Of a DNA stretch of 64,000 nt, positions 1 through 64,000 are shown in pieces (the first letter of the stretch is position 1; each line of letters opens with the position of its first letter). A model generated the notes under the pieces. The model saw only the letters and a program-made list of their open reading frames with translations, was not told where the DNA came from and ran no database searches. This stretch comes from Azonexus fungiphilus (lineage in GTDB: Bacteria > Pseudomonadota > Gammaproteobacteria > Burkholderiales > Rhodocyclaceae), in the NCBI RefSeq assembly GCF_003634965.1, contig NZ_RBXP01000014.1, forward strand, positions 62,001 through 126,000. Direction: 5' to 3'. A program made the position numbers and the translations under genes.

Positions 1-1926
1 GGAGGCGAGCCGGCCGGTGACCACGGACGCCTGCGAGAAATGCGTATGCACGCGGCCGCTGTCCGGGTTGATCATGCGCGGCAGCTTGTCGGTGTAGGTG
101 CCCTTCAGCTTCGACAGCGAGCGGTGTTCGAGCAGGAGCTTGGGCAGCGGGTAGTCGAGCGCCAGTTCGGAGAGCACTTCCTCGTCGGTGGACGGGCCGC
201 CGGAGGCGGTTTTCTTTTTCACCGGCAGGCCCAGCTTGCCGAACAGGATTTCGCCGAGTTGCTTGGGCGAAGCGAGGTTGAACGGCTGGCCGGCGAGTTC
301 GTAGGCCTGCGCTTCCAGCGCCATGATCTTCTGGCCGATCTCGTGGCTCTGGCGGGCGAGCGTGTCGCCGTCGATCAGGATGCCGGTACGCTCCATCTGC
401 CAGATCACCTGCCGGGCCGGCAGTTCGATCTCGTGATAGATGTGCGATAGACCGGGTTCGTTGGCGAATTGCGGGTGCAGCACGTCATGGACGCGCAGCG
501 TGACATCGGCGTCCTCGGCGGCGTAGGTGGCGGCGCGCTCGATGTCCACCTGGTCGAAGCCGATCTGCTTGGCGCCCTTGCCGCACAGGTCCTCGTAGGC
601 GATCGTTGCGAGGCCGAGGTGGCGACTGCACAACTGGCCAAGGTCGTGGCCCTTGTCGGATTCGATGACGTAGCTCTGCAGCATGGTGTCGTGGGCGATG
701 CCGGCCAGCGCGATGGCGTGGTTGGCGAAGACGTGCTGGTCGTACTTGGCGTTCTGCAGCACTTTTTGGCGTTCGGCGTTTTCCAGCCAGGGCTTCAGTT
801 TCGCCAGCACCTCGTCGCGCGGCAACTGCTCGGCGACGCCGGGGCCGTTGTGGGCGAGCGGAATGTAGCAGGCATCGCCGGGCGTGACCGACAGCGAGAT
901 GCCGACGATGCGCGCGGCGAAGCTGTCGAGGCTGGTGGTTTCGGTGTCGAGCGCGGTCAACGGCGCAGTTTCGATCTTTTTCAGCCAGTGCTCGAACTGT
1001 TCCCAGGTGAACACCGTGTCGTAGCGGACTTCGCTGGGTGCGGCCGGTGGCGTGGCAGTTTCTTCGCCGGCCGGCGGCGCATCGCTGTCCAGTTCGCGCG
1101 TCCAGGTGCGGAAGTTGTAGCGCGTGTACAGGTCGCGCAAGGTGTCGCGGTCGCGGGCTGTTGCGGTCAACGCGCTCGGCGCCGGCAAATCCGGCAGGTC
1201 GCAGACGACGGTGACGAGTTTCCTGCCGAGCGGCAGGAAGTCGAGGTGGTCGCGCAGGTTCTGGCCGACCACGCCGCTGATCTTGTCGGCGTTGGCGACG
1301 ATTTCGTCGAGCGAGCCGTACTGCGTCAGCCATTTGACGGCGGTCTTCGGCCCGCATTTGGCGACGCCGGGAACGCCGTCGACGGTGTCGCCGACCAGCG
1401 CCAGGTAATCGACGATCAGCGAAGGCGGGACGCCGAACTTGGCTTCGACGCCGGTCGCGTCGAGCATTTCCTCGCTCATCGTGTTGTACCAGCGGACATG
1501 CGGGCCGACCAGCTGGGTCAGGTCCTTGTCGCCGGTGGAAATCAGCGTGTCGATGCCGTCGGCGGCAGCTTTCGTCGCCAGCGTGCCGATCACGTCGTCG
1601 GCCTCGACGCCGTCGACGCACAGCACCGGCCAGCCGGCGGCGGCGATGGCGGCGTGGATCGGCTCGATCTGGGCTCGCAGGTCGTCGGGCATCGGCGGGC
1701 GGTGCGCCTTGTATTCGGGATACCAGTCGTCGCGGAAGGTCTTGCCCTTGGCGTCGAAGACCACGGCCTTGTAGTCCGCCTTGTGGTCGCTTTCCAGACG
1801 ACGTAGCATGTTCAAAACCCCGTACAGCGCGCCAGTCGGCTCGCCGGCCGGATTCCGCAGGTCGGGCAGGGCGTGATAGGCGCGGTACAGATAGGACGAA
1901 CCGTCCACCAACAACAAGAGAGGCAT
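1..1926 (-). CDS. polA: DNA polymerase I, 3' end cut off by the window
   Basis: DNA polymerase I fills gaps and removes RNA primers during replication and repair. The 642 visible codons start MPLLLLVDGSSYLYRAYHA, the classic N-terminus of the 5'-3' exonuclease domain (about residues 1-290). A proofreading domain follows; its DTET motif near residue 328 keeps the acidic metal-binding residues, so the 3'-5' exonuclease should be active. The polymerase domain begins near residue 500 and the window ends inside it at the TGRLAS motif. The gene lies head to head with the LOG-family gene only 4 bases away, so its promoter must sit inside that gene. I see no good ribosome-binding site before the ATG. 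Confidence 0.97.
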   Translation of the reverse strand, partial: MPLLLLVDGSSYLYRAYHALPDLRNPAGEPTGALYGVLNMLRRLESDHKADYKAVVFDAKGKTFRDDWYPEYKAHRPPMPDDLRAQIEPIHAAIAAAGWPVLCVDGVEADDVIGTLATKAAADGIDTLISTGDKDLTQLVGPHVRWYNTMSEEMLDATGVEAKFGVPPSLIVDYLALVGDTVDGVPGVAKCGPKTAVKWLTQYGSLDEIVANADKISGVVGQNLRDHLDFLPLGRKLVTVVCDLPDLPAPSALTATARDRDTLRDLYTRYNFRTWTRELDSDAPPAGEETATPPAAPSEVRYDTVFTWEQFEHWLKKIETAPLTALDTETTSLDSFAARIVGISLSVTPGDACYIPLAHNGPGVAEQLPRDEVLAKLKPWLENAERQKVLQNAKYDQHVFANHAIALAGIAHDTMLQSYVIESDKGHDLGQLCSRHLGLATIAYEDLCGKGAKQIGFDQVDIERAATYAAEDADVTLRVHDVLHPQFANEPGLSHIYHEIELPARQVIWQMERTGILIDGDTLARQSHEIGQKIMALEAQAYELAGQPFNLASPKQLGEILFGKLGLPVKKKTASGGPSTDEEVLSELALDYPLPKLLLEHRSLSKLKGTYTDKLPRMINPDSGRVHTHFSQASVVTGRLAS

Positions 1927-1930
1927 GGCG

Positions 1931-2659
1931 ATGACCGAAAACGAAAAACTGGTGATGGGGATCGAGACCGAGGCCTTGCTGAAAAGCGCGACGGCCCGCG
2001 AATCCTGGCGGATTTTCGGCATTATGTCAGAGTTCGTCGAGGCCACCGACCGCCTGGCGGCGATCAAGCCGGCGGTGACCATCTTCGGTTCCGCCCGGGT
2101 CAAGGAAGGCACGCCCTACTACGACCTGACCGAGCGCGTTGCCCGTCTGCTCTCCGATTCCGGCTTCTCGGTGATCTCCGGCGGCGGCCCCGGGATCATG
2201 GAGGCGGCCAACAAGGGTGCCTTCCACGGCAAGTCGCCGTCGGTCGGCCTCAACATCCAGCTGCCGCACGAGCAGGCCAACAATCCCTACCAGGACATCT
2301 CGCAGACCTTCCGCCACTTCTTCGCGCGCAAGTACATGTTCGTCCGCTTCGCCAGCGCCTACGTCGTCATGCCCGGTGGTTTCGGCACGCTCGACGAGCT
2401 GATGGAGGCGCTGACCCTGATCCAGACCGGCAAGGCGCGCCGCATGCCGATCATCCTGGTCTGCTCGGATTTCTGGAAGGGCCTGATCGACTGGTTCAAG
2501 GAAACGCTGGTGCGCGAGAAGATGATCGACGCCGAAGACATGCACCTGATCCAGCTGATCGACGAACCGGAAAAGATCGTCGAGGCGATCTTCAAGCATT
2601 ACGAAGCGCGTCCGTTCAGCCCGCTGCCGAACGAACGGGAGATGATGCTCAACCTGTAA
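1931..2659 (+). CDS. LOG family / TIGR00730 Rossmann-fold nucleotide hydrolase
   Basis: This 242-residue protein belongs to the lysine-decarboxylase-like LOG family, whose characterised members are nucleoside 5'-monophosphate phosphoribohydrolases (cytokinin-activating in plants, nucleotide salvage in bacteria). The family signature PGGFGTLDE, with its catalytic Glu, is present about two thirds of the way along, and SGGGPGIMEAAN forms the nucleotide-binding loop. I prefer the ATG at 1931 over the in-frame ATG at 1925 because GAGAGG at 1918-1923 lies 7 bases before 1931 but only one base before 1925. The substrate cannot be told from sequence; cytokinin production is not implied. Confidence 0.85.
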   Translation: MTENEKLVMGIETEALLKSATARESWRIFGIMSEFVEATDRLAAIKPAVTIFGSARVKEGTPYYDLTERVARLLSDSGFSVISGGGPGIMEAANKGAFHGKSPSVGLNIQLPHEQANNPYQDISQTFRHFFARKYMFVRFASAYVVMPGGFGTLDELMEALTLIQTGKARRMPIILVCSDFWKGLIDWFKETLVREKMIDAEDMHLIQLIDEPEKIVEAIFKHYEARPFSPLPNEREMMLNL

Positions 2660-2690
2660 TAAAATGGCAGCGAACCCGAAAGGAAATCCC

Positions 2691-3020
2691 ATGCGCCGTC
2701 TGTTCCCGATCCTGCTGCTCGCTGCCTTGCCCGTCTGGGCCCAGCGCGGCGACCTGCAACCCCTGCCGGCGGTGCCGCCGCCGCCGCCCGAGATGGAAGC
2801 CTTCGATGCGGCGCTCGAGCCGCAGGTGACGATCGTCCGCAACGACAAGGAAACCCGCGAGGAATACCGGATCAACGGCAAGCTGTACATGGTCCGGGTC
2901 ACGCCGGCCGCCGGCAAGCCCTACTACCTGGTCGACCGCCAGGGCGACGGCGTGATGATCGAGACCGAGATCAATCCCAACCCGGTGCGGCCGCCGATGT
3001 GGGTCATCCACAGCTGGTAA
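2691..3020 (+). CDS. DUF2782 domain periplasmic protein
   Basis: A small secreted protein of 109 residues. The N-terminus MRRLFPILLLAALPVWAQ is a Sec signal peptide with a likely cut after WAQ; a proline-rich linker follows, then the DUF2782 domain (EEYRINGKLYMVRVTP...YYLVDRQGDG). Its function is unknown. The ATG at 2691 is preceded by AAAGGAAA and starts directly at the signal peptide, which makes it better than an upstream in-frame ATG at 2664. It sits between polA/LOG and homoserine kinase, a neighbourhood I recognise from other betaproteobacteria, with the next start codon only 3 bases after its stop. Confidence 0.8.
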   Translation: MRRLFPILLLAALPVWAQRGDLQPLPAVPPPPPEMEAFDAALEPQVTIVRNDKETREEYRINGKLYMVRVTPAAGKPYYLVDRQGDGVMIETEINPNPVRPPMWVIHSW

Positions 3021-3023
3021 GCC

Positions 3024-3950
3024 TTGTCGGTCTACACCACGGTCGGGCGCGCCGAACTCGCCGCCTGGCTGGCACCGCTGGCGGCCGGCGAACTGCTTGA
3101 GCATGCCGGCATCGCCGCCGGCATGCAGAATTCCAATTACTTCGTCAGCACCGGGCGCGGCCGCTACGTGCTCACGTTGTTCGAGGCGATCGATCCGGCC
3201 GGCCTCGATTTCTACCTGCACCTGCAGGCGCATCTCGCCGATGCCGGCCTGCCTTGTCCGCGGCCGCTGGCCGACGCCGCCGGCCAGCGCTGGCGACCGT
3301 TGTGCGGCAAGCCGGCGGCGTTGCTCACCTGTCTCCCGGGGCGCGCCGTCGATCAGCCCGATGCTGCCCAATGCCGGGCCGTCGGTGCCGCCCTGGCGCA
3401 ACTCCATCTGGCGGCCGCCGATCTCGCCGGGGCACCGGCCAATCCTTGCGGTGCGGCGTGGCGGCAAGCGGTCGGCGCCGATCTGCTGCCGCTGCTCGGC
3501 GCGGCCGAAGCGGCCTTGCTCGCCGACGAGCTTGCCTTCCAGGCAAATCAGGACTGGTCGGTGCTGCCGCAGGGCGTGATCCACGCCGACCTGTTCCGCG
3601 ACAACGTGCTCTGGGACGCTGACGGTCGACTCGGCGGATTGCTCGATTTCTACTTTGCCGGTGTCGATGCCTGGCTGTTCGATCTGGCCGTCGTCGCCAA
3701 CGACTGGTGCCCGGACGATGCGCGGCTGGCGGCGCTGGTCGATGGCTATGCCGGCGTCCGCCCCCTGACCGCCGCCGAGCAGGCCGCCTGGTCGGCGGTA
3801 CGGCGGGCGGCGGCGCTGCGCTTCTGGCTGTTGCGCCTCGATGCCAGGCTGCGGCCGCGCGCCGGCGAGGTGGTGACGGTCAAGGATCCGGACGACTTCC
3901 GCCGCCTGCTCGAGCAATTCCGCCTTGCCCCGCCGGCGCTCCCCGGCTAG
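3024..3950 (+). CDS. thrB: homoserine kinase (APH-fold type)
   Basis: Phosphorylates L-homoserine on its hydroxyl group with ATP, the step before threonine synthase. This is the aminoglycoside-phosphotransferase-fold version used by many proteobacteria, not the GHMP kinase of E. coli. Seen in the sequence: NSNYFV near the N-terminus (nucleotide and substrate region), the catalytic-loop motif VIHADLFRDNVLW around residues 190-202, and GGLLDFYFAG carrying the metal-binding Asp of the DFG-like motif. Length 308 residues is normal. It starts at TTG, 3 bases after the DUF2782 stop, and is probably translated from the same mRNA. Confidence 0.9.
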   Translation: MSVYTTVGRAELAAWLAPLAAGELLEHAGIAAGMQNSNYFVSTGRGRYVLTLFEAIDPAGLDFYLHLQAHLADAGLPCPRPLADAAGQRWRPLCGKPAALLTCLPGRAVDQPDAAQCRAVGAALAQLHLAAADLAGAPANPCGAAWRQAVGADLLPLLGAAEAALLADELAFQANQDWSVLPQGVIHADLFRDNVLWDADGRLGGLLDFYFAGVDAWLFDLAVVANDWCPDDARLAALVDGYAGVRPLTAAEQAAWSAVRRAAALRFWLLRLDARLRPRAGEVVTVKDPDDFRRLLEQFRLAPPALPG

Positions 3951-3959
3951 CATCCGCGC

Positions 3960-4706
3960 ATGAGCGAAACTCCGCAATTCCCGATGGCCCCGGCGCCTTT
4001 CGACGGCAACAGCCGCGAGGTCGATGCCGGCGCCTGCTTCGACTGGCTCGCCCAAGGCTGGGCGATGTTCCTTGCACATCCCGGCATCTGGCTGGGCAGC
4101 AGTGTGCTGCTGCTGGTCATGCTGATGGCCATCTCGATCCCGCCGGTGTTCGGCCTGATCGCCGCCCACCTGCTGGTGCCGCTGTTCGGCGCCGGCATGC
4201 TGCAGATCTGCCGGACCATCGCCAACGACGGCGAACCGCAGATCGGCGAGCTGTTCGCCGGTTTCCGCCAGCAGGCCGGGCAACTGGTGATGGTCGGCGT
4301 GTTCTTCGCCCTCGGCGTTTTCGGCATCGCGCTGATCGCCGTCGTGCTGATCGGCGGCGGCTTCCTCGGCGGCGCGGTGTCCGGACGCATCGGCGGTTTC
4401 GGCATCGCCTTCGGCGGCGTCATGCTCGCCGGGCTGCTGGTGCTGGTGCTGTCGGTGCCGGTGATCATGGCCACCTGGTTTGCGCCGGCGCTGGTCTATT
4501 TCCACGGCATGCAGCCGCTCGCCGCGATGAAGGCGAGCTTCGCCGCCGGCCTGCGCAACTGGCTGGCGATGATCATCTTCGGCATCTTCCTCGTGGTCGC
4601 CGGCTTCTTCGCGCTGCTCCCGGTCGGTCTCGGATTGCTGTTGCTGCTGCCGATCTTCTCGGCCGCGGTGTACGCATCCTACCGCGACATCTTCCCGGGG
4701 GCCTGA
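3960..4706 (+). CDS. BPSS1780-family integral membrane protein (first copy)
   Basis: A 248-residue inner-membrane protein with about five hydrophobic helices after a soluble N-terminal stretch that contains GACFDWLAQGWAMFLAHPGIW. It ends in SYRDIF, and the following gene ends almost the same way ([11 protein letters not shown]), so the two adjacent proteins look like paralogues from an old tandem duplication. The family is known only as an uncharacterised betaproteobacterial membrane family (BPSS1780). ATG 3960 follows the thrB stop by 9 bases and the next gene starts 3 bases after its stop, so it belongs to the thrB operon. No function is proposed. Confidence 0.7.
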   Translation: MSETPQFPMAPAPFDGNSREVDAGACFDWLAQGWAMFLAHPGIWLGSSVLLLVMLMAISIPPVFGLIAAHLLVPLFGAGMLQICRTIANDGEPQIGELFAGFRQQAGQLVMVGVFFALGVFGIALIAVVLIGGGFLGGAVSGRIGGFGIAFGGVMLAGLLVLVLSVPVIMATWFAPALVYFHGMQPLAAMKASFAAGLRNWLAMIIFGIFLVVAGFFALLPVGLGLLLLLPIFSAAVYASYRDIFPGA

Positions 4707-4709
4707 ACG

Positions 4710-5483
4710 ATGCGCGCGCAAAACCTGCCGGCCGCCGCCGGCTGGCAGTGGGTGACCGGCGGCTTCGCGATCTACCGGCGCAATCCGCTGATGTTCTCGA
4801 TGCTGGTCGTCACCTACTGGTTCATCGTCGTCTTCCTCAACGTCTTCCCGGTGGTCGGGGCGCTCGCCGCGTCGATGGTCATCCCCGCGCTCTCGGTCGG
4901 GCTGATGACCGCGGCGCGCGGCATCGAGCGCGGCCAGGCAGTGCAGTTGCCGATGCTCTTCGCCGGTTTTCGCGACAACCTGCGCACGCTGCTGCTGCTC
5001 GGTGCCCTCTACCTGCTGGCGACGCTGGCCGTGCTCGGCCTGTCGACGCTGGCCGACGGCGGCGACCTGCTCCGCTACATGCTCGCCGACAGCCGTGCCG
5101 AGCGGGCGCTGGTCGAGGATGCCGACTTCACGCTGTCGGCCCTGCTCGCCGCGATCCTGATGGTGCCGGTGCTGATGGCCTGGTGGTTCGCGCCGGTACT
5201 CGCCGCCTGGCACCGGCAGCCGCTTGGCAAGTCGCTGTTCTTCAGCTTCGTCGCCTGCTACATGAACTGGCGCAGCTTCGTCGTCTACGCGCTGGGCCTG
5301 TTCATCGTCGCCGCGGTCGTGCCCGGCCTGCTGCTCGGCCTGCTGCTGATCCTCTTCCCCGGCCTGCAGCAGATCGCGGCGGTGCTGGTCAGCGTCGCCA
5401 TGGCGCTGGTCATCGCGCCGACCGTGTTCGCCAGCTTCTACGTCGCCTACCGCGACATCTTCGGTATTTCCGAAATTGTCTGA
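4710..5483 (+). CDS. BPSS1780-family integral membrane protein (second copy)
   Basis: A 257-residue inner-membrane protein with a layout like the preceding gene: a short amphipathic N-terminus (GWQWVTGGFAIYRRNPLMF), then about five membrane helices, ending [11 protein letters not shown]. It is a likely tandem paralogue of that gene. The last codons overlap the TTG start of nadD by 8 bases, so translation of the two is probably coupled. Function is unknown. Naming rests on the matching layout and C-terminal motif, not on a known activity. Confidence 0.7.
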   Translation: MRAQNLPAAAGWQWVTGGFAIYRRNPLMFSMLVVTYWFIVVFLNVFPVVGALAASMVIPALSVGLMTAARGIERGQAVQLPMLFAGFRDNLRTLLLLGALYLLATLAVLGLSTLADGGDLLRYMLADSRAERALVEDADFTLSALLAAILMVPVLMAWWFAPVLAAWHRQPLGKSLFFSFVACYMNWRSFVVYALGLFIVAAVVPGLLLGLLLILFPGLQQIAAVLVSVAMALVIAPTVFASFYVAYRDIFGISEIV

Positions 5484-6129
5484 GCCACTCGGCCTGTTCG
5501 GCGGGACCTTCGATCCGGTGCATTACGGCCATCTGCGGCTGGCCGAAGAGGCCATCGCCCAGCTCGGCCTGGCCGGGGTGCGCTGGATTCCCGCCGGCAA
5601 TCCGCCGCATCGCGGGGCGCCGCAGGTGACCGCGGCGCAGCGTCTGGCCATGGTGTCACGGTCGACGGCCGATAATCCGCGTTTTTCGGTCGATCCGGCC
5701 GAGGTCGAGGCGGCGGCGCCAAGCTACACGGTGCTCACGCTCGAACGCCTGCGCGCCGAACTCGGGCCGGTGCAGCCGCTGGTCCTGCTCGTCGGCGCCG
5801 ACGCCTTCGCCGGCCTCGCCGGCTGGCATCGCTGGCCGGAGATCCTCGACCTGGCGCACGTTGCGGTCTCGCACCGGCCCGGTTTTCCGGTCGAGGCGGC
5901 GAGCCTGCCGACGGCGCTCGCCGACGCCTTCCGCCAGCGCCGGCTGGCCGACGTCGGCGGTTTGCGCGCGGCGCCCGGCGGCGGCATCGTCACCTTCGCG
6001 ATGACCCAGCTGGCGATTTCGGCGACGCAGATCCGCAAGCTGCTGGCGAACGGCTTGTCGGCCCGTTATTTGCTGCCGGATGGCGTTCTCGACTATATTT
6101 CGTCCCATTCCCTTTACAGAAACCCCTGA
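5476..6129 (+). CDS. nadD: nicotinate-nucleotide adenylyltransferase
   Basis: Adenylates nicotinate mononucleotide to deamido-NAD, the committed step shared by de novo and salvage NAD synthesis. The nucleotidyltransferase signature [11 protein letters not shown] lies at residues 9-19 and the second signature [10 protein letters not shown] near the C-terminus. Length 217 residues is typical. The start is TTG at 5476, inside the end of the previous gene; it puts the GTFDPVH motif at its usual distance from the N-terminus. Its stop overlaps the ATG of rsfS by one base, and nadD–rsfS–rlmH–maf form a run with 1-4 base overlaps. Confidence 0.95.
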
Positions 6130-6494
6130 TGGACATCCGCAAGCTGCAAAAAATCGTCGTATCCGCCCTCGAAGACATCAAGGGCAAGGACATCGAAGTC
6201 ATCAACACCACCAAGCTCACATCGATGTTCGACCGGGTGATCATTGCCACCGGCGATTCCAACCGTCAGGTCAAGGCGCTCGCCAACAACGTCGTCGTCA
6301 AGGTCAAGGAAGCCGGCGGCGAGATCATCTCGACCGAGGGCGAGGACGCCGGCGAATGGGTACTCGTGGACATCGGCGACGTCGTCGTCCATGTCATGCA
6401 GCCGGCCGTGCGTGCCCACTACAACCTCGAGGAGCTCTGGCAGCTGACCCCTGCCCAGCGCCGCAAGCTGGCGGAGCCGGCCGCCGGCGAATGA
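6129..6494 (+). CDS. rsfS: ribosomal silencing factor
   Basis: RsfS binds ribosomal protein uL14 and blocks joining of the 30S and 50S subunits when nutrients are low. The 121-residue protein shows the family pattern: an N-terminal helix ([20 protein letters not shown]), [19 protein letters not shown] in the middle, and [16 protein letters not shown] near residues 76-91. The nadD stop and rsfS ATG share one base (TGATG) and its own stop overlaps the rlmH start by four bases, so it is translationally coupled on both sides. Confidence 0.95.
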
Positions 6495-6961
6495 AGCTGG
6501 CGATCCTCGCCGTCGGCCATCGTCAGCCCGACTGGGTTGACGCCGGTTGCGCCGAGTACCTCAAGCGGATGCCGCGCGAATGCGCGGCCAGCGTCACCGA
6601 GATCAAGCCCGAGCCACGCGGCTCGAAAACCCGCGAACAGCTGCTCGCCGCCGAAAAGGCGCGGATCGACGACGCCCTGTCGGCGAGCTGCCGGCTGGTC
6701 GTCCTCGACGAGAAGGGCGAGGACCTGACCACGCTCAAGCTGGCCCGGCGCCTCGAGGCATGGATGCAGGACGGGCGCGACGTGGCCTTGCTGATCGGCG
6801 GCGCCGACGGCATCGACGAGGCGCTCAAGCAGCGTGCCGCCGAGAAGATCCGCCTGTCCAGCCTGACCCTGCCGCACGGCATGGCCCGGCTGCTGCTCTG
6901 CGAGCAGCTCTACCGCGCGGTCAGCGTGCTCAAGAACCATCCTTATCACCGGGAAGGCTGA
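6491..6961 (+). CDS. rlmH: 23S rRNA pseudouridine(1915) N3-methyltransferase
   Basis: RlmH methylates pseudouridine 1915 in helix 69 of 23S rRNA using SAM. It is a small SPOUT enzyme; 156 residues is the normal size. Seen here: the N-terminal strand [10 protein letters not shown], the SAM-binding loop [11 protein letters not shown] around residues 98-108, and the C-terminal knot [15 protein letters not shown] ending in NHPYHREG, the expected family C-terminus. The ATG at 6491 overlaps the rsfS stop (ATGA) and matches the usual N-terminus; the frame stays open upstream but that part is not homologous. Confidence 0.95.
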
Positions 6962-7545
6962 TGCGTCTCTATCTTGCCTCGCGCAGTCCGCGCCGTCGTG
7001 AACTGCTGCACCAGATCGGCGTCGATTTCGAAACCCTGATCGGCGATGTCGAGGTCGATGAAACGCCGCTGCCCGGCGAAGCCGCCGCCGCCTACGTCGA
7101 GCGGGTGACCCGGGCGAAGGCGGCGCAGGGCCTGCAGATCATCGGCGAGCGCCGGCTGCTGGCGCATCCGGTGCTGTCGGCCGACACCACGCTCGAGTTT
7201 GCCGGCGAGATCATCGGCAAGCCGGTCGATGCCGCCGACGCCGAGGCCATCCTGCAGCGCCTGTCCGGCCAGGTGCACCGGGTCATCACCGGCGTCGCCG
7301 TCGCCGACGAGACGCGCTGCCGCTACCTGCAGTCGGTCAGCGAGGTCCGCTTCCGCGCCATCAGCGCCGCCGAGATCCGCCATTACGTGCTCTCCGGCGA
7401 ACCGATGGACAAGGCCGGCGCCTATGGCATCCAGGGCCGCGCCGGGCTGTTCGTCGCCCACATTGCCGGCAGCTACACCGGGATCATGGGCCTGCCGTTG
7501 TGCGAGACCGGCGAACTGCTCAAGGAATTCGGCTTCAGCTTCTGA
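6961..7545 (+). CDS. Maf-family nucleoside triphosphate pyrophosphatase
   Basis: Maf proteins hydrolyse canonical or modified nucleoside triphosphates to monophosphates, a house-cleaning role. The N-terminal signature LASRSPRRRELL at residues 4-15 binds the phosphates, and LSADTTLEF holds the catalytic acidic residue (usual form ADTxV). Later motifs are KAGAYGIQGRAG and GSYTGIMGLPLCET, both typical. It has 194 residues. ATG 6961 shares a base with the rlmH stop. The last 11 bases overlap the 3' end of the convergent glycosyltransferase gene. The subfamily (dTTP/UTP or m7GTP) is not resolved with certainty. Confidence 0.93.
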   Translation: MRLYLASRSPRRRELLHQIGVDFETLIGDVEVDETPLPGEAAAAYVERVTRAKAAQGLQIIGERRLLAHPVLSADTTLEFAGEIIGKPVDAADAEAILQRLSGQVHRVITGVAVADETRCRYLQSVSEVRFRAISAAEIRHYVLSGEPMDKAGAYGIQGRAGLFVAHIAGSYTGIMGLPLCETGELLKEFGFSF

Positions 7546-8587
7546 GCAGCACCGCCGCCACCCGGGCGGCGATCGCCGGCGCTTCCAGGCGCACCGCGGC
7601 GCTTGCTGCCGGCTGCGCCCACAACTGCGCCAGCGGCGCTGCCAGCTCTCCGGTCGCCGCCAGTTCCGGGGCGATTTCGAGGGCCCGGCCGTGCTCGTGC
7701 AGCCATTCGATCAGGCAGTCCTGTTCCGGCCAGTCGGCGCGGCGCAGGTAAAGCACCGGCGTTGCGTTGGCCGCGGCTTCGGTGAAGGTGCCGTAGCCGG
7801 GCTTGGTCAGCACCGCGTCGGCCGAGGCGAGGAGGTCGGTGAAGGCCAGGCCGAAACTTTCCTGGACCAGCGCATCGGGATGCTCGACCTGCCAGGCCGC
7901 CGGCACCAGCCAGCGGATGCCGGGCAGGCGCGGCCAGCGTTCGAGCGGCAGGCGGTGGGCGATGCCGCCGGGGGCGACCAGCACGCTGCGCAGGCCGGCG
8001 CCGAGCAGGCGCTGGCGGCGGCCGAGCGCCGCCACCGTGCCGACCGCGGTCGGTGCCAGCGCCGGCATCGGCATGCCCGGGGTGACGCGCAGGAAGGCGG
8101 CGGCGCTGCGGTAGGCGGCGAGGATCTCGGCGTGGATCGGCGCCGCCCAGGCCTGATCGGCGAAGAAATGGGCGAACAGGTCGGCCCAGTTGAGCGAGCA
8201 GAAGCTGCACGCCGGCAGCCCGAGACGGGCGGCGGCGGCGAGCGGCAGATAGGCGACGTTGGTGAGCACCGCGTCGACGCCGAGCCGGCGCAGCTGTCCG
8301 GCTTCCCCGGCGACGGCGCGCGGCCAGTCGGCGTGGGCGGCGCGGTAGGCAGCGGCGCTGGCGGCAAGGTCCACGCGCAGCGTGTCGTGCATGACCAGGC
8401 CGAAGTCGCTGCCGCCGGCGAGATGCGCAAACGGCGCCCGGATGCGCTGGCGCAGCAGGGCTGGCGGCAGCCGGCTGCGCAGCGTCAGCCGCCAGTCGGG
8501 GTGGCGGGCGGCGAGCGCGTCGACGACCGGGGCGGCGATCGCCAGGTGGCCGTAGCCGTGGCCGCTGATGTCGACGAGCAGGTGCAT
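7535..8587 (-). CDS. GT28/MurG-like glycosyltransferase-fold protein
   Basis: A 350-residue GT-B fold protein. The N-terminus MHLLVDISGHGYGHLA resembles the glycine-rich loop of MurG-type glycosyltransferases, and the C-terminal half carries ADAVLTKPGYGTFTEAAA followed by PVLYLRRADWPEQ, the donor-nucleotide binding pattern of family 28. There is no signal peptide or membrane helix, so it should be cytosolic or peripheral. The sugar and acceptor are unknown. It lies downstream of the enoyl-CoA hydratase gene on the same strand, separated by a repeat hairpin, and converges on maf with an 11-base overlap. Confidence 0.7.
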   Translation of the reverse strand: MHLLVDISGHGYGHLAIAAPVVDALAARHPDWRLTLRSRLPPALLRQRIRAPFAHLAGGSDFGLVMHDTLRVDLAASAAAYRAAHADWPRAVAGEAGQLRRLGVDAVLTNVAYLPLAAAARLGLPACSFCSLNWADLFAHFFADQAWAAPIHAEILAAYRSAAAFLRVTPGMPMPALAPTAVGTVAALGRRQRLLGAGLRSVLVAPGGIAHRLPLERWPRLPGIRWLVPAAWQVEHPDALVQESFGLAFTDLLASADAVLTKPGYGTFTEAAANATPVLYLRRADWPEQDCLIEWLHEHGRALEIAPELAATGELAAPLAQLWAQPAASAAVRLEAPAIAARVAAVLLRS

Positions 8588-8594
8588 GGAAAGC

Positions 8595-8640
8595 TCACGG
8601 TCGACGGCGAAAAACGGGCAATTTCCGGCGTCGACCGTGA
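8595..8640. repeat. inverted pair of the ACGGTCGAC repeat
   Basis: Two perfect 12-base arms, TCACGGTCGACG (8595-8606) and CGTCGACCGTGA (8629-8640), enclose 22 bases. The arms carry the ACGGTCGAC core found at many places in the window. The element fills the gap between two minus-strand genes (enoyl-CoA hydratase and glycosyltransferase) and could fold in RNA into a terminator-like stem, although no clean T-run follows on the minus strand. Confidence 0.75.
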
Positions 8641-8647
8641 ACGCCGG

Positions 8648-9421
8648 TCAGCGGTTCTTGAAGGCCGGCTTGCGCTTCTCGACGAAGGCGGCCATGCCTT
8701 CCTTCTGGTCCTCGAGGCCGAACGAGGCGTGGAAGGCGCGGCGTTCGAAGAGCAGGCCTTCGTTGAGCGAGCTCTCGAAGCTGCGGTTGACCGCTTCCTT
8801 GATCATCATGATCACCGGCAGCGAGTAGCCGGCGATCGTCGCCGCCGCCTTCAGGGTTTCCTCCATCAGCTGCTCGGCCGGGATGACGCGGGCGACCAGG
8901 CCGGATTTCTCGGCCTCGGCGGCGTCCATCATGCGCGCCGTCAGGCACAGGTCCATCGCCTTGGCCTTGCCGACCGCACGCGGCAGGCGCTGGGTGCCGC
9001 CGGCGCCGGGCATGGTGCCGAGGCGGATTTCCGGCTGGCCGAACCTGGCCGTATCGGCGGCGAAGATCATGTCGCACATCATCGCCATCTCGCAGCCGCC
9101 GCCCAGCGCGAAGCCGGCCACCGCCGCGATCACCGGCTTGCGCGCGGTCTTGATGCGCTCCCAGTTGCGGGTGATGAAGTCGGTCTTGTAGGCGTGCATG
9201 TAGTCGAAATCCTTCATGAAGCCGATGTCGGCGCCGGCGGCGAAGGCCTTCTCGCTGCCGGTGAGGACGATGCAGCCGATGTTCTCGTCGGCTTCGAAGG
9301 CGTCGATGGCGGCGGCGATGCCGTCCACCACGTCGTTGTTCAGCGCGTTCATCGCTTCCGGGCGGTTGATGCGGATCAGGCCGACCTTGCCGTGGATTTC
9401 GCTGAGGATGACGTTGCTCAT
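8648..9421 (-). CDS. enoyl-CoA hydratase/isomerase (crotonase family)
   Basis: Adds water across the 2,3 double bond of trans-2-enoyl-CoA in fatty-acid or aromatic-acid beta-oxidation. It has 257 residues, typical for short-chain crotonases. The oxyanion-hole and active-site regions are clear: AFAAGADIGFM, then GFALGGGCEMAMMCD, then GQPEIRLGTMPGAGGTQRL, which carry the two catalytic glutamates in their normal places. The start at 9421 follows an AGGAGA ribosome-binding site; the frame runs 54 bases further upstream without family similarity. It is divergent from a PaaX-type regulator, so it may serve phenylacetyl-CoA catabolism (PaaF-like), but a general fatty-acid role is equally possible. 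Confidence 0.9.
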   Translation of the reverse strand: MSNVILSEIHGKVGLIRINRPEAMNALNNDVVDGIAAAIDAFEADENIGCIVLTGSEKAFAAGADIGFMKDFDYMHAYKTDFITRNWERIKTARKPVIAAVAGFALGGGCEMAMMCDMIFAADTARFGQPEIRLGTMPGAGGTQRLPRAVGKAKAMDLCLTARMMDAAEAEKSGLVARVIPAEQLMEETLKAAATIAGYSLPVIMMIKEAVNRSFESSLNEGLLFERRAFHASFGLEDQKEGMAAFVEKRKPAFKNR

Positions 9422-9568
9422 TGTGTTCTCCTGTGTCGTTATCGTTGTCGATTGCCGCCGCGCGGCAGCCGACATCTTAGCGAGAGCGGCGCCGGCGGCC
9501 TAGGGGCTGCCCTGTTCAGGCGCCGGCCGAGTCGCTAACATGCCGCCTTTGCCGCCATCGAGGCCCGC
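9422..9568. promoter_or_regulatory. divergent control region, enoyl-CoA hydratase / paaX-like
   Basis: This 147-base gap must hold the promoters of two divergent genes. It contains a 7-base inverted pair TTAGCGA (9477-9483) and TCGCTAA (9532-9538) and GC-rich partly symmetrical sequence between them. These are candidate operator arms for the adjacent PaaX-type repressor. I could not recognise convincing -35 and -10 hexamers. Confidence 0.35.
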
Positions 9569-10495
9569 TTGAGCGCTGCCACCCCGTCCGACCTGGAGGA
9601 TTTCTGCCGGCAGCGTCCGCTGCGCGCCGGTTCGCTGATCGTTTCCGCCTTCGGCGATGCCGTCCTGCCTTACGGCGGCCGCCTCTGGCTCGGCAGCCTG
9701 ATCCGCCTGCTGCGGCCGTGCGGCCTCAACGAGCGCCAGGTGCGCACCGCGGTCTTCCGCCTGGTCCGCGACGAATGGCTGCACCCCGAGAGCGTCGGCC
9801 GGCGCGCCGATTACTGCCTGACCGCGGTCGGGCGCCGCCGTTTCGAAGCCGCCGCCCGCCACATCTACGCCGCCGAGGCGCCGCGCTGGGATGGCCGCTG
9901 GCGCCTGCTGCTGGTGCTCGGCGAGCGTCCGGCGAAGGAGCGCGAGCAACTGCGCAAGGCGCTCTTCTGGCAGGGATTCGGGGCCTTCGGCAGCGACTGC
10001 TTCGTGCATCCCGGCGCCGATCTCGCCGCGGTCTGCGAGGCCCTCGCCGGACCTGCCGGCGTCCCCTGTCCGGGCTTGCTGCCGCTGCTCGCCGCCGAGG
10101 CCGACTGCGGCCTGCCGGCGTGCAATGCCGAACTGGTCGCGCGGGCCTGGAACCTGCCGGCGCTGGCTGCTTCGTATGCCGGTTTCCTCGCCCTCTACCG
10201 GCCGCTCGCCGAGCGCCTGGCGGCGACGCTGCCGAGCGACGAGCAGGCCTTGCGCCTGCGTCTGCTGCTGATCCACGATTATCGCCGCCTGCTGCTGCGC
10301 GATCCGCAACTGCCGGCGGCGCTGCTGCCGGCCGACTGGCCGGGCGAACAGGCGCGCCGGTTGTGCGCGGCGCTCTATCGGCAGCTGCTGGCGCCGTCGG
10401 AAGCCGCCCTGGCGGCCACGCTGAGCCTCGCCGACGGCCGCCGGCCGCACCCGGACGGCAGTGCCGCCGGGCGCTTCCAGGCGTTCAGCGGATGA
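9569..10495 (+). CDS. PaaX-family transcriptional repressor
   Basis: PaaX represses phenylacetate degradation genes and is released by phenylacetyl-CoA. The 308-residue protein has the family layout: an N-terminal winged helix ([20 protein letters not shown], then [19 protein letters not shown] as the recognition region), a ferredoxin-like middle domain beginning [14 protein letters not shown], and a helical C-terminal domain with [17 protein letters not shown]. The start is TTG at 9569. It is divergent from an enoyl-CoA hydratase, but no paaABCDE, paaK or paaZ genes are in the window, so its target regulon must lie elsewhere or be small. Its last 11 bases overlap the Aer-like gene. Confidence 0.85.
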
Positions 10496-12107
10496 AGCGG
10501 AAGTAGCCGATCAGCTCGCGCAGGCGGCTGGCGGTCTGCTTCATTTCCTCGCTGCGCTGGCCGACTTCCTGGATCGTCTTCGAGGTCTGGTTGACCCCGC
10601 TGACGATGTCTTCCATGCGGATCGCGATCTCGTTGCCGGCGGCCGACTGCTGGCGCGTGCCGTGGGCGATGTGCTGGGCCAGTTCCTGGACCTTGCCGCC
10701 CTGTTCGGCAACCGCCTGCAGCCCCTCGCGGGCCGAGCCGGCAGCGTCGTTGGCCTCGCCGACATGGTCGGCGGCCTCGCTCATGGTTGCCACCGCGGTA
10801 TGCGTGCTGCCCTGGATGCGGTGGATGCTGGTGGCGATCTCGCCGGTCTGCTTGCTCGAATTCTCGGCCAGCTTGCGCACCTCGTCGGCGACCACCGCGA
10901 AGCCGCGGCCGGCTTCGCCGGCGCGGGCGGCCTCGATCGCCGCGTTGAGGGCGAGCAGGTTGGTCTGGTCGGCGATCTCGCGGATCACCTGACTGACCCG
11001 CTCGATCGCCGAAATCGACTGGAACAGCTCGTCCATCGTGCTGCCGGCCGAGCGCACCGTGGCGACGACGTTGTCCGAGGCCTGCTGGCTCTGCGCCATG
11101 CGTCGCGAGGCGTCGTCGAGCAGGCTGCCCGAGGCGAGCACGGCATCCGAGGCCTGCTGGGCGCCGTCGGCGATCTCGTTGACCGAGGTCACCAGTTGCT
11201 CGACGGCGGCGGCAATGCTGCTCGCTGCCGCCGACTGTGCGGCGGTCGAGCGCCGCGTCTCGTCGATTTCCCGGGTCAGCGATTCGGCGTTGCCGCCGAC
11301 CGCCGCGCTGGCTTCGGCAATCTCCGCCATCATCGCCTTGAGGTGGGTCTGCATGGTCACCAGGGCGTCGTTGAGGCGCCCCAGCTCGTCGACGCGGTGC
11401 AGCGGAATCTCGTCGGTCAGATCGCCCTGGGCGATGTTGCGCAGGCGCCCGGTGATCCGGCCGACGATCGTCATCAGGCTGCCCTGCAGCAGCATCAGCG
11501 CGATGCCGGCGCCGATGCCGAGCAGGCTGAACAGGCTGGCCAGCCAGTTGGTCGTCGCGGCGCTCAGGCCGAGTTCGCCGGTGAAGGCCTGCAGGCCGGC
11601 GCCGAGTACCTGGACGACGATCATCCCGATGACCAGCGCACTGAGCTTGGTGCTCAGGGGGATGCGCGCCCAGGCCGAGGCTTTCGGCGTCGTCGCGCTG
11701 CCGTCGGCGAGCTTGCGGTAGAGCGCTTCGGCATCGCTGACCTGCTGCCGGGTCGGCTTGGTCCGCACCGACATGTAGCCGATCTTGCGGTTGTCCTTGA
11801 GCACCGGCACGATCAGCGCGTCGACCCAGTAGTAATCGCCGTTGCGGCAGCGGTTCTTGACGATGCCGCGCCACGGCCGGTCGGCCTTGATCGTCTCCCA
11901 GGCCCAGGCGAACGCCGCCGGCGGCATTTCCGGATGGCGGACGATGTTGTGGCTGCTGCCGATCAGCTCTTCGCGCGAGAAGCCGCTGACGTCGACGAAG
12001 GTGTCGTCGGCATAGGTGATGATGCCCTTGAGGTCGGTGCGCGAGACGATGTATTTCCCGTCCGGGAAAGGACGCTCGACGTTCGTCACCGGCGAATTGA
12101 TCTTCAT
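10485..12107 (-). CDS. Aer-like methyl-accepting receptor with N-terminal PAS domain
   Basis: An energy or oxygen taxis receptor of 540 residues. The cytoplasmic N-terminal PAS domain (about residues 10-120) contains [11 protein letters not shown] and [18 protein letters not shown], very close to the FAD-binding PAS of E. coli Aer. Two adjacent hydrophobic segments (about 155-215) form the membrane hairpin, followed by HAMP and a signalling domain with the hairpin-tip pattern [18 protein letters not shown]. There is no periplasmic ligand domain. AAGGGGA precedes the ATG at 12107. The gene follows the heme-type hybrid kinase on the same strand after 96 bases, so the two may be co-transcribed. 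Confidence 0.93.
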
Positions 12108-12203
12108 GCCCGATCCCCTTTATCGGTTTGATGATGGTTCGTCAGTTCGGAGAAATTCCGAATCGGCCATTCTAGGCAAAACCCTAGGGGCCGGGGAAAA
12201 TTT

Positions 12204-14639
12204 CTATGCCTTTCGGCATATGCTGATCCACTGATGCAGCTTGGCATAAAAGACTTCCGGCGCCAGGGGTTTGGTGATCACGTCGACCATGCCGGCCTGC
12301 AGGCAGGCGGCCTTGTCTTCGAGGAAGGCGTTGGCGGTGGTGGCGATCACCGGCACGGTCGACCGGCCGGGCAGGGCAAGAATCGCCCGCGTCGCCGCCA
12401 ACCCGTCCATGACCGGCATCTGCATGTCCATCAGGATCAGGTCGTAATGCCGCTCGCGTGCCGCGGCGAGGGCCTGGGCACCGTCGCCGGCGGTGTCGAC
12501 GTGCAGGCCGACGTCCTCGAGCAGCAGGCGGGTGATTTCGCGGTTGATCGGCTCGTCGTCGGCGAGCAGCAGGCGCAGGCCCGGTGCCAGTGCCTTGAGC
12601 GCACTCTCGGCGGCGAGCGGTGGCAGGGCCGGGGCCGGCGCCGGCCGCCCCTTGTCCAGCCAGGCGGTGAACCAGAAACGGCTGCCGCGCCCCGGTTCGC
12701 TTTCGGCGCCGGCGTCGCCGTCCATCGCCCGGGCAATGTGGCGGACGATGGCCAGGCCCAGGCCGGAGCCGCCGAAACGGCGGGTGGTCGAGTTGTCGGC
12801 CTGCTCGAAGGCGGCGAACAGCCGGCCAAGCGCGTCGGCGGCGATGCCGATGCCGCTGTCGCTGACTGCGAAGCGCAACTGCAGCCGGCTGTCTGCCTCG
12901 GCGACGACGTCCACCTGCAGGTGGATGCTGCCGTGGGCGGTGAACTTGACGGCATTGCCGAGGTAGTTGAGCAGTGCCTGCTGCAACCGGGTCGGGTCGC
13001 CGAGCAGCGGCGGCAGCAGCGGCGGCAGCTGGTTCGAATAGGCGAGGCCTTTTTCGGCGAACTTGTCGTGCAGGATCGATCCAATGTTCTCGACGATTTC
13101 GTCGAGGCGGACTTCGGTGCGCTCGAGTTCGAGCTTGCCGGATTCGATCTTCGACAGATCGAGGACGCCGTTGATCGTCTGCAGCAGATGGCTGCTGGCG
13201 CCCTCGAGCTTGCGCAGGCGCTCGCCCTGCAGCGGGTCGAGGCGGCCGCGGCGGATCAGGTGGGCCATGCCGAGAATGGCGTTGAGCGGGGTCCGGATCT
13301 CGTGGCTCATGTTGGCCAGGAAGCTGCTTTTGGCGCGGCTGGCCTGCTCGGCCTGTTCCTTGGCCTGGTGCAGCTCGCGCGTGCGTGCGGCGACCAGTTC
13401 CTCGAGGCGCTCCCGATGCTCGGCCAGTTCGGCGGCGGCCCGCTTCTGTGCGGTGATGTCCTGCTTGACCGCGACGTAGTGCGTGATCCGGCCGTCTTCC
13501 TGGTGCAGCGGGGCGATCACCGCCGACTCGACATAGGCGCTGCCATCGCGCCGCCGGTTGTTGAATTCGCCGCGCCAGATGCGGCCGGCGGTCAGTGTTT
13601 CCCACAGCGCCTGGTACACCTCGGGCGGCGTGTCGCCCGAACGCAGGATGCGCGGGTTCTCGCCGATCACCTCGTGCGGCCGGTAGCCGGTGGTGTGTAC
13701 GAAGCAGGCATTGACGTACTCGATGGTGCCGTGCAGGTCGGTGATGACGATGCTTTCCGGGCTTTGCTCGACGGCCAGCGACAGCTTGCGCAGGTGCGTC
13801 TCGCGTTCCCGGATGTCCTCGGCCATGTTGCCGAAGGCCTCGGCCAGGCGGTCGATTTCGTCGCTGCCGCGCGGTCCCGGCGGCAACGCGTAGTCGCCGG
13901 CGGCAATGCGCCGGGCGCCAGCCTCGAGACGGGCCAGGCGCTGCACGACCAGGCGTTCGAGCAGCAGGCCGATGCCGAGCAGCAGGGCCAGGTAGCTGCC
14001 GATCTTGACCAGCAGTTGCTGGCCCCAGATCTGCCAGAAGCGCTGCTCGAAGGCGGCGGTCGGAATGCGGATGCTGATCAGCCCGCGCAGGTCGCCGATC
14101 TTGTAGCCGAAGGCCGGGTCGTCGGCGGCGAGCAGCCCGGCGGGCGCCGTTTGCGGCTTGCCGTGGCAGTTCAGGCAGTATTCCTCGATCCACAGCGGCG
14201 CGGTGTACAGCAGCGCCGGGTGGCCGCCTTCGTCGATCTCGTCGATCTTTTCGCTGGCCTGCGGATTGGCCCGGTACCAGGCCATCGCCGCCAGTTCGTG
14301 GCGGTCGGCCTGGTTGTCCGGGTTGCGCGGCCGGTCGGAGACGTTGTTGAAGCGGATGCCGGTGTCGCTGCGCCCGGCGAATTGCTCGCCGATCCGCGAC
14401 AGGGCGTGGGCCGGCAGGAAGCCGACGGTGTTGCGCCGGATCGGCAGCTCGCTGTCGAGGAATTGCTGGTGGTACACCTCGCGCATTGCCAGGATGATGT
14501 CGTAGACGGTGCGCGCGTCGGTCTCGGCGGCAGCGCGCATCTCGCGCTTGAGCTGGCCGTGGCTGAGCCACAGGTCGACCGCGAAGAGCAAGGCGAACAG
14601 CCCGCCGAGGAACAGCCAGACCTGCTGCTTCAGCGTCAT
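12204..14639 (-). CDS. hybrid sensor histidine kinase with CxxCH heme-type periplasmic domain
   Basis: An 811-residue membrane sensor. A membrane helix at about 8-25 is followed by a periplasmic Tll0287-like (DUF3365) domain to about 195, with a c-type heme motif CLNCH at residues 155-159. A second helix (about 207-228) leads to HAMP, a PAS domain (about 285-400), a coiled coil, and HisKA with phospho-acceptor His446 in SHEIRTPLN. The ATPase domain carries DSGIGIA and GGSGLGLAIV. A C-terminal receiver has acidic Asp704/Asp705 and phospho-acceptor Asp738 in LILMDMQMPVMDG. There is no output domain, so signal must pass to another partner. It lies upstream of the Aer-like receptor gene, suggesting a redox or gas signal. 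Confidence 0.92.
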   Translation of the reverse strand: MTLKQQVWLFLGGLFALLFAVDLWLSHGQLKREMRAAAETDARTVYDIILAMREVYHQQFLDSELPIRRNTVGFLPAHALSRIGEQFAGRSDTGIRFNNVSDRPRNPDNQADRHELAAMAWYRANPQASEKIDEIDEGGHPALLYTAPLWIEEYCLNCHGKPQTAPAGLLAADDPAFGYKIGDLRGLISIRIPTAAFEQRFWQIWGQQLLVKIGSYLALLLGIGLLLERLVVQRLARLEAGARRIAAGDYALPPGPRGSDEIDRLAEAFGNMAEDIRERETHLRKLSLAVEQSPESIVITDLHGTIEYVNACFVHTTGYRPHEVIGENPRILRSGDTPPEVYQALWETLTAGRIWRGEFNNRRRDGSAYVESAVIAPLHQEDGRITHYVAVKQDITAQKRAAAELAEHRERLEELVAARTRELHQAKEQAEQASRAKSSFLANMSHEIRTPLNAILGMAHLIRRGRLDPLQGERLRKLEGASSHLLQTINGVLDLSKIESGKLELERTEVRLDEIVENIGSILHDKFAEKGLAYSNQLPPLLPPLLGDPTRLQQALLNYLGNAVKFTAHGSIHLQVDVVAEADSRLQLRFAVSDSGIGIAADALGRLFAAFEQADNSTTRRFGGSGLGLAIVRHIARAMDGDAGAESEPGRGSRFWFTAWLDKGRPAPAPALPPLAAESALKALAPGLRLLLADDEPINREITRLLLEDVGLHVDTAGDGAQALAAARERHYDLILMDMQMPVMDGLAATRAILALPGRSTVPVIATTANAFLEDKAACLQAGMVDVITKPLAPEVFYAKLHQWISICRKA

Positions 14640-14649
14640 CGCGTGCCTC

Positions 14650-14680
14650 TGACGGTCAACCGCCGGAACGGGGCAATTTT
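14650..14680 (+). repeat. single copy of the ACGGTCRAC repeat
   Basis: TGACGGTCAACCG at 14650-14662 is followed by a GGCAATTTT stretch, matching the layout of other copies (core, then an A/T-rich GGCAA tail). It lies just upstream of the hybrid kinase start in the gap before the plus-strand outer-membrane gene. Confidence 0.5.
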
Positions 14681-14858
14681 GCGGGCGGGGTGGCAGGACA
14701 ATTGGCGAGGGCGGACGGGGCTAGGGTGCCCGGATGCTAGCCGCTGATGCCGGGCGCCGCCTTGAGATGCCTTAAAAGGCGCAGGGTTTTTTTGCGCTGC
14801 GTCAAGGCGGCGCCGCCGCCCGGCGACGAACAATGCGCCTTCGTTCGTTCCGGGGAAA

Positions 14859-15791
14859 ATGATGAAGACTGCCTGCCTCGCCGCTTGTGCCATCGCGTTG
14901 CTCGGCAGCCTGGCGCCGGCCGCCGCCACCGAGGGCGGCGGCAATGCCTACGCGATCGGCGTCGAGACCAATTCCAGCGGCATGATGCTGCCCGAGGGCA
15001 GCCACCTGCTGGTCTACTACCAGCATTACGCGGCCGACCGGGCGCGCGGCAACGATGGCGGCGACAACCGCCGCTTCGCCGACTTCGGACTGCGCGCCGA
15101 CGTCGTCGCGCTGCGCCTGTCGCATGTCTGGCGGGGCGTCCGGCTGGCCGGCGCCAGCCTCGAGAGCCGCATCGTGCTGCCGCTGCCCAGTCTCGCCCTC
15201 GACCTGGCGATCGCCCGTCCGGCGCCGCAGCCGGCGCTCGACCGCGGCGGCGCGACGCGCGGCCCCGGCGACCTGACCGTGGCACCGCTGCTGCTCGGCT
15301 GGCACGGTGCGACGCTGCATCACATCGCCGGCCTCGAGCTGATCCTGCCGAGCGGGCATTACAACCGCGACCGGCCGCTCAATGTCGGCCGCAATGCCTG
15401 GCAGCTCGCCGCGCTCTACGGCGTCACCTGGCTGCCCGGGCGCTGGGAGGCCTCGGCCCGGCTGCGCCATGCGATCAATGGCCGCAACGACGCCACCGAC
15501 TACCGCTCCGGCAACGAGCTCAGCCTCGAGTTCAGCGGCGGCTACCGCTTCGCGCCCGGCTGGTCGGCCGGGATCAACGGCTATGTCTATCGCCAGACCA
15601 GCGACGACCGCCAGGCCGGCGCCGCGGTCAATGGCGACGGCAACCGCGGCGCCGTCGAGGCGCTTGGTCCCTACCTGGCCTGGTCGCCGGCGCCCGGCCT
15701 CGGGCTGGTGGCCAAGCTGCAGGTCGAGTCGGGCGCGCACAACCGCGCCGAGGGCCGGCGCTTCTGGCTGCAGGGGCGCTACGCTTTCTGA
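14859..15791 (+). CDS. MetA-pathway-like outer-membrane transporter protein
   Basis: A secreted 310-residue protein with a signal peptide (MMKTACLAACAIALLGSLAPAAA). The mature part is rich in alternating polar and hydrophobic strands with aromatic residues, starts with GNAYAIGVETNSSGMMLPEG and ends with RRFWLQGRYAF, a terminal aromatic as in outer-membrane beta-barrels. This resembles proteins annotated as phenol meta-pathway or SphA-type outer-membrane transporters. GGGGAAAA precedes ATG 14859; the next codon is also ATG. It is followed by acetoacetyl-CoA synthetase on the same strand after 84 bases. The transported substrate is unknown. Confidence 0.65.
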   Translation: MMKTACLAACAIALLGSLAPAAATEGGGNAYAIGVETNSSGMMLPEGSHLLVYYQHYAADRARGNDGGDNRRFADFGLRADVVALRLSHVWRGVRLAGASLESRIVLPLPSLALDLAIARPAPQPALDRGGATRGPGDLTVAPLLLGWHGATLHHIAGLELILPSGHYNRDRPLNVGRNAWQLAALYGVTWLPGRWEASARLRHAINGRNDATDYRSGNELSLEFSGGYRFAPGWSAGINGYVYRQTSDDRQAGAAVNGDGNRGAVEALGPYLAWSPAPGLGLVAKLQVESGAHNRAEGRRFWLQGRYAF

Positions 15792-15875
15792 GCGGCTTTG
15801 TCCGGCGGGCGACAATCCGCGCCGGCGATCTCCTGCTATCTTTGGCGTCTGCGACCAATAACGACAGGAGACGCC

Positions 15876-17837
<1,962 letters not shown>

Positions 17838-18893
17838 CCGGCAGCACGAAGCGCCAGCCGCCGAGCGGCAGCTCGACCCAGCGGTGGAAAGCGAGCCCGG
17901 CCCACAGGCAGCTGACCCAGGCGAACATCGCCCACCAGGCGACCGCTGCCGGGTCCTCGGCCGGATGTGCGGCGAACAGCGCATTGATCAGCAGCAGCAC
18001 CGGGAAGTGCACCAGGAAGACGGCGTAGGAGATGCGGCCGAGGAAGGCCGGCACGCGGCTGGCCGGCCAGCGCTCGAGCTGGCCGCCGAGGCGGGCGCCC
18101 CCGAGGAGCAGGGCGACCGCCAGCGCGATCGCGATGCGCGGGCGGAAATCGACGAGCAGCGCGGCACCCCCGATCGCCGCCGCGAGCAGCAGCCAGCCGG
18201 CGGCGCGCGGCCGGGTCGACGCCCACCAGGCGGCGGCACCGAGGCCGTAGGAGCCGAAGAAATAGATCGCCCAGTTGTCGAGGCTGCTGTCGCGGTTGAA
18301 CCAGAACAGCGAGATGATTGCCAGGCCGAGCACCGCCAGCAGGGCGCCGGCGCGGTTGCGGCCGAGCCAGAGCAGCAGCGCCAGCAGCGCGAACAGCTGG
18401 AAGTCGATGGCGACGTACCAGACGCCGGCCGACAGCGACTCGCTGCCGAGCACGCCGTGCACCAGCAGCGCGTGCGCCAGCCACTGGCCGGGGGTGGCCT
18501 GCTCGGGTACGGCCGGATCGTCGAGCCATTGGTTGGCGAGCGCCGAAACGGCGACGGCGAGGCTGATCGCGACCATGAACGGCAGCACCAGGCGCAGGTA
18601 GCGGCGGCCGATCAGCGGCAGCGGGTTGGCGCGCAGTGCGCCGGCCGCCGGCGACAGGCTGCGGGCGGCGAGAAAGCCGCCGACGACGAGAAAGACCTGG
18701 ACCGCCATCCGCCCGTACTCGGTCAGCCACTCGGCGATTTCCGGGAAGGTCGCGGCGACGGCCACGGCCAGCGGGCCGTAGAGCGCCATGTGATGGAGCA
18801 GGACGAGTTGCGAGGCGACGGCCTTGAGGGCGTCGATCAGCGGCATGCGTGAGGCGGTGGCCATTATTCTGGATTAGGTTGGCAGCGGGCGAT

Positions 18894-20168
18894 TCAGAAG
18901 TAACGCGCGACGAAGGAATCGGTGTACCGCTCGGGCAAATCGATCCACACCCGGTGGCCGCTGCCCGGTGCGACGGTCAACGGCTCGCCGGCGGCATTTT
19001 CCAGGCGCCCGATGGTGGCGTTCAGGTTGCCTTGCGGGTGCACGCATTCGATGCGGTCGCCGAGGTGGAAGCGGTTCTTGACCTCGACCTGCATCAGGCC
19101 GCGCGCCGTATCGAAGGCGACGGCGTCGCCGACGTACTGGCTGCGCTCCGATTCGGAATGGCCGCGCAGGTAGTTCTGGTAATCGGCGTCGTGGTGGCGC
19201 TGGTAGAAGCCGTCGGTGTAGCCGCGGTTGGCCAGGTTTTCCAGGTCGGCCAGCAGTTCCGGGTTGAACGGGCGGCCGGCGACGGCGTCGTCGACCGCCT
19301 GGCGGTAGGCCTGGCAGGTGCGGGCGACGTAGTAGGGGCTCTTGGTGCGGCCCTCGATCTTCAGCGAGTCGACACCGATCTCGGTCAGCCGATGGACGTG
19401 CTCGATGGCGCGCAGGTCCTTCGAGTTCATGATGTAGGTGCCGTGCTCGTCTTCCTCGATCGGCATCAGTTCGCCGGGGCGCTGGCGTTCCTCGAGCAGG
19501 ATTTCCTGGTCGCGGTTTTCGTAAAAATTGACCGGTTGACCGTCCGAGGTCGATACCTTGTAGTCCCAGCGGCAGGAATTGGTGCAGGTGCCCTGGTTCG
19601 GGTCGCGGTGGTTGAAGTAGCCGGAGAGCAGGCAGCGGCCGGAATAGGCGATGCACAGCGCGCCGTGCACGAAGACCTCGAGCTCGATGTCCGGGCATTG
19701 CTGGCGGATTTCGGCGACTTCGTCGAGCGATAGCTCGCGCGACAGGATCACACGGTCGACGCCCATCTTTTGCCAGAAACGGACCGCCGCCCAGTTCACC
19801 GTGTTGGCCTGCACCGACAGGTGGATGACCTGGTCCGGCCACTGCGTGCGTACCATATCGATCAGGCCGGGGTCGGACATGATCAGCGCGTCCGGCTTGA
19901 GCGCGATCACCGGCGCCATGTCGGCGAGGTAGGTGGCGAGCTTGGCGTTGTGCGGAATGATGTTGCTGACGACGAAGAACTGCTTGCCCAGGGCGTGCGC
20001 CTCGGCGATGCCGGCGCCGAGTTTCTCCAGCGTGCCGAACTCGTTGTTGCGCACGCGCAGGCTGTAGCGCGGCTGGCCGGCGTAGATCGCGTCGGCGCCA
20101 AAGGCGAAGGCGGTCCGCATCATCGCCAGCGAGCCGGCGGGAGCGAGAAGTTCGGGGGCCTTGCGCAT
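18894..20168 (-). CDS. peptidase U32-family tRNA hydroxylation protein (YegQ/TrhP-like)
   Basis: Members of this family (E. coli YegQ, now TrhP) make 5-hydroxyuridine at the wobble position of tRNAs; they are named after peptidase U32 but act in RNA modification. The 424-residue protein starts MRKAPELLAPAGSLAMMR, the usual N-terminus. The family cysteines are visible in VHGALCIAYSGRCLLSG, GTCTNSCRWDY and ARTCQAY, consistent with an iron-sulfur site. The start at 20168 is set by homology; the frame stays open another 1.6 kb antisense to rng, which I treat as a GC artefact. Only 36 bases separate it from divergent rng. Confidence 0.9.
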   Translation of the reverse strand: MRKAPELLAPAGSLAMMRTAFAFGADAIYAGQPRYSLRVRNNEFGTLEKLGAGIAEAHALGKQFFVVSNIIPHNAKLATYLADMAPVIALKPDALIMSDPGLIDMVRTQWPDQVIHLSVQANTVNWAAVRFWQKMGVDRVILSRELSLDEVAEIRQQCPDIELEVFVHGALCIAYSGRCLLSGYFNHRDPNQGTCTNSCRWDYKVSTSDGQPVNFYENRDQEILLEERQRPGELMPIEEDEHGTYIMNSKDLRAIEHVHRLTEIGVDSLKIEGRTKSPYYVARTCQAYRQAVDDAVAGRPFNPELLADLENLANRGYTDGFYQRHHDADYQNYLRGHSESERSQYVGDAVAFDTARGLMQVEVKNRFHLGDRIECVHPQGNLNATIGRLENAAGEPLTVAPGSGHRVWIDLPERYTDSFVARYF

Positions 20169-20204
20169 AGTAGAATCCAGCAAAAACCGCGAATTGTAGA
20201 GACT

Positions 20205-21656
20205 ATGTCCGAAGAAATCCTGATCAATTTCACGCCGCAGGAAACCCGCGTTGCCGTCATGCAACAGGGGGTCGTCCAGGAGCTGCACATCGAGCGCACC
20301 GCCAGCCGCGGTCTGGTCGGCAACGTCTATCTCGGGCGTATCGTGCGCATCCTGCCCGGCATGCAGTCGGCTTTCGTCGATGTCGGCCTCGAGCGCACCG
20401 CCTTCCTCCACGTCGCCGACATCTGGCAGCCGCGCGAAACGGCGCAGGAGCGGCCGATCGAGCGGATCCTCGCGGAGGGCCAGAGCATCGTCGTCCAGGT
20501 CGTCAAGGATCCGATCGGGACCAAGGGGGCGCGCCTGTCGACGCAGATCTCGATCGCCGGCCGCATGCTGGTGCATCTGCCGCAGGAAAAACATATCGGC
20601 ATCTCGCAGCGCATCGAGGCCGAAGCCGAGCGCGAGATGCTGCGCGAGAAGATCACCCGTCTGGTGCCGGCCGACGAACCCGGCGGCTTCATCGTCCGGA
20701 CCATGGCCGAGAATGCCAGCGACGCCGAGTTCGCCACCGACATCGCCTATCTGCGCAAGACCTGGGCCGACATCCGCGACAAGGCACGGACCAGCGCGCC
20801 GCCCAGCCTGCTCTATCAGGAGCTGTCGCTGGGGCAGCGCGTGCTGCGCGACTTCGTCAATCCGGAAACCTCGCGCATCGTCATCGACTCGCGGGAGAAT
20901 TTCCAGAAACTGACGCTGTTCGCCGAGGAATACACGCCGGCGGTCGGCCCGCTGCTTGACCACTACACCGGCCAGCGGCCGCTGTTCGACCTGCACGGGG
21001 TCGAGGAGGAAATCCAGAAGGCGCTGGCCCGCCGCGTCGACCTCAAGTCGGGCGGCTACCTGATCATCGACCAGACCGAGGCGATGACGACGATCGACGT
21101 CAATACCGGCGGCTTCGTCGGCGTGCGCAACTTCGACGACACCATCTTCAAGACCAACCTCGAGGCGGCGGTCACCATCGCCCGCCAGCTGCGCTTGCGG
21201 AACCTCGGCGGCATCATCATTGTCGATTTCATTGACATGGAAAACGAGGAGCACAAGAAGTCGGTGCTGGAAGAGTTCAACAAGGCGCTGTCGCGCGACC
21301 ACACGCGGCTGACGGTGAACGGCTTCACCCATCTCGGCCTGGTCGAGATGACCCGCAAGCGCACCCGCGAATCGCTGGCGCACGTGCTGTGCGAGCCGTG
21401 CCCGACTTGCGGCGGCCGCGGCGAGGTGAAGACGGCGCGCACCGTCGCCTACGAGATCCTCCGCGAACTGCTGCGCGAGGCGCGTCAGTTCAACGCCCGC
21501 GAGTACCGCATCCTGGCCGGCCCGGCGGTCGTCGACCTGTTCCTCGACGAGGAGTCGCAGTCGCTGGCGATGCTGTCCGACTTCATCGGCAAATCGGTTT
21601 CCCTGCAATCCGAACCCAGTTATTCGCCCGAGCAGTACGACATCGTCCTGATGTAA
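20205..21656 (+). CDS. rng: ribonuclease G
   Basis: An endoribonuclease that matures the 5' end of 16S rRNA and helps mRNA decay. The 483-residue length matches RNase G, not the longer RNase E. An S1 RNA-binding domain occupies roughly residues 35-125 (GNVYLGRIVRILPGMQSAFVDVG). The catalytic region contains TIDVNTGGFVG and IIIVDFIDM with the metal-binding aspartates, and CEPCPTCGGRG is the zinc-link CxxC at about residue 400. ATG 20205 follows a weak GTAGAGA site. In many relatives rng follows maf directly; here 12.6 kb lies between them. Confidence 0.95.
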   Translation: MSEEILINFTPQETRVAVMQQGVVQELHIERTASRGLVGNVYLGRIVRILPGMQSAFVDVGLERTAFLHVADIWQPRETAQERPIERILAEGQSIVVQVVKDPIGTKGARLSTQISIAGRMLVHLPQEKHIGISQRIEAEAEREMLREKITRLVPADEPGGFIVRTMAENASDAEFATDIAYLRKTWADIRDKARTSAPPSLLYQELSLGQRVLRDFVNPETSRIVIDSRENFQKLTLFAEEYTPAVGPLLDHYTGQRPLFDLHGVEEEIQKALARRVDLKSGGYLIIDQTEAMTTIDVNTGGFVGVRNFDDTIFKTNLEAAVTIARQLRLRNLGGIIIVDFIDMENEEHKKSVLEEFNKALSRDHTRLTVNGFTHLGLVEMTRKRTRESLAHVLCEPCPTCGGRGEVKTARTVAYEILRELLREARQFNAREYRILAGPAVVDLFLDEESQSLAMLSDFIGKSVSLQSEPSYSPEQYDIVLM

Positions 21657-21675
21657 CCCCAAGGAGGAGTACCCG

Positions 21676-22551
21676 ATGAACGAAAGCAAGGAATTCGACA
21701 GTCTGGTCCCGGCGCAGGCCTTCGACCGGCGCAGTTTCCTGGTCACCAGCCTGGGTGCCGGTTTCGCCCTGGCGACCCTGCCGGTCGCCGCGCAGACGGC
21801 GATCCGCACCGATGCCGCCGGCCTGCTCGAGGGCGAGGTCAAGGTGCCGGTGCACGACGGCGCGATGGTCGCCTACCGGGCGGCCCCGGCCGGCGTCGCC
21901 CGGGCGCCGGTGGTGCTGCTGATTTCGGAAATCTTCGGCGTCCATGAATACATCCGCGACACCGCGCGTCGCCTGGCCAAGCTCGGCTATTTCGTCGTCG
22001 CCCCCGAGCTGTTCGCCCGCCAGGGCGATCCGCGCAAGATCGAGAGCGTCGCCGAGATCATCGACAGGATCAGCAGCAAGACGCCCGACGCCGAGGTGAT
22101 GAAGGACCTCGATGCAACGGTCGCCTGGGCCGCCGGGCAGGGCGCCGACAGCGCTCGCCTGGCGATCACCGGTTTCTGCTGGGGCGGCCGCATCACCTGG
22201 CTGTACAGCGCCCACAATCCCGGGGTCAAGGCCGGCGTCGCCTGGTACGGGCGCCTGGTCAGCCCGGTCAATGCCTACAATCCGCGCCACCCGATCGACC
22301 TGGTCGGCGAGTTGCGGGCACCGGTGCTCGGCCTCTACGGTGGCGTCGATACCGGCATCCCGGTCGACACCGTCGACGCCATGGAAGCCGCGCTGAAGAC
22401 CGGTAGCCCGGCGGCCAGGGCCTCGCAGATCCACCTCTACGACAATGCGCCGCATGCCTTCCACGCCGATTACCGGCCGAGCTATCGCAAGGAAGAGGCC
22501 GAGGACGGCTGGCGCCGGATGCTCGACTGGTTCCGCCAGAACGGCGTCTGA
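21676..22551 (+). CDS. exported dienelactone hydrolase-family protein
   Basis: An alpha/beta hydrolase of 291 residues. The N-terminus has a twin-arginine signal (DRRSFLVTSLGAGFALA, then a cut near VAAQ), so it should be exported folded through Tat. The nucleophile motif is GFCWGG (Cys in place of Ser, typical for dienelactone hydrolases), with an Asp in YGGVDTGIP and the catalytic His in NAPHAFHADYRPSY. It could act on dienelactone or on another ester or lactone. A strong AAGGAGGAG site precedes ATG 21676, 19 bases after the rng stop, so it may be read through from rng. Confidence 0.85.
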   Translation: MNESKEFDSLVPAQAFDRRSFLVTSLGAGFALATLPVAAQTAIRTDAAGLLEGEVKVPVHDGAMVAYRAAPAGVARAPVVLLISEIFGVHEYIRDTARRLAKLGYFVVAPELFARQGDPRKIESVAEIIDRISSKTPDAEVMKDLDATVAWAAGQGADSARLAITGFCWGGRITWLYSAHNPGVKAGVAWYGRLVSPVNAYNPRHPIDLVGELRAPVLGLYGGVDTGIPVDTVDAMEAALKTGSPAARASQIHLYDNAPHAFHADYRPSYRKEEAEDGWRRMLDWFRQNGV

Positions 22552-22619
22552 ACGCCATTTCGGGGCACGAAGGGGCGCATTCGTGCTACCCTTCGCGCCT
22601 TGATCCGACCGTACTCATC

Positions 22620-23048
22620 ATGACCACCGCCGAATCCGCCACCCCCGTCGCCAACGACAAGCCCGTCGATGTCCGCAGCCTGCTCAAGGACCTGCAAAGC
22701 CGCTTCGATGTCTTCCGCAACTACAGTCCGCTGGCCATCGGCATCGACAAGCAGCTGTTCGCCGCGCTGCCCGAGGTGAGCAAGAAGTCGGTCCGCCTGG
22801 CGATGCGCAGCCACACGATGGCGACGCGTTACCTGCGCGAGATGGAAAAGGCGACGCACCGTCTCAACCTCGACGGCAGCCAGGCCGGCGAAGTCACCGA
22901 CGAAAACCGCCAGCACGCCGCCGAACTGCTCAAGGAGCGCTTCAAGAAGCAGGCCGAGCAGCGCAAGGCCCAGGAGGCCGCGGCCAAGGCCGAGGCGGTC
23001 AAGCAGAAGAAGCTGCTCGAACTGGCGGAGAAATTCGGCCGCAAGTAA
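22620..23048 (+). CDS. ProQ/FinO-domain RNA chaperone
   Basis: A small RNA-binding protein of 142 residues. The ProQ/FinO fold covers about residues 15-90 (KDLQSRFDVFRNYSPLAIGIDKQL, then VRLAMRSHTMATRYLREM), the minimal-type domain of neisserial and betaproteobacterial ProQ. The C-terminal third is a charged Ala/Lys/Glu helix (KKQAEQRKAQEAAAKAEAVKQ), likely an RNA-binding tail. It would bind sRNAs and mRNA 3' ends. Its stop codon TAA is the first part of a perfect 16-base palindrome of the dispersed repeat. Confidence 0.9.
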   Translation: MTTAESATPVANDKPVDVRSLLKDLQSRFDVFRNYSPLAIGIDKQLFAALPEVSKKSVRLAMRSHTMATRYLREMEKATHRLNLDGSQAGEVTDENRQHAAELLKERFKKQAEQRKAQEAAAKAEAVKQKKLLELAEKFGRK

Positions 23049-23061
23049 CGGTCGACCGTTA
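23046..23061. repeat. perfect palindromic copy of the ACGGTCGAC repeat
   Basis: TAACGGTCGACCGTTA is a perfect 16-base palindrome that includes the proQ stop codon. It is followed by AAATTCCCGGGTTTTTC, so it may act as part of a terminator. Confidence 0.75.
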
Positions 23062-23220
23062 AATTCCCGGGTTTTTCACCCCTTGACTGCCGGCCTTGCG
23101 CCGGCAGTTGCGTTTGGGCGACGCAAAAACGCAGGGGCTTGCCCGGTTGTCCGCCGGGCCTGCTTCGGCGCGCCCCAATCTGGTTAATTCCGGCAGCGAC
23201 ACGCCCCGGTCGAGTGCGTT

Positions 23221-23230
23221 TTGCATGCAA
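23221..23230. promoter_or_regulatory. putative GntR operator 1
   Basis: TTGCATGCAA, a perfect 10-base palindrome followed by TCC. FCD-type GntR repressors commonly bind 10-12 base palindromes of the form TTGTATACAA, so this is a candidate site for the regulator encoded at 28974. It lies upstream of the AT-rich promoter patch. Confidence 0.5.
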
Positions 23231-23353
23231 TCCTGCGGCGCTTTTTCCGCCCCGGCGGCGGCAGCTGATTTTCCGGCAAAGAACAATCTGCAAATTTTTT
23301 TATATCCAACAGTTCTTTAGGAAATACATTCCGGAACCCCGTTGAATTGGCAC

Positions 23354-23365
23354 ATTGCATGCAAT
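23354..23365. promoter_or_regulatory. putative GntR operator 2
   Basis: ATTGCATGCAAT, a perfect 12-base palindrome 33 bases before the substrate-binding protein start and just downstream of the AT-rich promoter patch, where a bound repressor would block transcription. A third, imperfect copy (TTGCATGCAG) is at 23471-23480 inside the signal-peptide coding region. Confidence 0.6.
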
Positions 23366-23398
23366 CTCCCAAGTGTTTTCACCCCTTTGGAGATCCAC

Positions 23399-25009
23399 AT
23401 GACCCCCCAATTCACCAAGCTTTCACGCTGGCTGGCGGCGCTTCCCCTGGCCCTCACCCTGCATGGCGGTTTGCATGCAGAAACCGTCGCCCGCTACGGC
23501 ATTTCCATGGCCGACATTCCGCTGACCACCGGTCAGCCGGATCGCGGTGCCGGTGCCTACCAGTTCACCGGCCACACCCTGTACGACCCGCTGGTCGCCT
23601 GGGAGGCCAACGTCGGCAATCGTCCGGGCAAGCTGGTGCCGGGCCTGGCCAGCGAGTGGAAGGTCGATGCCAAGGACAACAAGAAATGGCTCTTCACGCT
23701 GCGCAAGGGGGTCAAGTTCCACGACGGTTCCGAGTTCAATGCCGACGCCGTGGTCTGGAACCTCGACAAGGTGCTCGCCGACAAGTCGCCGCAGTTCGAT
23801 GCCAAGCAGAGCGCCCAGGTGCGCCCGCGCATTCCGTCGATTGCGTCCTATCGCAAGGTCAATGACTACACGGTCGAGATCACGACCAAGGAAATCGACG
23901 CACTGTTCCCTTACCAGTTGCCGTGGTTCCTGATTTCCAGCCCGACGCAGTGGGAAAAGATGGGCAAGGACTGGAACAAGGTCGCCAGCAAGCCGTCCGG
24001 CACCGGTCCGTTCAAGCTCGACAAGCTGGTGCCGCGCGAGCGGGCCGACCTGGTCAAGAACACCGCCTACTGGGACAAGGCGCGCATGGCCAAGACCGAT
24101 CGCATCGTGCTGGTGCCGATTCCCGACGCGATGACCCGCGCCAACGCATTGCTCAACGGCCAGGTCGACATCATCGAAACGCCGCCGCCCGATGTCCTGC
24201 CGCAGTTGAAGGGCGCCGGCTTCAAGCTGGTGCAGAACGTCACGCCGCACGTATGGCCGTATCACTTCTCGACCCAGCCCGGTTCGCCGTGGACCGACAT
24301 CCGGGTGCGCAAGGCCGCCAACCTGGCGATCGACCGCAGTGCGGTGGTCAGCCTGATGAGTGGCCTGGCGACGCCGGCCAAGGGCCAGCTCGACCCGACC
24401 AGCCCGTGGTTTGGCAAGCCGGAATTCAAGATCGGCTACGACCTGCCGGCCGCCCGTGCCTTGATGGCCCAGGCCGGCTACAGCCAGGCCAAGCCGCTCA
24501 AGGCCAAGGTCATCATCGCCCAGGGCGGCACCGGCCAGATGCTGTCCTTGCCGATGAACGAGTTCATCCAGCAGAGCCTGGCCGAAATCGGCATCCAGGT
24601 GAGCTTCGAAGTGGTCGAGCTGGAAAACCTCTACCTGCACTGGCGTAGCGGTGCCAAGGCCGACATGAACGCCGGCAAGGGGATCACCGCGATCAACCTC
24701 GGCTATGTCACCGCCGACCCCTTCTACGCGCTGACCCGCTTCGCCGACAGCCGTTACGTGGCGCCGAACGGCGTGAACTGGGGCGGCTACAACAACCCCA
24801 AGGTCGATACCGCGCTTGATCAGGTGCGCACCACCTTCGATACCAAGAAGCAGGACGGGCTGCTCTCCTTCGTCCATCAATCCATGGTCGATGACGCGCT
24901 GATGCTGTGGGTGGTGCATGACGTCAATCCGCATGCCATCTCGCCCAAGGTCAAGGAGTTCGTCCAGGCCCAGCACTGGTTCCAGGACCTGACCACCATC
25001 CGCATGTGA
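23399..25009 (+). CDS. peptide-type ABC transporter substrate-binding protein (SBP family 5)
   Basis: A periplasmic solute receptor of 536 residues. The N-terminus MTPQFTKLSRWLAALPLA… is a signal peptide likely cut after LHA (residues 21-23). The mature protein has the family-5 pattern: LYDPLVAWE, then LASEWKVDAKDNKKWLFTLR with KFHDGSEFNADAV, the signature of oligopeptide/dipeptide/nickel/glutathione binding proteins. The ATG at 23399 has GGAG 6 bases before it and begins directly at the signal; an upstream in-frame ATG at 23342 has none. It is first in an operon with two permeases, two ATPases, a GntR regulator and a GGT-family enzyme, so the ligand is probably a peptide or gamma-glutamyl compound. 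Confidence 0.9.
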   Translation: MTPQFTKLSRWLAALPLALTLHGGLHAETVARYGISMADIPLTTGQPDRGAGAYQFTGHTLYDPLVAWEANVGNRPGKLVPGLASEWKVDAKDNKKWLFTLRKGVKFHDGSEFNADAVVWNLDKVLADKSPQFDAKQSAQVRPRIPSIASYRKVNDYTVEITTKEIDALFPYQLPWFLISSPTQWEKMGKDWNKVASKPSGTGPFKLDKLVPRERADLVKNTAYWDKARMAKTDRIVLVPIPDAMTRANALLNGQVDIIETPPPDVLPQLKGAGFKLVQNVTPHVWPYHFSTQPGSPWTDIRVRKAANLAIDRSAVVSLMSGLATPAKGQLDPTSPWFGKPEFKIGYDLPAARALMAQAGYSQAKPLKAKVIIAQGGTGQMLSLPMNEFIQQSLAEIGIQVSFEVVELENLYLHWRSGAKADMNAGKGITAINLGYVTADPFYALTRFADSRYVAPNGVNWGGYNNPKVDTALDQVRTTFDTKKQDGLLSFVHQSMVDDALMLWVVHDVNPHAISPKVKEFVQAQHWFQDLTTIRM

Positions 25010-25016
25010 CCCACCG

Positions 25017-25055
25017 GGCCGGGGTTCGCCCCGGCCATTCACCGGCTGTCGCCGG
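25017..25055 (+). terminator. intra-operon UUCG hairpin plus second stem
   Basis: GGCCGGGG–TTCG–CCCCGGCC (25017-25036) is a perfect 8-base stem with a stable UUCG tetraloop, followed by CCGGC–TGTC–GCCGG (25042-25055). There is no T-run. Placed just after the binding-protein stop, it probably protects that mRNA segment from 3' decay or partly attenuates, so that binding protein outnumbers the permeases. Confidence 0.65.
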
Positions 25056-25072
25056 ATTGAAGAAAGCGCCTC

Positions 25073-26026
25073 ATGTTTGCCTACATCATCAAGCGTCTGC
25101 TCTACGCCATCCCCATCGCGCTGAGCGTGACGGTGGTTTCCTTCGTGCTCGTCTATCTGGCGCCGGGCGATCCGCTCAATGCCATCGCCCCGGCTGACGC
25201 GCCGGAAGAGGTCATCGTTGCCCTGAAGAGTGCCTACGGCCTCGACAAGCCGGTGCCGGTGCAATACGGCCTGTGGCTGCTGCGTGCCGTGCAGGGCGAC
25301 CTCGGCACCTCGATCGCTTCCGGGCGTGCCGTCACCGCCGAAGTGCTGAGCGCCGTCAGCAACACGCTGCTGCTTGCCGGCATGGCGGCACTCGGCGGCG
25401 TCCTGATCGGCTGCATCCTCGGCGCCCTGGCAGGCTACCGCCACGGCACCTGGATCGACCGCGTCGCCACCGTCGTTTCGGTGATCGGCGTCAGCATTCC
25501 CCACTACTGGCTGGGCCTCGTGCTGACCATCGTCTTTTCCATCTGGCTGCCCTGGTTTCCGGCGATGGGCGCAGGCCCCGGCGGTTCTTCCGAATGGCTG
25601 TGGGATGTCGAACACCTGCGTCACCTGGTGCTGCCGGCGCTGACCCTGTCGGTGATCCCGATGGGCATCATCACCCGCACCGTACGCGCCCTGGTCGCCG
25701 ACATGCTGGAGCAGGAGTTCGTCGCCGCACTGCGGGCGCGCGGCCTGTCCGCCATCGCCATCTTCCGTCACATCGCCAAGAACACCGCACCGACCGTGCT
25801 TGCCGTCGCCGGCCTGCAGATAGGCTACCTGATGGGCGGCTCGATCCTGGTCGAGACCGTCTTCGCCTGGCCGGGCACGGGTTTCCTGCTCAATACCGCG
25901 ATCTTCCAGCGTGACATCCCGCTGCTGCAGGGAACCATCCTCGTGCTCTGCATGTTCTTCGTCGTCCTCAACCTGCTGGTGGACATCCTGCAACCGCTGA
26001 TCGACCCGCGCATGGGCCGCGGCTGA
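25073..26026 (+). CDS. peptide-type ABC transporter permease (DppB-like)
   Basis: The first inner-membrane permease of the ABC importer, 317 residues with six membrane helices. The N-terminus MFAYIIKRLLYAIPIALSVT is the conserved first helix of DppB/OppB proteins, and the EAA loop that contacts the ATPase is visible as VAALRARGLSAIAIFRHIAKN. It begins after the UUCG hairpin region and is followed 13 bases later by the second permease. Confidence 0.93.
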   Translation: MFAYIIKRLLYAIPIALSVTVVSFVLVYLAPGDPLNAIAPADAPEEVIVALKSAYGLDKPVPVQYGLWLLRAVQGDLGTSIASGRAVTAEVLSAVSNTLLLAGMAALGGVLIGCILGALAGYRHGTWIDRVATVVSVIGVSIPHYWLGLVLTIVFSIWLPWFPAMGAGPGGSSEWLWDVEHLRHLVLPALTLSVIPMGIITRTVRALVADMLEQEFVAALRARGLSAIAIFRHIAKNTAPTVLAVAGLQIGYLMGGSILVETVFAWPGTGFLLNTAIFQRDIPLLQGTILVLCMFFVVLNLLVDILQPLIDPRMGRG

Positions 26027-26039
26027 ACGGAGACTATCG

Positions 26040-26936
26040 ATGTCTGCTTCTCTTGAACTTTCCCTGCCGGCCGCCGCCGTAGCCGCTCAGGCCCCGAGCC
26101 GCAGCTACTGGCTGGTCGTCTGGCGCCAGCTGCGGCACGATCCGATGGCGCTGGCCGCCGGCCTGGTCCTGCTGATCATCATCGGCGCCGCCGTCTTCGC
26201 GCCCTGGCTGGCGCCGGCCGATCCCTTCAAGGCGAGCATGATCAAGCGCCTGCTGCCGATCGGCAGCCCCGGCTTCCTGCTCGGCACCGACGAGCTCGGC
26301 CGCGACATGCTCTCACGCTTGATGCATGGGGGGCGCCTGTCGCTGCTCATGGGCGTCGTACCGGTACTCGCCGCCTTCGGGATCGGCACCGCGATCGGCC
26401 TCTTTGCCGGCTACGTCGGCGGCAAGGTCAACATGGTCATCATGCGCGTCCTCGACGTGTTCTACGCCTTCCCCTCGGTGCTGCTCGCCGTGGCGATTTC
26501 CGGCGCGCTCGGGCCGGGCATGAGCAACAGCCTGCTGGCGCTGACCCTGGTCTTCGTGCCGCAGGTGGTGCGGGTCGCCGAAAGCGTCACCACCCAGGTG
26601 CGCCAGCTCGATTACATCGAGGCGGCACGAATGAGTGGTGCCAGCGCCTTCTCGATCATCCGCGTACATGTGCTGGGCAACGTCCTCGGTCCCGTCTTCG
26701 TCTATGCCACCGGTCTGCTCAGCGTCAGCATGATCCTGGCGTCCGGACTCTCCTTCCTCGGCCTTGGCGTCAAGCCGCCGGAGCCGGAGTGGGGCCTGAT
26801 GCTCAACACGCTGCGCTCGGCGATCTACGTCAATCCCTGGATCGCGGCACTGCCCGGTGCGCTGATCTTCATTACTTCCATCGCATTCAATCTGCTTGCA
26901 GATAGCGTGCGCTCGGCCATGGACATCCGTCGATGA
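26040..26936 (+). CDS. peptide-type ABC transporter permease (DppC-like)
   Basis: The second permease, 298 residues. A cytoplasmic N-terminal tail precedes the first helix; LGTDELGRDMLSRLMHGGRLSL is the DppC/OppC signature, and the EAA loop reads YIEAARMSGASAFSIIRVHVL. The C-terminus has LSFLGLGVKPPEPEWGLML, typical for the subfamily. Its stop overlaps the ATG of the first ATPase by four bases. Confidence 0.93.
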   Translation: MSASLELSLPAAAVAAQAPSRSYWLVVWRQLRHDPMALAAGLVLLIIIGAAVFAPWLAPADPFKASMIKRLLPIGSPGFLLGTDELGRDMLSRLMHGGRLSLLMGVVPVLAAFGIGTAIGLFAGYVGGKVNMVIMRVLDVFYAFPSVLLAVAISGALGPGMSNSLLALTLVFVPQVVRVAESVTTQVRQLDYIEAARMSGASAFSIIRVHVLGNVLGPVFVYATGLLSVSMILASGLSFLGLGVKPPEPEWGLMLNTLRSAIYVNPWIAALPGALIFITSIAFNLLADSVRSAMDIRR

Positions 26937-27997
26937 ATACCTCTTCCTACTCCCAGGCCCCGGTTCAGGACCGGGGCGGTCCAGCCCAGCCGCTGCTGAT
27001 TGTGCGCAATCTCAAGAAGCACTTTGCCGTGCGCGGCCAAGCGCTGGAAAAGACCAGAAAATACGTCCATGCAGTCGATGGCGTCAGCTTCTCGGTGCCG
27101 AAGGGCAAGACGCTGGGCATCGTCGGCGAATCGGGCTGCGGCAAATCGACCACCGCCCGCCTGATTGCCCGCCTGATGCCTGCCGATTCGGGCAGCATGG
27201 TGTTCGATGGCGAGGGCGTCGACGAATTCGGAGGCATCCGCCTCAAGGAGTTCCGGCGCAACTTGCAGATGGTTTTTCAGGATTCATTTGCTTCCCTCAA
27301 TCCTCGACTGACCATCGCCGAAACCATTGCCTATGGGCCTTGCGTGCACGGCATGCCGAAGGCGGCGGCAATGCAGCAGGCGCATGCACTGCTGGCACGC
27401 GTCGGACTGGAGCCCGCGCAGTTCGCCAGCCGCTATCCGCACGAGTTGTCCGGCGGCCAGCGCCAGCGCGTCAATATTGCCCGGGCGTTGGCCTTCGATC
27501 CGCGCCTGGTGATTCTCGACGAGGCCGTCGCGGCACTCGACAAGTCGGTGCAGGCGCAGGTGCTCAACCTGTTGCAGGAACTCAAGGCCGAGCGCCAGCT
27601 GACCTACCTGTTCATCTCGCACGACCTGCACGTGGTGCATTACATCTCGGACTACGTAATGGTGATGTATCTCGGCCAGGTCGTCGAAACCGGCCCGGTC
27701 GAGCGCATCTACGGCCAGGCGGCGCATCCCTACACGCGGGCGCTGCTTTCCGCCGTGCCATCGATGGATCCTGAGCGGCGGACGCAGGCCTCCCCGCTCG
27801 CCGGCGACCCTCCCAACCCGATCAACCCGCCGGGCGGCTGCCGCTTCCGCGACCGCTGTCCGCATGCCGATCCGGTGTGTGCCAGCCACGCACCCATATT
27901 GCTCGGCTTGCCCGGCGAGCCGGCACATCAGGCTGCCTGTCATCTCAATGACCCGGCTTCGGGGCATCCCGCTGCTCTTTCGGAGGTTCAATCATGA
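26933..27997 (+). CDS. peptide-type ABC transporter ATPase (DppF/OppF-like)
   Basis: One of two ATPases of the importer, 354 residues. Walker A GESGCGKST (about residues 65-73), signature LSGGQRQRVNIARAL, Walker B LVILDEAVAALD and the switch histidine in FISHDLHVV are all intact. The C-terminal extension GCRFRDRCPHADPVC is the cysteine-containing tail of peptide transporter ATPases. Walker B is followed by EAVAALD instead of the usual EPTSALD, a mild deviation. ATGA overlap with the permease; its own stop overlaps the next ATPase start by four bases. Confidence 0.93.
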   Translation: MNTSSYSQAPVQDRGGPAQPLLIVRNLKKHFAVRGQALEKTRKYVHAVDGVSFSVPKGKTLGIVGESGCGKSTTARLIARLMPADSGSMVFDGEGVDEFGGIRLKEFRRNLQMVFQDSFASLNPRLTIAETIAYGPCVHGMPKAAAMQQAHALLARVGLEPAQFASRYPHELSGGQRQRVNIARALAFDPRLVILDEAVAALDKSVQAQVLNLLQELKAERQLTYLFISHDLHVVHYISDYVMVMYLGQVVETGPVERIYGQAAHPYTRALLSAVPSMDPERRTQASPLAGDPPNPINPPGGCRFRDRCPHADPVCASHAPILLGLPGEPAHQAACHLNDPASGHPAALSEVQS

Positions 27998-28974
27998 CGA
28001 CACCCCTGGTATCCCTGCAGGATTTGTCGGTGCAGTTCTGCGGCAACCGCAAGGCGAGTGCGTTGAACGAGGTCAATATCGAACTGGCGGCCGGCGAAGT
28101 GCTCGGCTTGCTCGGCGAGTCCGGTTCGGGCAAGAGCGTGACGCTACGCACCTTGCTGCGCCTGCATCCGGAGCGGACGACGAAAATCCGGGGTCGGATG
28201 CTGGTCGACGGTCAGGATGTGCTTGCCCTCAAAGGGCGGGCGCTCGAGCTATATCGCGGCGGCACGGTTTCCATGGTCTTCCAGGAACCGGGCCTGGCTT
28301 TCGATCCGGTCTACACCGTCGGTCAGCAGATCACCGAAGCGATCCGGGCCCACGAGTCGGTCACAGAGCAGGCCGCGCGCGCCCGGGCGCTGCTGATGCT
28401 CGAACGGGTGCAGATTCCGCAGGCAAAGCGGCGTTTCGATGCCTATCCACACGAACTTTCCGGTGGCATGCGTCAGCGCGCGATGATCGCGCTGGCACTG
28501 GCCTGCCAGCCCAAGCTGCTGCTCGCCGACGAGCCGACGACGGCGCTCGATGCCACGGTACAAATCCAGATCCTGTTGCTGTTGCGTGAGTTGCAACGCG
28601 AAACCGGCATGTCGGTGATTTTCGTGACCCACGACATCGGTGCCGCCGTTGAAGTCGCCGACCGCATTGCCGTGATGTATGCAGGACGAATTGTCGAGCA
28701 GGGGCCGGTCGGACAGCTTGTCCGGGCACCACGTCATCCCTACACGGCCGGTTTGCTGGCCGCCACGGTCGGTACGGAAAACCGGGGGCAGCCGCTAATG
28801 GCGGTGCCCGGTTCGCCGCCGGACCTGGCCGCTTTGCCCCCGGGCTGCAGCTTCGCGCCTCGGTGCAAGCATGCCGATGAAGCTTGCCGGTCCCGGGTGC
28901 CGCCACTCCTTTCCTCTGCGGGGCAGGCCGTGGCTTGCTGGCATCCGTTGATGCCTCTGGCGGAGGCGGCCTGA
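27994..28974 (+). CDS. peptide-type ABC transporter ATPase (DppD/OppD-like)
   Basis: The second ATPase, 326 residues. Walker A GESGSGKSVTLR, signature LSGGMRQRAMIALAL, Walker B LLLADEPTTALD and FVTHDIGAAVEVADRI are intact, and GCSFAPRCKHADEAC gives the cysteine-bearing C-terminal tail. GGAGG lies before ATG 27994. With its partner it forms the heterodimeric motor of the importer. Its stop shares a base with the GntR start. Confidence 0.93.
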   Translation: MTTPLVSLQDLSVQFCGNRKASALNEVNIELAAGEVLGLLGESGSGKSVTLRTLLRLHPERTTKIRGRMLVDGQDVLALKGRALELYRGGTVSMVFQEPGLAFDPVYTVGQQITEAIRAHESVTEQAARARALLMLERVQIPQAKRRFDAYPHELSGGMRQRAMIALALACQPKLLLADEPTTALDATVQIQILLLLRELQRETGMSVIFVTHDIGAAVEVADRIAVMYAGRIVEQGPVGQLVRAPRHPYTAGLLAATVGTENRGQPLMAVPGSPPDLAALPPGCSFAPRCKHADEACRSRVPPLLSSAGQAVACWHPLMPLAEAA

Positions 28975-29690
28975 TGAGCATCCTTTCCTTGGAGGCTGCG
29001 CGCAGTCGGGGCGGGCTGGCTGATGATGTCTGTCGCCATATTGCCGACGAAATCGTGCTCGGCAATCTGGCGCCTGGTTCGCGGCTCGACGAAGTCGGCC
29101 TCGCTGCCCGCTTCAACGTTTCGCGGACGCCGGTGCGCGAAGCGCTCAAGCAGCTCGCCATCATGGGCCTGGTCGATACCCGGCCGAACCGCGGTTCGGT
29201 CGTTGCCGAACTGACCGTCGACCAGCTCGACCAGATGTTCGAAGCGATCGGCGAGCTGGAAGCTGCTTGTGCTCGTCACGCCGCTTTACGCATGACCGAG
29301 GAGGATCGAAGCCGGATGCGCGAGCTGCACGCCGAGGGACGCGCGGCGATGCAGGCGGGCGATATCGATCGCTACGATGCGGCCAACCTGGAGTTGCACG
29401 CAACGATCATCCGCGGTTGCTACAACCCGGTACTGATCGATCTGGCGACCAGCCTGCGCTATCGCGTTTCACCCTTCCGCCGGACGCAGTTCCGCAATCT
29501 CGAGCGGATGGGTGAGTCCTTCGAAGAGCATTCGGTGATTGTCGAAGCCATCCTTGCCCACGATGTCATCACCACTTACCGGGAGATGCGCTCGCATCTG
29601 CTCTCGGCTCGCAGCGCAACCAATCGTGTTGCGCCGGCCTGGGGTCTCCCGTCCACCAGCAAACAAAACTTGAAGGGCGAATCGGCATGA
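28974..29690 (+). CDS. GntR-family repressor with FCD ligand domain
   Basis: A 238-residue regulator. The N-terminal winged helix (about residues 10-75) has SRLDEVGLAARFNVSRTPVREALKQL, the GntR signature; the helical FCD domain follows (EAIGELEAACARHAALRMTEED, ANLELHATII, SFEEHSVIVEAI) with metal-ligand-type Asp and His residues. FCD regulators usually sense organic acids or related metabolites. The gene lies inside the operon it probably controls, overlapping the ATPase stop by one base and the GGT start by four. The TTGCATGCAA palindromes upstream of the operon are its likely operators. Confidence 0.9.
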   Translation: MSILSLEAARSRGGLADDVCRHIADEIVLGNLAPGSRLDEVGLAARFNVSRTPVREALKQLAIMGLVDTRPNRGSVVAELTVDQLDQMFEAIGELEAACARHAALRMTEEDRSRMRELHAEGRAAMQAGDIDRYDAANLELHATIIRGCYNPVLIDLATSLRYRVSPFRRTQFRNLERMGESFEEHSVIVEAILAHDVITTYREMRSHLLSARSATNRVAPAWGLPSTSKQNLKGESA

Positions 29691-31276
29691 AACCCATCCT
29701 CGCAACCCGTGGCGCCGTTGTCGCCTCGCATTCCCTGGCGGCCCAGGCCGGCCTCGACATCCTGCGCGACGGCGGCAATGCCATTGAAGCGACCATTGCC
29801 GTTGCCGCCACCCTCGCGGTGGTCTATCCACACATGACCGGCATCGGCGGCGACGGCTTCTGGCTGATGCATGCGCCGGGCCAGCCGATGCGCTCGATCG
29901 ATGCCTGTGGCGCGGCCGGTGCCGGCGTCACCCGCGAACTTTACGGCAGCTTGACGAGCATTCCCTGGCGCGGCCCGCTGGCTGCCAATACGGTGGCCGG
30001 TACGCTCTCCGGCTGGGGCGCGGCCTACGAATTCAGTCGCCGCGAGTGGGGCGGTCGGCTGCCTTTCGCCCGCCTGCTCGAAAGCGCCATCCACTATGCG
30101 CGGGAAGGCTTTCCGGTCACTCACAGCCAGGAAGAAAACACCCGCAACAAATTGGCGGAACTGCAGGCCCAGCCCGGCTTCGCCGACGCATTCCTGGCCG
30201 ATGGCAAGGTTCCGGCCTATGGTCAGCGCCATCGTTTCCCGGCCCTGGCAGCGACTCTCGAACAGCTGGCGCGGGCCGGTGCCGACGATTTCTATCGCGG
30301 CGAACTGGCGCAGCAGGTTGGCGCCGACCTGGCCGCCGTCGGCAGTCCGATTACGGTCGCCGATCTCGCCCGTCACCAGGCTGAAATCAAGGCGCCGCTC
30401 GAGGTGAAGTTGTCCTGCGGCAAGGTCTACAACATGGCGCCGCCAACCCAGGGCCTGGCATCGCTGCTCATCCTCGGCATCTACGACCGCATCCGCCAGG
30501 CCGGCTGGAATCCGGACAACGTCGAAGGCATCCATGCGCTGGTCGAAGCCACGAAGCAGGCCTTCATCGTGCGCGACAAGTACGTCACCGATCCGGCGGC
30601 GATGCAGATCGATCCATCCGGTCTGCTTGGCGACTCGACCGTGGCTGCGCTGGCGGCAGCCGTGCCTTTCGACAAGGCCAGTCCGTGGCCGGCGCCGAAC
30701 TCCGATGGCGACACCACCTGGATGGGTGTCGTCGATGCCGAAGGCCGTGCGGTGAGCATGATCCAGAGCATCTACTTCGAATTCGGCAGCGGCGTCGTCC
30801 TGCCGCAGACCGGCATCTGGTGGCAGAACCGCGGCTGCTCCTTCGGTCTGCGGCCGAACCAGTTGCGCAGCCTGGCGCCGGGGCGCAAACCCTTCCACAC
30901 GCTGAACCCCGCGATGGCGCGCCTCGACGACGGTCGCCTGCTGGTGTACGGCACGATGGGGGGCGAAGGCCAGCCGCAGACGCAAGCGGCGATCTTCTCG
31001 CGTTATGTCTGGGGCGGCCACAATGTCCGTTCGGCGGTTGCCGCACCGCGCTGGTTGCTGGGCCGGACCTGGGCGGAGCAGAGTACGAGCTTGAAGCTGG
31101 AGTCGCGCTATGCGCCGGAAATCATCGACAAATTGCGCGCGCTAGGCCACCCGGTTGAAGTGGCTGGCGATTTCGACGAGCGCATGGGGCACGCCGGGGC
31201 GCTGGTCCTGCATCCGGATGGCTGGATCGAGGGCGGCGAAGATCCGCGCAGCGACGGCTGTGTCGCGGCCTGGTAG
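29687..31276 (+). CDS. gamma-glutamyltransferase-family Ntn hydrolase
   Basis: A 529-residue member of the self-cleaving GGT family, which covers gamma-glutamyltransferases, acylases and oxamate amidohydrolase. Early family motifs: ATRGAVVASHSLAAQAGLDIL, GGNAIEATIAVAAT and TGIGGDGFWLM. The autoprocessing site should be Thr343 in GDTTWMGVVD; true GGTs usually have TTHFSVVD there, so Trp replaces the usual His. The small-subunit part continues with AVSMIQSIYFEFGSGVV and FHTLNPAM. There is no signal peptide, so unlike E. coli GGT it should work in the cytoplasm, on the compound brought in by the neighbouring importer. AAGGG lies before ATG 29687. Confidence 0.87.
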   Translation: MKPILATRGAVVASHSLAAQAGLDILRDGGNAIEATIAVAATLAVVYPHMTGIGGDGFWLMHAPGQPMRSIDACGAAGAGVTRELYGSLTSIPWRGPLAANTVAGTLSGWGAAYEFSRREWGGRLPFARLLESAIHYAREGFPVTHSQEENTRNKLAELQAQPGFADAFLADGKVPAYGQRHRFPALAATLEQLARAGADDFYRGELAQQVGADLAAVGSPITVADLARHQAEIKAPLEVKLSCGKVYNMAPPTQGLASLLILGIYDRIRQAGWNPDNVEGIHALVEATKQAFIVRDKYVTDPAAMQIDPSGLLGDSTVAALAAAVPFDKASPWPAPNSDGDTTWMGVVDAEGRAVSMIQSIYFEFGSGVVLPQTGIWWQNRGCSFGLRPNQLRSLAPGRKPFHTLNPAMARLDDGRLLVYGTMGGEGQPQTQAAIFSRYVWGGHNVRSAVAAPRWLLGRTWAEQSTSLKLESRYAPEIIDKLRALGHPVEVAGDFDERMGHAGALVLHPDGWIEGGEDPRSDGCVAAW

Positions 31277-31324
31277 CTTGCCGCGCCCGGACTTCTTCGA
31301 ATCCCGACAAGGTCATACGACAAC

Positions 31325-32299
31325 ATGAAATTCAAATTCGACTGGTTTCTCAAGGGCATGCTGGTTGCCGTCGCCCTGGCGTTCATCTGGCCGTCGCCGG
31401 GTGCCAAGGGCGGCTTCCTGCATCCGGAACTACTCAACAAGATCGGTATCGCCCTGGTTTTCTTTCTCAACGGCCTGGGCCTTTCGCTGGCCTCGCTCAA
31501 GGATGGTGCGCTGCGCTGGAAGGTGCATTTGCTGATTCAGGCCAGCACCTTCCTGATCTTTCCCGGCCTCGGCTGGTTGTTGCTCATGGCTTCCACTGGC
31601 TGGATGTCGGCCGACCTGCAGCTGGGGTTTTTCTACCTCTGCGCGCTGCCGTCCACCGTTTCGTCATCGGTTGCACTTACCGTTGCGGCTCGCGGGAATG
31701 TGCCGGTAGCCGTCTTCAATGCCACGCTGTCGAGCTTGATTGGCGTCGTCCTGACGCCGTTCTGGATGGCCTGGATTCTTGGCAGTAGCGGCGCCGTTTT
31801 CGATGTCTGGCCGGTCATCGTCGACCTGTTGCTGTGGCTGGTTCTGCCCCTGGTCCTGGGGCAGCTCTTGCGCCCTGTGCTGGCTGGCTGGGCTGGTCGT
31901 CATAAAAGCCGCATCCAGGTGGTGGACCGGCTGACCATCCTGACCCTGGTTTACACCTCTTTTGCCGATACGGTGAAAGAGGGGGTCTGGTCCAGCTATG
32001 GTCCGCTCATCCTGCTGGAAACCGTTGTCGGCAGCGTGCTTCTCTTTGCCATCGTACTGGTGTTGACCCGGTTGCTCGGCCGCTTGTTCGGCTTGCCGAT
32101 CGAGGACCGGATCGCCGCGGTTTTCTGCGGCTCGAAAAAGACGCTCGCGTCCGGTGTGCCGATGGCGCATCTCATCTTCGGGGCCAATCCGGCGCTTGGA
32201 TTGATCCTGATGCCGATCATGATCTACCACCCCTTGCAACTGGCTGTTGGAGGCGTGCTGGCGCAACGCTGGGCGGAACGGGGGGCGGCTGAGTCTTAG
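31325..32299 (+). CDS. BASS/SBF-like transporter (YfeH type)
   Basis: A 324-residue inner-membrane protein with about nine or ten helices of the bile acid:sodium symporter-like family (SBF-like). Recognisable stretches are FFLNGLGLSLASLKDGALRW in the second helix region, LCALPSTVSSSVALTVAARGNVPVAVFNA (the crossover motif) and FCGSKKTLASGVPMA. It follows the GGT gene on the same strand after 48 bases and probably belongs to the operon, where it could export or take up a breakdown product. Substrate is inference only. Confidence 0.85.
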   Translation: MKFKFDWFLKGMLVAVALAFIWPSPGAKGGFLHPELLNKIGIALVFFLNGLGLSLASLKDGALRWKVHLLIQASTFLIFPGLGWLLLMASTGWMSADLQLGFFYLCALPSTVSSSVALTVAARGNVPVAVFNATLSSLIGVVLTPFWMAWILGSSGAVFDVWPVIVDLLLWLVLPLVLGQLLRPVLAGWAGRHKSRIQVVDRLTILTLVYTSFADTVKEGVWSSYGPLILLETVVGSVLLFAIVLVLTRLLGRLFGLPIEDRIAAVFCGSKKTLASGVPMAHLIFGANPALGLILMPIMIYHPLQLAVGGVLAQRWAERGAAES

Positions 32300-32313
32300 C
32301 TGGGCTGGATTGT

Positions 32314-32337
32314 CCGCGCCACGATGTGCCGGCGCGG
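32314..32337 (+). terminator. hairpin after the BASS gene
   Basis: CCGCGCC (32314-32320) and GGCGCGG (32331-32337) form a perfect 7-base stem with a 10-base loop, 15 bases after the BASS stop. No T-run follows, so it is a weak terminator candidate for the ABC/GGT operon. Confidence 0.35.
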
Positions 32338-32364
32338 GCCTAACTTCGACTGGGGTAGAAATGG

Positions 32365-32388
32365 AAACGGCTTCCGCTTGGGAAGCCG
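32365..32388 (-). terminator. terminator of the tRNA-Lys pair
   Basis: CGGCTTCC (32368-32375), loop GCTTG, GGAAGCCG (32381-32388): a perfect 8-base stem. Read on the minus strand it lies about 10 bases after the tRNA-Lys(CTT) CCA end and is followed by TTTCC, as expected for an intrinsic terminator. Confidence 0.7.
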
Positions 32389-32397
32389 CTTGAATTC

Positions 32398-32473
32398 TGG
32401 TGGGTCGTGAGTGATTCGAACACTCGACCTACGGATTAAGAGTCCGCTGCTCTACCAACTGAGCTAACGACCC
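32398..32473 (-). tRNA. tRNA-Lys (CTT anticodon)
   Basis: A 76-nucleotide cloverleaf on the minus strand including an encoded CCA end (32398-32400). The acceptor stem is GGGTCGT with ACGACCC; the D-arm region reads AGCTCAGTTGGTAGAGC, the anticodon loop is ACTCTTAAT with anticodon CTT, and GTTCGAATC is the T-loop. Reads AAG codons. It is the second of a tandem pair, 14 bases after the TTT copy. Confidence 0.95.
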
Positions 32474-32487
32474 AGAATTTTTTCACC

Positions 32488-32563
32488 TGGTGGGTCGGGC
32501 GAGATTCGAACTCGCGACCAACGGATTAAAAGTCCGCTGCTCTACCGACTGAGCTACCGACCC
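32488..32563 (-). tRNA. tRNA-Lys (TTT anticodon)
   Basis: A 76-nucleotide cloverleaf with encoded CCA (32488-32490). The acceptor stem is GGGTCGG with CCGACCC; D-arm AGCTCAGTCGGTAGAGC; anticodon loop ACTTTTAAT with anticodon TTT; T-loop GTTCGAATC. Reads AAA and AAG. It differs from its CTT neighbour mostly in stem positions and probably shares one precursor transcript with it. Confidence 0.95.
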
Positions 32564-32710
32564 GGCCCACACGGGAAGCGCGCATTATAGGGAGGCGTCG
32601 GGGGAACGTCAACGGTTTTTACGATTTGTGAAGATATGTGCCGCGCCATCCTTTCGGCGACGGGAGTGGCTAGAATTTTTTCTCTCCATCTGACCGCCCC
32701 GGAGGGCACC

Positions 32711-33535
32711 ATGAACGAGCAGGAAATCAGTCGTTACCAGGATATTTTCGTGACCGCGTTGACCGACGTCGGTTTCAAGGTTCTTGCCGCCATCGTCTTC
32801 TGGGTCGTCGGGCGCTGGCTGATCGGCCTGGCAATCCGTCTGCTGCGCGCCTCGCTGGAGCGCCAGAAGGTCGATCCGACGCTGATGCGCTACGTCGGTT
32901 CGATCGTCAACGTGACCCTGAACATCCTGCTGGTGATCGGCATCCTCGGCTATTTCGGGGTTCAGACCACGACTTTCGCCGCGCTCGTCGCCGGTGCCGG
33001 TATCGCGATCGGGGCGGCCTGGGCCGGCTTGCTTGCCAACTTCGCCGCCGGCGCCTTCCTGATCGTGCTGCGACCGTTCAAGGTCGGCGATTTTGTCACG
33101 GTGGCAGGAACCGTCGGTACGGTGACCGAGATCGGCCTGTTCGCAACGACGATCAACACGCCCGACAACATCGCGACGGTGGTCGGCAACAACAAGATCT
33201 TTGCCGACAACATCCAGAATTTCTCGGCCAATCCCTTCCGCCGTGTCGATCTGAAGTGCCAGCTGGCGGGGGCGGCCGACCATCAGGCGGCGATCGCGCT
33301 GCTGCGCGAGCGGATCGCGGCGGTGCCGAACGTCCTGGCAAGCCCGGCGGTCGATGTCGAAATCCTCGAGTTCACGCTGGTCGGCCCGGTGCTGGCGGTG
33401 CGCCCTTACTGCAACAACGACCACTACTGGCAGGTTTATTTCGACAGCAACCGGGTGATCCGCGAAGCCCTCGCCGAAGCCGGGTTCCCGGCGCCGATGC
33501 CGGCCCAGAGCGTGATCGTCAGCCAGTCGGCGTGA
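32711..33535 (+). CDS. small-conductance mechanosensitive channel (MscS family)
   Basis: A 274-residue inner-membrane channel that opens under membrane tension to release solutes during osmotic downshock. Three helices: about 20-42, 60-82 and the pore helix with TTTFAALVAGAGIAIGAAWAG and LLANFAAGAFLI, the Gly/Ala-packed TM3 of MscS. RPFKVGDFV then begins the beta domain, and the C-terminal alpha/beta domain ends near ALAEAGFPAPMP. GGAGGG precedes ATG 32711; in-frame sequence upstream is not part of the protein. It is convergent with the HDOD gene. Confidence 0.93.
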   Translation: MNEQEISRYQDIFVTALTDVGFKVLAAIVFWVVGRWLIGLAIRLLRASLERQKVDPTLMRYVGSIVNVTLNILLVIGILGYFGVQTTTFAALVAGAGIAIGAAWAGLLANFAAGAFLIVLRPFKVGDFVTVAGTVGTVTEIGLFATTINTPDNIATVVGNNKIFADNIQNFSANPFRRVDLKCQLAGAADHQAAIALLRERIAAVPNVLASPAVDVEILEFTLVGPVLAVRPYCNNDHYWQVYFDSNRVIREALAEAGFPAPMPAQSVIVSQSA

Positions 33536-33542
33536 GCGGGGG

Positions 33543-34379
33543 CTACTGACGCAGGGCAGCGGCCAGCTCGGCGACTTCGCCGGCCGATTCGGCGAGGATT
33601 TCGCTCAGCGTCCGTTCGTTGACCACGGCGTCGATCTGCGGCGCGCTGTCCGCGGTACGCGTCGCGTCGGTGGTGTACAGCGGCGACGGCGTCAGCGCCA
33701 GTTCGTCGGCGAGCAGCAGGGTGTCGCCGAGGCTTGCCGGCGGCAGGGAGCGCAAGCCTTCCCACATCGCTTCGATGGCGGCGCAGACGGTCGGCGGAAT
33801 GTCGAGTCGGGCGAGGATGGCGCGGCCGACGATGGCTTCGTTGTCCTCGGTCCAGTCGCCCGGGTCGCCGTCGAGTAGCGTCGGCATGTCGGCGGCACGG
33901 GAGATCAGGTAGAAACCGCCGATTTCGTGGACGACCCCGGCAAAAAACGCGGTTTCCGGATCGACGTGGCTGACCCGGCGGGCGATCACCTGAGCAAGCG
34001 CGGCGACTTCGCTGGTATGTGCCCACAGCCGGTTTGCCGCTTCGCGCAGGCGCGGGGATTGCGGCGTGCCGGCCAGGCGTCGGGTGGCGATGGCAACGGC
34101 GAGCGTGCGCGTGGTGCGCAGGCCGATGCGGGCGACTGCCTGGCGCAGGTCGGCGGTCTGCTGGCCGGGGCGGCAGTAGATGCTGGCGTTGGCTACCGCG
34201 ACGACGCGCGCGGCGAGTAGCGGATCGCCCTTGACCAGGCGCACGGCATGATCGACGTGGCAGTCCGGGTCGTCGAGCGCGCGCAGCAGCGTCAGCGAGA
34301 CGTCGAGCCCGGTCGGGAAGACGAGCTCGCCGTGAAGGGCCTGTGCGGCAACCAGGCGGAGGGCTTCAAGGCGTTCCAT
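33543..34379 (-). CDS. HDOD-domain signalling protein
   Basis: A 278-residue cytoplasmic protein made mainly of an HDOD domain (about residues 15-215), a relative of HD hydrolases that lacks the full metal site and usually acts as a signalling or regulatory module. Recognisable stretches are HAVRLVKGDPLLAARVVAVANAS and LRQAVARIGLRTTRTLAVAIA, with FFAGVVHEIGGFYLISR in place of the catalytic HD helix. No output domain is fused. It lies 31 bases before metF, on the same strand but downstream of it, so it may be read through from the ahcY–tlyA–metF operon. Confidence 0.8.
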   Translation of the reverse strand: MERLEALRLVAAQALHGELVFPTGLDVSLTLLRALDDPDCHVDHAVRLVKGDPLLAARVVAVANASIYCRPGQQTADLRQAVARIGLRTTRTLAVAIATRRLAGTPQSPRLREAANRLWAHTSEVAALAQVIARRVSHVDPETAFFAGVVHEIGGFYLISRAADMPTLLDGDPGDWTEDNEAIVGRAILARLDIPPTVCAAIEAMWEGLRSLPPASLGDTLLLADELALTPSPLYTTDATRTADSAPQIDAVVNERTLSEILAESAGEVAELAAALRQ

Positions 34380-34410
34380 CGACGCAGTTTAACCCGCCGC
34401 CCTGGCTGCC

Positions 34411-35235
34411 TCAACCGAGGCGGCGGCAGATTTCGGTGGTCAGCGCCGACTGGTTCATGCTGTAGAAGTGCAGCCCCGGGGCGCCGCCCTTGAGCAGGCG
34501 CTCGCAGAGCTCGGTGACCAGGTCGAGGCCGAAGGCGCGGATCGAGTCGCTGTCGTCGCCGAAGCTCTCGAACTTCTTGCGCATCCAGCGCGGCAGGTCG
34601 GCGCCGCAGGCGTCCGAAAAGCGGGCCAGCTTGGTGAAGCCGACGATGGGCATGATGCCCGGCACGATGGGGATGTCGACGCCAAGCGCGCGCGCTTCGT
34701 CGACGAAGTGGAAGTAGGCGTCGGCGTTGTAGAAATACTGCGTGATCGCCGAGTTGGCGCCGGCCTTGACCTTGCGCGCGAAGGCGTCGAGGTCGTCCTT
34801 CGGGCTGCGCGCCTGCGGGTGCCATTCCGGGTAAGCGGCGACTTCTAGGCTGAAGTGGCTGCCGGTTTCGGCGCGGATGAATTCGACCAGTTCGTTGGCG
34901 TAGCGGAATTCGCCGGCCTCGGCCATGCCCGAGGGCAGGTCGCCGCGCAGGGCGACGATGCGGCGGACGCCGGTCGCCTTGAATTCGGCCAGGATTTCGC
35001 GGATCGACTCACGCGTCGAGCCGATGCATGACAGGTGCGGCGCGGCGTCGAAGCCTTCGCTGGCGATTTCGCGAACGATGGCGAAGGTGCGCTCGCGGGT
35101 CGAGCCGCCAGCGCCGTAGGTGACCGAGAAGAACTCGGGCTTGAGCTTGGCCAGTTCGGCCCGGGTGGCGCGCAGTTTTTCGACGCCTTCGGGCGTCTGC
35201 GGCGGGAAGAATTCGATCGAGATATTGGTGTTCAT
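34411..35235 (-). CDS. metF: 5,10-methylenetetrahydrofolate reductase
   Basis: FAD enzyme that reduces methylene-THF to methyl-THF, the methyl donor for methionine synthesis. It has 274 residues, typical of the bacterial single-domain form. The N-terminus SIEFFPPQTPEGVEKLRAT contains the catalytic Glu of the EFFPP motif; FFSVTYGAGGSTRERT and HLSCIGSTRESIREIL are classic family stretches, with ITQYFYNADAYFHFVDEA later. ATG 35235 overlaps the tlyA stop by four bases, placing it last in the ahcY–tlyA–metF operon under the SAH riboswitch. Confidence 0.95.
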   Translation of the reverse strand: MNTNISIEFFPPQTPEGVEKLRATRAELAKLKPEFFSVTYGAGGSTRERTFAIVREIASEGFDAAPHLSCIGSTRESIREILAEFKATGVRRIVALRGDLPSGMAEAGEFRYANELVEFIRAETGSHFSLEVAAYPEWHPQARSPKDDLDAFARKVKAGANSAITQYFYNADAYFHFVDEARALGVDIPIVPGIMPIVGFTKLARFSDACGADLPRWMRKKFESFGDDSDSIRAFGLDLVTELCERLLKGGAPGLHFYSMNQSALTTEICRRLG

Positions 35236-36059
35236 TTTTTCAGCCAGATAAAGAATTCGCGGTTGCCGTCGCCGCCGGTGATGGGGCTGTCGAGCCAGGC
35301 TTTGGCGGTCAACCCGAGTTTTTTGGCAATTTCCAGGAAGCGCCCTTCGACCTCGCGGTACAGCGACGGGTCACGGACGATGCCGCCCTTGCCGATGTTG
35401 TGCGGACCGACCTCGAACTGCGGTTTGATGAGCAGCAGCAGGTCGCCGTCGGCGGCGAGCAGCGCCGGTAGTTGCGGCAGCACCAGGGTCATCGAGATGA
35501 AGGAGACGTCGCCGACGATCAGGTCGAAACCGCCGGCCGGCATGGCGTCGCCGAGATCGGCGGCGGTCAGCGCGCGGCAGTTGATGCCTTCGAGTGCGCT
35601 GACGCGCCCGTCGTTTTTCAGCTTGGCGTGCAGTTGACCGTGACCGACATCGACACCGACCACTTGCGCGGCACCGGCCTGCAGCAGGCAGTCGGTGAAG
35701 CCGCCGGTGGATTGCCCGACATCGAGGCAGGTCCTGCCGGCGACAGCCAGACCGGTGTGCGCCAGGGCGCCGGCCAGCTTGAGGCCGCCGCGCGAAACGT
35801 AGCGGTCGCTCTCGTCTTCGACAACGCTGAGGCTGGCGTCGGCCGGCAGTTCCAGCGATGGCTTGGCGATCGCCTTGCCGTCGGCGAGGACCCGGCCTTC
35901 GCCGATCAGCCGCTGCGCCTGCGTGCGCGACGCCGCCAGTCCGCGCTGGACCAGCAGGGCGTCGGCGCGCAGAAGGCCGTGACGGTCGACCGGCGTCTTG
36001 ACCGGTTTTTCGTCACGTTGCCGACCGCCCTGGCGGGCATGGAAGGAGTTCATGCTCAT
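35232..36059 (-). CDS. tlyA: TlyA-family rRNA 2'-O-methyltransferase
   Basis: An S4-domain plus FtsJ-fold methyltransferase; TlyA methylates ribose of cytidines in 16S and/or 23S rRNA and was once called hemolysin A. The S4 domain is at about residues 30-90 (LRADALLVQRGLAASRTQAQRLIGEG). The SAM-binding site CLDVGQSTGGFTDCLLQAGA and VGDVSFISMTLVLPQL follow, with LLLIKPQFEV holding a catalytic Lys. Compared with relatives it has about 28 extra N-terminal residues, partly encoded by a copy of the dispersed repeat (35980-36015). No good ribosome-binding site; ATG 36053 is an alternative start. Confidence 0.9.
   Translation of the reverse strand: MSMNSFHARQGGRQRDEKPVKTPVDRHGLLRADALLVQRGLAASRTQAQRLIGEGRVLADGKAIAKPSLELPADASLSVVEDESDRYVSRGGLKLAGALAHTGLAVAGRTCLDVGQSTGGFTDCLLQAGAAQVVGVDVGHGQLHAKLKNDGRVSALEGINCRALTAADLGDAMPAGGFDLIVGDVSFISMTLVLPQLPALLAADGDLLLLIKPQFEVGPHNIGKGGIVRDPSLYREVEGRFLEIAKKLGLTAKAWLDSPITGGDGNREFFIWLKK
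35980..36015 (+). repeat. repeat copy inside the tlyA 5' coding region
   Basis: TGACGGTCGACCGG at 35980-35993, then an ACCGGTTTTT stretch and CGTCA at 36011-36015. The layout equals the intergenic copies, but it codes (on the minus strand) for residues near KPVKTPVDRHG of TlyA, in the extra N-terminal segment absent from relatives. Confidence 0.55.
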
Positions 36060-36089
36060 CGGGGCGGCCTGTATGGCAGCTTTGGACGA

Positions 36090-37490
36090 TCAGTAGCGGT
36101 AATGGTCGGCCTTGTAGGGGCCTTCCACCGGCACGCCGATGTAGTCGGCCTGCTGCTGCGTCAGCGTCGTCAGCTGCACGTTGAGCGTCTTCAGCTGCAG
36201 GCGGGCGACCTTTTCATCCAGGTGCTTGGGCAGCGTGTACACCCCGACCGGGTAGTCGGCGGTCTTGGTGAACAGCTCGATCTGGGCGATGGTCTGGTTG
36301 GCGAACGACGAGGACATCACGTAGGACGGGTGGCCGGTGGCGCAGCCGAGGTTCACCAGGCGGCCCTTGGCGAGCAGGATGATGCGCTTGCCGTCCGGGA
36401 AGATGACGTGATCGACCTGCGGCTTGATCTCTTCCCACTGGTACTTTTCCAGCGAGGCGACGTCGATTTCGTTGTCGAAGTGGCCGATGTTGCAGACGAT
36501 GGCGTTGTTCTTCATCTTGACCATGTGGTCATGGGTGATGACGTGGAAGTTGCCGGTCGTGGTGACGAAGATGTCGGCCTTGTCGGCGGCGTATTCCATG
36601 GTGACGACGCGATAGCCTTCCATGGCGGCCTGCAGGGCGCAGATCGGGTCGATTTCGGTGACCCAGACCTGCGCCGACAGGGCACGCATGGCTTGCGCCG
36701 AACCCTTGCCCACGTCGCCGTAGCCGCAGATCACGGCGATCTTGCCGGCGACCATGACGTCGGTGGCGCGCTTGATGCCATCGACCAGCGATTCGCGGCA
36801 GCCGTAGAGGTTGTCGAACTTGGACTTGGTGACCGAGTCGTTGACGTTGATCGCCGGGAACTTGAGGTCGCCACGCTGGTGCATCTGGTACAGGCGATGG
36901 ACGCCGGTGGTGGTTTCTTCGGTCACGCCCTTGATCTGGGCCAGGCGCACCGAGTACCAGGTCGGATCGACGGCCAGCTTGGCCTTGATCGCGGCGAACA
37001 GGATGGTTTCTTCTTCCGAACCCGGCTTGGCCAGCACGGAAAGATCCTTCTCGGCCTTGGCGCCGAGGTGCAGCAGCAGCGTTGCGTCGCCGCCGTCGTC
37101 GAGGATCATGTTCGAGTAGCCGCCGTCGGCCCACTCGAAGATGCGGTGGGTGTAGTCCCAGTAATCGACCAGGGTTTCGCCCTTGACGGCAAAGACCGGG
37201 ATGCCGGCGGCAGCGATGGCGGCGGCGGCGTGGTCCTGGGTCGAGAAGATGTTGCACGAGGCCCAGCGGACGTCGGCGCCGAGCGCGGTCAGCGTCTCGA
37301 TGAGCACGGCGGTCTGGATGGTCATGTGCAGCGAACCGGTGATGCGTGCGCCCTTGAGCGGCTGGGTCTTCGCGAATTCCTCGCGAATGGCCATCAGGCC
37401 CGGCATTTCGCCTTCGGCGATGCGGATTTCCTTGCGACCCCAGTCGGCAAGGTTGATGTCGGCAATGACGTAGTCTTGGGTATTGGCCAC
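36090..37490 (-). CDS. ahcY: adenosylhomocysteinase
   Basis: Hydrolyses S-adenosylhomocysteine to adenosine and homocysteine, relieving product inhibition of methyltransferases. The 466-residue protein starts [22 protein letters not shown] with a GTG at 37490, 6 bases after GAGGAG; a further upstream in-frame GTG at 37544 lies within the leader and has no such site. NAD-binding motif [10 protein letters not shown], substrate motifs [13 protein letters not shown]-type (seen as [12 protein letters not shown]) and the C-terminal KADHYRY, whose Lys and Tyr reach the partner's NAD, are all present. It is first of an operon with tlyA (30 bases on) and metF. Confidence 0.95.
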
Positions 37491-37512
37491 AGTAAGCTCC
37501 TCAATAACTGTG
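37488..37512 (-). promoter_or_regulatory. start-codon hairpin of ahcY
   Basis: CACAGT (minus 37512-37507) and ACTGTG (37493-37488) pair perfectly around a 13-base loop. The loop holds the GAGGAG ribosome-binding site and the 3' arm includes the GTG start codon. This is a likely expression platform of the upstream SAH riboswitch: folded, it would hide the start. Confidence 0.6.
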
Positions 37513-37576
37513 ACGGGGAGGGGAATAACGGCGTTGTTGCTCACCGGCGGCCCCCTGCGCCCGGCAGGGTTGATCA

Positions 37577-37632
37577 GTGAGCGCAGTTTTGAACCGAGCC
37601 TGGGAGTGATCTCCTGCAGCGCCCCTCGGTAG
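37577..37632 (-). ncRNA. SAH riboswitch aptamer upstream of ahcY
   Basis: On the minus strand the leader reads CCGAGGGGCGCTGCA (from 37629), then CCCAGGCTCGG and finally TGCGCTCA (ending 37578). These match, in order, the conserved blocks of the S-adenosylhomocysteine riboswitch (CGAGGAGCGCUGCA, CCCAGGCUCG, GCGCUCA in the Ralstonia example). The outer stem CCGAG/CTCGG and the pseudoknot partner GAGCGC with GCGCTC-type pairing are intact. In this class SAH binding turns expression on, here for ahcY–tlyA–metF. A TATAAT box at 37640-37645 lies directly upstream, so transcription should start just before the aptamer. Confidence 0.9.
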
Positions 37633-37639
37633 GTGCCGG

Positions 37640-37645
37640 ATTATA
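37640..37645 (-). promoter_or_regulatory. -10 box of the ahcY operon
   Basis: A consensus TATAAT on the minus strand, 8 bases before the first aptamer base. No good -35 hexamer is visible at 16-18 bases upstream; that stretch lies at the very end of the HD-GYP gene, whose stop codon is at 37654. Confidence 0.7.
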
Positions 37646-37653
37646 AACCGCTT

Positions 37654-38856
37654 TCAGGCCGTTTCGGCAGCCCAGTAACGGTCAACATCCTTGATGCCCC
37701 ATTTTTCGGCGTCCTCGCGGCCGGCGATCTTTTCGGCGCTGCGCGCCAGGTCGATGGTTTCCGGCTTGAAGTAGGCCTGTGCTCTGGTGGAAAAGAAAAT
37801 CCGCAGTTTCGGCTTGAGCAGCGATTGCTCGCCCTGTTCGACGACGACGCCGAGCTTGCCCGATTCGAGCCGGACCAGCGAGCCGACCGGGTAGATGCCC
37901 AGGCTCTTGACGAAGGCTTGGAAGACCAGCGGGTCGAAATGCCCCTTCCACTCGGCCATCCGCTTGATCGACTCGGCCGGATCCCAGCCAGCCTTGTACG
38001 GACGGTTCGAGGTGATCGCGTCATAGACGTCGCAAACCGCACCCATCTTGGCAAACAGGCTCATCGAATTGCCATCGAGGCCGTCGGGATAACCGCTGCC
38101 GTCGACCTTCTCGTGGTGATGCAGGCAGACGTCGCGGATGATCTCGCTGATGTCCTTGCCGGCCAGCAGCTTGTGGCCTTCGCTCGGATGCGTCTTGATG
38201 ATCGCGAATTCCTCGTCGGTCAGTTTGCCCGGTTTGTTGAGCACCTCGCCCGGCATCAGTGCCTTGCCCAGGTCGTGGAGCAGGCCGGCCATCCCGGCCT
38301 CCCGGGTCTGCTTCTCGTCGAGGCCGAGCTGGCGTGCCAGCGCGATCATCAATGCGCAGACGGCGACCGAGTGGAGGAAGGTGTAATCGTCGGCAGTCTT
38401 CAGCCGGGCCAGGCTGACCAGGGCGCCGGGGTTGCGCAGCACCGAACTGGCGATTTCCTCGACCAGCGGGGCGGCTGCCTCGGCGTCGACGGCCTTGCCC
38501 ATGCGTGCTTCCTGGAACATCGAGACGACCGCCTCGCGGCCTTTGGCGACGATGCGCGAGGCGCGCTTGAGTTCGTCGTCGAAGCGGGTCTTTTCCACGG
38601 GCGGCGGTGCCGACGTGGCCGGGATTGTCTCGGCGGTCGCGTAATGCATGGCACCATCGGTGGTGGCGTCGACATCGAGGCCCTTGTCGATGTCGATCCA
38701 GACTTCGCGGATGGCGCTGGCACGGATCAGCGCGAGATCGGCCGGATCCTTCAGGACGAAGCGGGTGCGCCAGAAAGGATGCTCCAGCCAGGCGCCGCAA
38801 AAGGCCTGGAGGTGCATGCCGAGACGCAGCTGATCGACGGGAATTTGTTTGAGCAT
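37654..38856 (-). CDS. HD-GYP domain c-di-GMP phosphodiesterase with DUF3391
   Basis: A 400-residue cytoplasmic protein expected to hydrolyse cyclic di-GMP. A DUF3391 domain fills about residues 1-110 (IPVDQLRLGMHLQAFCGAWLEHPFW). The HD-GYP domain follows, with HSVAVCALMIALAR, GLLHDLGKALMP (HD pair), EFAIIKTHPSEGHKLL, VCLHHHEKVDGSGYPDGL (the HHE…GxGYP signature) and DVYDAITSNRPYK. The metal ligands look intact. I take ATG 38856 (MLKQIPVDQ); an in-frame TTG lies six codons upstream. Neither has a ribosome-binding site, and a 13-base perfect hairpin ends 15 bases before the ATG. Confidence 0.92.
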   Translation of the reverse strand: MLKQIPVDQLRLGMHLQAFCGAWLEHPFWRTRFVLKDPADLALIRASAIREVWIDIDKGLDVDATTDGAMHYATAETIPATSAPPPVEKTRFDDELKRASRIVAKGREAVVSMFQEARMGKAVDAEAAAPLVEEIASSVLRNPGALVSLARLKTADDYTFLHSVAVCALMIALARQLGLDEKQTREAGMAGLLHDLGKALMPGEVLNKPGKLTDEEFAIIKTHPSEGHKLLAGKDISEIIRDVCLHHHEKVDGSGYPDGLDGNSMSLFAKMGAVCDVYDAITSNRPYKAGWDPAESIKRMAEWKGHFDPLVFQAFVKSLGIYPVGSLVRLESGKLGVVVEQGEQSLLKPKLRIFFSTRAQAYFKPETIDLARSAEKIAGREDAEKWGIKDVDRYWAAETA

Positions 38857-38870
38857 ATTTGTCGATTTTA

Positions 38871-38903
38871 ACAAAAATGGAGGCTGGTGGCCTCCATTTT
38901 TGT
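38871..38903 (-). terminator. 13-bp perfect hairpin, likely metK terminator
   Basis: ACAAAAATGGAGG (38871-38883), loop of 7, CCTCCATTTTTGT (38891-38903): a perfect 13-base stem with A and T runs at both feet, so it can terminate in both directions. On the minus strand it follows metK and sits immediately before the HD-GYP start codon. Confidence 0.75.
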
Positions 38904-39109
38904 TGAGTCGGGTTCATGCCGTGCTGCCTGTTGCCAACAAGCAACAGGCAGCACTTGCCGGTTCCAGGCCGGCGTCGTTGCGCAGCAACGCTGCCCGGTC
39001 AGTCGCACTGGCTCCGGCCGGTGCTGCGCACCTTAACCGGTCCGCATGCGTACCGGTTAGCCTGCGCCGAAGTACCGATCCCGCTGCGTGGTTGGACTGT
39101 GCGCTTCGC
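38904..39109. other. hairpin-rich intergenic region, possible structured RNA
   Basis: About 206 bases without a gene but with a run of inverted repeats: a perfect 14-base stem GTGCTGCCTGTTGC (38921-38934) / GCAACAGGCAGCAC (38941-38954); GCCGG/CCGGC around 38957-38973; GTTGC/GCAAC near 38979; AACCGGT…ACCGGTT near 39034-39057; and ACTGT…ACAGT near 39097-39117. It could be the long 3' untranslated region of metK, an sRNA gene, or a composite of repeat elements. No promoter is clear. Confidence 0.45.
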
Positions 39110-40273
39110 TTACAGTCCGGCGTCGCCCTTGAGAAGGGCGGCGCGATCGGTACTTTCCCAGGTGAATTCAGGCTCGTCGCGGCCGAAGTGGCCGTAGGCG
39201 GCGGTCTTCTGGTAGATCGGGCGGAGCAGGTCGAGCATGTTGACGATGCCCTTCGGGCGCAGGTCGAAGTGCTTGCGGATCAGCGCGGTCAGGGTTTCGT
39301 TGCTGACCTTGCCGGTGCCGAAGGTGTCGACCATCACCGAGGTCGGCTCGGCGACGCCGATGGCGTAGGAAACCTGCACCAGGCAGCGCGAAGCCAGGCC
39401 GGCGGCGACGATGTTCTTGGCGACGTAGCGGCCGGCGTAGGCGGCGGAGCGGTCGACCTTGGACGGGTCCTTGCCGGAGAAGGCGCCGCCGCCGTGCGGG
39501 GCGGCACCGCCATAGGTGTCGACGATGATCTTGCGGCCGGTCAGGCCGCAGTCGCCCTGCGGGCCGCCGACGACGAAGCGGCCGGTCGGGTTGACCAGAT
39601 ACTTGATGTCGCCCTTGATCAGTTCCTTCGGCAGCACCGGCTTGATGATCTCCTCGATGGTCTGCTCGCGCAGGTCTTCCAGGCTGATGTCCGGCGAGTG
39701 CTGGGTGGACAGCACGACGGTGTCGATGCAGTAGGGCTTGCCATCGACGTACTTGATGGTCACCTGCGACTTGGCATCCGGGCGCGCCCAGGGCAGGCGG
39801 CCGTCCTTGCGCAGCAGGGCCTGGCGTTCGACCAGACGGTGCGACAGGTAGATCGGCAGCGGCATCAGCGACGGCGTTTCGTCGCAGGCGTAGCCGAACA
39901 TCAGGCCCTGGTCGCCGGCACCCTGGTTGAGGTTGTCGTCGTAGGCCTTGTCCACGCCCTGGGCGATGTCCGGGCTCTGCTTGTCGTAGGCGACGAGGAC
40001 GGCGCAACCCTTGTAGTCGATGCCGTATTCGGTATTGTCGTAGCCGATGCGCTTGATCGTGTCGCGGGCGACCTGGATGTAATCGACGTTGGCGTTGGTG
40101 GTGATTTCACCGGCCAGAACGACCAGGCCGGTGTTGCACAGGGTTTCTGCGGCAACGCGGGAATGCTTGTCCTGGGCCAGGATGGCGTCGAGGATGGCGT
40201 CGGAAATCTGGTCGGCGACCTTGTCCGGATGGCCTTCGGAAACCGATTCGGAAGTGAAGAAGAATTCGCTCAT
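39110..40273 (-). CDS. metK: S-adenosylmethionine synthetase
   Basis: Makes SAM from ATP and methionine. The 387-residue protein starts [22 protein letters not shown], the conserved ATP-binding N-terminus with the catalytic His. [12 protein letters not shown] is the methionine-loop signature and [20 protein letters not shown] the glycine-rich phosphate-binding signature, both complete. It is divergent from the LpxL-like gene; a minus-strand promoter (TTGAAA, 16 bases, TATCAT) is proposed at 40393-40420, leaving a leader of roughly 110 bases with potential stems. Its SAM feeds the methyltransferases nearby and its by-product SAH is handled by ahcY. Confidence 0.97.
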
Positions 40274-40365
40274 GGCGCTTGCTCCGTTGGTCCTTGGTTA
40301 CGGCGTGACCGGCTGCGGACCAGAAGCAGGCGACGCTTTAGCGGTATTTTGAATCGCCCCGCAAG

Positions 40366-40394
40366 TTGTCTGTTTAACTCGGCGATCCCATAAT
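40366..40394 (+). promoter_or_regulatory. sigma-70-like promoter for the LpxL-like gene
   Basis: TTGTCT (40366-40371), 17 bases, CATAAT (40389-40394), with the ATG 40 bases further on. Its -10 box overlaps the proposed -10 box of the divergent metK promoter (minus strand TATCAT at 40393-40398, TTGAAA at 40415-40420), so the two promoters face each other and should compete. Confidence 0.55.
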
Positions 40395-40433
40395 GATAAG
40401 CCTTTGTTGTCGGCTTTCAACCCCCGGAGTCCC

Positions 40434-41273
40434 ATGGTTTTTCTGTTCCGCCTGCTGTCGCGCCTGCCGCTGTCCGTCGTTCACCGGCTCGGGGACTGGC
40501 TTGGGCGTCTGACCTACTGGCTGTCGCCGACCTATCGTCGCCACTTGCGCGAGAACATGGCCCAGGCCGGTGTCGATCCGGCGCTCAATCTGCCGGCGGC
40601 CGCCGAGTCGGGCAAGCAGATGCTCGAACTGGCGCGGATCTGGATGCGCACGCTCGACGAAGCCAATGCCCAGGTTGTCGATGTGGCGGGACGCGAGCAC
40701 CTCGAGGCGGCGCTGCAGGCAGGGCACGGGATTGTTTTCCTGACGCCGCACCTGGGCTGCTTCGAGATCACCGCCCAGTACCTGTCCACCTTTGGCGACA
40801 TCACCGTCCTCTACCGGGCGCCGAAGTCGGCGGCGGCGCAGGAACTGATCCTGACCGGGCGCAAGCGCGCACAACTGCATCTGGCGCCGGCCGACCTGTC
40901 CGGGGTGCGGGCGCTGATCAAGGCCTTGAAGAAGGGGCAGATGGTCGGCATGCTGCCGGATCAGGCACCGAAAACCGGCGAGGGCGTCTGGCTCGACTTC
41001 TTCGGTCGTCCGGCCTACACCATGACGCTGGCCGCCCGGCTTACCGAAACCGGTGCCACGGCCTTGCTGACCTGGGGCGAGCGCCTGCCGGGCGGGCGCG
41101 GCTACCGGATTCATTTCCAGCCGCCGACGCAGCCGCTGGCAGGCGATACCGTGGCGCGGGCGCAGCAGATCAATCACCAGATCGAGGCGCTGATCCGCCA
41201 GTGCCCGGTGCAGTACCTGTGGGGCTACAACCGCTACAAGCGGCCGCGCGGCGTCGAACCGCCGCCGGCCTGA
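40434..41273 (+). CDS. LpxL/HtrB-type lipid A (lysophospholipid) acyltransferase
   Basis: A 279-residue inner-membrane-associated acyltransferase that likely adds a secondary acyl chain to lipid A. The HX4E catalytic motif is HLGCFE within VFLTPHLGCFE (about residue 105), followed by LYRAPKSAA and GMLPDQAPKTGEGVWLDFFG, the family block with the second arginine/aspartate cluster. LWGYNRYKRPRG near the C-terminus is also typical. I choose ATG 40434 after CCGGAG; an upstream in-frame TTG lacks a site. It precedes GNAT, dapF, DUF484 and xerC on the same strand. Confidence 0.9.
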   Translation: MVFLFRLLSRLPLSVVHRLGDWLGRLTYWLSPTYRRHLRENMAQAGVDPALNLPAAAESGKQMLELARIWMRTLDEANAQVVDVAGREHLEAALQAGHGIVFLTPHLGCFEITAQYLSTFGDITVLYRAPKSAAAQELILTGRKRAQLHLAPADLSGVRALIKALKKGQMVGMLPDQAPKTGEGVWLDFFGRPAYTMTLAARLTETGATALLTWGERLPGGRGYRIHFQPPTQPLAGDTVARAQQINHQIEALIRQCPVQYLWGYNRYKRPRGVEPPPA

Positions 41274-41352
41274 GCGCATTTCCGACGTCTGCCGGCCAGG
41301 GCCAGGCCGGCAGCGCCATCCAGACCAAGGCCGATTGAGAACAGGACCAACC

Positions 41353-41856
41353 ATGAGCAGCCTGAACATCGAGATTCGTCCCATCACGCCGCCGGATGTG
41401 CCGGCGATCGCGTCGCTGGCCCGGGAAATCTGGCAAGCCTCGTATCCGGGGATCATCACCCAGGAGCAGATCGACTTCATGCTCGAGCAGCGCTACGGCC
41501 ACGAGCGCCTCTACGACGATCTCGAGGATCTGCACAAATGGCTGTTCCAGGCGCTGTGCGAGGGGCGTCGTGTCGGCTTCGCCTTTGCCGAAATCTGGAA
41601 GGGCGAATTCAAGCTCGACAAGCTCTACATCCATCCCGACGTCCAGCGTCGCGGCGTCGGTGGCCAGCTGATCGCGCACGTCGCCGAACTGGCACGCAAG
41701 CAGGGTTATCCCTGCGTCGTCCTGCAGGTCAACAAGCGCAACGTCAAGGCGATCAACTCCTACATGAAGTACGGATTCACGGTACGCGAAACGATGGTCG
41801 ACGATATCGGCCGCGGCTACGTGATGGACGATTTCGTGATGGAGAAAAAACTTTAG
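41353..41856 (+). CDS. GNAT-family N-acetyltransferase
   Basis: A 167-residue acetyl-CoA-dependent acetyltransferase. The acetyl-CoA binding motif A is KLYIHPDVQRRGVGGQLIAHV (about residues 91-110, with the RRGVGG pyrophosphate loop), followed by VNKRNVKAINSYMKYGF, motif B. The target amine is unknown. ACAGGA precedes ATG 41353. It sits between the LpxL-like gene (79 bases) and dapF (59 bases). Confidence 0.9.
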   Translation: MSSLNIEIRPITPPDVPAIASLAREIWQASYPGIITQEQIDFMLEQRYGHERLYDDLEDLHKWLFQALCEGRRVGFAFAEIWKGEFKLDKLYIHPDVQRRGVGGQLIAHVAELARKQGYPCVVLQVNKRNVKAINSYMKYGFTVRETMVDDIGRGYVMDDFVMEKKL

Positions 41857-41915
41857 AAATTTTGGATAACTAACTGTCTCTGTTATCCTTTTTGAGTCAA
41901 TCAACGGAGCAGTAC

Positions 41916-42746
41916 GTGAAGCTCAAATTTTCCAAGATGCACGGCCTGGGCAACGACTTCGTCGTGCTCGACGGCGTGCGCCAGCAATTTTCCCTGACCC
42001 CCGAGCAGCTGCGCTATCTCGGCGACCGGCACTTCGGCGTCGGCTGCGATCAGATCCTGGTCGTCGAAAAGCCGACCCGCCCCGGCGTCGATTTCCGCTA
42101 CCGCATCTTCAATGCCGACGGCGGCGAGGTCGAGCAGTGCGGCAACGGCGCCCGCTGTTTCGTCCGTTTCGTCCACGAGCAGGGCTTGACCGGCAAGCCG
42201 GAAATCCTGGTCGAGACGATGAAGGGCGTCATTGCGCCGCGCCTCGAGGCGGACGGCAATGTCACGGTCGACATGGGAATTCCGCGTTTTTTGCCGGAGG
42301 AAATTCCCTTCCTCAACGACGACGACAGCATCATTCATCACCTCGATGTCGCCGACGACACGCTCGAGATCAGTGTCGTCTCGATGGGCAACCCGCACGC
42401 CGTGAACGTGGTCGCCGACGTCGACGGCGCGCCGGTCGGCGTGCAGGGGCCGGCGATCGAGAACCATCCGCGCTTCCCGCAGCGGGTCAACGCCGGCTTC
42501 ATGCAGGTGCTCGACCGGCACGCGATCAAGCTGCGCGTCTACGAGCGCGGCGCCGGCGAGACGCTGGCCTGCGGCACCGGTGCCTGTGCCGCTGCCGTCG
42601 CCGGCATCCGTCGCGGCCTGCTCGATTCGCCGGTGCGCGTGACGACGCGCGGCGGCGACCTGAGCATCGCCTGGGGTGGCGCCGGCTGTCCGGTGCTGAT
42701 GACCGGCCCGGCCGTCACTGTCTTCTCCGGAGAAATCGAACTATGA
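41916..42746 (+). CDS. dapF: diaminopimelate epimerase
   Basis: Converts LL- to meso-diaminopimelate for peptidoglycan and lysine synthesis. The 276-residue protein starts with [16 protein letters not shown]. The two catalytic cysteines are in QCGNGARCF (N-terminal half) and [13 protein letters not shown] (C-terminal half). GTG 41916, preceded by ACGGAG, gives the normal N-terminus. The stop overlaps the DUF484 start by four bases. The downstream product meso-DAP is the substrate of lysA at 50441. Confidence 0.96.
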
Positions 42747-43414
42747 GCGCCATGTTTCCCGACGAAATTGCCGATTACCTGAAGAACAATCCCGGCTTTT
42801 TCGAGCAGTACGCCGACCTGATGGCGCAGATCTTCGTGCCGCATCCGCACGGCGGCCGGGCGGTTTCGCTGGCCGAGCGGCAGATGCTGACGCTGCGCGA
42901 GAAGAACCGCGCCACCGAGAGCAAGCTGGCCGAACTGATCGCCTTTGGCGAGGAGAACGACCGCATCTCCGAGAAGGTGCATCGGCTGGCGGTCGGCCTG
43001 ATCGCGGCCGAAACCTTCCAGGCGGTGATCCACCTGCTCAATTTCCACCTGCGCGACGATTTTTCGGTGCCGCACGTCGCCCTGCGCCTGTGGGACAAGC
43101 CGGCCGGCATCGAGGACCTGCCCGAGTTCGCGGCCGTCAGCGAAGAGCTGCAGGTCTTCGCCGAAACGCTGGCGCGCCCCTACTGCGGCTCGACCGCCGG
43201 TTTCGGCACTGCCTCGTGGTTCGGCGAAGCCGCGCCGCATATCCGTTCGCAGGCGCTGATCGCGCTGCGCAACGGCGGCGGCACGATTGGCATGGTCGCC
43301 CTCGGCAGCGAGGAAAACCAGCGCTTCTACGCCGACATGGGCACGCTCTATCTCGAGCGCATCGGCGAGATGGTCTCGGCGGCGCTGGCGCGGGTCACCA
43401 AGAGCACGCTGTGA
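42743..43414 (+). CDS. DUF484 family protein
   Basis: A 223-residue cytoplasmic protein of the DUF484 family, usually found between dapF and xerC in proteobacteria. The N-terminal stretch [19 protein letters not shown] is the family hallmark; [22 protein letters not shown] is a coiled coil, and the C-terminal half is GAF-like ([27 protein letters not shown]). Function unknown. It overlaps dapF and xerC by four bases each, so all three are translationally linked. Confidence 0.9.
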
Positions 43415-44304
43415 CGCCGGCCGAGGCCGTCGCTGCCTGGCTTGCCGAGCTTGCCGAGCAGCGCCGGCTGTCGCCGCACACCATTGCCAACTACCGGCGC
43501 GACCTGGCGCAACTGCTGGCCGCCGCTGAAGGGCAGCCGCTCGACCGGCTGCTCGTCCATCACATCCGCCGTTTTGTCGCCGGCCTGCATGCCAAGGGTT
43601 TGTCCGGGCGTTCGCTGGCGCGGCTGCTCTCCGCCTGGCGTGGTTTCTTTGCCTGGCTGGGCGAGCGCGGCCTGGTCCGGATCAATCCCTGCGACGGCAT
43701 CCGCGCGCCGAAGTCGCCGCGCCGGCTGCCCAAGGCGCTGTCGGTCGACGAGGCAGCACGCCTGCTGCAGCCCGACGACGACGGTGACAGCCGACTCGAA
43801 GCCCGCGATGCGGCGATGTTCGAGCTGCTCTATTCGTCCGGCTTGCGCCTGGCCGAACTGGTCGGCCTCGATCGCGACGCGCTCGACAGCATCCTCAACG
43901 ACGGCGAGGTGCGCGTCATCGGCAAGCGCAGCAAGCCGCGCCTGGTGCCGGTCGGCAGTCAGGCGCGACAGGCGCTGGCCGCCTGGGCCGCAGTCCGCGA
44001 CGCGCTGGCGGCGACCGACGAGCCGGCGCTCTTCGTCAATCGCCGTGGCCGGCGCATCGGTCCGCGCTCGGTCGAATTGCGCCTGGCCCGCCGCGCCGTC
44101 CGCCTCGGCCTGCCGCAGCACGTCCATCCGCACATGCTGCGGCATTCGTTCGCCTCGCACGTGCTGCAATCCTCGGGCGACCTGCGCGCGGTCCAGGAAA
44201 TGCTCGGCCATGCCAGCATCGCCTCGACCCAGGTCTACACCCATCTCGACTTCCAGCACCTGGCCAGCGTCTACGATCGGGCACACCCGCGGGCAAAACG
44301 CTGA
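43411..44304 (+). CDS. xerC: tyrosine recombinase XerC
   Basis: With XerD it resolves chromosome dimers at dif. The 297-residue protein has the N-terminal SAM-like core-binding domain (LSPHTIANYRRDLAQLL) and the C-terminal catalytic domain with Arg in SSGLRLAELVGL, Lys in VIGKRSKPRLVPV, HMLRHSFASHVLQSSGDLR (His-x-x-Arg), GHASIASTQVYTHLD with His and the nucleophile Tyr. GTG 43411 overlaps the DUF484 stop. The position after dapF–DUF484 is the conserved xerC location, which argues against an integrase of a mobile element. Confidence 0.95.
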   Translation: MTPAEAVAAWLAELAEQRRLSPHTIANYRRDLAQLLAAAEGQPLDRLLVHHIRRFVAGLHAKGLSGRSLARLLSAWRGFFAWLGERGLVRINPCDGIRAPKSPRRLPKALSVDEAARLLQPDDDGDSRLEARDAAMFELLYSSGLRLAELVGLDRDALDSILNDGEVRVIGKRSKPRLVPVGSQARQALAAWAAVRDALAATDEPALFVNRRGRRIGPRSVELRLARRAVRLGLPQHVHPHMLRHSFASHVLQSSGDLRAVQEMLGHASIASTQVYTHLDFQHLASVYDRAHPRAKR

Positions 44305-44308
44305 AATC

Positions 44309-44340
44309 TGACGGTCGACCGGCGAAAACGGCCAAAAAAT
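44309..44340 (+). repeat. copy of the ACGGTCGAC repeat after xerC
   Basis: TGACGGTCGACCGG (44309-44322) followed by CGAAAACGGCCAAAAAATC, five bases after the xerC stop codon. This is the fullest single copy, with core plus A-rich tail. Confidence 0.7.
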
Positions 44341-44350
44341 CAAGTGGTAA

Positions 44351-44380
44351 TTGACCTTCGCCGCGTCAACCCGGCATAAT
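44351..44380 (+). promoter_or_regulatory. sigma-70 promoter of the small basic protein gene
   Basis: TTGACC (44351-44356), 18 bases, CATAAT (44375-44380). Both hexamers are near consensus and the start codon lies about 33 bases beyond the expected transcription start, so the small gene at 44420 has its own promoter. Confidence 0.7.
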
Positions 44381-44419
44381 GCGCGTCTTTCAAAATTTCG
44401 CCGAAATCCGGAGTCATCC

Positions 44420-44572
44420 ATGGCCATCAACCGTACCCGCCGCAACATCCTGGAACGCCGCTGTGTTTCCAAGTCCGTCAAGCGCCTGTTCAAGGGCGAC
44501 GGCAAGACGACGTTCAAGACCATGTACGCTGTCGAGTGCCAGCAGCGCAACCGCAAGCCGCTGGGCAACTAA
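44420..44572 (+). CDS. small basic protein of unknown function (50 aa)
   Basis: A 50-residue, strongly basic protein: MAINRTRRNILERR at the N-terminus, then CVSKSVKRLFKGDGKTTFK and a C-terminal QQRNRKPLGN, with two cysteines. I do not recognise a family with confidence; the charge and size would suit a ribosome- or nucleic-acid-binding protein, which is inference only. CCGGAG precedes ATG 44420. It has its own promoter (44351) and a strong hairpin right after it (44593), so it is a well-isolated single-gene unit, which supports it being real and highly expressed. Confidence 0.7.
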   Translation: MAINRTRRNILERRCVSKSVKRLFKGDGKTTFKTMYAVECQQRNRKPLGN

Positions 44573-44592
44573 GCACCACCCAAGCATTCCCG

Positions 44593-44627
44593 GCCCCGGT
44601 TATCGCAAGGTAACCGGGGCTTCTTGC
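44593..44627 (+). terminator. terminator after the small basic protein gene
   Basis: GCCCCGGTTA (44593-44602), 8-base loop, TAACCGGGGC (44611-44620): a perfect 10-base stem followed by TTCTTG. It separates the small gene from rlmI, although the next start is only about 20 bases further. Confidence 0.75.
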
Positions 44628-44647
44628 ATTTTCCGGTCGAGAAAGAT

Positions 44648-45841
44648 ATGGCCCAATTGATCCTGATGCCGGGCAAGGAACGCTCGGCGATGAAGCAGCG
44701 CCATCCCTGGCTGTTCGCCGGCTCGGTCGGCCGCCTTGAAGGGCGCGCCCGACCTGGCGATACGGTCGAGGTGCTGGCCGACAACCTGCGCCCGCTGGGG
44801 CGCGCCGCCTACAGCCCGCAATCGCAGATCCGCGCCCGTTTCTGGACCTTCGATGCCGACGAGTCGGTCGACGATGCCTTCTTCAAACGCCGCATCGCCG
44901 CCGCCGTCGCCCGCCGCGAGGCGCTGCCGGAACTGCGCGGCCAGGATGGCGTGCGCCTGATCCATGCGGAATCCGACGGTCTGCCCGGGGTCATTGCCGA
45001 CCGCTACGGCGACACCGTCGTCGTCCAGCTGACCTCGGCCGGCGCCGACAAGTGGCGCCAGGCGATCGTCGCCGGCCTGGTCAAGGCCACCGGCTGTGCC
45101 CGCGTCTATGAACGCTCCGACTCGGAAGTGCGCGCCCTCGAAGGGCTGCAGCCGACCACCGGCTGGCTGTACGGCGAGGCGCCGGCCGAGCCGCTGGCGA
45201 TCATGGAAAACGGCGTGCGTCTGGCGGTCGACATCGCCGGCGGGCATAAAACCGGCTTCTACCTCGACCAGCGCGAAAACCGCCGTCTGCTCGGCGAGCT
45301 GGCGGCCGGCAAGGACATCCTCAACTGCTTCTGCTACACCGGCGGCTTTTCGCTGCAGGCGCTGGCCGGCGGCGCCGCCAACGTGCTCTCGATCGACTCG
45401 TCCGGCCCGGCGCTGGCGCAGGCCCGCGCCAACCTGGCGCTCAATCCGCAATTGTCGGCCGCGCGCGCCGAGTGGCAGGAGGCCGACGTTTTCCAGGCCT
45501 TGCGCGATTTCCGCCAGGCCGGCCGCAAATTCGACCTGATCGTCCTCGATCCGCCCAAGTTCGCGCCGTCGGCCGCTCACGCCCAACGCGCCGCCCGTGC
45601 CTACAAGGACATCAACGTCCTCGGCTGCCGTCTGCTGCGTCCGGGCGGCATGCTGATGACCTATTCCTGTTCCGGCGGCATCGGACTCGAACTGTTCCAG
45701 AAGATCGTCGCCGGCGCCGCCCACGATGCCGGCCGCGATGCGCGCATCGTTCGCCGGCTGGCCGGCGCGGCCGATCACCCGGTGGCGTTGAACTTTCCCG
45801 AAGGCGAATACCTAAAGGGCTTGCTGGTCCAGGTCGACTGA
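44648..45841 (+). CDS. rlmI: 23S rRNA m5C1962 methyltransferase (RlmI-like)
   Basis: A SAM-dependent rRNA methyltransferase of 397 residues, the size of E. coli RlmI. A PUA domain is at the N-terminus (MPGKERSAMKQRHPWLFAGSV), a middle EEHEE-type domain contains LIHAESDGLPGVIADRYGD, and the C-terminal Rossmann domain has GHKTGFYLDQRENR, LNCFCYTGGFSL (SAM site), LDPPKFAPS and the catalytic cysteine in TYSCSGGIG. ATG 44648 (MAQLILMPGKE) fits the family start; six upstream codons in frame look non-coding. Closely related RlmI/RlmK-type activity cannot be fully separated by eye. Confidence 0.88.
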   Translation: MAQLILMPGKERSAMKQRHPWLFAGSVGRLEGRARPGDTVEVLADNLRPLGRAAYSPQSQIRARFWTFDADESVDDAFFKRRIAAAVARREALPELRGQDGVRLIHAESDGLPGVIADRYGDTVVVQLTSAGADKWRQAIVAGLVKATGCARVYERSDSEVRALEGLQPTTGWLYGEAPAEPLAIMENGVRLAVDIAGGHKTGFYLDQRENRRLLGELAAGKDILNCFCYTGGFSLQALAGGAANVLSIDSSGPALAQARANLALNPQLSAARAEWQEADVFQALRDFRQAGRKFDLIVLDPPKFAPSAAHAQRAARAYKDINVLGCRLLRPGGMLMTYSCSGGIGLELFQKIVAGAAHDAGRDARIVRRLAGAADHPVALNFPEGEYLKGLLVQVD

Positions 45842-45927
45842 TTCCGTTTGACGGGTTTTTACCGCCGCCGACCGTTGCCATCGCGATCGGTGCATGCTAA
45901 AACGGTCCTTCAGTACGCGGAGTGGTC

Positions 45928-47205
45928 ATGGTCTTTTCCTTCTTCAAGAAGCAGCCCCAGAAAATGCCCGAGCGGACGGCGGCCCGTCCGCGTGCACCGC
46001 TGCCCGAGATGAAGCTGAACCCGCCACCGGCCGAGGTCCCGCCGGCGGAGGCCGAACTCCTGCCCGACCTCGAGTTCACCGTCGAGGAACTGCCCGCTGC
46101 TGCCGCCACGCCGGCGCCCGTTGCCAAGCCGCAGCCGGCGGCTGCGCCGCAGCGCAAGATCGACCTGGCGATGAGCGCCGACGATTTCGACAGCGAGTTC
46201 ACCGAATCCAGCGTCATGGCGATCGACGTCGAGCACGACATCGATCCCCTCCAGGCCGACGTCGAGCAGGTTGCCGTGCTTTTCGCCAACGGCCAGGACG
46301 CGGCTGCCCGCGGCATCCTCGAAAGCCTGTTGCAAAGCTATCCGGGCGAGCAGGGAATCCGTCTCTGGCGCATGCTCTTCGACCTGCTGCAGATTCTTGG
46401 CGAGCGGGCCGCATTCGATCGTTTCGGCGTCGAGTTTGCCGAGCGTTTCGAAGTCTCGCCGCCGGCCTGGCGCGACGAGCAATGCCTGGTGTCCGGGGCG
46501 CCCGGCGCGACCCAGGTTTTTTCGCTGCAGGGGGTGTTGACCGATGACGACCGGCAGCCGCTGCAGCAACTGAGCGCACTGCTTGCCCAGCCAGGCGAGT
46601 TGCAGCTCGACTGCAGCAAGCTCGCCGGCTGCGACGACATCGCCGCCGGCGTGCTCGCCGATGCCCTGATCGTTTCCCGGCGCACACGCAAGCATGTCGT
46701 CCTGCGCGGCGCCGAGGTCTTCAGCCAGCGTCTCGACGAGCGCCTGAAGGCCGGCGACGCCCGCCACGAGCCGTCCTGGCGCCTGCTGCTCGAACTGCTG
46801 CAGCGCTGCGGGACGCAGGCGCATTTCGAGGAACGGGCTGTCGATTATGCGGTGACCTTCGAACGCTCGCCGCCGTCCTGGGAGCCGCCGCTGGCCGCCG
46901 CCGTCGAGCGCAAGGCGGTCGCCGCGCCGCGCGGTGGCGAGGTGCATTACCTGAGCGGCGACCTCAAGGCGCAACGTTTCGAGGACCTGTTGCCGCTGCT
47001 CGAAAGCAGCGAGCAGCCGGTGCTCGACTTTTCCTGCGTGCGTCGCCTCGATTTCTTCTCCGCCGGCCAGCTGGTCAACCGGCTGGTGCCGTTCAAGGCT
47101 GCCGGCAAGGACATCGTGCTGCGCAGCCCGAATCATCTGGTCGCCGAGCTGATGGCCGTGGTCGGCCTGAACAAGCAGGCGCGCATCATCGTTCCCAAGT
47201 CTTAA
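45928..47205 (+). CDS. two-STAS-like-domain protein upstream of hslVU
   Basis: A 425-residue cytoplasmic protein with a low-complexity Pro/Ala N-terminus (about residues 15-80), a helical segment resembling a tetratricopeptide unit ([23 protein letters not shown]), and two STAS-like halves: one around [22 protein letters not shown]…LDCSKLAG, the other around [19 protein letters not shown]…[23 protein letters not shown] modules bind nucleotides or partners in anti-sigma antagonists. ATG 45928 has GGAG 5 bases upstream. It ends 14 bases before hslV and is probably co-transcribed with hslVU. Function unknown. Confidence 0.7.
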
Positions 47206-47219
47206 ATCAGGAAAAAACC

Positions 47220-47756
47220 ATGGAGCAATATCACGGCACGACGATCCTGTCGGTGCGCCGGGGCAATTCCGTCGCCATGGGCGGCGACGGCCAGGTGACG
47301 CTGGGCAACATCGTCATCAAGGGCACCGCCAAGAAGGTTCGCCGCCTCTACCAGGGGCGCATCCTTGCCGGTTTCGCTGGCGGCACCGCCGATGCCTTCA
47401 CGCTGTTCGAGCGTTTCGAGGCCAAGCTGGACAAGCATCAGGGCAATCTGGTGCGCTCCGCCGTCGAGCTGGCCAAGGACTGGCGTACCGACCGCGCCCT
47501 GCGCCGGCTGGAGGCCATGCTGTCGGTCGCCGACCGCGAGTCGTCGCTGGTCATCACCGGCAACGGCGACGTCCTTGAACCGGAATACGGCATCGTCGCC
47601 ATCGGTTCCGGCGGCGCCTACGCGCAGAGCGCGGCGCGGGCGCTGGTCGAGAACACCGAACTGAGCCCGCTGGAGATCGTCACCAAGTCGCTGGAAATTG
47701 CCGGCGACCTGTGCATCTACACCAATCGCAACTTCACGCTGGAGACGCTGGAATGA
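47220..47756 (+). CDS. hslV: ATP-dependent protease subunit HslV
   Basis: The proteolytic subunit of the HslUV (ClpQY) protease. 178 residues. The mature N-terminus is at the Thr of [11 protein letters not shown] (residues 6-8 region), which is the catalytic nucleophile after removal of the first residues; [11 protein letters not shown] and [17 protein letters not shown] are the family blocks and [16 protein letters not shown] the Gly-rich part. The stop overlaps the hslU start by four bases. Confidence 0.97.
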
Positions 47757-49099
47757 GTGGCGCCACGATGACCCCGAAGGAGATCGTCTCCGAACTCGAC
47801 AAGCACATCGTCGGCCAGAACGCGGCCAAGAAGGCGGTGGCCATCGCCCTGCGCAACCGCTGGCGGCGCGCCCAGGTGGCCGAGCCGCTGCGCCAGGAAA
47901 TCACGCCGAAGAACATCCTGATGATCGGCCCGACCGGCGTCGGCAAGACCGAGATCGCCCGTCGCCTGGCGCGCCTGGCCGATGCGCCCTTCATCAAGGT
48001 CGAGGCGACCAAGTTCACCGAGGTCGGCTATGTCGGCCGCGATGTCGAGACGATCATCCGCGACCTCGTCGAGATGGCCATCAAGGGTCACCGCGAGCGG
48101 GCGATGAAAGCCAACCGCGCGCGTGCCGAGGATGCCGCCGAGGAACGCATCCTCGACGCGCTGCTGCCGCCGGCGCGCAGCCCGGGCTTTTTTGCCGAAA
48201 ACAGCGAGTCGACCGTCAGCGATAACAGCACCCGCCAGAAATTCCGCAAGAAGCTGCGCGAGGGCGAACTCGACGACAAGGAAATCGACATCGAGGTCGC
48301 CGCACCGAGCATGCAGGCCGAGATTTTCGCGCCGCCGGGCATGGAGGAACTGACCCAGCAGATTCAGGGCATGTTCCAGAACATGGGCGGCGGCAAGAAG
48401 AAATCGCGCAAGCTGAAGATCAAGGAAGCGCTGAAGCTGCTCACCGACGAGGAAGCGGCGCGCCTGGTCAACGACGAGGAGGTGAAGCTGGAAGCGGTGA
48501 AGGCCGTCGAACAGCACGGCATCGTCTTCATCGACGAGATCGACAAGGTGGCCAGCCGCTCCGACGCGCAGGGCGCCGACGTCTCGCGCCAGGGCGTGCA
48601 GCGCGACCTGCTGCCGCTGGTCGAGGGCACGACGGTGTCGACCAAGTACGGCATGATCAAGACCGATCACATCCTGTTCATCGCTTCCGGCGCCTTTCAT
48701 CTCTCGAAGCCGTCCGACCTGATTCCTGAACTGCAAGGCCGCTTCCCCATCCGCGTCGAGTTGGACTCGCTGTCGGTCGCCGATTTCGAGTGCATCCTGA
48801 CCCAGACCGACGCCTGCCTGACCAAGCAGTACCAGGCGCTGCTGGCGACCGAGGGGGTGAGCGTCGATTTCGCCGCTGACGGCATCCGCCGCATGGCCGA
48901 GATCGCCTTCCAGGTGAACGAGAAGACCGAGAACATCGGCGCCCGCCGCCTGCATACGGTGATGGAAAAGCTGCTGGAAGAGGTTTCCTTCGAGGCCGGC
49001 AAGGTCGGGCTGGAAAAGATCGCGGTCGACGCCGCCTACGTCAATGACAAGCTCGGCGAAGTGGCGGCCGACGAGGACCTGTCGCGCTACGTGCTGTAA
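47753..49099 (+). CDS. hslU: HslU ATPase subunit of the HslUV protease
   Basis: The AAA+ unfoldase that feeds substrates to HslV. 448 residues. [20 protein letters not shown] leads to the Walker A motif [15 protein letters not shown], the pore-loop GYVGRDV (about residues 92-98), an intermediate domain of roughly 110-245, Walker [12 protein letters not shown], and the C-terminal [19 protein letters not shown] with DLSRYVL at the end, which docks into HslV. ATG 47753 overlaps the hslV stop; ATG 47768 (MTPKEIV) is an alternative that matches the family start more tightly. Confidence 0.97.
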
Positions 49100-49116
49100 G
49101 CTGCGCGAGCGTTTTT

Positions 49117-49140
49117 TGCCTTTTCCGGAGGTCGACCGTT
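49117..49140 (-). repeat. reverse copy of the ACGGTCGAC repeat
   Basis: Read on the minus strand: AACGGTCGACC followed by TCCGGAAAAGGC, the core plus A-rich tail. On the plus strand its GGAGG and TTG form the ribosome-binding site and the start codon of the following transporter gene. Confidence 0.6.
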
Positions 49141-50026
49141 GGACGAACAAAGCCTGAGCTTTCGCCTGCTGGCGATCCTCTTTCCGATCTTCGGCATCGT
49201 TGCCGCCGGCTATTTCTACGGGCGCAAGCACAAGCCGGAGATGGCCGTGGCCAACCGGCTGAACATGGACGTCTTCGTGCCGGCGCTGGTCTTCGCCGCG
49301 ATGGCCGGCAAGTCCTTCGATCTCGCGGCCTATGCACCGCTGGCGCTCGGCGGCTTCATCGTGATCGCCGTCTGCGGCCTGCTTGCCTGGCCGATCGCCC
49401 GGCTCTGCGGCGTGCAGCCGAAGACGCTGGCGCCGCCGATGATGTTCAACAACTCCGGCAACATCGGCCTGCCGCTGGCCGTGCTCGCCTGGGGCGAAGC
49501 GGCGCTGCCGGCGGCGGTGATCCTGTTCATGGTCGAGAACACCCTGCATTTCTCCTTCGGCGCCAAGCTGCTCGACCCGAAGACGCGCATCCTGATGCTC
49601 TGGCGCATTCCGGTGGTTTTTGCCGCGATTGCCGGGTTGACCGTGGCCGTGCTGAAAATTCCGGTATGGCAGCCGCTGGTCATCGCGATCAAGATGCTCG
49701 GCGACGTCTCGGTGCCGCTGCTGCTGTTCTCGCTCGGCGTGCGCATGACCGACGTCTCCTTCGGCGAGTGGAAGCTGTCGGTCGGCAGCGCCTTGCTCCG
49801 GCCGCTCGCCGGCATGGCCATCGCCTACGCGGTGATCCAGCTGTTCGGGCTGGAAGGCCGCGATGCGGCGATGCTGGTGGTGTTCGGTGCGCTGCCGCCG
49901 GCGGTGCTCAACTTCCTCTTCGCCGAGCGTTACCAGCAGGAGCCGCAGCGGGTGGCGTCGATCGTGCTGGTCGGCAACCTGGCGGCGCTGGTCTTCCTGC
50001 CGCTGGCACTGGTGCTGGTGCTCTGA
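49139..50026 (+). CDS. AEC-family (auxin efflux carrier type) transporter
   Basis: A 295-residue inner-membrane transporter with about ten helices in two inverted halves. LLAILFPIFGIVAAGYFYGRK forms the first helix, and FNNSGNIGLPLAVLAWGEAALP is the NxGNxGLP crossover signature of the family. Bacterial members transport organic acids such as malate; the substrate here is unknown. The start is TTG at 49139, 7 bases after GGAGG, and both lie within a copy of the dispersed repeat. It follows hslU by 39 bases. Confidence 0.85.
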   Translation: MDEQSLSFRLLAILFPIFGIVAAGYFYGRKHKPEMAVANRLNMDVFVPALVFAAMAGKSFDLAAYAPLALGGFIVIAVCGLLAWPIARLCGVQPKTLAPPMMFNNSGNIGLPLAVLAWGEAALPAAVILFMVENTLHFSFGAKLLDPKTRILMLWRIPVVFAAIAGLTVAVLKIPVWQPLVIAIKMLGDVSVPLLLFSLGVRMTDVSFGEWKLSVGSALLRPLAGMAIAYAVIQLFGLEGRDAAMLVVFGALPPAVLNFLFAERYQQEPQRVASIVLVGNLAALVFLPLALVLVL

Positions 50027-50040
50027 TTTTTGCGTGCATC

Positions 50041-50056
50041 TGACGGTCGACCGTCA
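50041..50056. repeat. perfect palindromic copy of the ACGGTCGAC repeat
   Basis: TGACGGTCGACCGTCA is a perfect 16-base palindrome between the convergent transporter gene (stop 50026) and hslR (stop 50070), followed by GATCCGGCAAAAATCAG. Its position suits a shared bidirectional terminator. Confidence 0.75.
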
Positions 50057-50069
50057 GATCCGGCAAAAA

Positions 50070-50444
50070 TCAGCGACCGAAGCGATCCATCTGCCGCCGG
50101 TCGCGCTTGGTCGGGCGGCCGTGGATTTCGGCGGCGGGTTCCTGGGTGAATTTGCGCCGTAATTGCTCGGCTTCGCGGGCGGCGACGCTCTCCGGGGTTT
50201 CCTCGTAGAGCAGGCGGGCTTCGGGGGCCGGGCCGCGCTTGTCCGAGAGCCCGAGAATGGTCACCTGCCAGCGGGTTTCGCTGTTGCTGATGTCGAGCCG
50301 GTCGCCGATCTTCACGTCACGTGCCGGCTTGGTCGGCGCCCCGTTCAGCTTGACCTTGCCGCCGCCGACCGCATCGGTGGCCAGGCTGCGCGTCTTGAAG
50401 AAACGCGCGGCCCACAGCCACTTGTCGATGCGGATGCCGCTCAC
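50070..50444 (-). CDS. hslR: heat-shock ribosome-associated S4 protein Hsp15
   Basis: Hsp15 binds stalled 50S subunits carrying peptidyl-tRNA during heat shock and helps recycle them. The 124-residue protein starts with the S4 domain MSGIRIDKWLWAARFFKTRSLA, GKVKLNGAPTKPARDVKIGDRL, and has a basic C-terminal tail (GRPTKRDRRQMDRFGR). The start codon is GTG at 50444, overlapping the lysA stop by four bases. hslVU, another heat-shock unit, ends about 1 kb away, convergent across the transporter. Confidence 0.9.
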   Translation of the reverse strand: MSGIRIDKWLWAARFFKTRSLATDAVGGGKVKLNGAPTKPARDVKIGDRLDISNSETRWQVTILGLSDKRGPAPEARLLYEETPESVAAREAEQLRRKFTQEPAAEIHGRPTKRDRRQMDRFGR

Positions 50445-51703
50445 TGCGGCAGGACGGATTCGCCGGCGTAGAGCTGTTCGACGGTCTCGCGCTGGCGGAT
50501 GACGTGTACCTGATCGCCATCGACCATCACTTCGACGGCGCGCGGCCGAGTGTTGTAGTTCGAGGCCATGGCCATGCCGTAGGCGCCGGCTGACATCACC
50601 GCCAGCAGGTCACCCGCCTGCAGGTTGAGCGGCCGCGCCTGGCCGAGGAAATCGCCGGTTTCGCAGACCGGGCCGACGACGTCGTAGTCGCGCGTGGCGC
50701 CAGCGCGCGGCACGACCGGGTCGATGTCGTGCCAGGCCTCGTAGAGCGCCGGGCGCATCAGGTCGTTCATCGCCGCGTCGATGATGGCGAAGTTCTTGGC
50801 CTCGCCTTCCTTGAGGAATTCGACGCGGGTGAGCAGCAGGCCGGCGTTGCCGACCAGGCGGCGGCCCGGCTCGAGCACGACCTTGAGGCCGCGGCCGTGC
50901 AGCTTGTCGAGCAGCGGATTCAGGTAGGAAGCGACGGTCGGCTGCACCTGGTCGGCGCGGTATTTGATGCCGAGGCCGCCGCCGAGGTCGATGTGATGGA
51001 CTTGAATGCCTTCGGCAGCGAGCTGGTCGATCAGCGCCAGGATGCGGTCGAGCGCTTCGGCAAACGGCGACGGGTCGAGCAGTTGCGAACCGATGTGGCA
51101 GTCGATGCCGGCGACGGCGATGTTCGGTAGTGCGGCGGCGCGGCGGTAGAGCGCCAGTGCGTCGTCGTAGGCGACGCCGAACTTGGCTTCCTTGAGGCCG
51201 GTCGAGATGTACGGGTGAGTCTTCGGATCGACGTTCGGATTGACGCGCAGGCTGACCGGCGCCGTCTTGCCAAGCTGGCCGGCAACTTCGTTGAGGCGCT
51301 CGATTTCCGGGATCGATTCGATATTGAAGCAGAAGATGCCGACTTCCAGCGCCAGCTTCATTTCCGCCGCCGTCTTGCCGACGCCGGAGAAGACGACCTT
51401 CTGCGGATCGGCACCGGCCGCCAGCACGCGCTGCAGTTCGCCGCCGGAAACGATGTCGAAACCGGCGCCGAGGCGGGCGAACAGGTTGAGGATGGCGAGG
51501 TTGGAGTTGGCCTTGACGGCGTAGCAGACCAGCGCGCCGGCACCAGCCGGATGGGCGCCGAGGACGTCGTGGAACTCCTTCAGCGACTCGCTCAGCGCGG
51601 CCCGCGAATAGACGTAGGCGGGTGTGCCGAACTGTTCGGCGATGGTCGGCAGGGCGACGGCTTCGGCGTGCAGGACGCCGTTCTTGAGGGCAAAGTGGGT
51701 CAT
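50441..51703 (-). CDS. lysA: diaminopimelate decarboxylase
   Basis: PLP enzyme that decarboxylates meso-DAP to L-lysine, the last step of lysine synthesis. 420 residues. The PLP lysine is in VCYAVKANSNLAIL near residue 60; SGGELQRVLAAG, HIGSQLLDPSPF, DLGGGLGIKY and PGRRLVGNAG bind the PLP phosphate and the ring, and GPVCETGDFLG carries the partner-subunit Cys-Glu pair. ATG 51703 overlaps the lptM stop by four bases. The order lptM–lysA–hslR gives one minus-strand transcript. Confidence 0.96.
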   Translation of the reverse strand: MTHFALKNGVLHAEAVALPTIAEQFGTPAYVYSRAALSESLKEFHDVLGAHPAGAGALVCYAVKANSNLAILNLFARLGAGFDIVSGGELQRVLAAGADPQKVVFSGVGKTAAEMKLALEVGIFCFNIESIPEIERLNEVAGQLGKTAPVSLRVNPNVDPKTHPYISTGLKEAKFGVAYDDALALYRRAAALPNIAVAGIDCHIGSQLLDPSPFAEALDRILALIDQLAAEGIQVHHIDLGGGLGIKYRADQVQPTVASYLNPLLDKLHGRGLKVVLEPGRRLVGNAGLLLTRVEFLKEGEAKNFAIIDAAMNDLMRPALYEAWHDIDPVVPRAGATRDYDVVGPVCETGDFLGQARPLNLQAGDLLAVMSAGAYGMAMASNYNTRPRAVEVMVDGDQVHVIRQRETVEQLYAGESVLPQ

Positions 51704-51828
51704 CGGGCGGGGCTGCGTTGAGCCGTGCTACCATCTGCCGCGCCGCCCTTCGGCGGCAATTCGAGCGGGCCTTTCATGCCGCAGGCGGCAAGGCTCAGGA
51801 TGATCAGTACGGCAGCGATTCGGGACAT
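51700..51828 (-). CDS. lptM: LptM-type small lipoprotein
   Basis: A 42-residue lipoprotein. The signal MSRIAAVLIILSLAACGMKG has a lipobox LAAC at residues 13-16, and the mature peptide starts CGMKGPLELPP, very close to the CGxKGPLxLP of LptM (YifL), which helps maturation of the LPS translocon LptD. The short length and the place before lysA and opposite cyaY are the normal betaproteobacterial arrangement. The frame is open further upstream, but ATG 51828 is right for the signal peptide. Confidence 0.88.
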   Translation of the reverse strand: MSRIAAVLIILSLAACGMKGPLELPPKGGAADGSTAQRSPAR

Positions 51829-51870
51829 GGTTTCGGTCGCGGTCTGCGAAGAGCGGGATGTTAGCACACG

Positions 51871-52188
51871 ATGGATGACAGCGAATTCAATGCCCGGGCC
51901 GACCGGACCCTGGCCCGGATCGAGGCAGCCCTGGAGGCTTGTGATGCCGACCTGGATTTTGAGCTGGCTGCCGGCGGCATTCTCGAAATCGAGTTCGAGG
52001 ACGGCAGCAAGATCATCGTCAATCGCCACGGCGTTGCCCGTGAAATCTGGGTTGCCGCGCGTGCCGGCGGCTTCCACTTCCGTGCCGACGGTGACCTCTG
52101 GCGCGATACCCGGGATGGCGCCGAACTGATGGAGAAGTTGTCGCGCCTGGTCAGCCAGCAGGCCGGCCAGACGGTGAGCCTGGGCTGA
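51871..52188 (+). CDS. cyaY: frataxin-like iron-sulfur assembly protein
   Basis: CyaY binds iron and modulates cysteine desulfurase IscS during Fe-S cluster assembly. 105 residues, normal length. The N-terminal acidic helix (MDDSEFNARADRTLARIEAALEA) is followed by DLDFELAAGGILEIEFEDGSKIIVN and EIWVAARAGGFHF, the frataxin beta-sheet signature. It is divergent from lptM with 42 bases between them and its stop abuts that of ponA (end 52189), convergent. Confidence 0.94.
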   Translation: MDDSEFNARADRTLARIEAALEACDADLDFELAAGGILEIEFEDGSKIIVNRHGVAREIWVAARAGGFHFRADGDLWRDTRDGAELMEKLSRLVSQQAGQTVSLG

Positions 52189-54549
52189 TCAGTTCGGGCC
52201 GCTCAGATGCCTGAGCTCGGCCGGCCAGCCGGCCGGCTGTGTGGCTGCCGGCGACGGCGTGCCGGGGCCTGACGGCGGCGCCGTCTCCGGCGTCGCGCCG
52301 GATAATTCAGGCGGCGGTTTCGTCAGGTTCTCGCTGTACACCAGATTGCCGCTGCCACTCCCGTCGGTGGCCAGGCTCAGTCCCTCCGGCATCTCCGGCG
52401 TCTGTTGCGGGACGTTGCGCAGTGCCGTGGCCATGTAGCCGATCCAGATCGGCATTGCCGCAACACCGCCGGTTTCCCGACTGCCCAGCTTTCTCGGCTG
52501 GTCATAGCCAACCCAGGCGCAGCCGGCGACCGTCATCTGGTAGCCGCAGAACCAGGCGTCGACATATTCGTTGGTGGTGCCGGTCTTGCCGGCCAGGTCG
52601 CGCCGTTTCAGCTGGCCCGAGGCGCGGGCCGCGGTACCGAACAGCGTGACGTCGCGCATCATCGAGTCGCTCAGGTAGGCGTTGCGGGCATCGATCGCCC
52701 GATGCGCTTCATCGCCGGCATGGGGGACATTGGCGACCGCGACGACCTGATTTTTCTCGTCGCGGATTTCGCGAACGATGTAAGGCATGACCCGATAGCC
52801 ACCATTGGCGAAGATCGCGTAGGCGGAAACCATCTGCCACGGCGTCACCGATCCTGCGCCGAGGGCCATCGTCAGGTAGGGCGGATGCTTGTCGGGATCG
52901 AAACCGAAGCGGCTGACGTAATCCTGCGCGTATTGCGTGCCGATGGCCTGGAGCAGGCGGATAGAAACCATGTTCTTGGATTTCGCGAGCGCGGTGCGCA
53001 TGCTCATCGGCCCGTCGTATTTGCCGTCGTAGTTCTTCGGTTGCCAGGCCTGCGAGCCGGTTTCGCCAGCGGAAATGACGATCGGCTCGTCGGCAATCAT
53101 GCTGCCCGGATGGAAGCCCTTTTCCAGGGCGGCTGAATAAATGAAGGGCTTGAAGCTAGAGCCGGGCTGGCGCCAGGCCTGGGTGACATGGTTGAACTTG
53201 TTGCGGTTGAAGTCGAAACCGCCGACCAGGGCACGAATCGCACCGTCTTCCGGCGATACCGCAACGAATGCCGATTCGACCTCGGGCATCTGGCTGATCT
53301 GCCATTTGCCGGCCTCGTCCTTGACCACACGGATGATGGCGCCACGCTTGATGCGCTTGTTCGGCGGTGCCTGCTCGTCGAGCATGCGCGCTGCGAATTT
53401 GAGGGTGTCGCCGGTGAGCGTGATCATTTCGCCACCCTTGACGTAGGCCTCGATCTTCTGGCGGTCGGCCTGCATCACCAGTGCCGGGCGGAGATCGCCG
53501 GCGTCGCTGATGTCCTGCATCAGCACGTCGATCGCTTCGTCATGCTCGGAGCTGATTTCCTTCATGTTGAGGTAGGACTCGGCACCCCGGTAGCCGTTGC
53601 GCCGGTCGTAATCGAGCACGCCTTTGCGCAGCGAGCGGTAGGCTGCCTCCTGCTCGGCCTTGATCAGCGTGGTGTACACCTTCATGCCGCGGGTGTAGAC
53701 ATCTTCGGGGAAACTCTCGGCTGCGATCTGGCGGGCCATTTCGGCCACGAATTCGGCGTTGACCGCAAACTCGGACAACTCGCGCTTGATGACCAGCGGC
53801 TCCTTGAGGGCGCTCTCGTACTGCGCGTCGTTGATATAGGAGAGTTCGTGCATGCGGCGCAGCACGTATTGCTGGCGGATGCGGGCGCGTCGTGGATTGG
53901 CGATCGGGTTGTAGGCCGAGGGGGCTTTCGGGAGTCCCGCCAGCATCGCGGCTTCGGCGATCGAAATGCTCTGCAGGGATTTGCCGAAATAAATCTGGGC
54001 CGCAGCACCGAAGCCGTAGGCGCGTTGCCCGAGGAAAATCTGGTTGATATACAACTCAAGGATCTGATCCTTGTTCAGATTGCTTTCGATCTTCAGCGAC
54101 AGCAGTGCCTCGTAGAGTTTTCGCGTGTAGGTCTTCTCGCTGGTCAGGAAAAAATTGCGGGCAACCTGCTGGGTGATCGTCGAAGCCCCCTGTTTTTTTC
54201 CGCCGCTCAGCAAATTGGATGCGGCGGCGCGCATGATGCCGGTATAATCGATGCCCATGTGCTGATAGAAGCGGTCGTCTTCAGCCGCAAGAATCGCATG
54301 CTTCATGATGTCGGGGACTTCACCGATGGCGACCACGGCTCGTCGCTCTTCGCCGAATTCACCGATCAGGTGTCCGTCGGCGGTGTAGACGCGGAGCGGA
54401 ATCTTGGGCCGGTAGTCGGTAAGCACTTCGAGCGAAGGCAGGTTTGGGTATGCCAGGGCGATGATGATGGCAATCATCGCTATGCTGATGGCAATCAGGC
54501 CGGCAAGGGCGGCAAGCGGGTAGGCGAGCAGGCGAAACGCTGATGGCAT
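52189..54549 (-). CDS. penicillin-binding protein 1A (bifunctional)
   Basis: Class A PBP, encoded by ponA/mrcA-type genes, with peptidoglycan glycosyltransferase and transpeptidase activity. 786 residues. A membrane anchor at about residues 5-35 is followed by the GT51 domain with EDDRFYQHMGIDYTGI, GASTITQQVARNFFL and SIAEAAMLAGLPKAPSAYNP. The transpeptidase has SSFKPF (catalytic Ser and Lys), SKNMVS (SxN) and KTGTTNEY (KTG). I choose ATG 54549; the in-frame ATG at 54585 overlaps the TATAAT box itself, so it cannot be on the mRNA. Divergent from pilM, the classic arrangement. Confidence 0.95.
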   Translation of the reverse strand: MPSAFRLLAYPLAALAGLIAISIAMIAIIIALAYPNLPSLEVLTDYRPKIPLRVYTADGHLIGEFGEERRAVVAIGEVPDIMKHAILAAEDDRFYQHMGIDYTGIMRAAASNLLSGGKKQGASTITQQVARNFFLTSEKTYTRKLYEALLSLKIESNLNKDQILELYINQIFLGQRAYGFGAAAQIYFGKSLQSISIAEAAMLAGLPKAPSAYNPIANPRRARIRQQYVLRRMHELSYINDAQYESALKEPLVIKRELSEFAVNAEFVAEMARQIAAESFPEDVYTRGMKVYTTLIKAEQEAAYRSLRKGVLDYDRRNGYRGAESYLNMKEISSEHDEAIDVLMQDISDAGDLRPALVMQADRQKIEAYVKGGEMITLTGDTLKFAARMLDEQAPPNKRIKRGAIIRVVKDEAGKWQISQMPEVESAFVAVSPEDGAIRALVGGFDFNRNKFNHVTQAWRQPGSSFKPFIYSAALEKGFHPGSMIADEPIVISAGETGSQAWQPKNYDGKYDGPMSMRTALAKSKNMVSIRLLQAIGTQYAQDYVSRFGFDPDKHPPYLTMALGAGSVTPWQMVSAYAIFANGGYRVMPYIVREIRDEKNQVVAVANVPHAGDEAHRAIDARNAYLSDSMMRDVTLFGTAARASGQLKRRDLAGKTGTTNEYVDAWFCGYQMTVAGCAWVGYDQPRKLGSRETGGVAAMPIWIGYMATALRNVPQQTPEMPEGLSLATDGSGSGNLVYSENLTKPPPELSGATPETAPPSGPGTPSPAATQPAGWPAELRHLSGPN

Positions 54550-54583
54550 TGATGTGATCGTTTGAGTGTGGCGAGCTTGGGGC

Positions 54584-54589
54584 ATTATA
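54584..54589 (-). promoter_or_regulatory. -10 box of the PBP1A gene
   Basis: A consensus TATAAT on the minus strand, about 35 bases before the start codon I chose. The hexamer contains the ATG of the longer reading frame, which settles the start choice. Confidence 0.6.
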
Positions 54590-54620
54590 CGCTGAGCCCA
54601 TTCCGGGGGTATGAAAGTGC

Positions 54621-54649
54621 TTTACACTGCTAGGGCTTGTTGCTAGCAT
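54621..54649 (+). promoter_or_regulatory. promoter of the pilMNOPQ operon
   Basis: TTTACA (54621-54626), 17 bases, TAGCAT (54644-54649). It lies about 60 bases before the pilM start in the gap shared with the divergent PBP1A gene. An AT-rich stretch follows. Confidence 0.55.
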
Positions 54650-54708
54650 CTGAAGTGAATTATTGGTTTTTCTTCTAAGATCGTAATCTGTAAGGATTTT
54701 CTGGGGGT

Positions 54709-55797
54709 GTGGTGGGCTTCGATATCTCAGCTTTGCTAAATCCCAAGGCGCGCCCCTTGCTCGGGCTGGACATCAGTTCGTCGGCTGTCAAGCTGGTCGA
54801 ACTCACCGCCAGCGGGAAAGAAGGGTATCGCGTCGAGCGCTACGCCATCGAGGTGCTGCCGAAAGATGCGGTTTCCGATGGCAATATCGCCAATCTCGAT
54901 GCGGTGGTTGATGCGGTGAGGCGAGCCTGGAAGCGTCTCGGGACCTCGACAAAAAATGTCGCGATGGCGTTGCCGGCTTCGGCGGTGATCACCAAGAAGA
55001 TCATTGTCCCTGCAGGTCTTCGAGAAGAAGAACTCGAAGTGCAGGTGGAAACGGAAGCAAACCAGTACATTCCGTTTTCCATCGACGATGTCAATCTTGA
55101 CTATCAGGTGCTTGGTCCCGCTCCGGCTGTTCCGGACGAGGTTGAGGTGCTGATCGCCGCGTCGAAAAAAGAGCGTGTCGAAGATCGTGTCGCTGTTGCC
55201 GAGGCGGCAGGGCTCAAAGCGCTGGTTGTCGATGTCGAGTCGTTTGCCACGCTGGCTGCTTTTGAGCTGATCGAGCGCCAGCTGCCTGAAGGTGGCAAGA
55301 ATCAGGTTGTCGCGTTGATTGATGCCGGGGCCAATCTGATGAATCTGACGGTCATGCGGAATGGCTTGCAGGTCTATGCGCGGGAGCAGGCATTCGGTGG
55401 CAGCCAACTGACGCTGGATATCTCTCGGCATTACGGGATGTCCCTTGAGGATGCCGAGGCAGCGAAGCGCTCGGGCAATTTGCCCGAAGGGTATGAAGCG
55501 GAGTTGCTCAATCCCTTCATGGAAAATTTGGCGCTCGAAGTGTCGCGTGCCCTGCAGTTCTTCTTCACTTCAACCCAATTCAATCAAGTCGATCACATCG
55601 TCCTCGCCGGCGGGTGTGCGGTGATACCGGGCATCGATGAAGTGGTGGCGACGAGAACCCAGTTCAACACCTTGATTGCCAATCCTTTTGCCAACATGTT
55701 GCTCTCCGATCGCGTAAGAGCACGTAGCCTGCTTGCCGACTCTTCTTCCCTGATGGTTGCATGCGGCCTGGCGTTGCGGAGGTTTGATCCAGCATGA
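54709..55797 (+). CDS. pilM: type IV pilus inner-membrane platform protein PilM
   Basis: An actin-like cytoplasmic ATPase fold protein that binds the PilN N-terminus. 362 residues. PLLGLDISSSAVKLVEL (phosphate-1 loop), VALIDAGANLMNLTVMR (phosphate 2) and IVLAGGCAVIPGIDEVV (adenosine loop) are the actin-family motifs. The start is GTG 54709 or the next codon GTG 54712; AAGGA lies 13-17 bases upstream, so the exact start is uncertain. Base composition is still moderately high here but falls sharply near its end. Confidence 0.95.
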   Translation: MVGFDISALLNPKARPLLGLDISSSAVKLVELTASGKEGYRVERYAIEVLPKDAVSDGNIANLDAVVDAVRRAWKRLGTSTKNVAMALPASAVITKKIIVPAGLREEELEVQVETEANQYIPFSIDDVNLDYQVLGPAPAVPDEVEVLIAASKKERVEDRVAVAEAAGLKALVVDVESFATLAAFELIERQLPEGGKNQVVALIDAGANLMNLTVMRNGLQVYAREQAFGGSQLTLDISRHYGMSLEDAEAAKRSGNLPEGYEAELLNPFMENLALEVSRALQFFFTSTQFNQVDHIVLAGGCAVIPGIDEVVATRTQFNTLIANPFANMLLSDRVRARSLLADSSSLMVACGLALRRFDPA

Positions 55798-56357
55798 TTC
55801 GAATCAACCTATTGCCTCATCGCGAGGAAGCACGCAAGGCAAGGCGTGAGCAGTTTGCTGTAATGGCAGGCCTCATTTCGCTGCTTGGTTTGGTTGTGGT
55901 TTTTGCCGGATATTCTCTTATTGGTGCTCAATTGGAGCATCAAAATGGGAAAAATGATTTCTTGAAAAGCGAAATCACTATTTTGGACAAACAGTTAGAT
56001 CAGATAAAGCGCTTACGAGAGCAGACGCAGGCTCTGCTTGCTCGGAAAAGGGTTATTGAAGATCTTCAGCGTGATCGAGGGGAAACTGTTCACCTGTTAA
56101 GCGAGTTGGTGCGCCAAGTGCCCGAGGGAGTTTATCTAAAATCATTGAGGCAGGACGGGATGGGGGTGAACATCACTGGGTATGCTCAATCAAACGCAAG
56201 AGTTTCGGCTCTGATGCGAAATATTGATGCTTCTGAGTGGATGGAACGGCCGCGACTCATTGAGACAAAAGCTGTTGTTCTGAACGGTCGTCGAGTGAAT
56301 GAATTCGGCATGGATTTCGTCTTGAGCAGGGCGACCCCGGAGGAAGGTGGGCAATGA
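55794..56357 (+). CDS. pilN: type IV pilus assembly protein PilN
   Basis: A bitopic inner-membrane protein of 187 residues. The N-terminal cytoplasmic motif MIRINLLPHREEARKARRE is the PilM-binding peptide; a membrane helix (about 22-45) is followed by a periplasmic coiled coil and a ferredoxin-like domain. ATG 55794 overlaps the pilM stop. From here the sequence is much richer in A and T than the rest of the window. Confidence 0.95.
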   Translation: MIRINLLPHREEARKARREQFAVMAGLISLLGLVVVFAGYSLIGAQLEHQNGKNDFLKSEITILDKQLDQIKRLREQTQALLARKRVIEDLQRDRGETVHLLSELVRQVPEGVYLKSLRQDGMGVNITGYAQSNARVSALMRNIDASEWMERPRLIETKAVVLNGRRVNEFGMDFVLSRATPEEGGQ

Positions 56358-57037
56358 AGAGCAAAATTGGGGAGGTGTTGAATTCGTCAAGATTTGATTT
56401 TCAATCTGCCTTAGATGATTTTCGCCACTTAAATCCTAATGACCCCGGAGGGTGGCCCTTGGTGCCGAAGTTGACGGCACTGATTTCGCTTTTTCTCGTG
56501 CTGTTACTTGCTGGATGGTGGTTTGTTTGGTCGGATCAACTGTCGCTCTTGGATCAGGCCGAAAAAGAGGAGTTGGCACTCAAGGACCAATTTCTGTTGA
56601 AGAAACGGCAAGCGGTAAATCTGGATCTTTATACGCAGCAATTGGCAGAGATAGATCGGTCTTTTGGTGCTTTGCTGAAGCAGTTGCCAAATAAGTCCGA
56701 AATCGAAGCGCTACTGGTTGAGGTTAATCAGGCGGGTTTGGGGAGAGGTCTCCAGTTTGAATTATTTCGGCCGGGCAACGAAGAGGTCAAAGATTTTTAT
56801 GCCGAGCTTCCGGTGACGGTGAAAATTAATGGTTCGTATCACGATATTGGCGCTTTCGCTGCCGATATCGCAAAACTTCCCCGAATTGTTACTTTGAACG
56901 GAATTTCGGTTGCGCCAATGAAAAACGGGGATGTTTTGACCTTGGATGCTACCGTCAAGACGTTTCGTTATTTGGATGAAAGCGAGATTGCACAGCAACG
57001 CCGTCCTTCTTCTGTAGGAAAGGGAGGTGCTCAGTGA
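56354..57037 (+). CDS. pilO: type IV pilus assembly protein PilO
   Basis: A 227-residue bitopic inner-membrane protein that forms a heterodimer with PilN. A cytoplasmic segment of about 35 residues precedes the membrane helix (LTALISLFLVLLLAGWWFVW), then a coiled coil (LLDQAEKEELALKDQFLLKK) and a ferredoxin-like periplasmic domain (PVTVKINGSYHDIGAFAADI). It overlaps pilN and pilP by four bases each. Confidence 0.95.
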   Translation: MKSKIGEVLNSSRFDFQSALDDFRHLNPNDPGGWPLVPKLTALISLFLVLLLAGWWFVWSDQLSLLDQAEKEELALKDQFLLKKRQAVNLDLYTQQLAEIDRSFGALLKQLPNKSEIEALLVEVNQAGLGRGLQFELFRPGNEEVKDFYAELPVTVKINGSYHDIGAFAADIAKLPRIVTLNGISVAPMKNGDVLTLDATVKTFRYLDESEIAQQRRPSSVGKGGAQ

Positions 57038-57579
57038 AAAATTGCTGGCCGATTCTATTGTGCTTGGTGTTTTCTGGGTGCTCAGATGGTGGATATGAGG
57101 ATCTGAAGGTTTGGATGGAAGAAAGCTCTCGTGATCTGCGCGGGAAGGTGACTCCTCTTCCTGAAGTAAAAGCTTATGAACCAGTTCCTTATAGTGTCGA
57201 GAGTTTGCTCGATCCTTTTCGCGGGTCGAAAATCGATCCCAATTCTCAGCTCAAGCAAGGGGTTGGAAAAGGCGGCATGTTTCAGCCGGATTTTGAAGCT
57301 AGGGAGCAGAGGAATAGTATTTTGGAGAAATATCCTCTGGAGTCGCTAACAATGATTGGCCGGTTGATTGTAAATAGGCAACCAATTGCGGTTGTAAAAT
57401 ATGAAAACTCAGTCCGCCAAGTGAAGGTTGGTGACTACATCGGCCTTGATTTCGGTATGGTTACTGCAATTGATGAAGCGGAAATTAAATTGAGAGAATT
57501 GATACAAGATTCTACTGGTGAGTGGGGTGAGCGCCAGAGTTCGCTGTATCTGCAGGTAACAGAAGGGGGCGGTAAATGA
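57034..57579 (+). CDS. pilP: type IV pilus lipoprotein PilP
   Basis: A 181-residue inner-membrane lipoprotein linking PilNO to the secretin PilQ. The lipobox is FSGC with the acylated Cys at residue 16; position -3 is Phe, slightly off the usual Leu. The periplasmic beta-domain shows SLLDPFRGSK and LESLTMIGRLIVNRQPIAVVKY, typical PilP motifs, and VKVGDYIGLDFGMV. The start codon is GTG 57034, overlapping pilO. Its stop overlaps the pilQ ATG. Confidence 0.94.
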   Translation: MKNCWPILLCLVFSGCSDGGYEDLKVWMEESSRDLRGKVTPLPEVKAYEPVPYSVESLLDPFRGSKIDPNSQLKQGVGKGGMFQPDFEAREQRNSILEKYPLESLTMIGRLIVNRQPIAVVKYENSVRQVKVGDYIGLDFGMVTAIDEAEIKLRELIQDSTGEWGERQSSLYLQVTEGGGK

Positions 57580-59744
57580 AGCATTTTAAATTTTCCATTT
57601 TTCTTTCTTGTGCGCTTTTTGTCGCTATGTCACCCCTGCGTGCGGAAACGCCTGCTAAAAATTCGATTGAATCAATCAATGTGATGCAACAAGGTAACGA
57701 AGTTGCGGTCAAAATTGATTTTCATGATAGCTTGTCGTCGCCGCCTGCTAGTTTCTCCGTTGCTAATCCTCCGAAGATTGCGTTTGATTTTCCTAGTGTT
57801 TCAAACTCGACGGGAAAGACTGCCCAGCTTATTAATGAAGGCGATTTGCGTAGCCTGAATATTGTACAAGTGGCAGATAAGACGCGGATGGTTTTAAATC
57901 TTGTAAGAAATTTGAATTATCGAACAAGGGTTGATGGGAAAACGCTGTATGTAACGCTGTCTCCAGTTGAGCGCTTGAGTGATATAGCTGCTGAGCGATC
58001 TGTGCGTTTTGCCGAGGAAAGTTTGGTTGGCGAGCGTCATTCCGTTCGCGATATTATTTTTCGGCGAGGCAAGGACGGTGAAGGAAGAATCGTTGTCGAT
58101 TTAAGCGATGCCGGTACCGGTATTGATATTCGTAAACAAGGGGATTCCTTGGTTGTCGATTTCATGAAAACGTCGCTGCCTCAGCACTTGTATAGAAAAC
58201 TGGATGTCACCGATTTTGCGACTCCTGTTTTAGGGGTGGAGTCGAAAGTCATTGGTGAAAATGTGCGCCTTATCATTGCTCCGAAAGGGGCTTGGGAGCA
58301 CAATGCTTATCAAACTGACAACCAATTCATTGTCGAAGTCAAAAAAGTAGTTGAAGATCCAAATAAGTTGGTTCAAGGTACAAAAACCGGTTACCAGGGG
58401 CCACGTGTAAGCATAAATTATCAAAATGGTGATGTAAGAGCCTTGTTGCGGCTTATGGCGGAGGAGTTGGGTTTAAATGCAGTTATCAGTGAGACGGTTA
58501 CAGGGTCGACGACACTGGTATTGAAGGACGTTCCTGCAGACCAGGTTATTGATATCATATTCAAACAAAAAGATTTGGATATGCGTAAGAATGGCAATAT
58601 TCTCATCATTGCACCGAGAGATGAAATTGCCACTAGGGAAAAATTAGAGTTCGAATCCAAACAACAGATTAGTGAATTGGAACCGTTGCAGACCGAGCAG
58701 TTTGTGCTCAATTATCAACGGGCGATTGATATCCAGAAATTATTGGCAGGTGAGGGGGCTGTTGGTGCTGCCGGCGAGGGAGTGGCGGCGTCCCAGAGAA
58801 TTCTTAGCAAGCGCGGTAGCGCTGTAGCAGATGCGCAGTCCAATATCTTGTTCGTTAGCGATATTCCGGCAAAGCTTGGAGAGATTCGAGGGTTTATAAA
58901 AAGCATTGATATTGGTGCTCGTCAAGTATTGATTGAAGCCAGGGTTGTTGAGGCAAGTGATGATTTCAACAAGTCGATCGGCGCAAAAATAAATCTTATT
59001 AATTCGAAGCCGGTCAACGTTGGAAACAGTAGTGTTGGCTTTGTTGGCGGCAGTGTTTCTCCTGGTACTGTTACGTCGACTACCAAGGACGGAGTGACGA
59101 CAACTACGTCGACTGCTGCGACATTGAATCAGAGTTCTATGGGAGGAGTTAATCTACCGTCGTTTAAATCAACCGGTGGAACCTTGGCTTTTTCTCTATT
59201 CAATTCGAGCTTGACCAGAATTTTGAACATGGAAATTGCCGCTCTACAGGCTGATGGTTTGGGAAAGCTCATTTCTAGTCCAAGGGTTGTGACGGCAAAC
59301 AACAAAGAGGCGACGATAGAGGATGGGACAGAAGTTCCCTACGTGACAACCTCTAATTCCGGTGGAGTGGTCACTCAGACCGTCAGCTTTAAGCCGGCAA
59401 AGCTGTCTCTGAAGGTAACGCCTCAAATTACACCGGACGGAACAGTGAAGATGGCTTTGGAGGTCAAGAAAGAAGAGGCTGATTGGACGAGGGCTGTACT
59501 GGGTAATCCTCCTATAAAGAGCTCTGTGGTCAGGACCGATGTGGTCGTCGAGAACGGTGGTACAGTGGTCGTTGGCGGCGTTTACATTACAAACAACCAG
59601 AGTTCTGTCGAAAAAGTTCCGCTGTTGGGAGACGTGCCATTTTTTGGCTGGATGTTCAAGTATAAAAACGATTTTGGAAATCGTCGGGAGCTCTTGATTT
59701 TCATCACGCCTCGGATCATCTCCGAGAATTTAAGACTTGACTAA
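57576..59744 (+). CDS. pilQ: type IV pilus secretin PilQ
   Basis: The outer-membrane secretin pore for pilus exit, 722 residues. A signal peptide (about 1-25) is followed by AMIN domains that bind peptidoglycan (about 30-240), an STN/secretin N0-N1 region (RVSINYQNGDVRALLRLMAEE) and the C-terminal secretin (from about residue 540) with VPLLGDVPFFGWMFK and RELLIFITPRII, the family signature and C-terminus. A Ser/Thr-rich loop around residues 485-530 is the extra gate segment. Codon usage is AT-rich, one line sampled at 57901-57960 is 37% GC. Confidence 0.95.
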   Translation: MKHFKFSIFLSCALFVAMSPLRAETPAKNSIESINVMQQGNEVAVKIDFHDSLSSPPASFSVANPPKIAFDFPSVSNSTGKTAQLINEGDLRSLNIVQVADKTRMVLNLVRNLNYRTRVDGKTLYVTLSPVERLSDIAAERSVRFAEESLVGERHSVRDIIFRRGKDGEGRIVVDLSDAGTGIDIRKQGDSLVVDFMKTSLPQHLYRKLDVTDFATPVLGVESKVIGENVRLIIAPKGAWEHNAYQTDNQFIVEVKKVVEDPNKLVQGTKTGYQGPRVSINYQNGDVRALLRLMAEELGLNAVISETVTGSTTLVLKDVPADQVIDIIFKQKDLDMRKNGNILIIAPRDEIATREKLEFESKQQISELEPLQTEQFVLNYQRAIDIQKLLAGEGAVGAAGEGVAASQRILSKRGSAVADAQSNILFVSDIPAKLGEIRGFIKSIDIGARQVLIEARVVEASDDFNKSIGAKINLINSKPVNVGNSSVGFVGGSVSPGTVTSTTKDGVTTTTSTAATLNQSSMGGVNLPSFKSTGGTLAFSLFNSSLTRILNMEIAALQADGLGKLISSPRVVTANNKEATIEDGTEVPYVTTSNSGGVVTQTVSFKPAKLSLKVTPQITPDGTVKMALEVKKEEADWTRAVLGNPPIKSSVVRTDVVVENGGTVVVGGVYITNNQSSVEKVPLLGDVPFFGWMFKYKNDFGNRRELLIFITPRIISENLRLD

Positions 59745-59764
59745 CTAAGGTTTGACAAAGAAAG

Positions 59765-59788
59765 GCCAGCGCGATGCTGGCTTTTTTT
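59765..59788 (+). terminator. intrinsic terminator of the pil operon
   Basis: GCCAGC–GCGAT–GCTGGC (59765-59781) followed by seven T (59782-59788), 20 bases after the pilQ stop. A classic rho-independent terminator, though aroK starts only 33 bases later, so some read-through is likely. Confidence 0.9.
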
Positions 59789-59820
59789 ATTTGTGAGAAG
59801 GACTCAGTTAAAATCGAACC

Positions 59821-60354
59821 GTGAACTCAAATACAACGAACATCTACTTGGTTGGCCTCATGGGGGCAGGGAAAACTACGGTTGGCCGACAGTTGGCCAA
59901 GCGTCTTGGGTGGAAATTTTTCGACTCGGATCAGGAAATTGTCGCTCGTACCGGGGTGCCCATTCCGACAATATTTGAAATTGAGGGCGAGCTTGGGTTC
60001 CGCAGACGCGAAGCGCAAACCATTGCTGAATTGGTCAAAGAGCAAGCGGTGGTCGTGGCGACAGGTGGCGGAGCGGTGCTTGATCCAGAGAGCCGAAAGT
60101 TGTTGAAGGAATCCGGGTGGGTTGTGTATCTGAATGTGCCTCCGCTCATGCTGTACCAGAGAACGCGTCATGACCGAAACAGGCCGCTGCTACAAGTGAG
60201 TAATCCTCTGGAGCGTCTTGAATCGCTACATGCAATTCGCGATCCGCTCTACAGAGATGTGGCTGATCTAGTGGTCGAGGGGGGGCAGTTGTTGGCTGCC
60301 GGAGTGGTTCAATATTTGTTAAGGGAGTATGCGCGCAAATGCGAGGAGTCATGA
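59821..60354 (+). CDS. aroK: shikimate kinase
   Basis: Phosphorylates shikimate in the aromatic amino acid pathway. 177 residues. P-loop [15 protein letters not shown] (residues 12-26), [13 protein letters not shown] (shikimate-binding Asp), [15 protein letters not shown] and ATGGGAVL are all in place. The start codon is GTG 59821; aroB overlaps its stop. Low-GC composition continues here. Confidence 0.95.
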
Positions 60355-61436
60355 TGTCTAGTCTCCAGGTTTCTCTTGGGGATCGCAGTTATCCAATACA
60401 CATTGGCCGTGGTTTGCTTGATGATGAAACCCTATTTTCCCCTTATGTCCAAGCGGGAAAAGTTGTTGTTGTCACCAATGAGACCGTCGCTCCGCTATTT
60501 CTTGCGGCACTAAGCTCGACGTTGCAGCGGCTTGGTGTGTCCATTTTGCCAGTGGTAGTGCCTGACGGGGAACGCTTCAAAACATGGGAAACGTTGAATA
60601 CGATTTTCGATTCACTGCTGCGAGCGCATTGCGAGCGTAAAACCCCGTTGATAGCTATGGGTGGGGGGGTTGTTGGTGACATGGGGGGGTTTGCTGCTGC
60701 TTGTTATCAGAGGGGGATGCCTTTTATTCAAATTCCCACCACGTTGCTTTCGCTAGTGGATTCCTCGGTTGGCGGGAAAACGGCAATCAATCATCCACTC
60801 GGGAAGAACATGATTGGGGCTTTTTATCAGCCTCAAGTGGTACTTGCCGATATTGGTTTGCTTGATACGCTTCCCGATCGGGAATTCAAGGCCGGCCTGG
60901 CGGAGGTTATAAAATATGGTTTGATCCGTGATTATGACTTCCTGCTGTGGTTGGAGAGAAACATCGATAGGCTGCTTGCTCGCGAGACGGAGGCGGTGAT
61001 TTATGCGGTGCGGCGCTCATGTGCAAACAAAGCCGAGGTGGTTGCTGCGGATGAGCGAGAGGGCGGGGTGCGCGCGTCACTGAACCTGGGGCATACCTTT
61101 GGTCATGCAATTGAGACGGGATTGGGATATGGCGAATGGCTGCATGGCGAGGCTGTCGCATCGGGCACGATGATTGCTGCAAGATTGTCGATGAGATTGG
61201 GTTGGCTCAGTTCCGAAGATGTTGAGCGTATTCGGGTGTTGTTCGTGAAGGCAGGTTTGCCCGTGATGGCTCCATCTCTTGGCGCGGCCCGTTATCTGGA
61301 GTTGATGCGGCACGACAAGAAGGTCGAGGGAGGGCGTTTGAGATTGGTGTTGTTGCGAGGTATCGGACAGGCGGTTCTGTCCAATCAGGTTCAGGATTGT
61401 GATATCGAAGCTGCGATTGTTGATAGTTGCACCTGA
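60354..61436 (+). CDS. aroB: 3-dehydroquinate synthase
   Basis: Second enzyme of the shikimate pathway, converting DAHP to 3-dehydroquinate using NAD and a divalent metal. 360 residues. NAD-binding [43 protein letters not shown], and the metal ligands in [21 protein letters not shown] and LHGEAVASG are present. I choose ATG 60354, 5 bases after GAGGAG; ATG 60351 immediately before is only 2 bases away from it. The last low-GC gene before gltB. Confidence 0.95.
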
Positions 61437-61484
61437 ATGGTTGCTTGCTCTTGTGCGCCGCCCTTGGATGGTGCGATCAGTTTC

Positions 61485-61514
61485 TTGAAGTGCAATAGAA
61501 AAAGCCGCTAAAAT
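61485..61514 (+). promoter_or_regulatory. sigma-70-like promoter of gltB
   Basis: TTGAAG (61485-61490), 18 bases, TAAAAT (61509-61514), about 100 bases before the gltB start. The leader that follows holds GGCCTGA–TAT–TCAGGCC (61578-61594), a perfect 7-base stem with no T-run, possibly a regulatory or attenuating structure. Nothing else is visible in the 182-base gap between aroB and gltB. Confidence 0.55.
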
Positions 61515-61618
61515 TGAGGGTTGCCTAAATTTTGTGCCGGTGGCGGCTGCCTCGTGTCGTCCGGCTGTTTCATGCTTGGCCTGATATTCAGGCCAGATTA
61601 ATTGAAGGAACGCGTGTG

Positions 61619-64000
61619 ATGGAATCGGCTGTACCTGATCGGCAGGGTCTGTACGACCCCGCCAACGAGCACGACGCCTGTGGCGTGGGTTTCGTTGCCC
61701 ATGTCAAGGGTCAGAAAAGTCACGGAATCATCGAGCAGGGTCTGCAGATCCTGAAAAACATCGATCACCGTGGCGCTGTCGGAGCCGATCCCTTGCAGGG
61801 TGACGGTGCTGGTATTCTGATCCAGATTCCTGATCAGTTTTACCGTGAGGAAATGGCCGCCCGTGGCGTCGATTTGCCGCCGGTTGGCGAATACGGTGTC
61901 GGCATGGTTTTCCTGCCGCAGGAAGCCGCGTCCCGCCACGCATGCGTCGAGGAAATCGAGCGCTCGATTGCGGCCGAAGGCCAGCGTCTGCTTGGCTGGC
62001 GTGAAGTCCCGGTCAATGCCGACATGCCGATGTCGCCGACGGTACGTGCCAAGGAGCCGGTGATTCGTCAGGTGTTCGTTGGTCGCGGTCCGGATGTGTT
62101 CGTGACCGACGCGCTCGAGCGCAAGCTGTACATCATCCGCCGCCGTGCCGCCAATGCGATCAAGTCCTTGAACCTGAAGCACGGGCAAGAGTTTTACGTT
62201 CCTTCGTTTTCTGCACGTACCGTCAACTACAAGGGGCTGCTGCTCGCTGATCAGGTTGGCGTCTACTACCTCGATCTTCAGGACAAGCGGACGGTGTCGG
62301 CTCTTGCGCTGGTGCACCAGCGGTTCTCGACCAACACTTTCCCGACCTGGGATCTGGCACATCCGTTCCGCTATATCGCGCACAATGGCGAAATCAACAC
62401 TGTTCGCGGTAACGTTAACTGGTTCAAGGCTCGCGAGCAGGCGATTTCGTCGCCGATTCTCGGGGAGGACCTGAAAAAGGTCTGGCCGTTGCATTACCCC
62501 GGTCAGTCCGACTCGGCAGCGTTCGATAACGCACTCGAGTTGCTGGTCATGGGCGGCGGCTATTCCCTGGCGCAAGCCGTCATGCTGATGATCCCGGAAG
62601 CCTGGGAAAAACATTCGACGATGGACGAGAATCGTCGTGCCTTCTACGAATACCATGCCGCGATGATGGAGCCGTGGGATGGCCCGGCAGCCGTCGCGTT
62701 CACCGACGGTCGGCAGATCGGCGCGACGCTCGATCGCAACGGCCTGCGTCCGGCACGCTATCTCGTCACCGACGACGATTTCGTGGTCATGGCTTCGGAG
62801 TCGGGCGTGCTGCCGATTCCCGAGAAGAAGATCGTCAAGAAGTGGCGTCTGCAGCCGGGCAAGATGTTCCTGATCGATATGGAGCAAGGGCGCATCATTG
62901 ACGACAAGGAATTGAAGGATTCCCTGGCCAATGCCAAGCCCTATCGTGAGTGGATCGAGAAGATCCGCATCAAGCTCGATGAAGTGCCGTGCCCGGGAAC
63001 TCCGGCAGCGATCGAGTCGTCGGCGCCGTTGCTTGATCGACAGCAGGCTTTCGGCTTCACGCAGGAAGACATCAAGGTCATCCTCGAGCCGATGGTCCAG
63101 AGTGGTGAAGAGCCGACTGGCTCGATGGGCACCGATTCGGCGTTGCCGGTCCTGTCGAAGAAGAACAAGACCCTTTATACCTACTTCAAGCAACTGTTCG
63201 CTCAGGTGACCAACCCGCCGATCGATCCGATCCGCGAAGAGCTGGTCATGTCGCTGGTGTCCTTCATCGGTCCGAAGCCGAACCTGCTCAACACCGCCGA
63301 CATCAATCCGCCGATCCGCCTGGAAGTGTCCCAGCCGGTATTGTCGTTCTCGGACATCGAGAAGCTGCGCAACATCGAGCAGTACACTTCCGGCAAGTTC
63401 CGTTCGTTCGAACTCGACATCTGCTATCCGGTCGCCTGGGGCAAGGAGGGGATCGAAGCCCGCCTCGCTTCGCTGGCCGCCGATGCCGAGGATGCCGTCC
63501 GTTCCGGTGCGAACATCCTGATCGTTTCGGACCGCAAGCTCGATGCCGAGCACGTCGCGATTCCCGCGCTGCTGGCGACTTCGACGATCCATCAGCATCT
63601 GGTCAAGAAGGGCTTGCGCACCTCGACCGGTCTGGTTGTCGAGACTGGTTCGGCGCGCGAGGTCCATCACTTTGCTCTGCTGGGTGGATATGGGGCGGAA
63701 GCCGTGCATCCCTATCTCGCGCTCGAAACCATCGAGAGCCTGGCCAAGGGCGATGCCGAAAAAGCCGAGAAATTCACCAAGAATTTCATCAAGGCAATCG
63801 GCAAGGGCCTGTGCAAGGTCATGTCGAAGATGGGTATTTCGACCTACATGTCGTACACCGGTGCCCAGATTTTCGAGGCCATCGGCCTGAAGAAGGACTT
63901 CATCGAGAAGTATTTCACCGGTACGCCGTCGAATGTCGAGGGTATCGGCATCTTCGAAGTCGCCGAAGAAGCCATTCGCCTGCACGACGAAGCCTTCTCT
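61619..64000 (+). CDS. gltB: glutamate synthase large subunit, 3' end outside the window
   Basis: The large (alpha) subunit of NADPH-dependent glutamate synthase, which moves the amide of glutamine to 2-oxoglutarate. 794 codons are visible. The class-II amidotransferase nucleophile is Cys21 in HDACGVGFVA, so a 20-residue propeptide should be removed. HQRFSTNTFPTW and HNGEINTVRGN, LRPARY and PWDGPAAV are further glutaminase motifs; the central domain begins near residue 430 (PIDPIREELVMSLVSFIG). AAGGAA precedes ATG 61619. GC rises back to the window's normal level within its first 100 codons. Confidence 0.96.
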   Translation, partial: MESAVPDRQGLYDPANEHDACGVGFVAHVKGQKSHGIIEQGLQILKNIDHRGAVGADPLQGDGAGILIQIPDQFYREEMAARGVDLPPVGEYGVGMVFLPQEAASRHACVEEIERSIAAEGQRLLGWREVPVNADMPMSPTVRAKEPVIRQVFVGRGPDVFVTDALERKLYIIRRRAANAIKSLNLKHGQEFYVPSFSARTVNYKGLLLADQVGVYYLDLQDKRTVSALALVHQRFSTNTFPTWDLAHPFRYIAHNGEINTVRGNVNWFKAREQAISSPILGEDLKKVWPLHYPGQSDSAAFDNALELLVMGGGYSLAQAVMLMIPEAWEKHSTMDENRRAFYEYHAAMMEPWDGPAAVAFTDGRQIGATLDRNGLRPARYLVTDDDFVVMASESGVLPIPEKKIVKKWRLQPGKMFLIDMEQGRIIDDKELKDSLANAKPYREWIEKIRIKLDEVPCPGTPAAIESSAPLLDRQQAFGFTQEDIKVILEPMVQSGEEPTGSMGTDSALPVLSKKNKTLYTYFKQLFAQVTNPPIDPIREELVMSLVSFIGPKPNLLNTADINPPIRLEVSQPVLSFSDIEKLRNIEQYTSGKFRSFELDICYPVAWGKEGIEARLASLAADAEDAVRSGANILIVSDRKLDAEHVAIPALLATSTIHQHLVKKGLRTSTGLVVETGSAREVHHFALLGGYGAEAVHPYLALETIESLAKGDAEKAEKFTKNFIKAIGKGLCKVMSKMGISTYMSYTGAQIFEAIGLKKDFIEKYFTGTPSNVEGIGIFEVAEEAIRLHDEAFS

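Follow-up and report, generated by a model that had tools for sequence, protein, structure and literature searches.

In the window, that is, the whole stretch of 64,000 nucleotides of Azonexus fungiphilus DNA analysed here, an operon for an ABC transporter and a gamma-glutamyltranspeptidase-like protein starts with a regulatory region that probably brings together palindromic operators for the operon's own FCD-type GntR regulator, a sigma-54 promoter whose -12 box lies within the second palindrome, and, as suggested by the gene family, activation of the NtrC type from a box near the first one (Table 1). The feature is real, and its parts are mostly of known kinds in an unusual combination. The computation established where the sites are, that the exact ones are exclusive to this place in the genome, that they are conserved and go with the regulator gene, and that operators and promoter can be separated. 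The operon follows a ProQ/FinO-like gene that ends at 23048, and its regulator combines a GntR winged helix (PF00392, 59.8 bits) with an FCD domain (PF07729, 93.0 bits), both matches being above their cut-offs.

Table 1. Regulatory elements and genes of the operon, in window coordinates.
Feature	Position	Strand	Basis or remark
NtrC-like box, degenerate (CGCCCC-GGTCG-AGTGCG)	23202..23218	+	8/12 matches to TGCACC-N5-GGTGCA
Operator 1, TTGCATGCAA	23221..23230	.	Exact letters, genome search, comparison of 29 promoters
Conserved element TTAGGAAATACAT	23317..23329	+	Near-fixed distance before -24 box / operator 2
Predicted sigma-54 -24/-12 element, TGGCAC-ATTGC-ATGCA (TGGCACATTGCATGCA)	23348..23363	+	Conservation, rpoN in genome
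Operator 2, TTGCATGCAA, overlapping the -12 box	23355..23364	.	Exact letters, conservation
Family-5 extracellular solute-binding protein (SBP), first gene	23399..25009	+	PF00496
Operator 3, TTGCATGCAG, codons 25-28 of first gene	23471..23480	.	Letters, codon pattern
ABC permease, DppB-like	25073..26026	+	PF00528
ABC permease, DppC-like	26040..26936	+	PF00528, PF12911
ABC ATPase, DppF-like	26933..27997	+	Domain matches
ABC ATPase, OppD/DppD-like	27994..28974	+	Domain matches
GntR regulator of the FCD subfamily, predicted to bind operators 1 to 3	28974..29690	+	PF00392 + PF07729
Gamma-glutamyltranspeptidase-like protein	29687..31276	+	PF01019
SBF-like transporter	31325..32299	+	PF13593

The letters bear out the three sites and the spacings given in the initial annotation, with centres 134 bp (sites 1 and 2) and 116 bp (sites 2 and 3) apart and the last site 72 nt after the ATG at 23399. 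Site 2 can be read as a longer palindrome, ATTGCATGCAAT, at 23354-23365, and site 3 is TTGCATGCAA with one mismatch. The genome-wide frequency of the palindrome had been named there as a possible refuter of its role; the exact TTGCATGCAA is found only twice in the 3,546,071 bases (3.55 Mb) of the genome, both times at the start of this operon. From the base composition of the window about 1.2 copies would be expected, and the chance that two random sites fall within 134 bp of each other is about 8e-5. With up to one mismatch the window holds four sites against 2.07 expected, a number reached in 17 of 100 shuffles and thus not significant, and the whole genome holds 45, the two exact ones included.

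A profile search of genome contigs with the regulator alignment gave 41 loci, 28 of which contain the first gene and at least 330 nt of upstream DNA (in the other 13 the first gene, its start or the upstream DNA is absent from the stretch taken). Together with the window they form a set of 29 promoters of related betaproteobacterial operons, not all of them independent (e.g., L088/L089, L091/L102, L094/L095 and L093/L096), in which the genomes of five loci compared earlier (L039-L043) appear again and are counted once. The exact TTGYATRCAA occurs 36 times in 9,309 upstream positions of this set and never in 552,289 other positions, the corresponding counts with up to one mismatch being 58 and 25. 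Since the 28 relatives were found through the regulator, the co-occurrence of regulator and site is partly due to selection. At this same tolerance an operator covers the -12 box in 21 of the 29 promoters and is missing there in eight, and an upstream operator beyond -100 is found in 25.

The distance between operators 1 and 2 takes values of 114-115, 123, 134-136, 145 and 209-210 bp across the loci (where several upstream sites exist, as in L074, L075, L078 and L100, the one at 134 was taken, and L085 was left out, its sites lying 118 bp apart and neither of them on the -12 box). These five spacing groups, chosen after the data were seen, fall on a similar helical phase (P 0.019 for a period of 10.5 bp and 0.049 across periods of 10-11), which is suggestive of looping or of binding to the same face of the helix. 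It is nevertheless a realistic possibility that the regulator occupies all three sites and acts at each of them independently, with a steric block at operator 2, interference with the enhancer at operator 1 and a roadblock at operator 3, a version that fits the variable spacing of sites 1 and 2 (114 to 210 bp), the four promoters lacking an upstream site with up to one mismatch, and the position of operator 1, which adjoins the NtrC-like box as local competition would predict. The common helical phase, picked post hoc from five grouped values, speaks for the loop. Looping had been called likely in the initial annotation; with this phase and the precedent of Atu1419 (see below) on its side, it is better described as possible.

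Taken alone, site 3 is not significant, given the 45 genomic and four window sites with up to one mismatch, and it is the codon pattern that supports it. In 13 loci that encode Leu-His-Ala with the site, chosen for comparison after the site had been seen, CAT and GCA never vary and 11 of the loci retain TTG, GCA accounting there for 5.5% of the Ala codons and TTG for 10.8% of the Leu codons. Moreover, only seven of the 37 all-Ala columns of these loci use a single codon throughout, six of them GCC and the seventh the GCA of operator 3. This pattern can be read as selection on the DNA, which makes site 3 a probable operator in a subgroup of the operons. We find it rather unlikely that the third palindrome is a mere by-product of a signal-peptide cleavage sequence, even though Leu-His-Ala is encoded before Glu at the likely cleavage site and no site exists at this place in 16 of the 29 loci. 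An invariant CAT next to a rare Ala codon, in the one single-codon column that is not GCC, argues against such a by-product, as does L099, where the same peptide is written CTG CAC GCC and the site is absent, so that the peptide does not force it. In L078 and L090, CTGCATGCAG is found a few codons earlier.

The initial annotation had already connected the palindromes, as operators, with the operon's own FCD GntR regulator, and this proposal gains from the comparison: the regulator very probably binds them, judging from the way in which the sites track its gene and from the presence of TTGCATGCAA within a published FCD footprint. Regulators of 41-46% identity are encoded in 17 loci (L022-L038). 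In every one of them the 300 nt ahead of the regulator's own gene contain a site that deviates from TTGYATRCAA by no more than one mismatch; such sites number 20 in 5,100 upstream positions and two in 54,669 elsewhere. Thirteen of these loci have a site within one mismatch of TTGTATACAA, and the other four show TTTCATGCAA or GTGCATGCAA. The reverse situation is offered by an operon that lacks the regulator. Among 399 genomes of the order, a search for SBP orthologs picked out four, namely the own genome, G020, G602 and G458, and among 369 genomes of the class the own genome only; the regulator is absent in only one of the four, G458, so that this control is a single case. There the five transporter genes are present (60-81% identity), neither the regulator nor the gamma-glutamyltranspeptidase is found within the 19 kb taken, the best regulator match in the genome (42% identity) is on another contig, and no operator with up to one mismatch occurs within 600 nt upstream. 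G602 has the regulator, and with it TTGCATACAA and TTACATGCAA at a distance of 135 bp from each other. It is quite improbable that the palindromes serve an activator or another DNA-binding protein while the in-operon regulator acts elsewhere. Site 1 is indeed at enhancer distance, and Ms0535, an FCD protein with a footprint of this kind, is an activator according to the available text (PMC4609117); on the other hand, the sites are gone in the regulator-less G458 and present in the transporter-less locus L073, and they accompany the regulators of 41-46% identity without exception.

Exact copies of TTGCATGCAA number one each in G275 and G020, three each in G156 and G161, and four in G130, one copy in each genome being at the orthologous promoter. 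The remaining sites of G161 and G130 lie beside a different FCD gene (33% identity), and the two further ones of G156 lie away from the orthologous promoter, so the motif alone does not identify this regulator. In the own genome, TTGYATRCAA is found five times: twice here, at C4:103644 and C4:103816 beside another FCD gene, and at C3:169673. Judged on exact sites only, the regulator may be taken as a local one. The theme seems to recur in this genome, where a sigma-54-like element separating an FCD gene from an allantoin/purine-type permease gene is flanked on either side by TTGTATACAA, the two copies lying 172 bp from each other. An alignment by eye shows K59 and N72 in the regulator where the TTGTATACAA-type relatives have I (or N) and R; as specificity residues these two positions were discarded, because the regulator of L054, also accompanied by TTGCATGCAA sites, has neither.

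Sigma-54 promoters follow the consensus GG-N10-GC, or more fully TGGCAC/TGGCAY-N5-TTGCW (nTGCW). The element over palindrome 2 has this -24/-12 spacing (GG, ten bases and GC), with a predicted transcription start at about 23374, and the pattern [TC]TGGCA[CT][AG]TTGCATGCAAT is common to all of the first six operons compared (the window and L039-L043). Every one of the 29 promoters has a TGGCAY-N6-TGC core, located between -49 and -64 relative to the first gene, L090 being counted after correction of its first-gene start to 4406, and the core is also present in L113. The genome encodes RpoN (PF04552 match, 223 bits). A sigma-54 match means little by itself, because the pattern TGGCAYRNNNNNTGCW has 24 matches on the two strands of the genome and its reversed control has 20, and it is the conservation that provides the evidence. 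Against a promoter counts the -12 box of the window, which reads ATGC where the consensus has TTGC. Altogether, the operon is predicted to be transcribed from this element, with a presumed dependence on RpoN. The initial annotation had placed the promoter in the AT-rich patch, a position that now gives way to the proposed -24/-12 element on palindrome 2; the predicted sigma-54 promoter under this palindrome and the NtrC-like box beside palindrome 1 were both absent from that annotation.

Natural variants reveal that operators and sigma-54 promoter are separable elements. L070, L071, L083 and L090 keep the -24/-12 core and have lost the palindrome there, in the four Curvibacter loci L093-L096 the palindrome over the -12 box has decayed to TTGCATGCT, and the regulator-less G458 has the promoter TGGCATG-TTTT-CTGC at -60. 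Conversely, L073, with the regulator and an SBF gene and no transporter operon, carries TTGCATACAA and TTGTATGCAA 135 bp apart, and a scan of the whole locus found no sigma-54 core on the strand concerned. In L072 and L085 no orthologous first gene precedes the regulator, yet TGGCACG...TGC and operator-like sites are found in front of it, and L087 shows TTGTATGCAA before a different gene, about 2.8 kb away from its regulator. It is highly improbable that the operators act through a sigma-70 promoter of the ordinary kind within the AT-rich stretch between the sites (about 23290-23330), where AAATACAT is conserved, and that the TGGCAC box is a mere operator flank, since a simple consensus scan of 22900-23700 gave no sigma-70-like site and the TGGCAY/TGC spacing is exact in L070, L071, L083, L090 and G458, from which the palindrome is gone. 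A terminator was likewise discarded as an explanation (two terminator-like sites in 22900-23700 against 1.9 expected). Of 34 loci with the regulator, 27 have the conserved element TTAGGAAATACAT with at least 7/9 matches at its near-fixed distance (-27 to -29) before the -24 box / operator 2, and G458 reaches 4/9 at best; compared by eye with patterns for IHF, sigma-70 and half-operators, the conserved AAATACAT gave no convincing match.

The NtrC-like box of the window is weak, with 8/12 matches, and three other places within its 300 nt match at least as well; the signal comes from the relatives. All 4096 six-letter words W were scored as W-N5-revcomp(W) between -260 and -140 in 28 promoters (L090 left out), and TGCACC, the NtrC consensus, ranked first of 4096, averaging 9.29 matches out of 12 (average over all words 7.02, sd 0.39), its rank in the control stretch from -140 to -60 being 2121. 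Spacers of 3 and 7 recovered the same element shifted (GCACCA and ATGCAC), and no comparable peak appeared with spacers of 4 and 6. The box reaches 10-11/12 in the close relatives L062, L063, L077 and L081, and G458 has GGCACC-GAAAG-GGTGCG (10/12) 121 nt upstream of its -24 box. The genome encodes NtrC (TIGR01818, 683.4 bits, above cut-off). As a positive control, a P-II locus of the same genome (L107) has, roughly 1 kb before the P-II gene, an NtrC box of 11/12 and TGGCACGGCTCCTGCT 80 bp apart; this kind of pair is lacking from the two remaining P-II loci of the genome. NtrC, or another activator with the same box, would thus be a candidate activator of this gene family.

From these elements a working scheme can be inferred, including the binding and repression by the regulator, NtrC as activator, the loop and the inducer. 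Under nitrogen limitation, NtrC would activate the sigma-54 polymerase at the -24/-12 element; with no inducer present, the regulator on operator 2 would exclude this polymerase. Repression would be reinforced by operator 1, which lies beside the enhancer box, and by operator 3 (about +98 to +107), perhaps with the DNA forming a loop. The regulator would come off in response to an inducer, presumably a peptide or a gamma-glutamyl compound, so that transcription would need both nitrogen limitation and substrate. The autoregulation proposed in the initial annotation follows from the presence of the regulator gene in the same operon, provided that the operon is one transcript, as it appears to be.

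The window lacks the canonical GT/AC operator core and has GC/GC in its place. The studied clade has the C/G form TTGCATGCAA, with the intermediates TTGTATGCAA and TTGCATACAA in relatives, and GT or AC appears in one half in L068, L077, L081, L091 and L100. In sites over the -12 box the right half keeps TGC, and the left half may be TGT (L078, L091 and L102); in upstream sites TAC is seen in the right half as well (L091, L102 and L113). The TGC of the -12 box is needed by sigma-54. Our tentative suggestion, possible rather than probable, is that operator and -12 box form one fused ten-base element, in which the operator of this FCD clade shifted from the TTGTATACAA-like form seen in its relatives to TTGCATGCAA, to serve both repressor and sigma-54. 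If so, it would provide a compact AND gate for nitrogen limitation and substrate, with a conserved operator in the coding region, possible loops and a repressor interfering with the contact between NtrC and sigma-54. Accounts of sigma-54 promoters usually centre on the activators. In this case the -12 box itself seems to be occupied by a local repressor, and in a subgroup the first gene holds one more operator. A regulator, its operators, a sigma factor and a likely activator can in this way be named for a putative peptide/gamma-glutamyl uptake operon, and the variants in which operator, promoter or regulator was lost tell the parts apart.

Among the matches listed in the literature, judged by titles and the beginnings of abstracts, none was evidently on this operon or on an FCD regulator at a sigma-54 promoter. 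As far as the available portions of the sources tell, FadR-subfamily operators have an A/T-rich palindrome with TKGT/ACMA boxes, a consensus that the usual FCD form TTGTATACAA fits, and extra half-sites near the palindromes, whereas the inner T/A of the boxes is C/G here, in TTGCATGCAA (PMC4494728). The GT/AC core is common and not universal, Ms0535 of Mycobacterium smegmatis being a precedent for deviation. Its footprint, CCTTGCATGCATTCTTGCATGCAAGG, contains TTGCATGCAA, and this GntR/FadR-subfamily, VanR-like protein with an FCD-like domain is encoded in its own operon with a transporter gene; unlike the scheme proposed here, it is an activator with two adjacent sites, and the accessible text mentions no sigma-54 promoter (PMC4609117). 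In Agrobacterium fabrum, the tetramer and loop of the FCD protein Atu1419 were shown experimentally. Its 10-bp palindromes, ATGTATACAT, lie over promoter elements, two of them 190 bp apart, and at another promoter a degenerate in-gene site is found 109 bp from the palindrome; the promoters are predicted -10/-35 ones, in contrast with ours, and sigma-54 or NtrC go without mention in the part of the article at hand (PMC7797058). The footprint of HutC in P. aeruginosa overlaps the sigma-54 target site of hutU, an operon also activated by NtrBC, as told for P. fluorescens; in the excerpts available, HutC differs in belonging to the HutC subfamily, not FCD, in its site TGTA-N2-TACA, and in having no reported three-site layout with an operator fused to the -12 box (PMC12977541). 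As a local repressor of the GntR superfamily on a sigma-54 site, with a nitrogen source as the nutrient (PMC12977541), HutC at hutU is the nearest working model for the operon described here.

The conserved element TTAGGAAATACAT was found at near-constant spacing to the -24 box and operator 2 in 27 of the 34 regulator-bearing loci. It is also kept in L073, which carries the regulator without the transporter operon, and in L087, where the palindrome precedes a different gene, both loci being devoid of a sigma-54 box, and it was not found in the regulator-less orthologous operon of genome G458. The element perhaps represents an additional half-operator.

Coordinates of the conserved element and of related sites at the compared loci
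Feature	Locus	Position	Remark
TTAGGAAATACAT	window	23317-23329	near-constant spacing to -24 box/operator 2
Twin TTGTATACAA sites and sigma-54-like element	L119 (also L121)	1501-1682	C4:103644-103825, own genome
Site cluster	L054	1296-1621	Azoarcus, G130
Stretch with extra TTGCATGCAA	L074	316-344
Stretch with extra TTGCATGCAA	L075	4405-4433
Stretch with extra TTGCATGCAA	L079	4406-4434

L119 carries a second FCD/sigma-54 arrangement of the own genome. Its twin TTGTATACAA sites, spaced by 172 bp, enclose a sigma-54-like TGGCACGTTCGTTGCT and lie between a cytosine/purine/allantoin-type permease gene and an FCD GntR gene. Two genes come after the FCD gene, one Asp/Glu/hydantoin racemase-like and one polysaccharide-deacetylase-like. 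Upstream of this arrangement, no NtrC box scored above 9/12.

Variations around the promoter were observed at other loci. In a Limnohabitans, a Comamonadaceae and an uncultured Burkholderiales genome (L074, L075 and L079), an additional TTGCATGCAA is positioned directly upstream of the -24 box, 19 bp ahead of the copy overlapping the -12 box. This overlapping palindrome is decayed in four Curvibacter loci (L093-L096), where the start of the first-gene match lies ~1.6 kb upstream of the regulator and no related permease or ATPase gene appears for the locus in the tblastn table.

Sites also occur beyond the operon, as in genome G156, with two more exact TTGCATGCAA copies away from it (L052 and L059). 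In L054, a different FCD GntR gene, whose product shares 33% identity with the regulator of the window, is preceded by a cluster in which TTGCATGCAA occurs three times and TTGTATGCAA and CTGCATGCAA once each; a resembling cluster is found in L055 (G161). Cross-talk between these clusters and the operon under study is possible.
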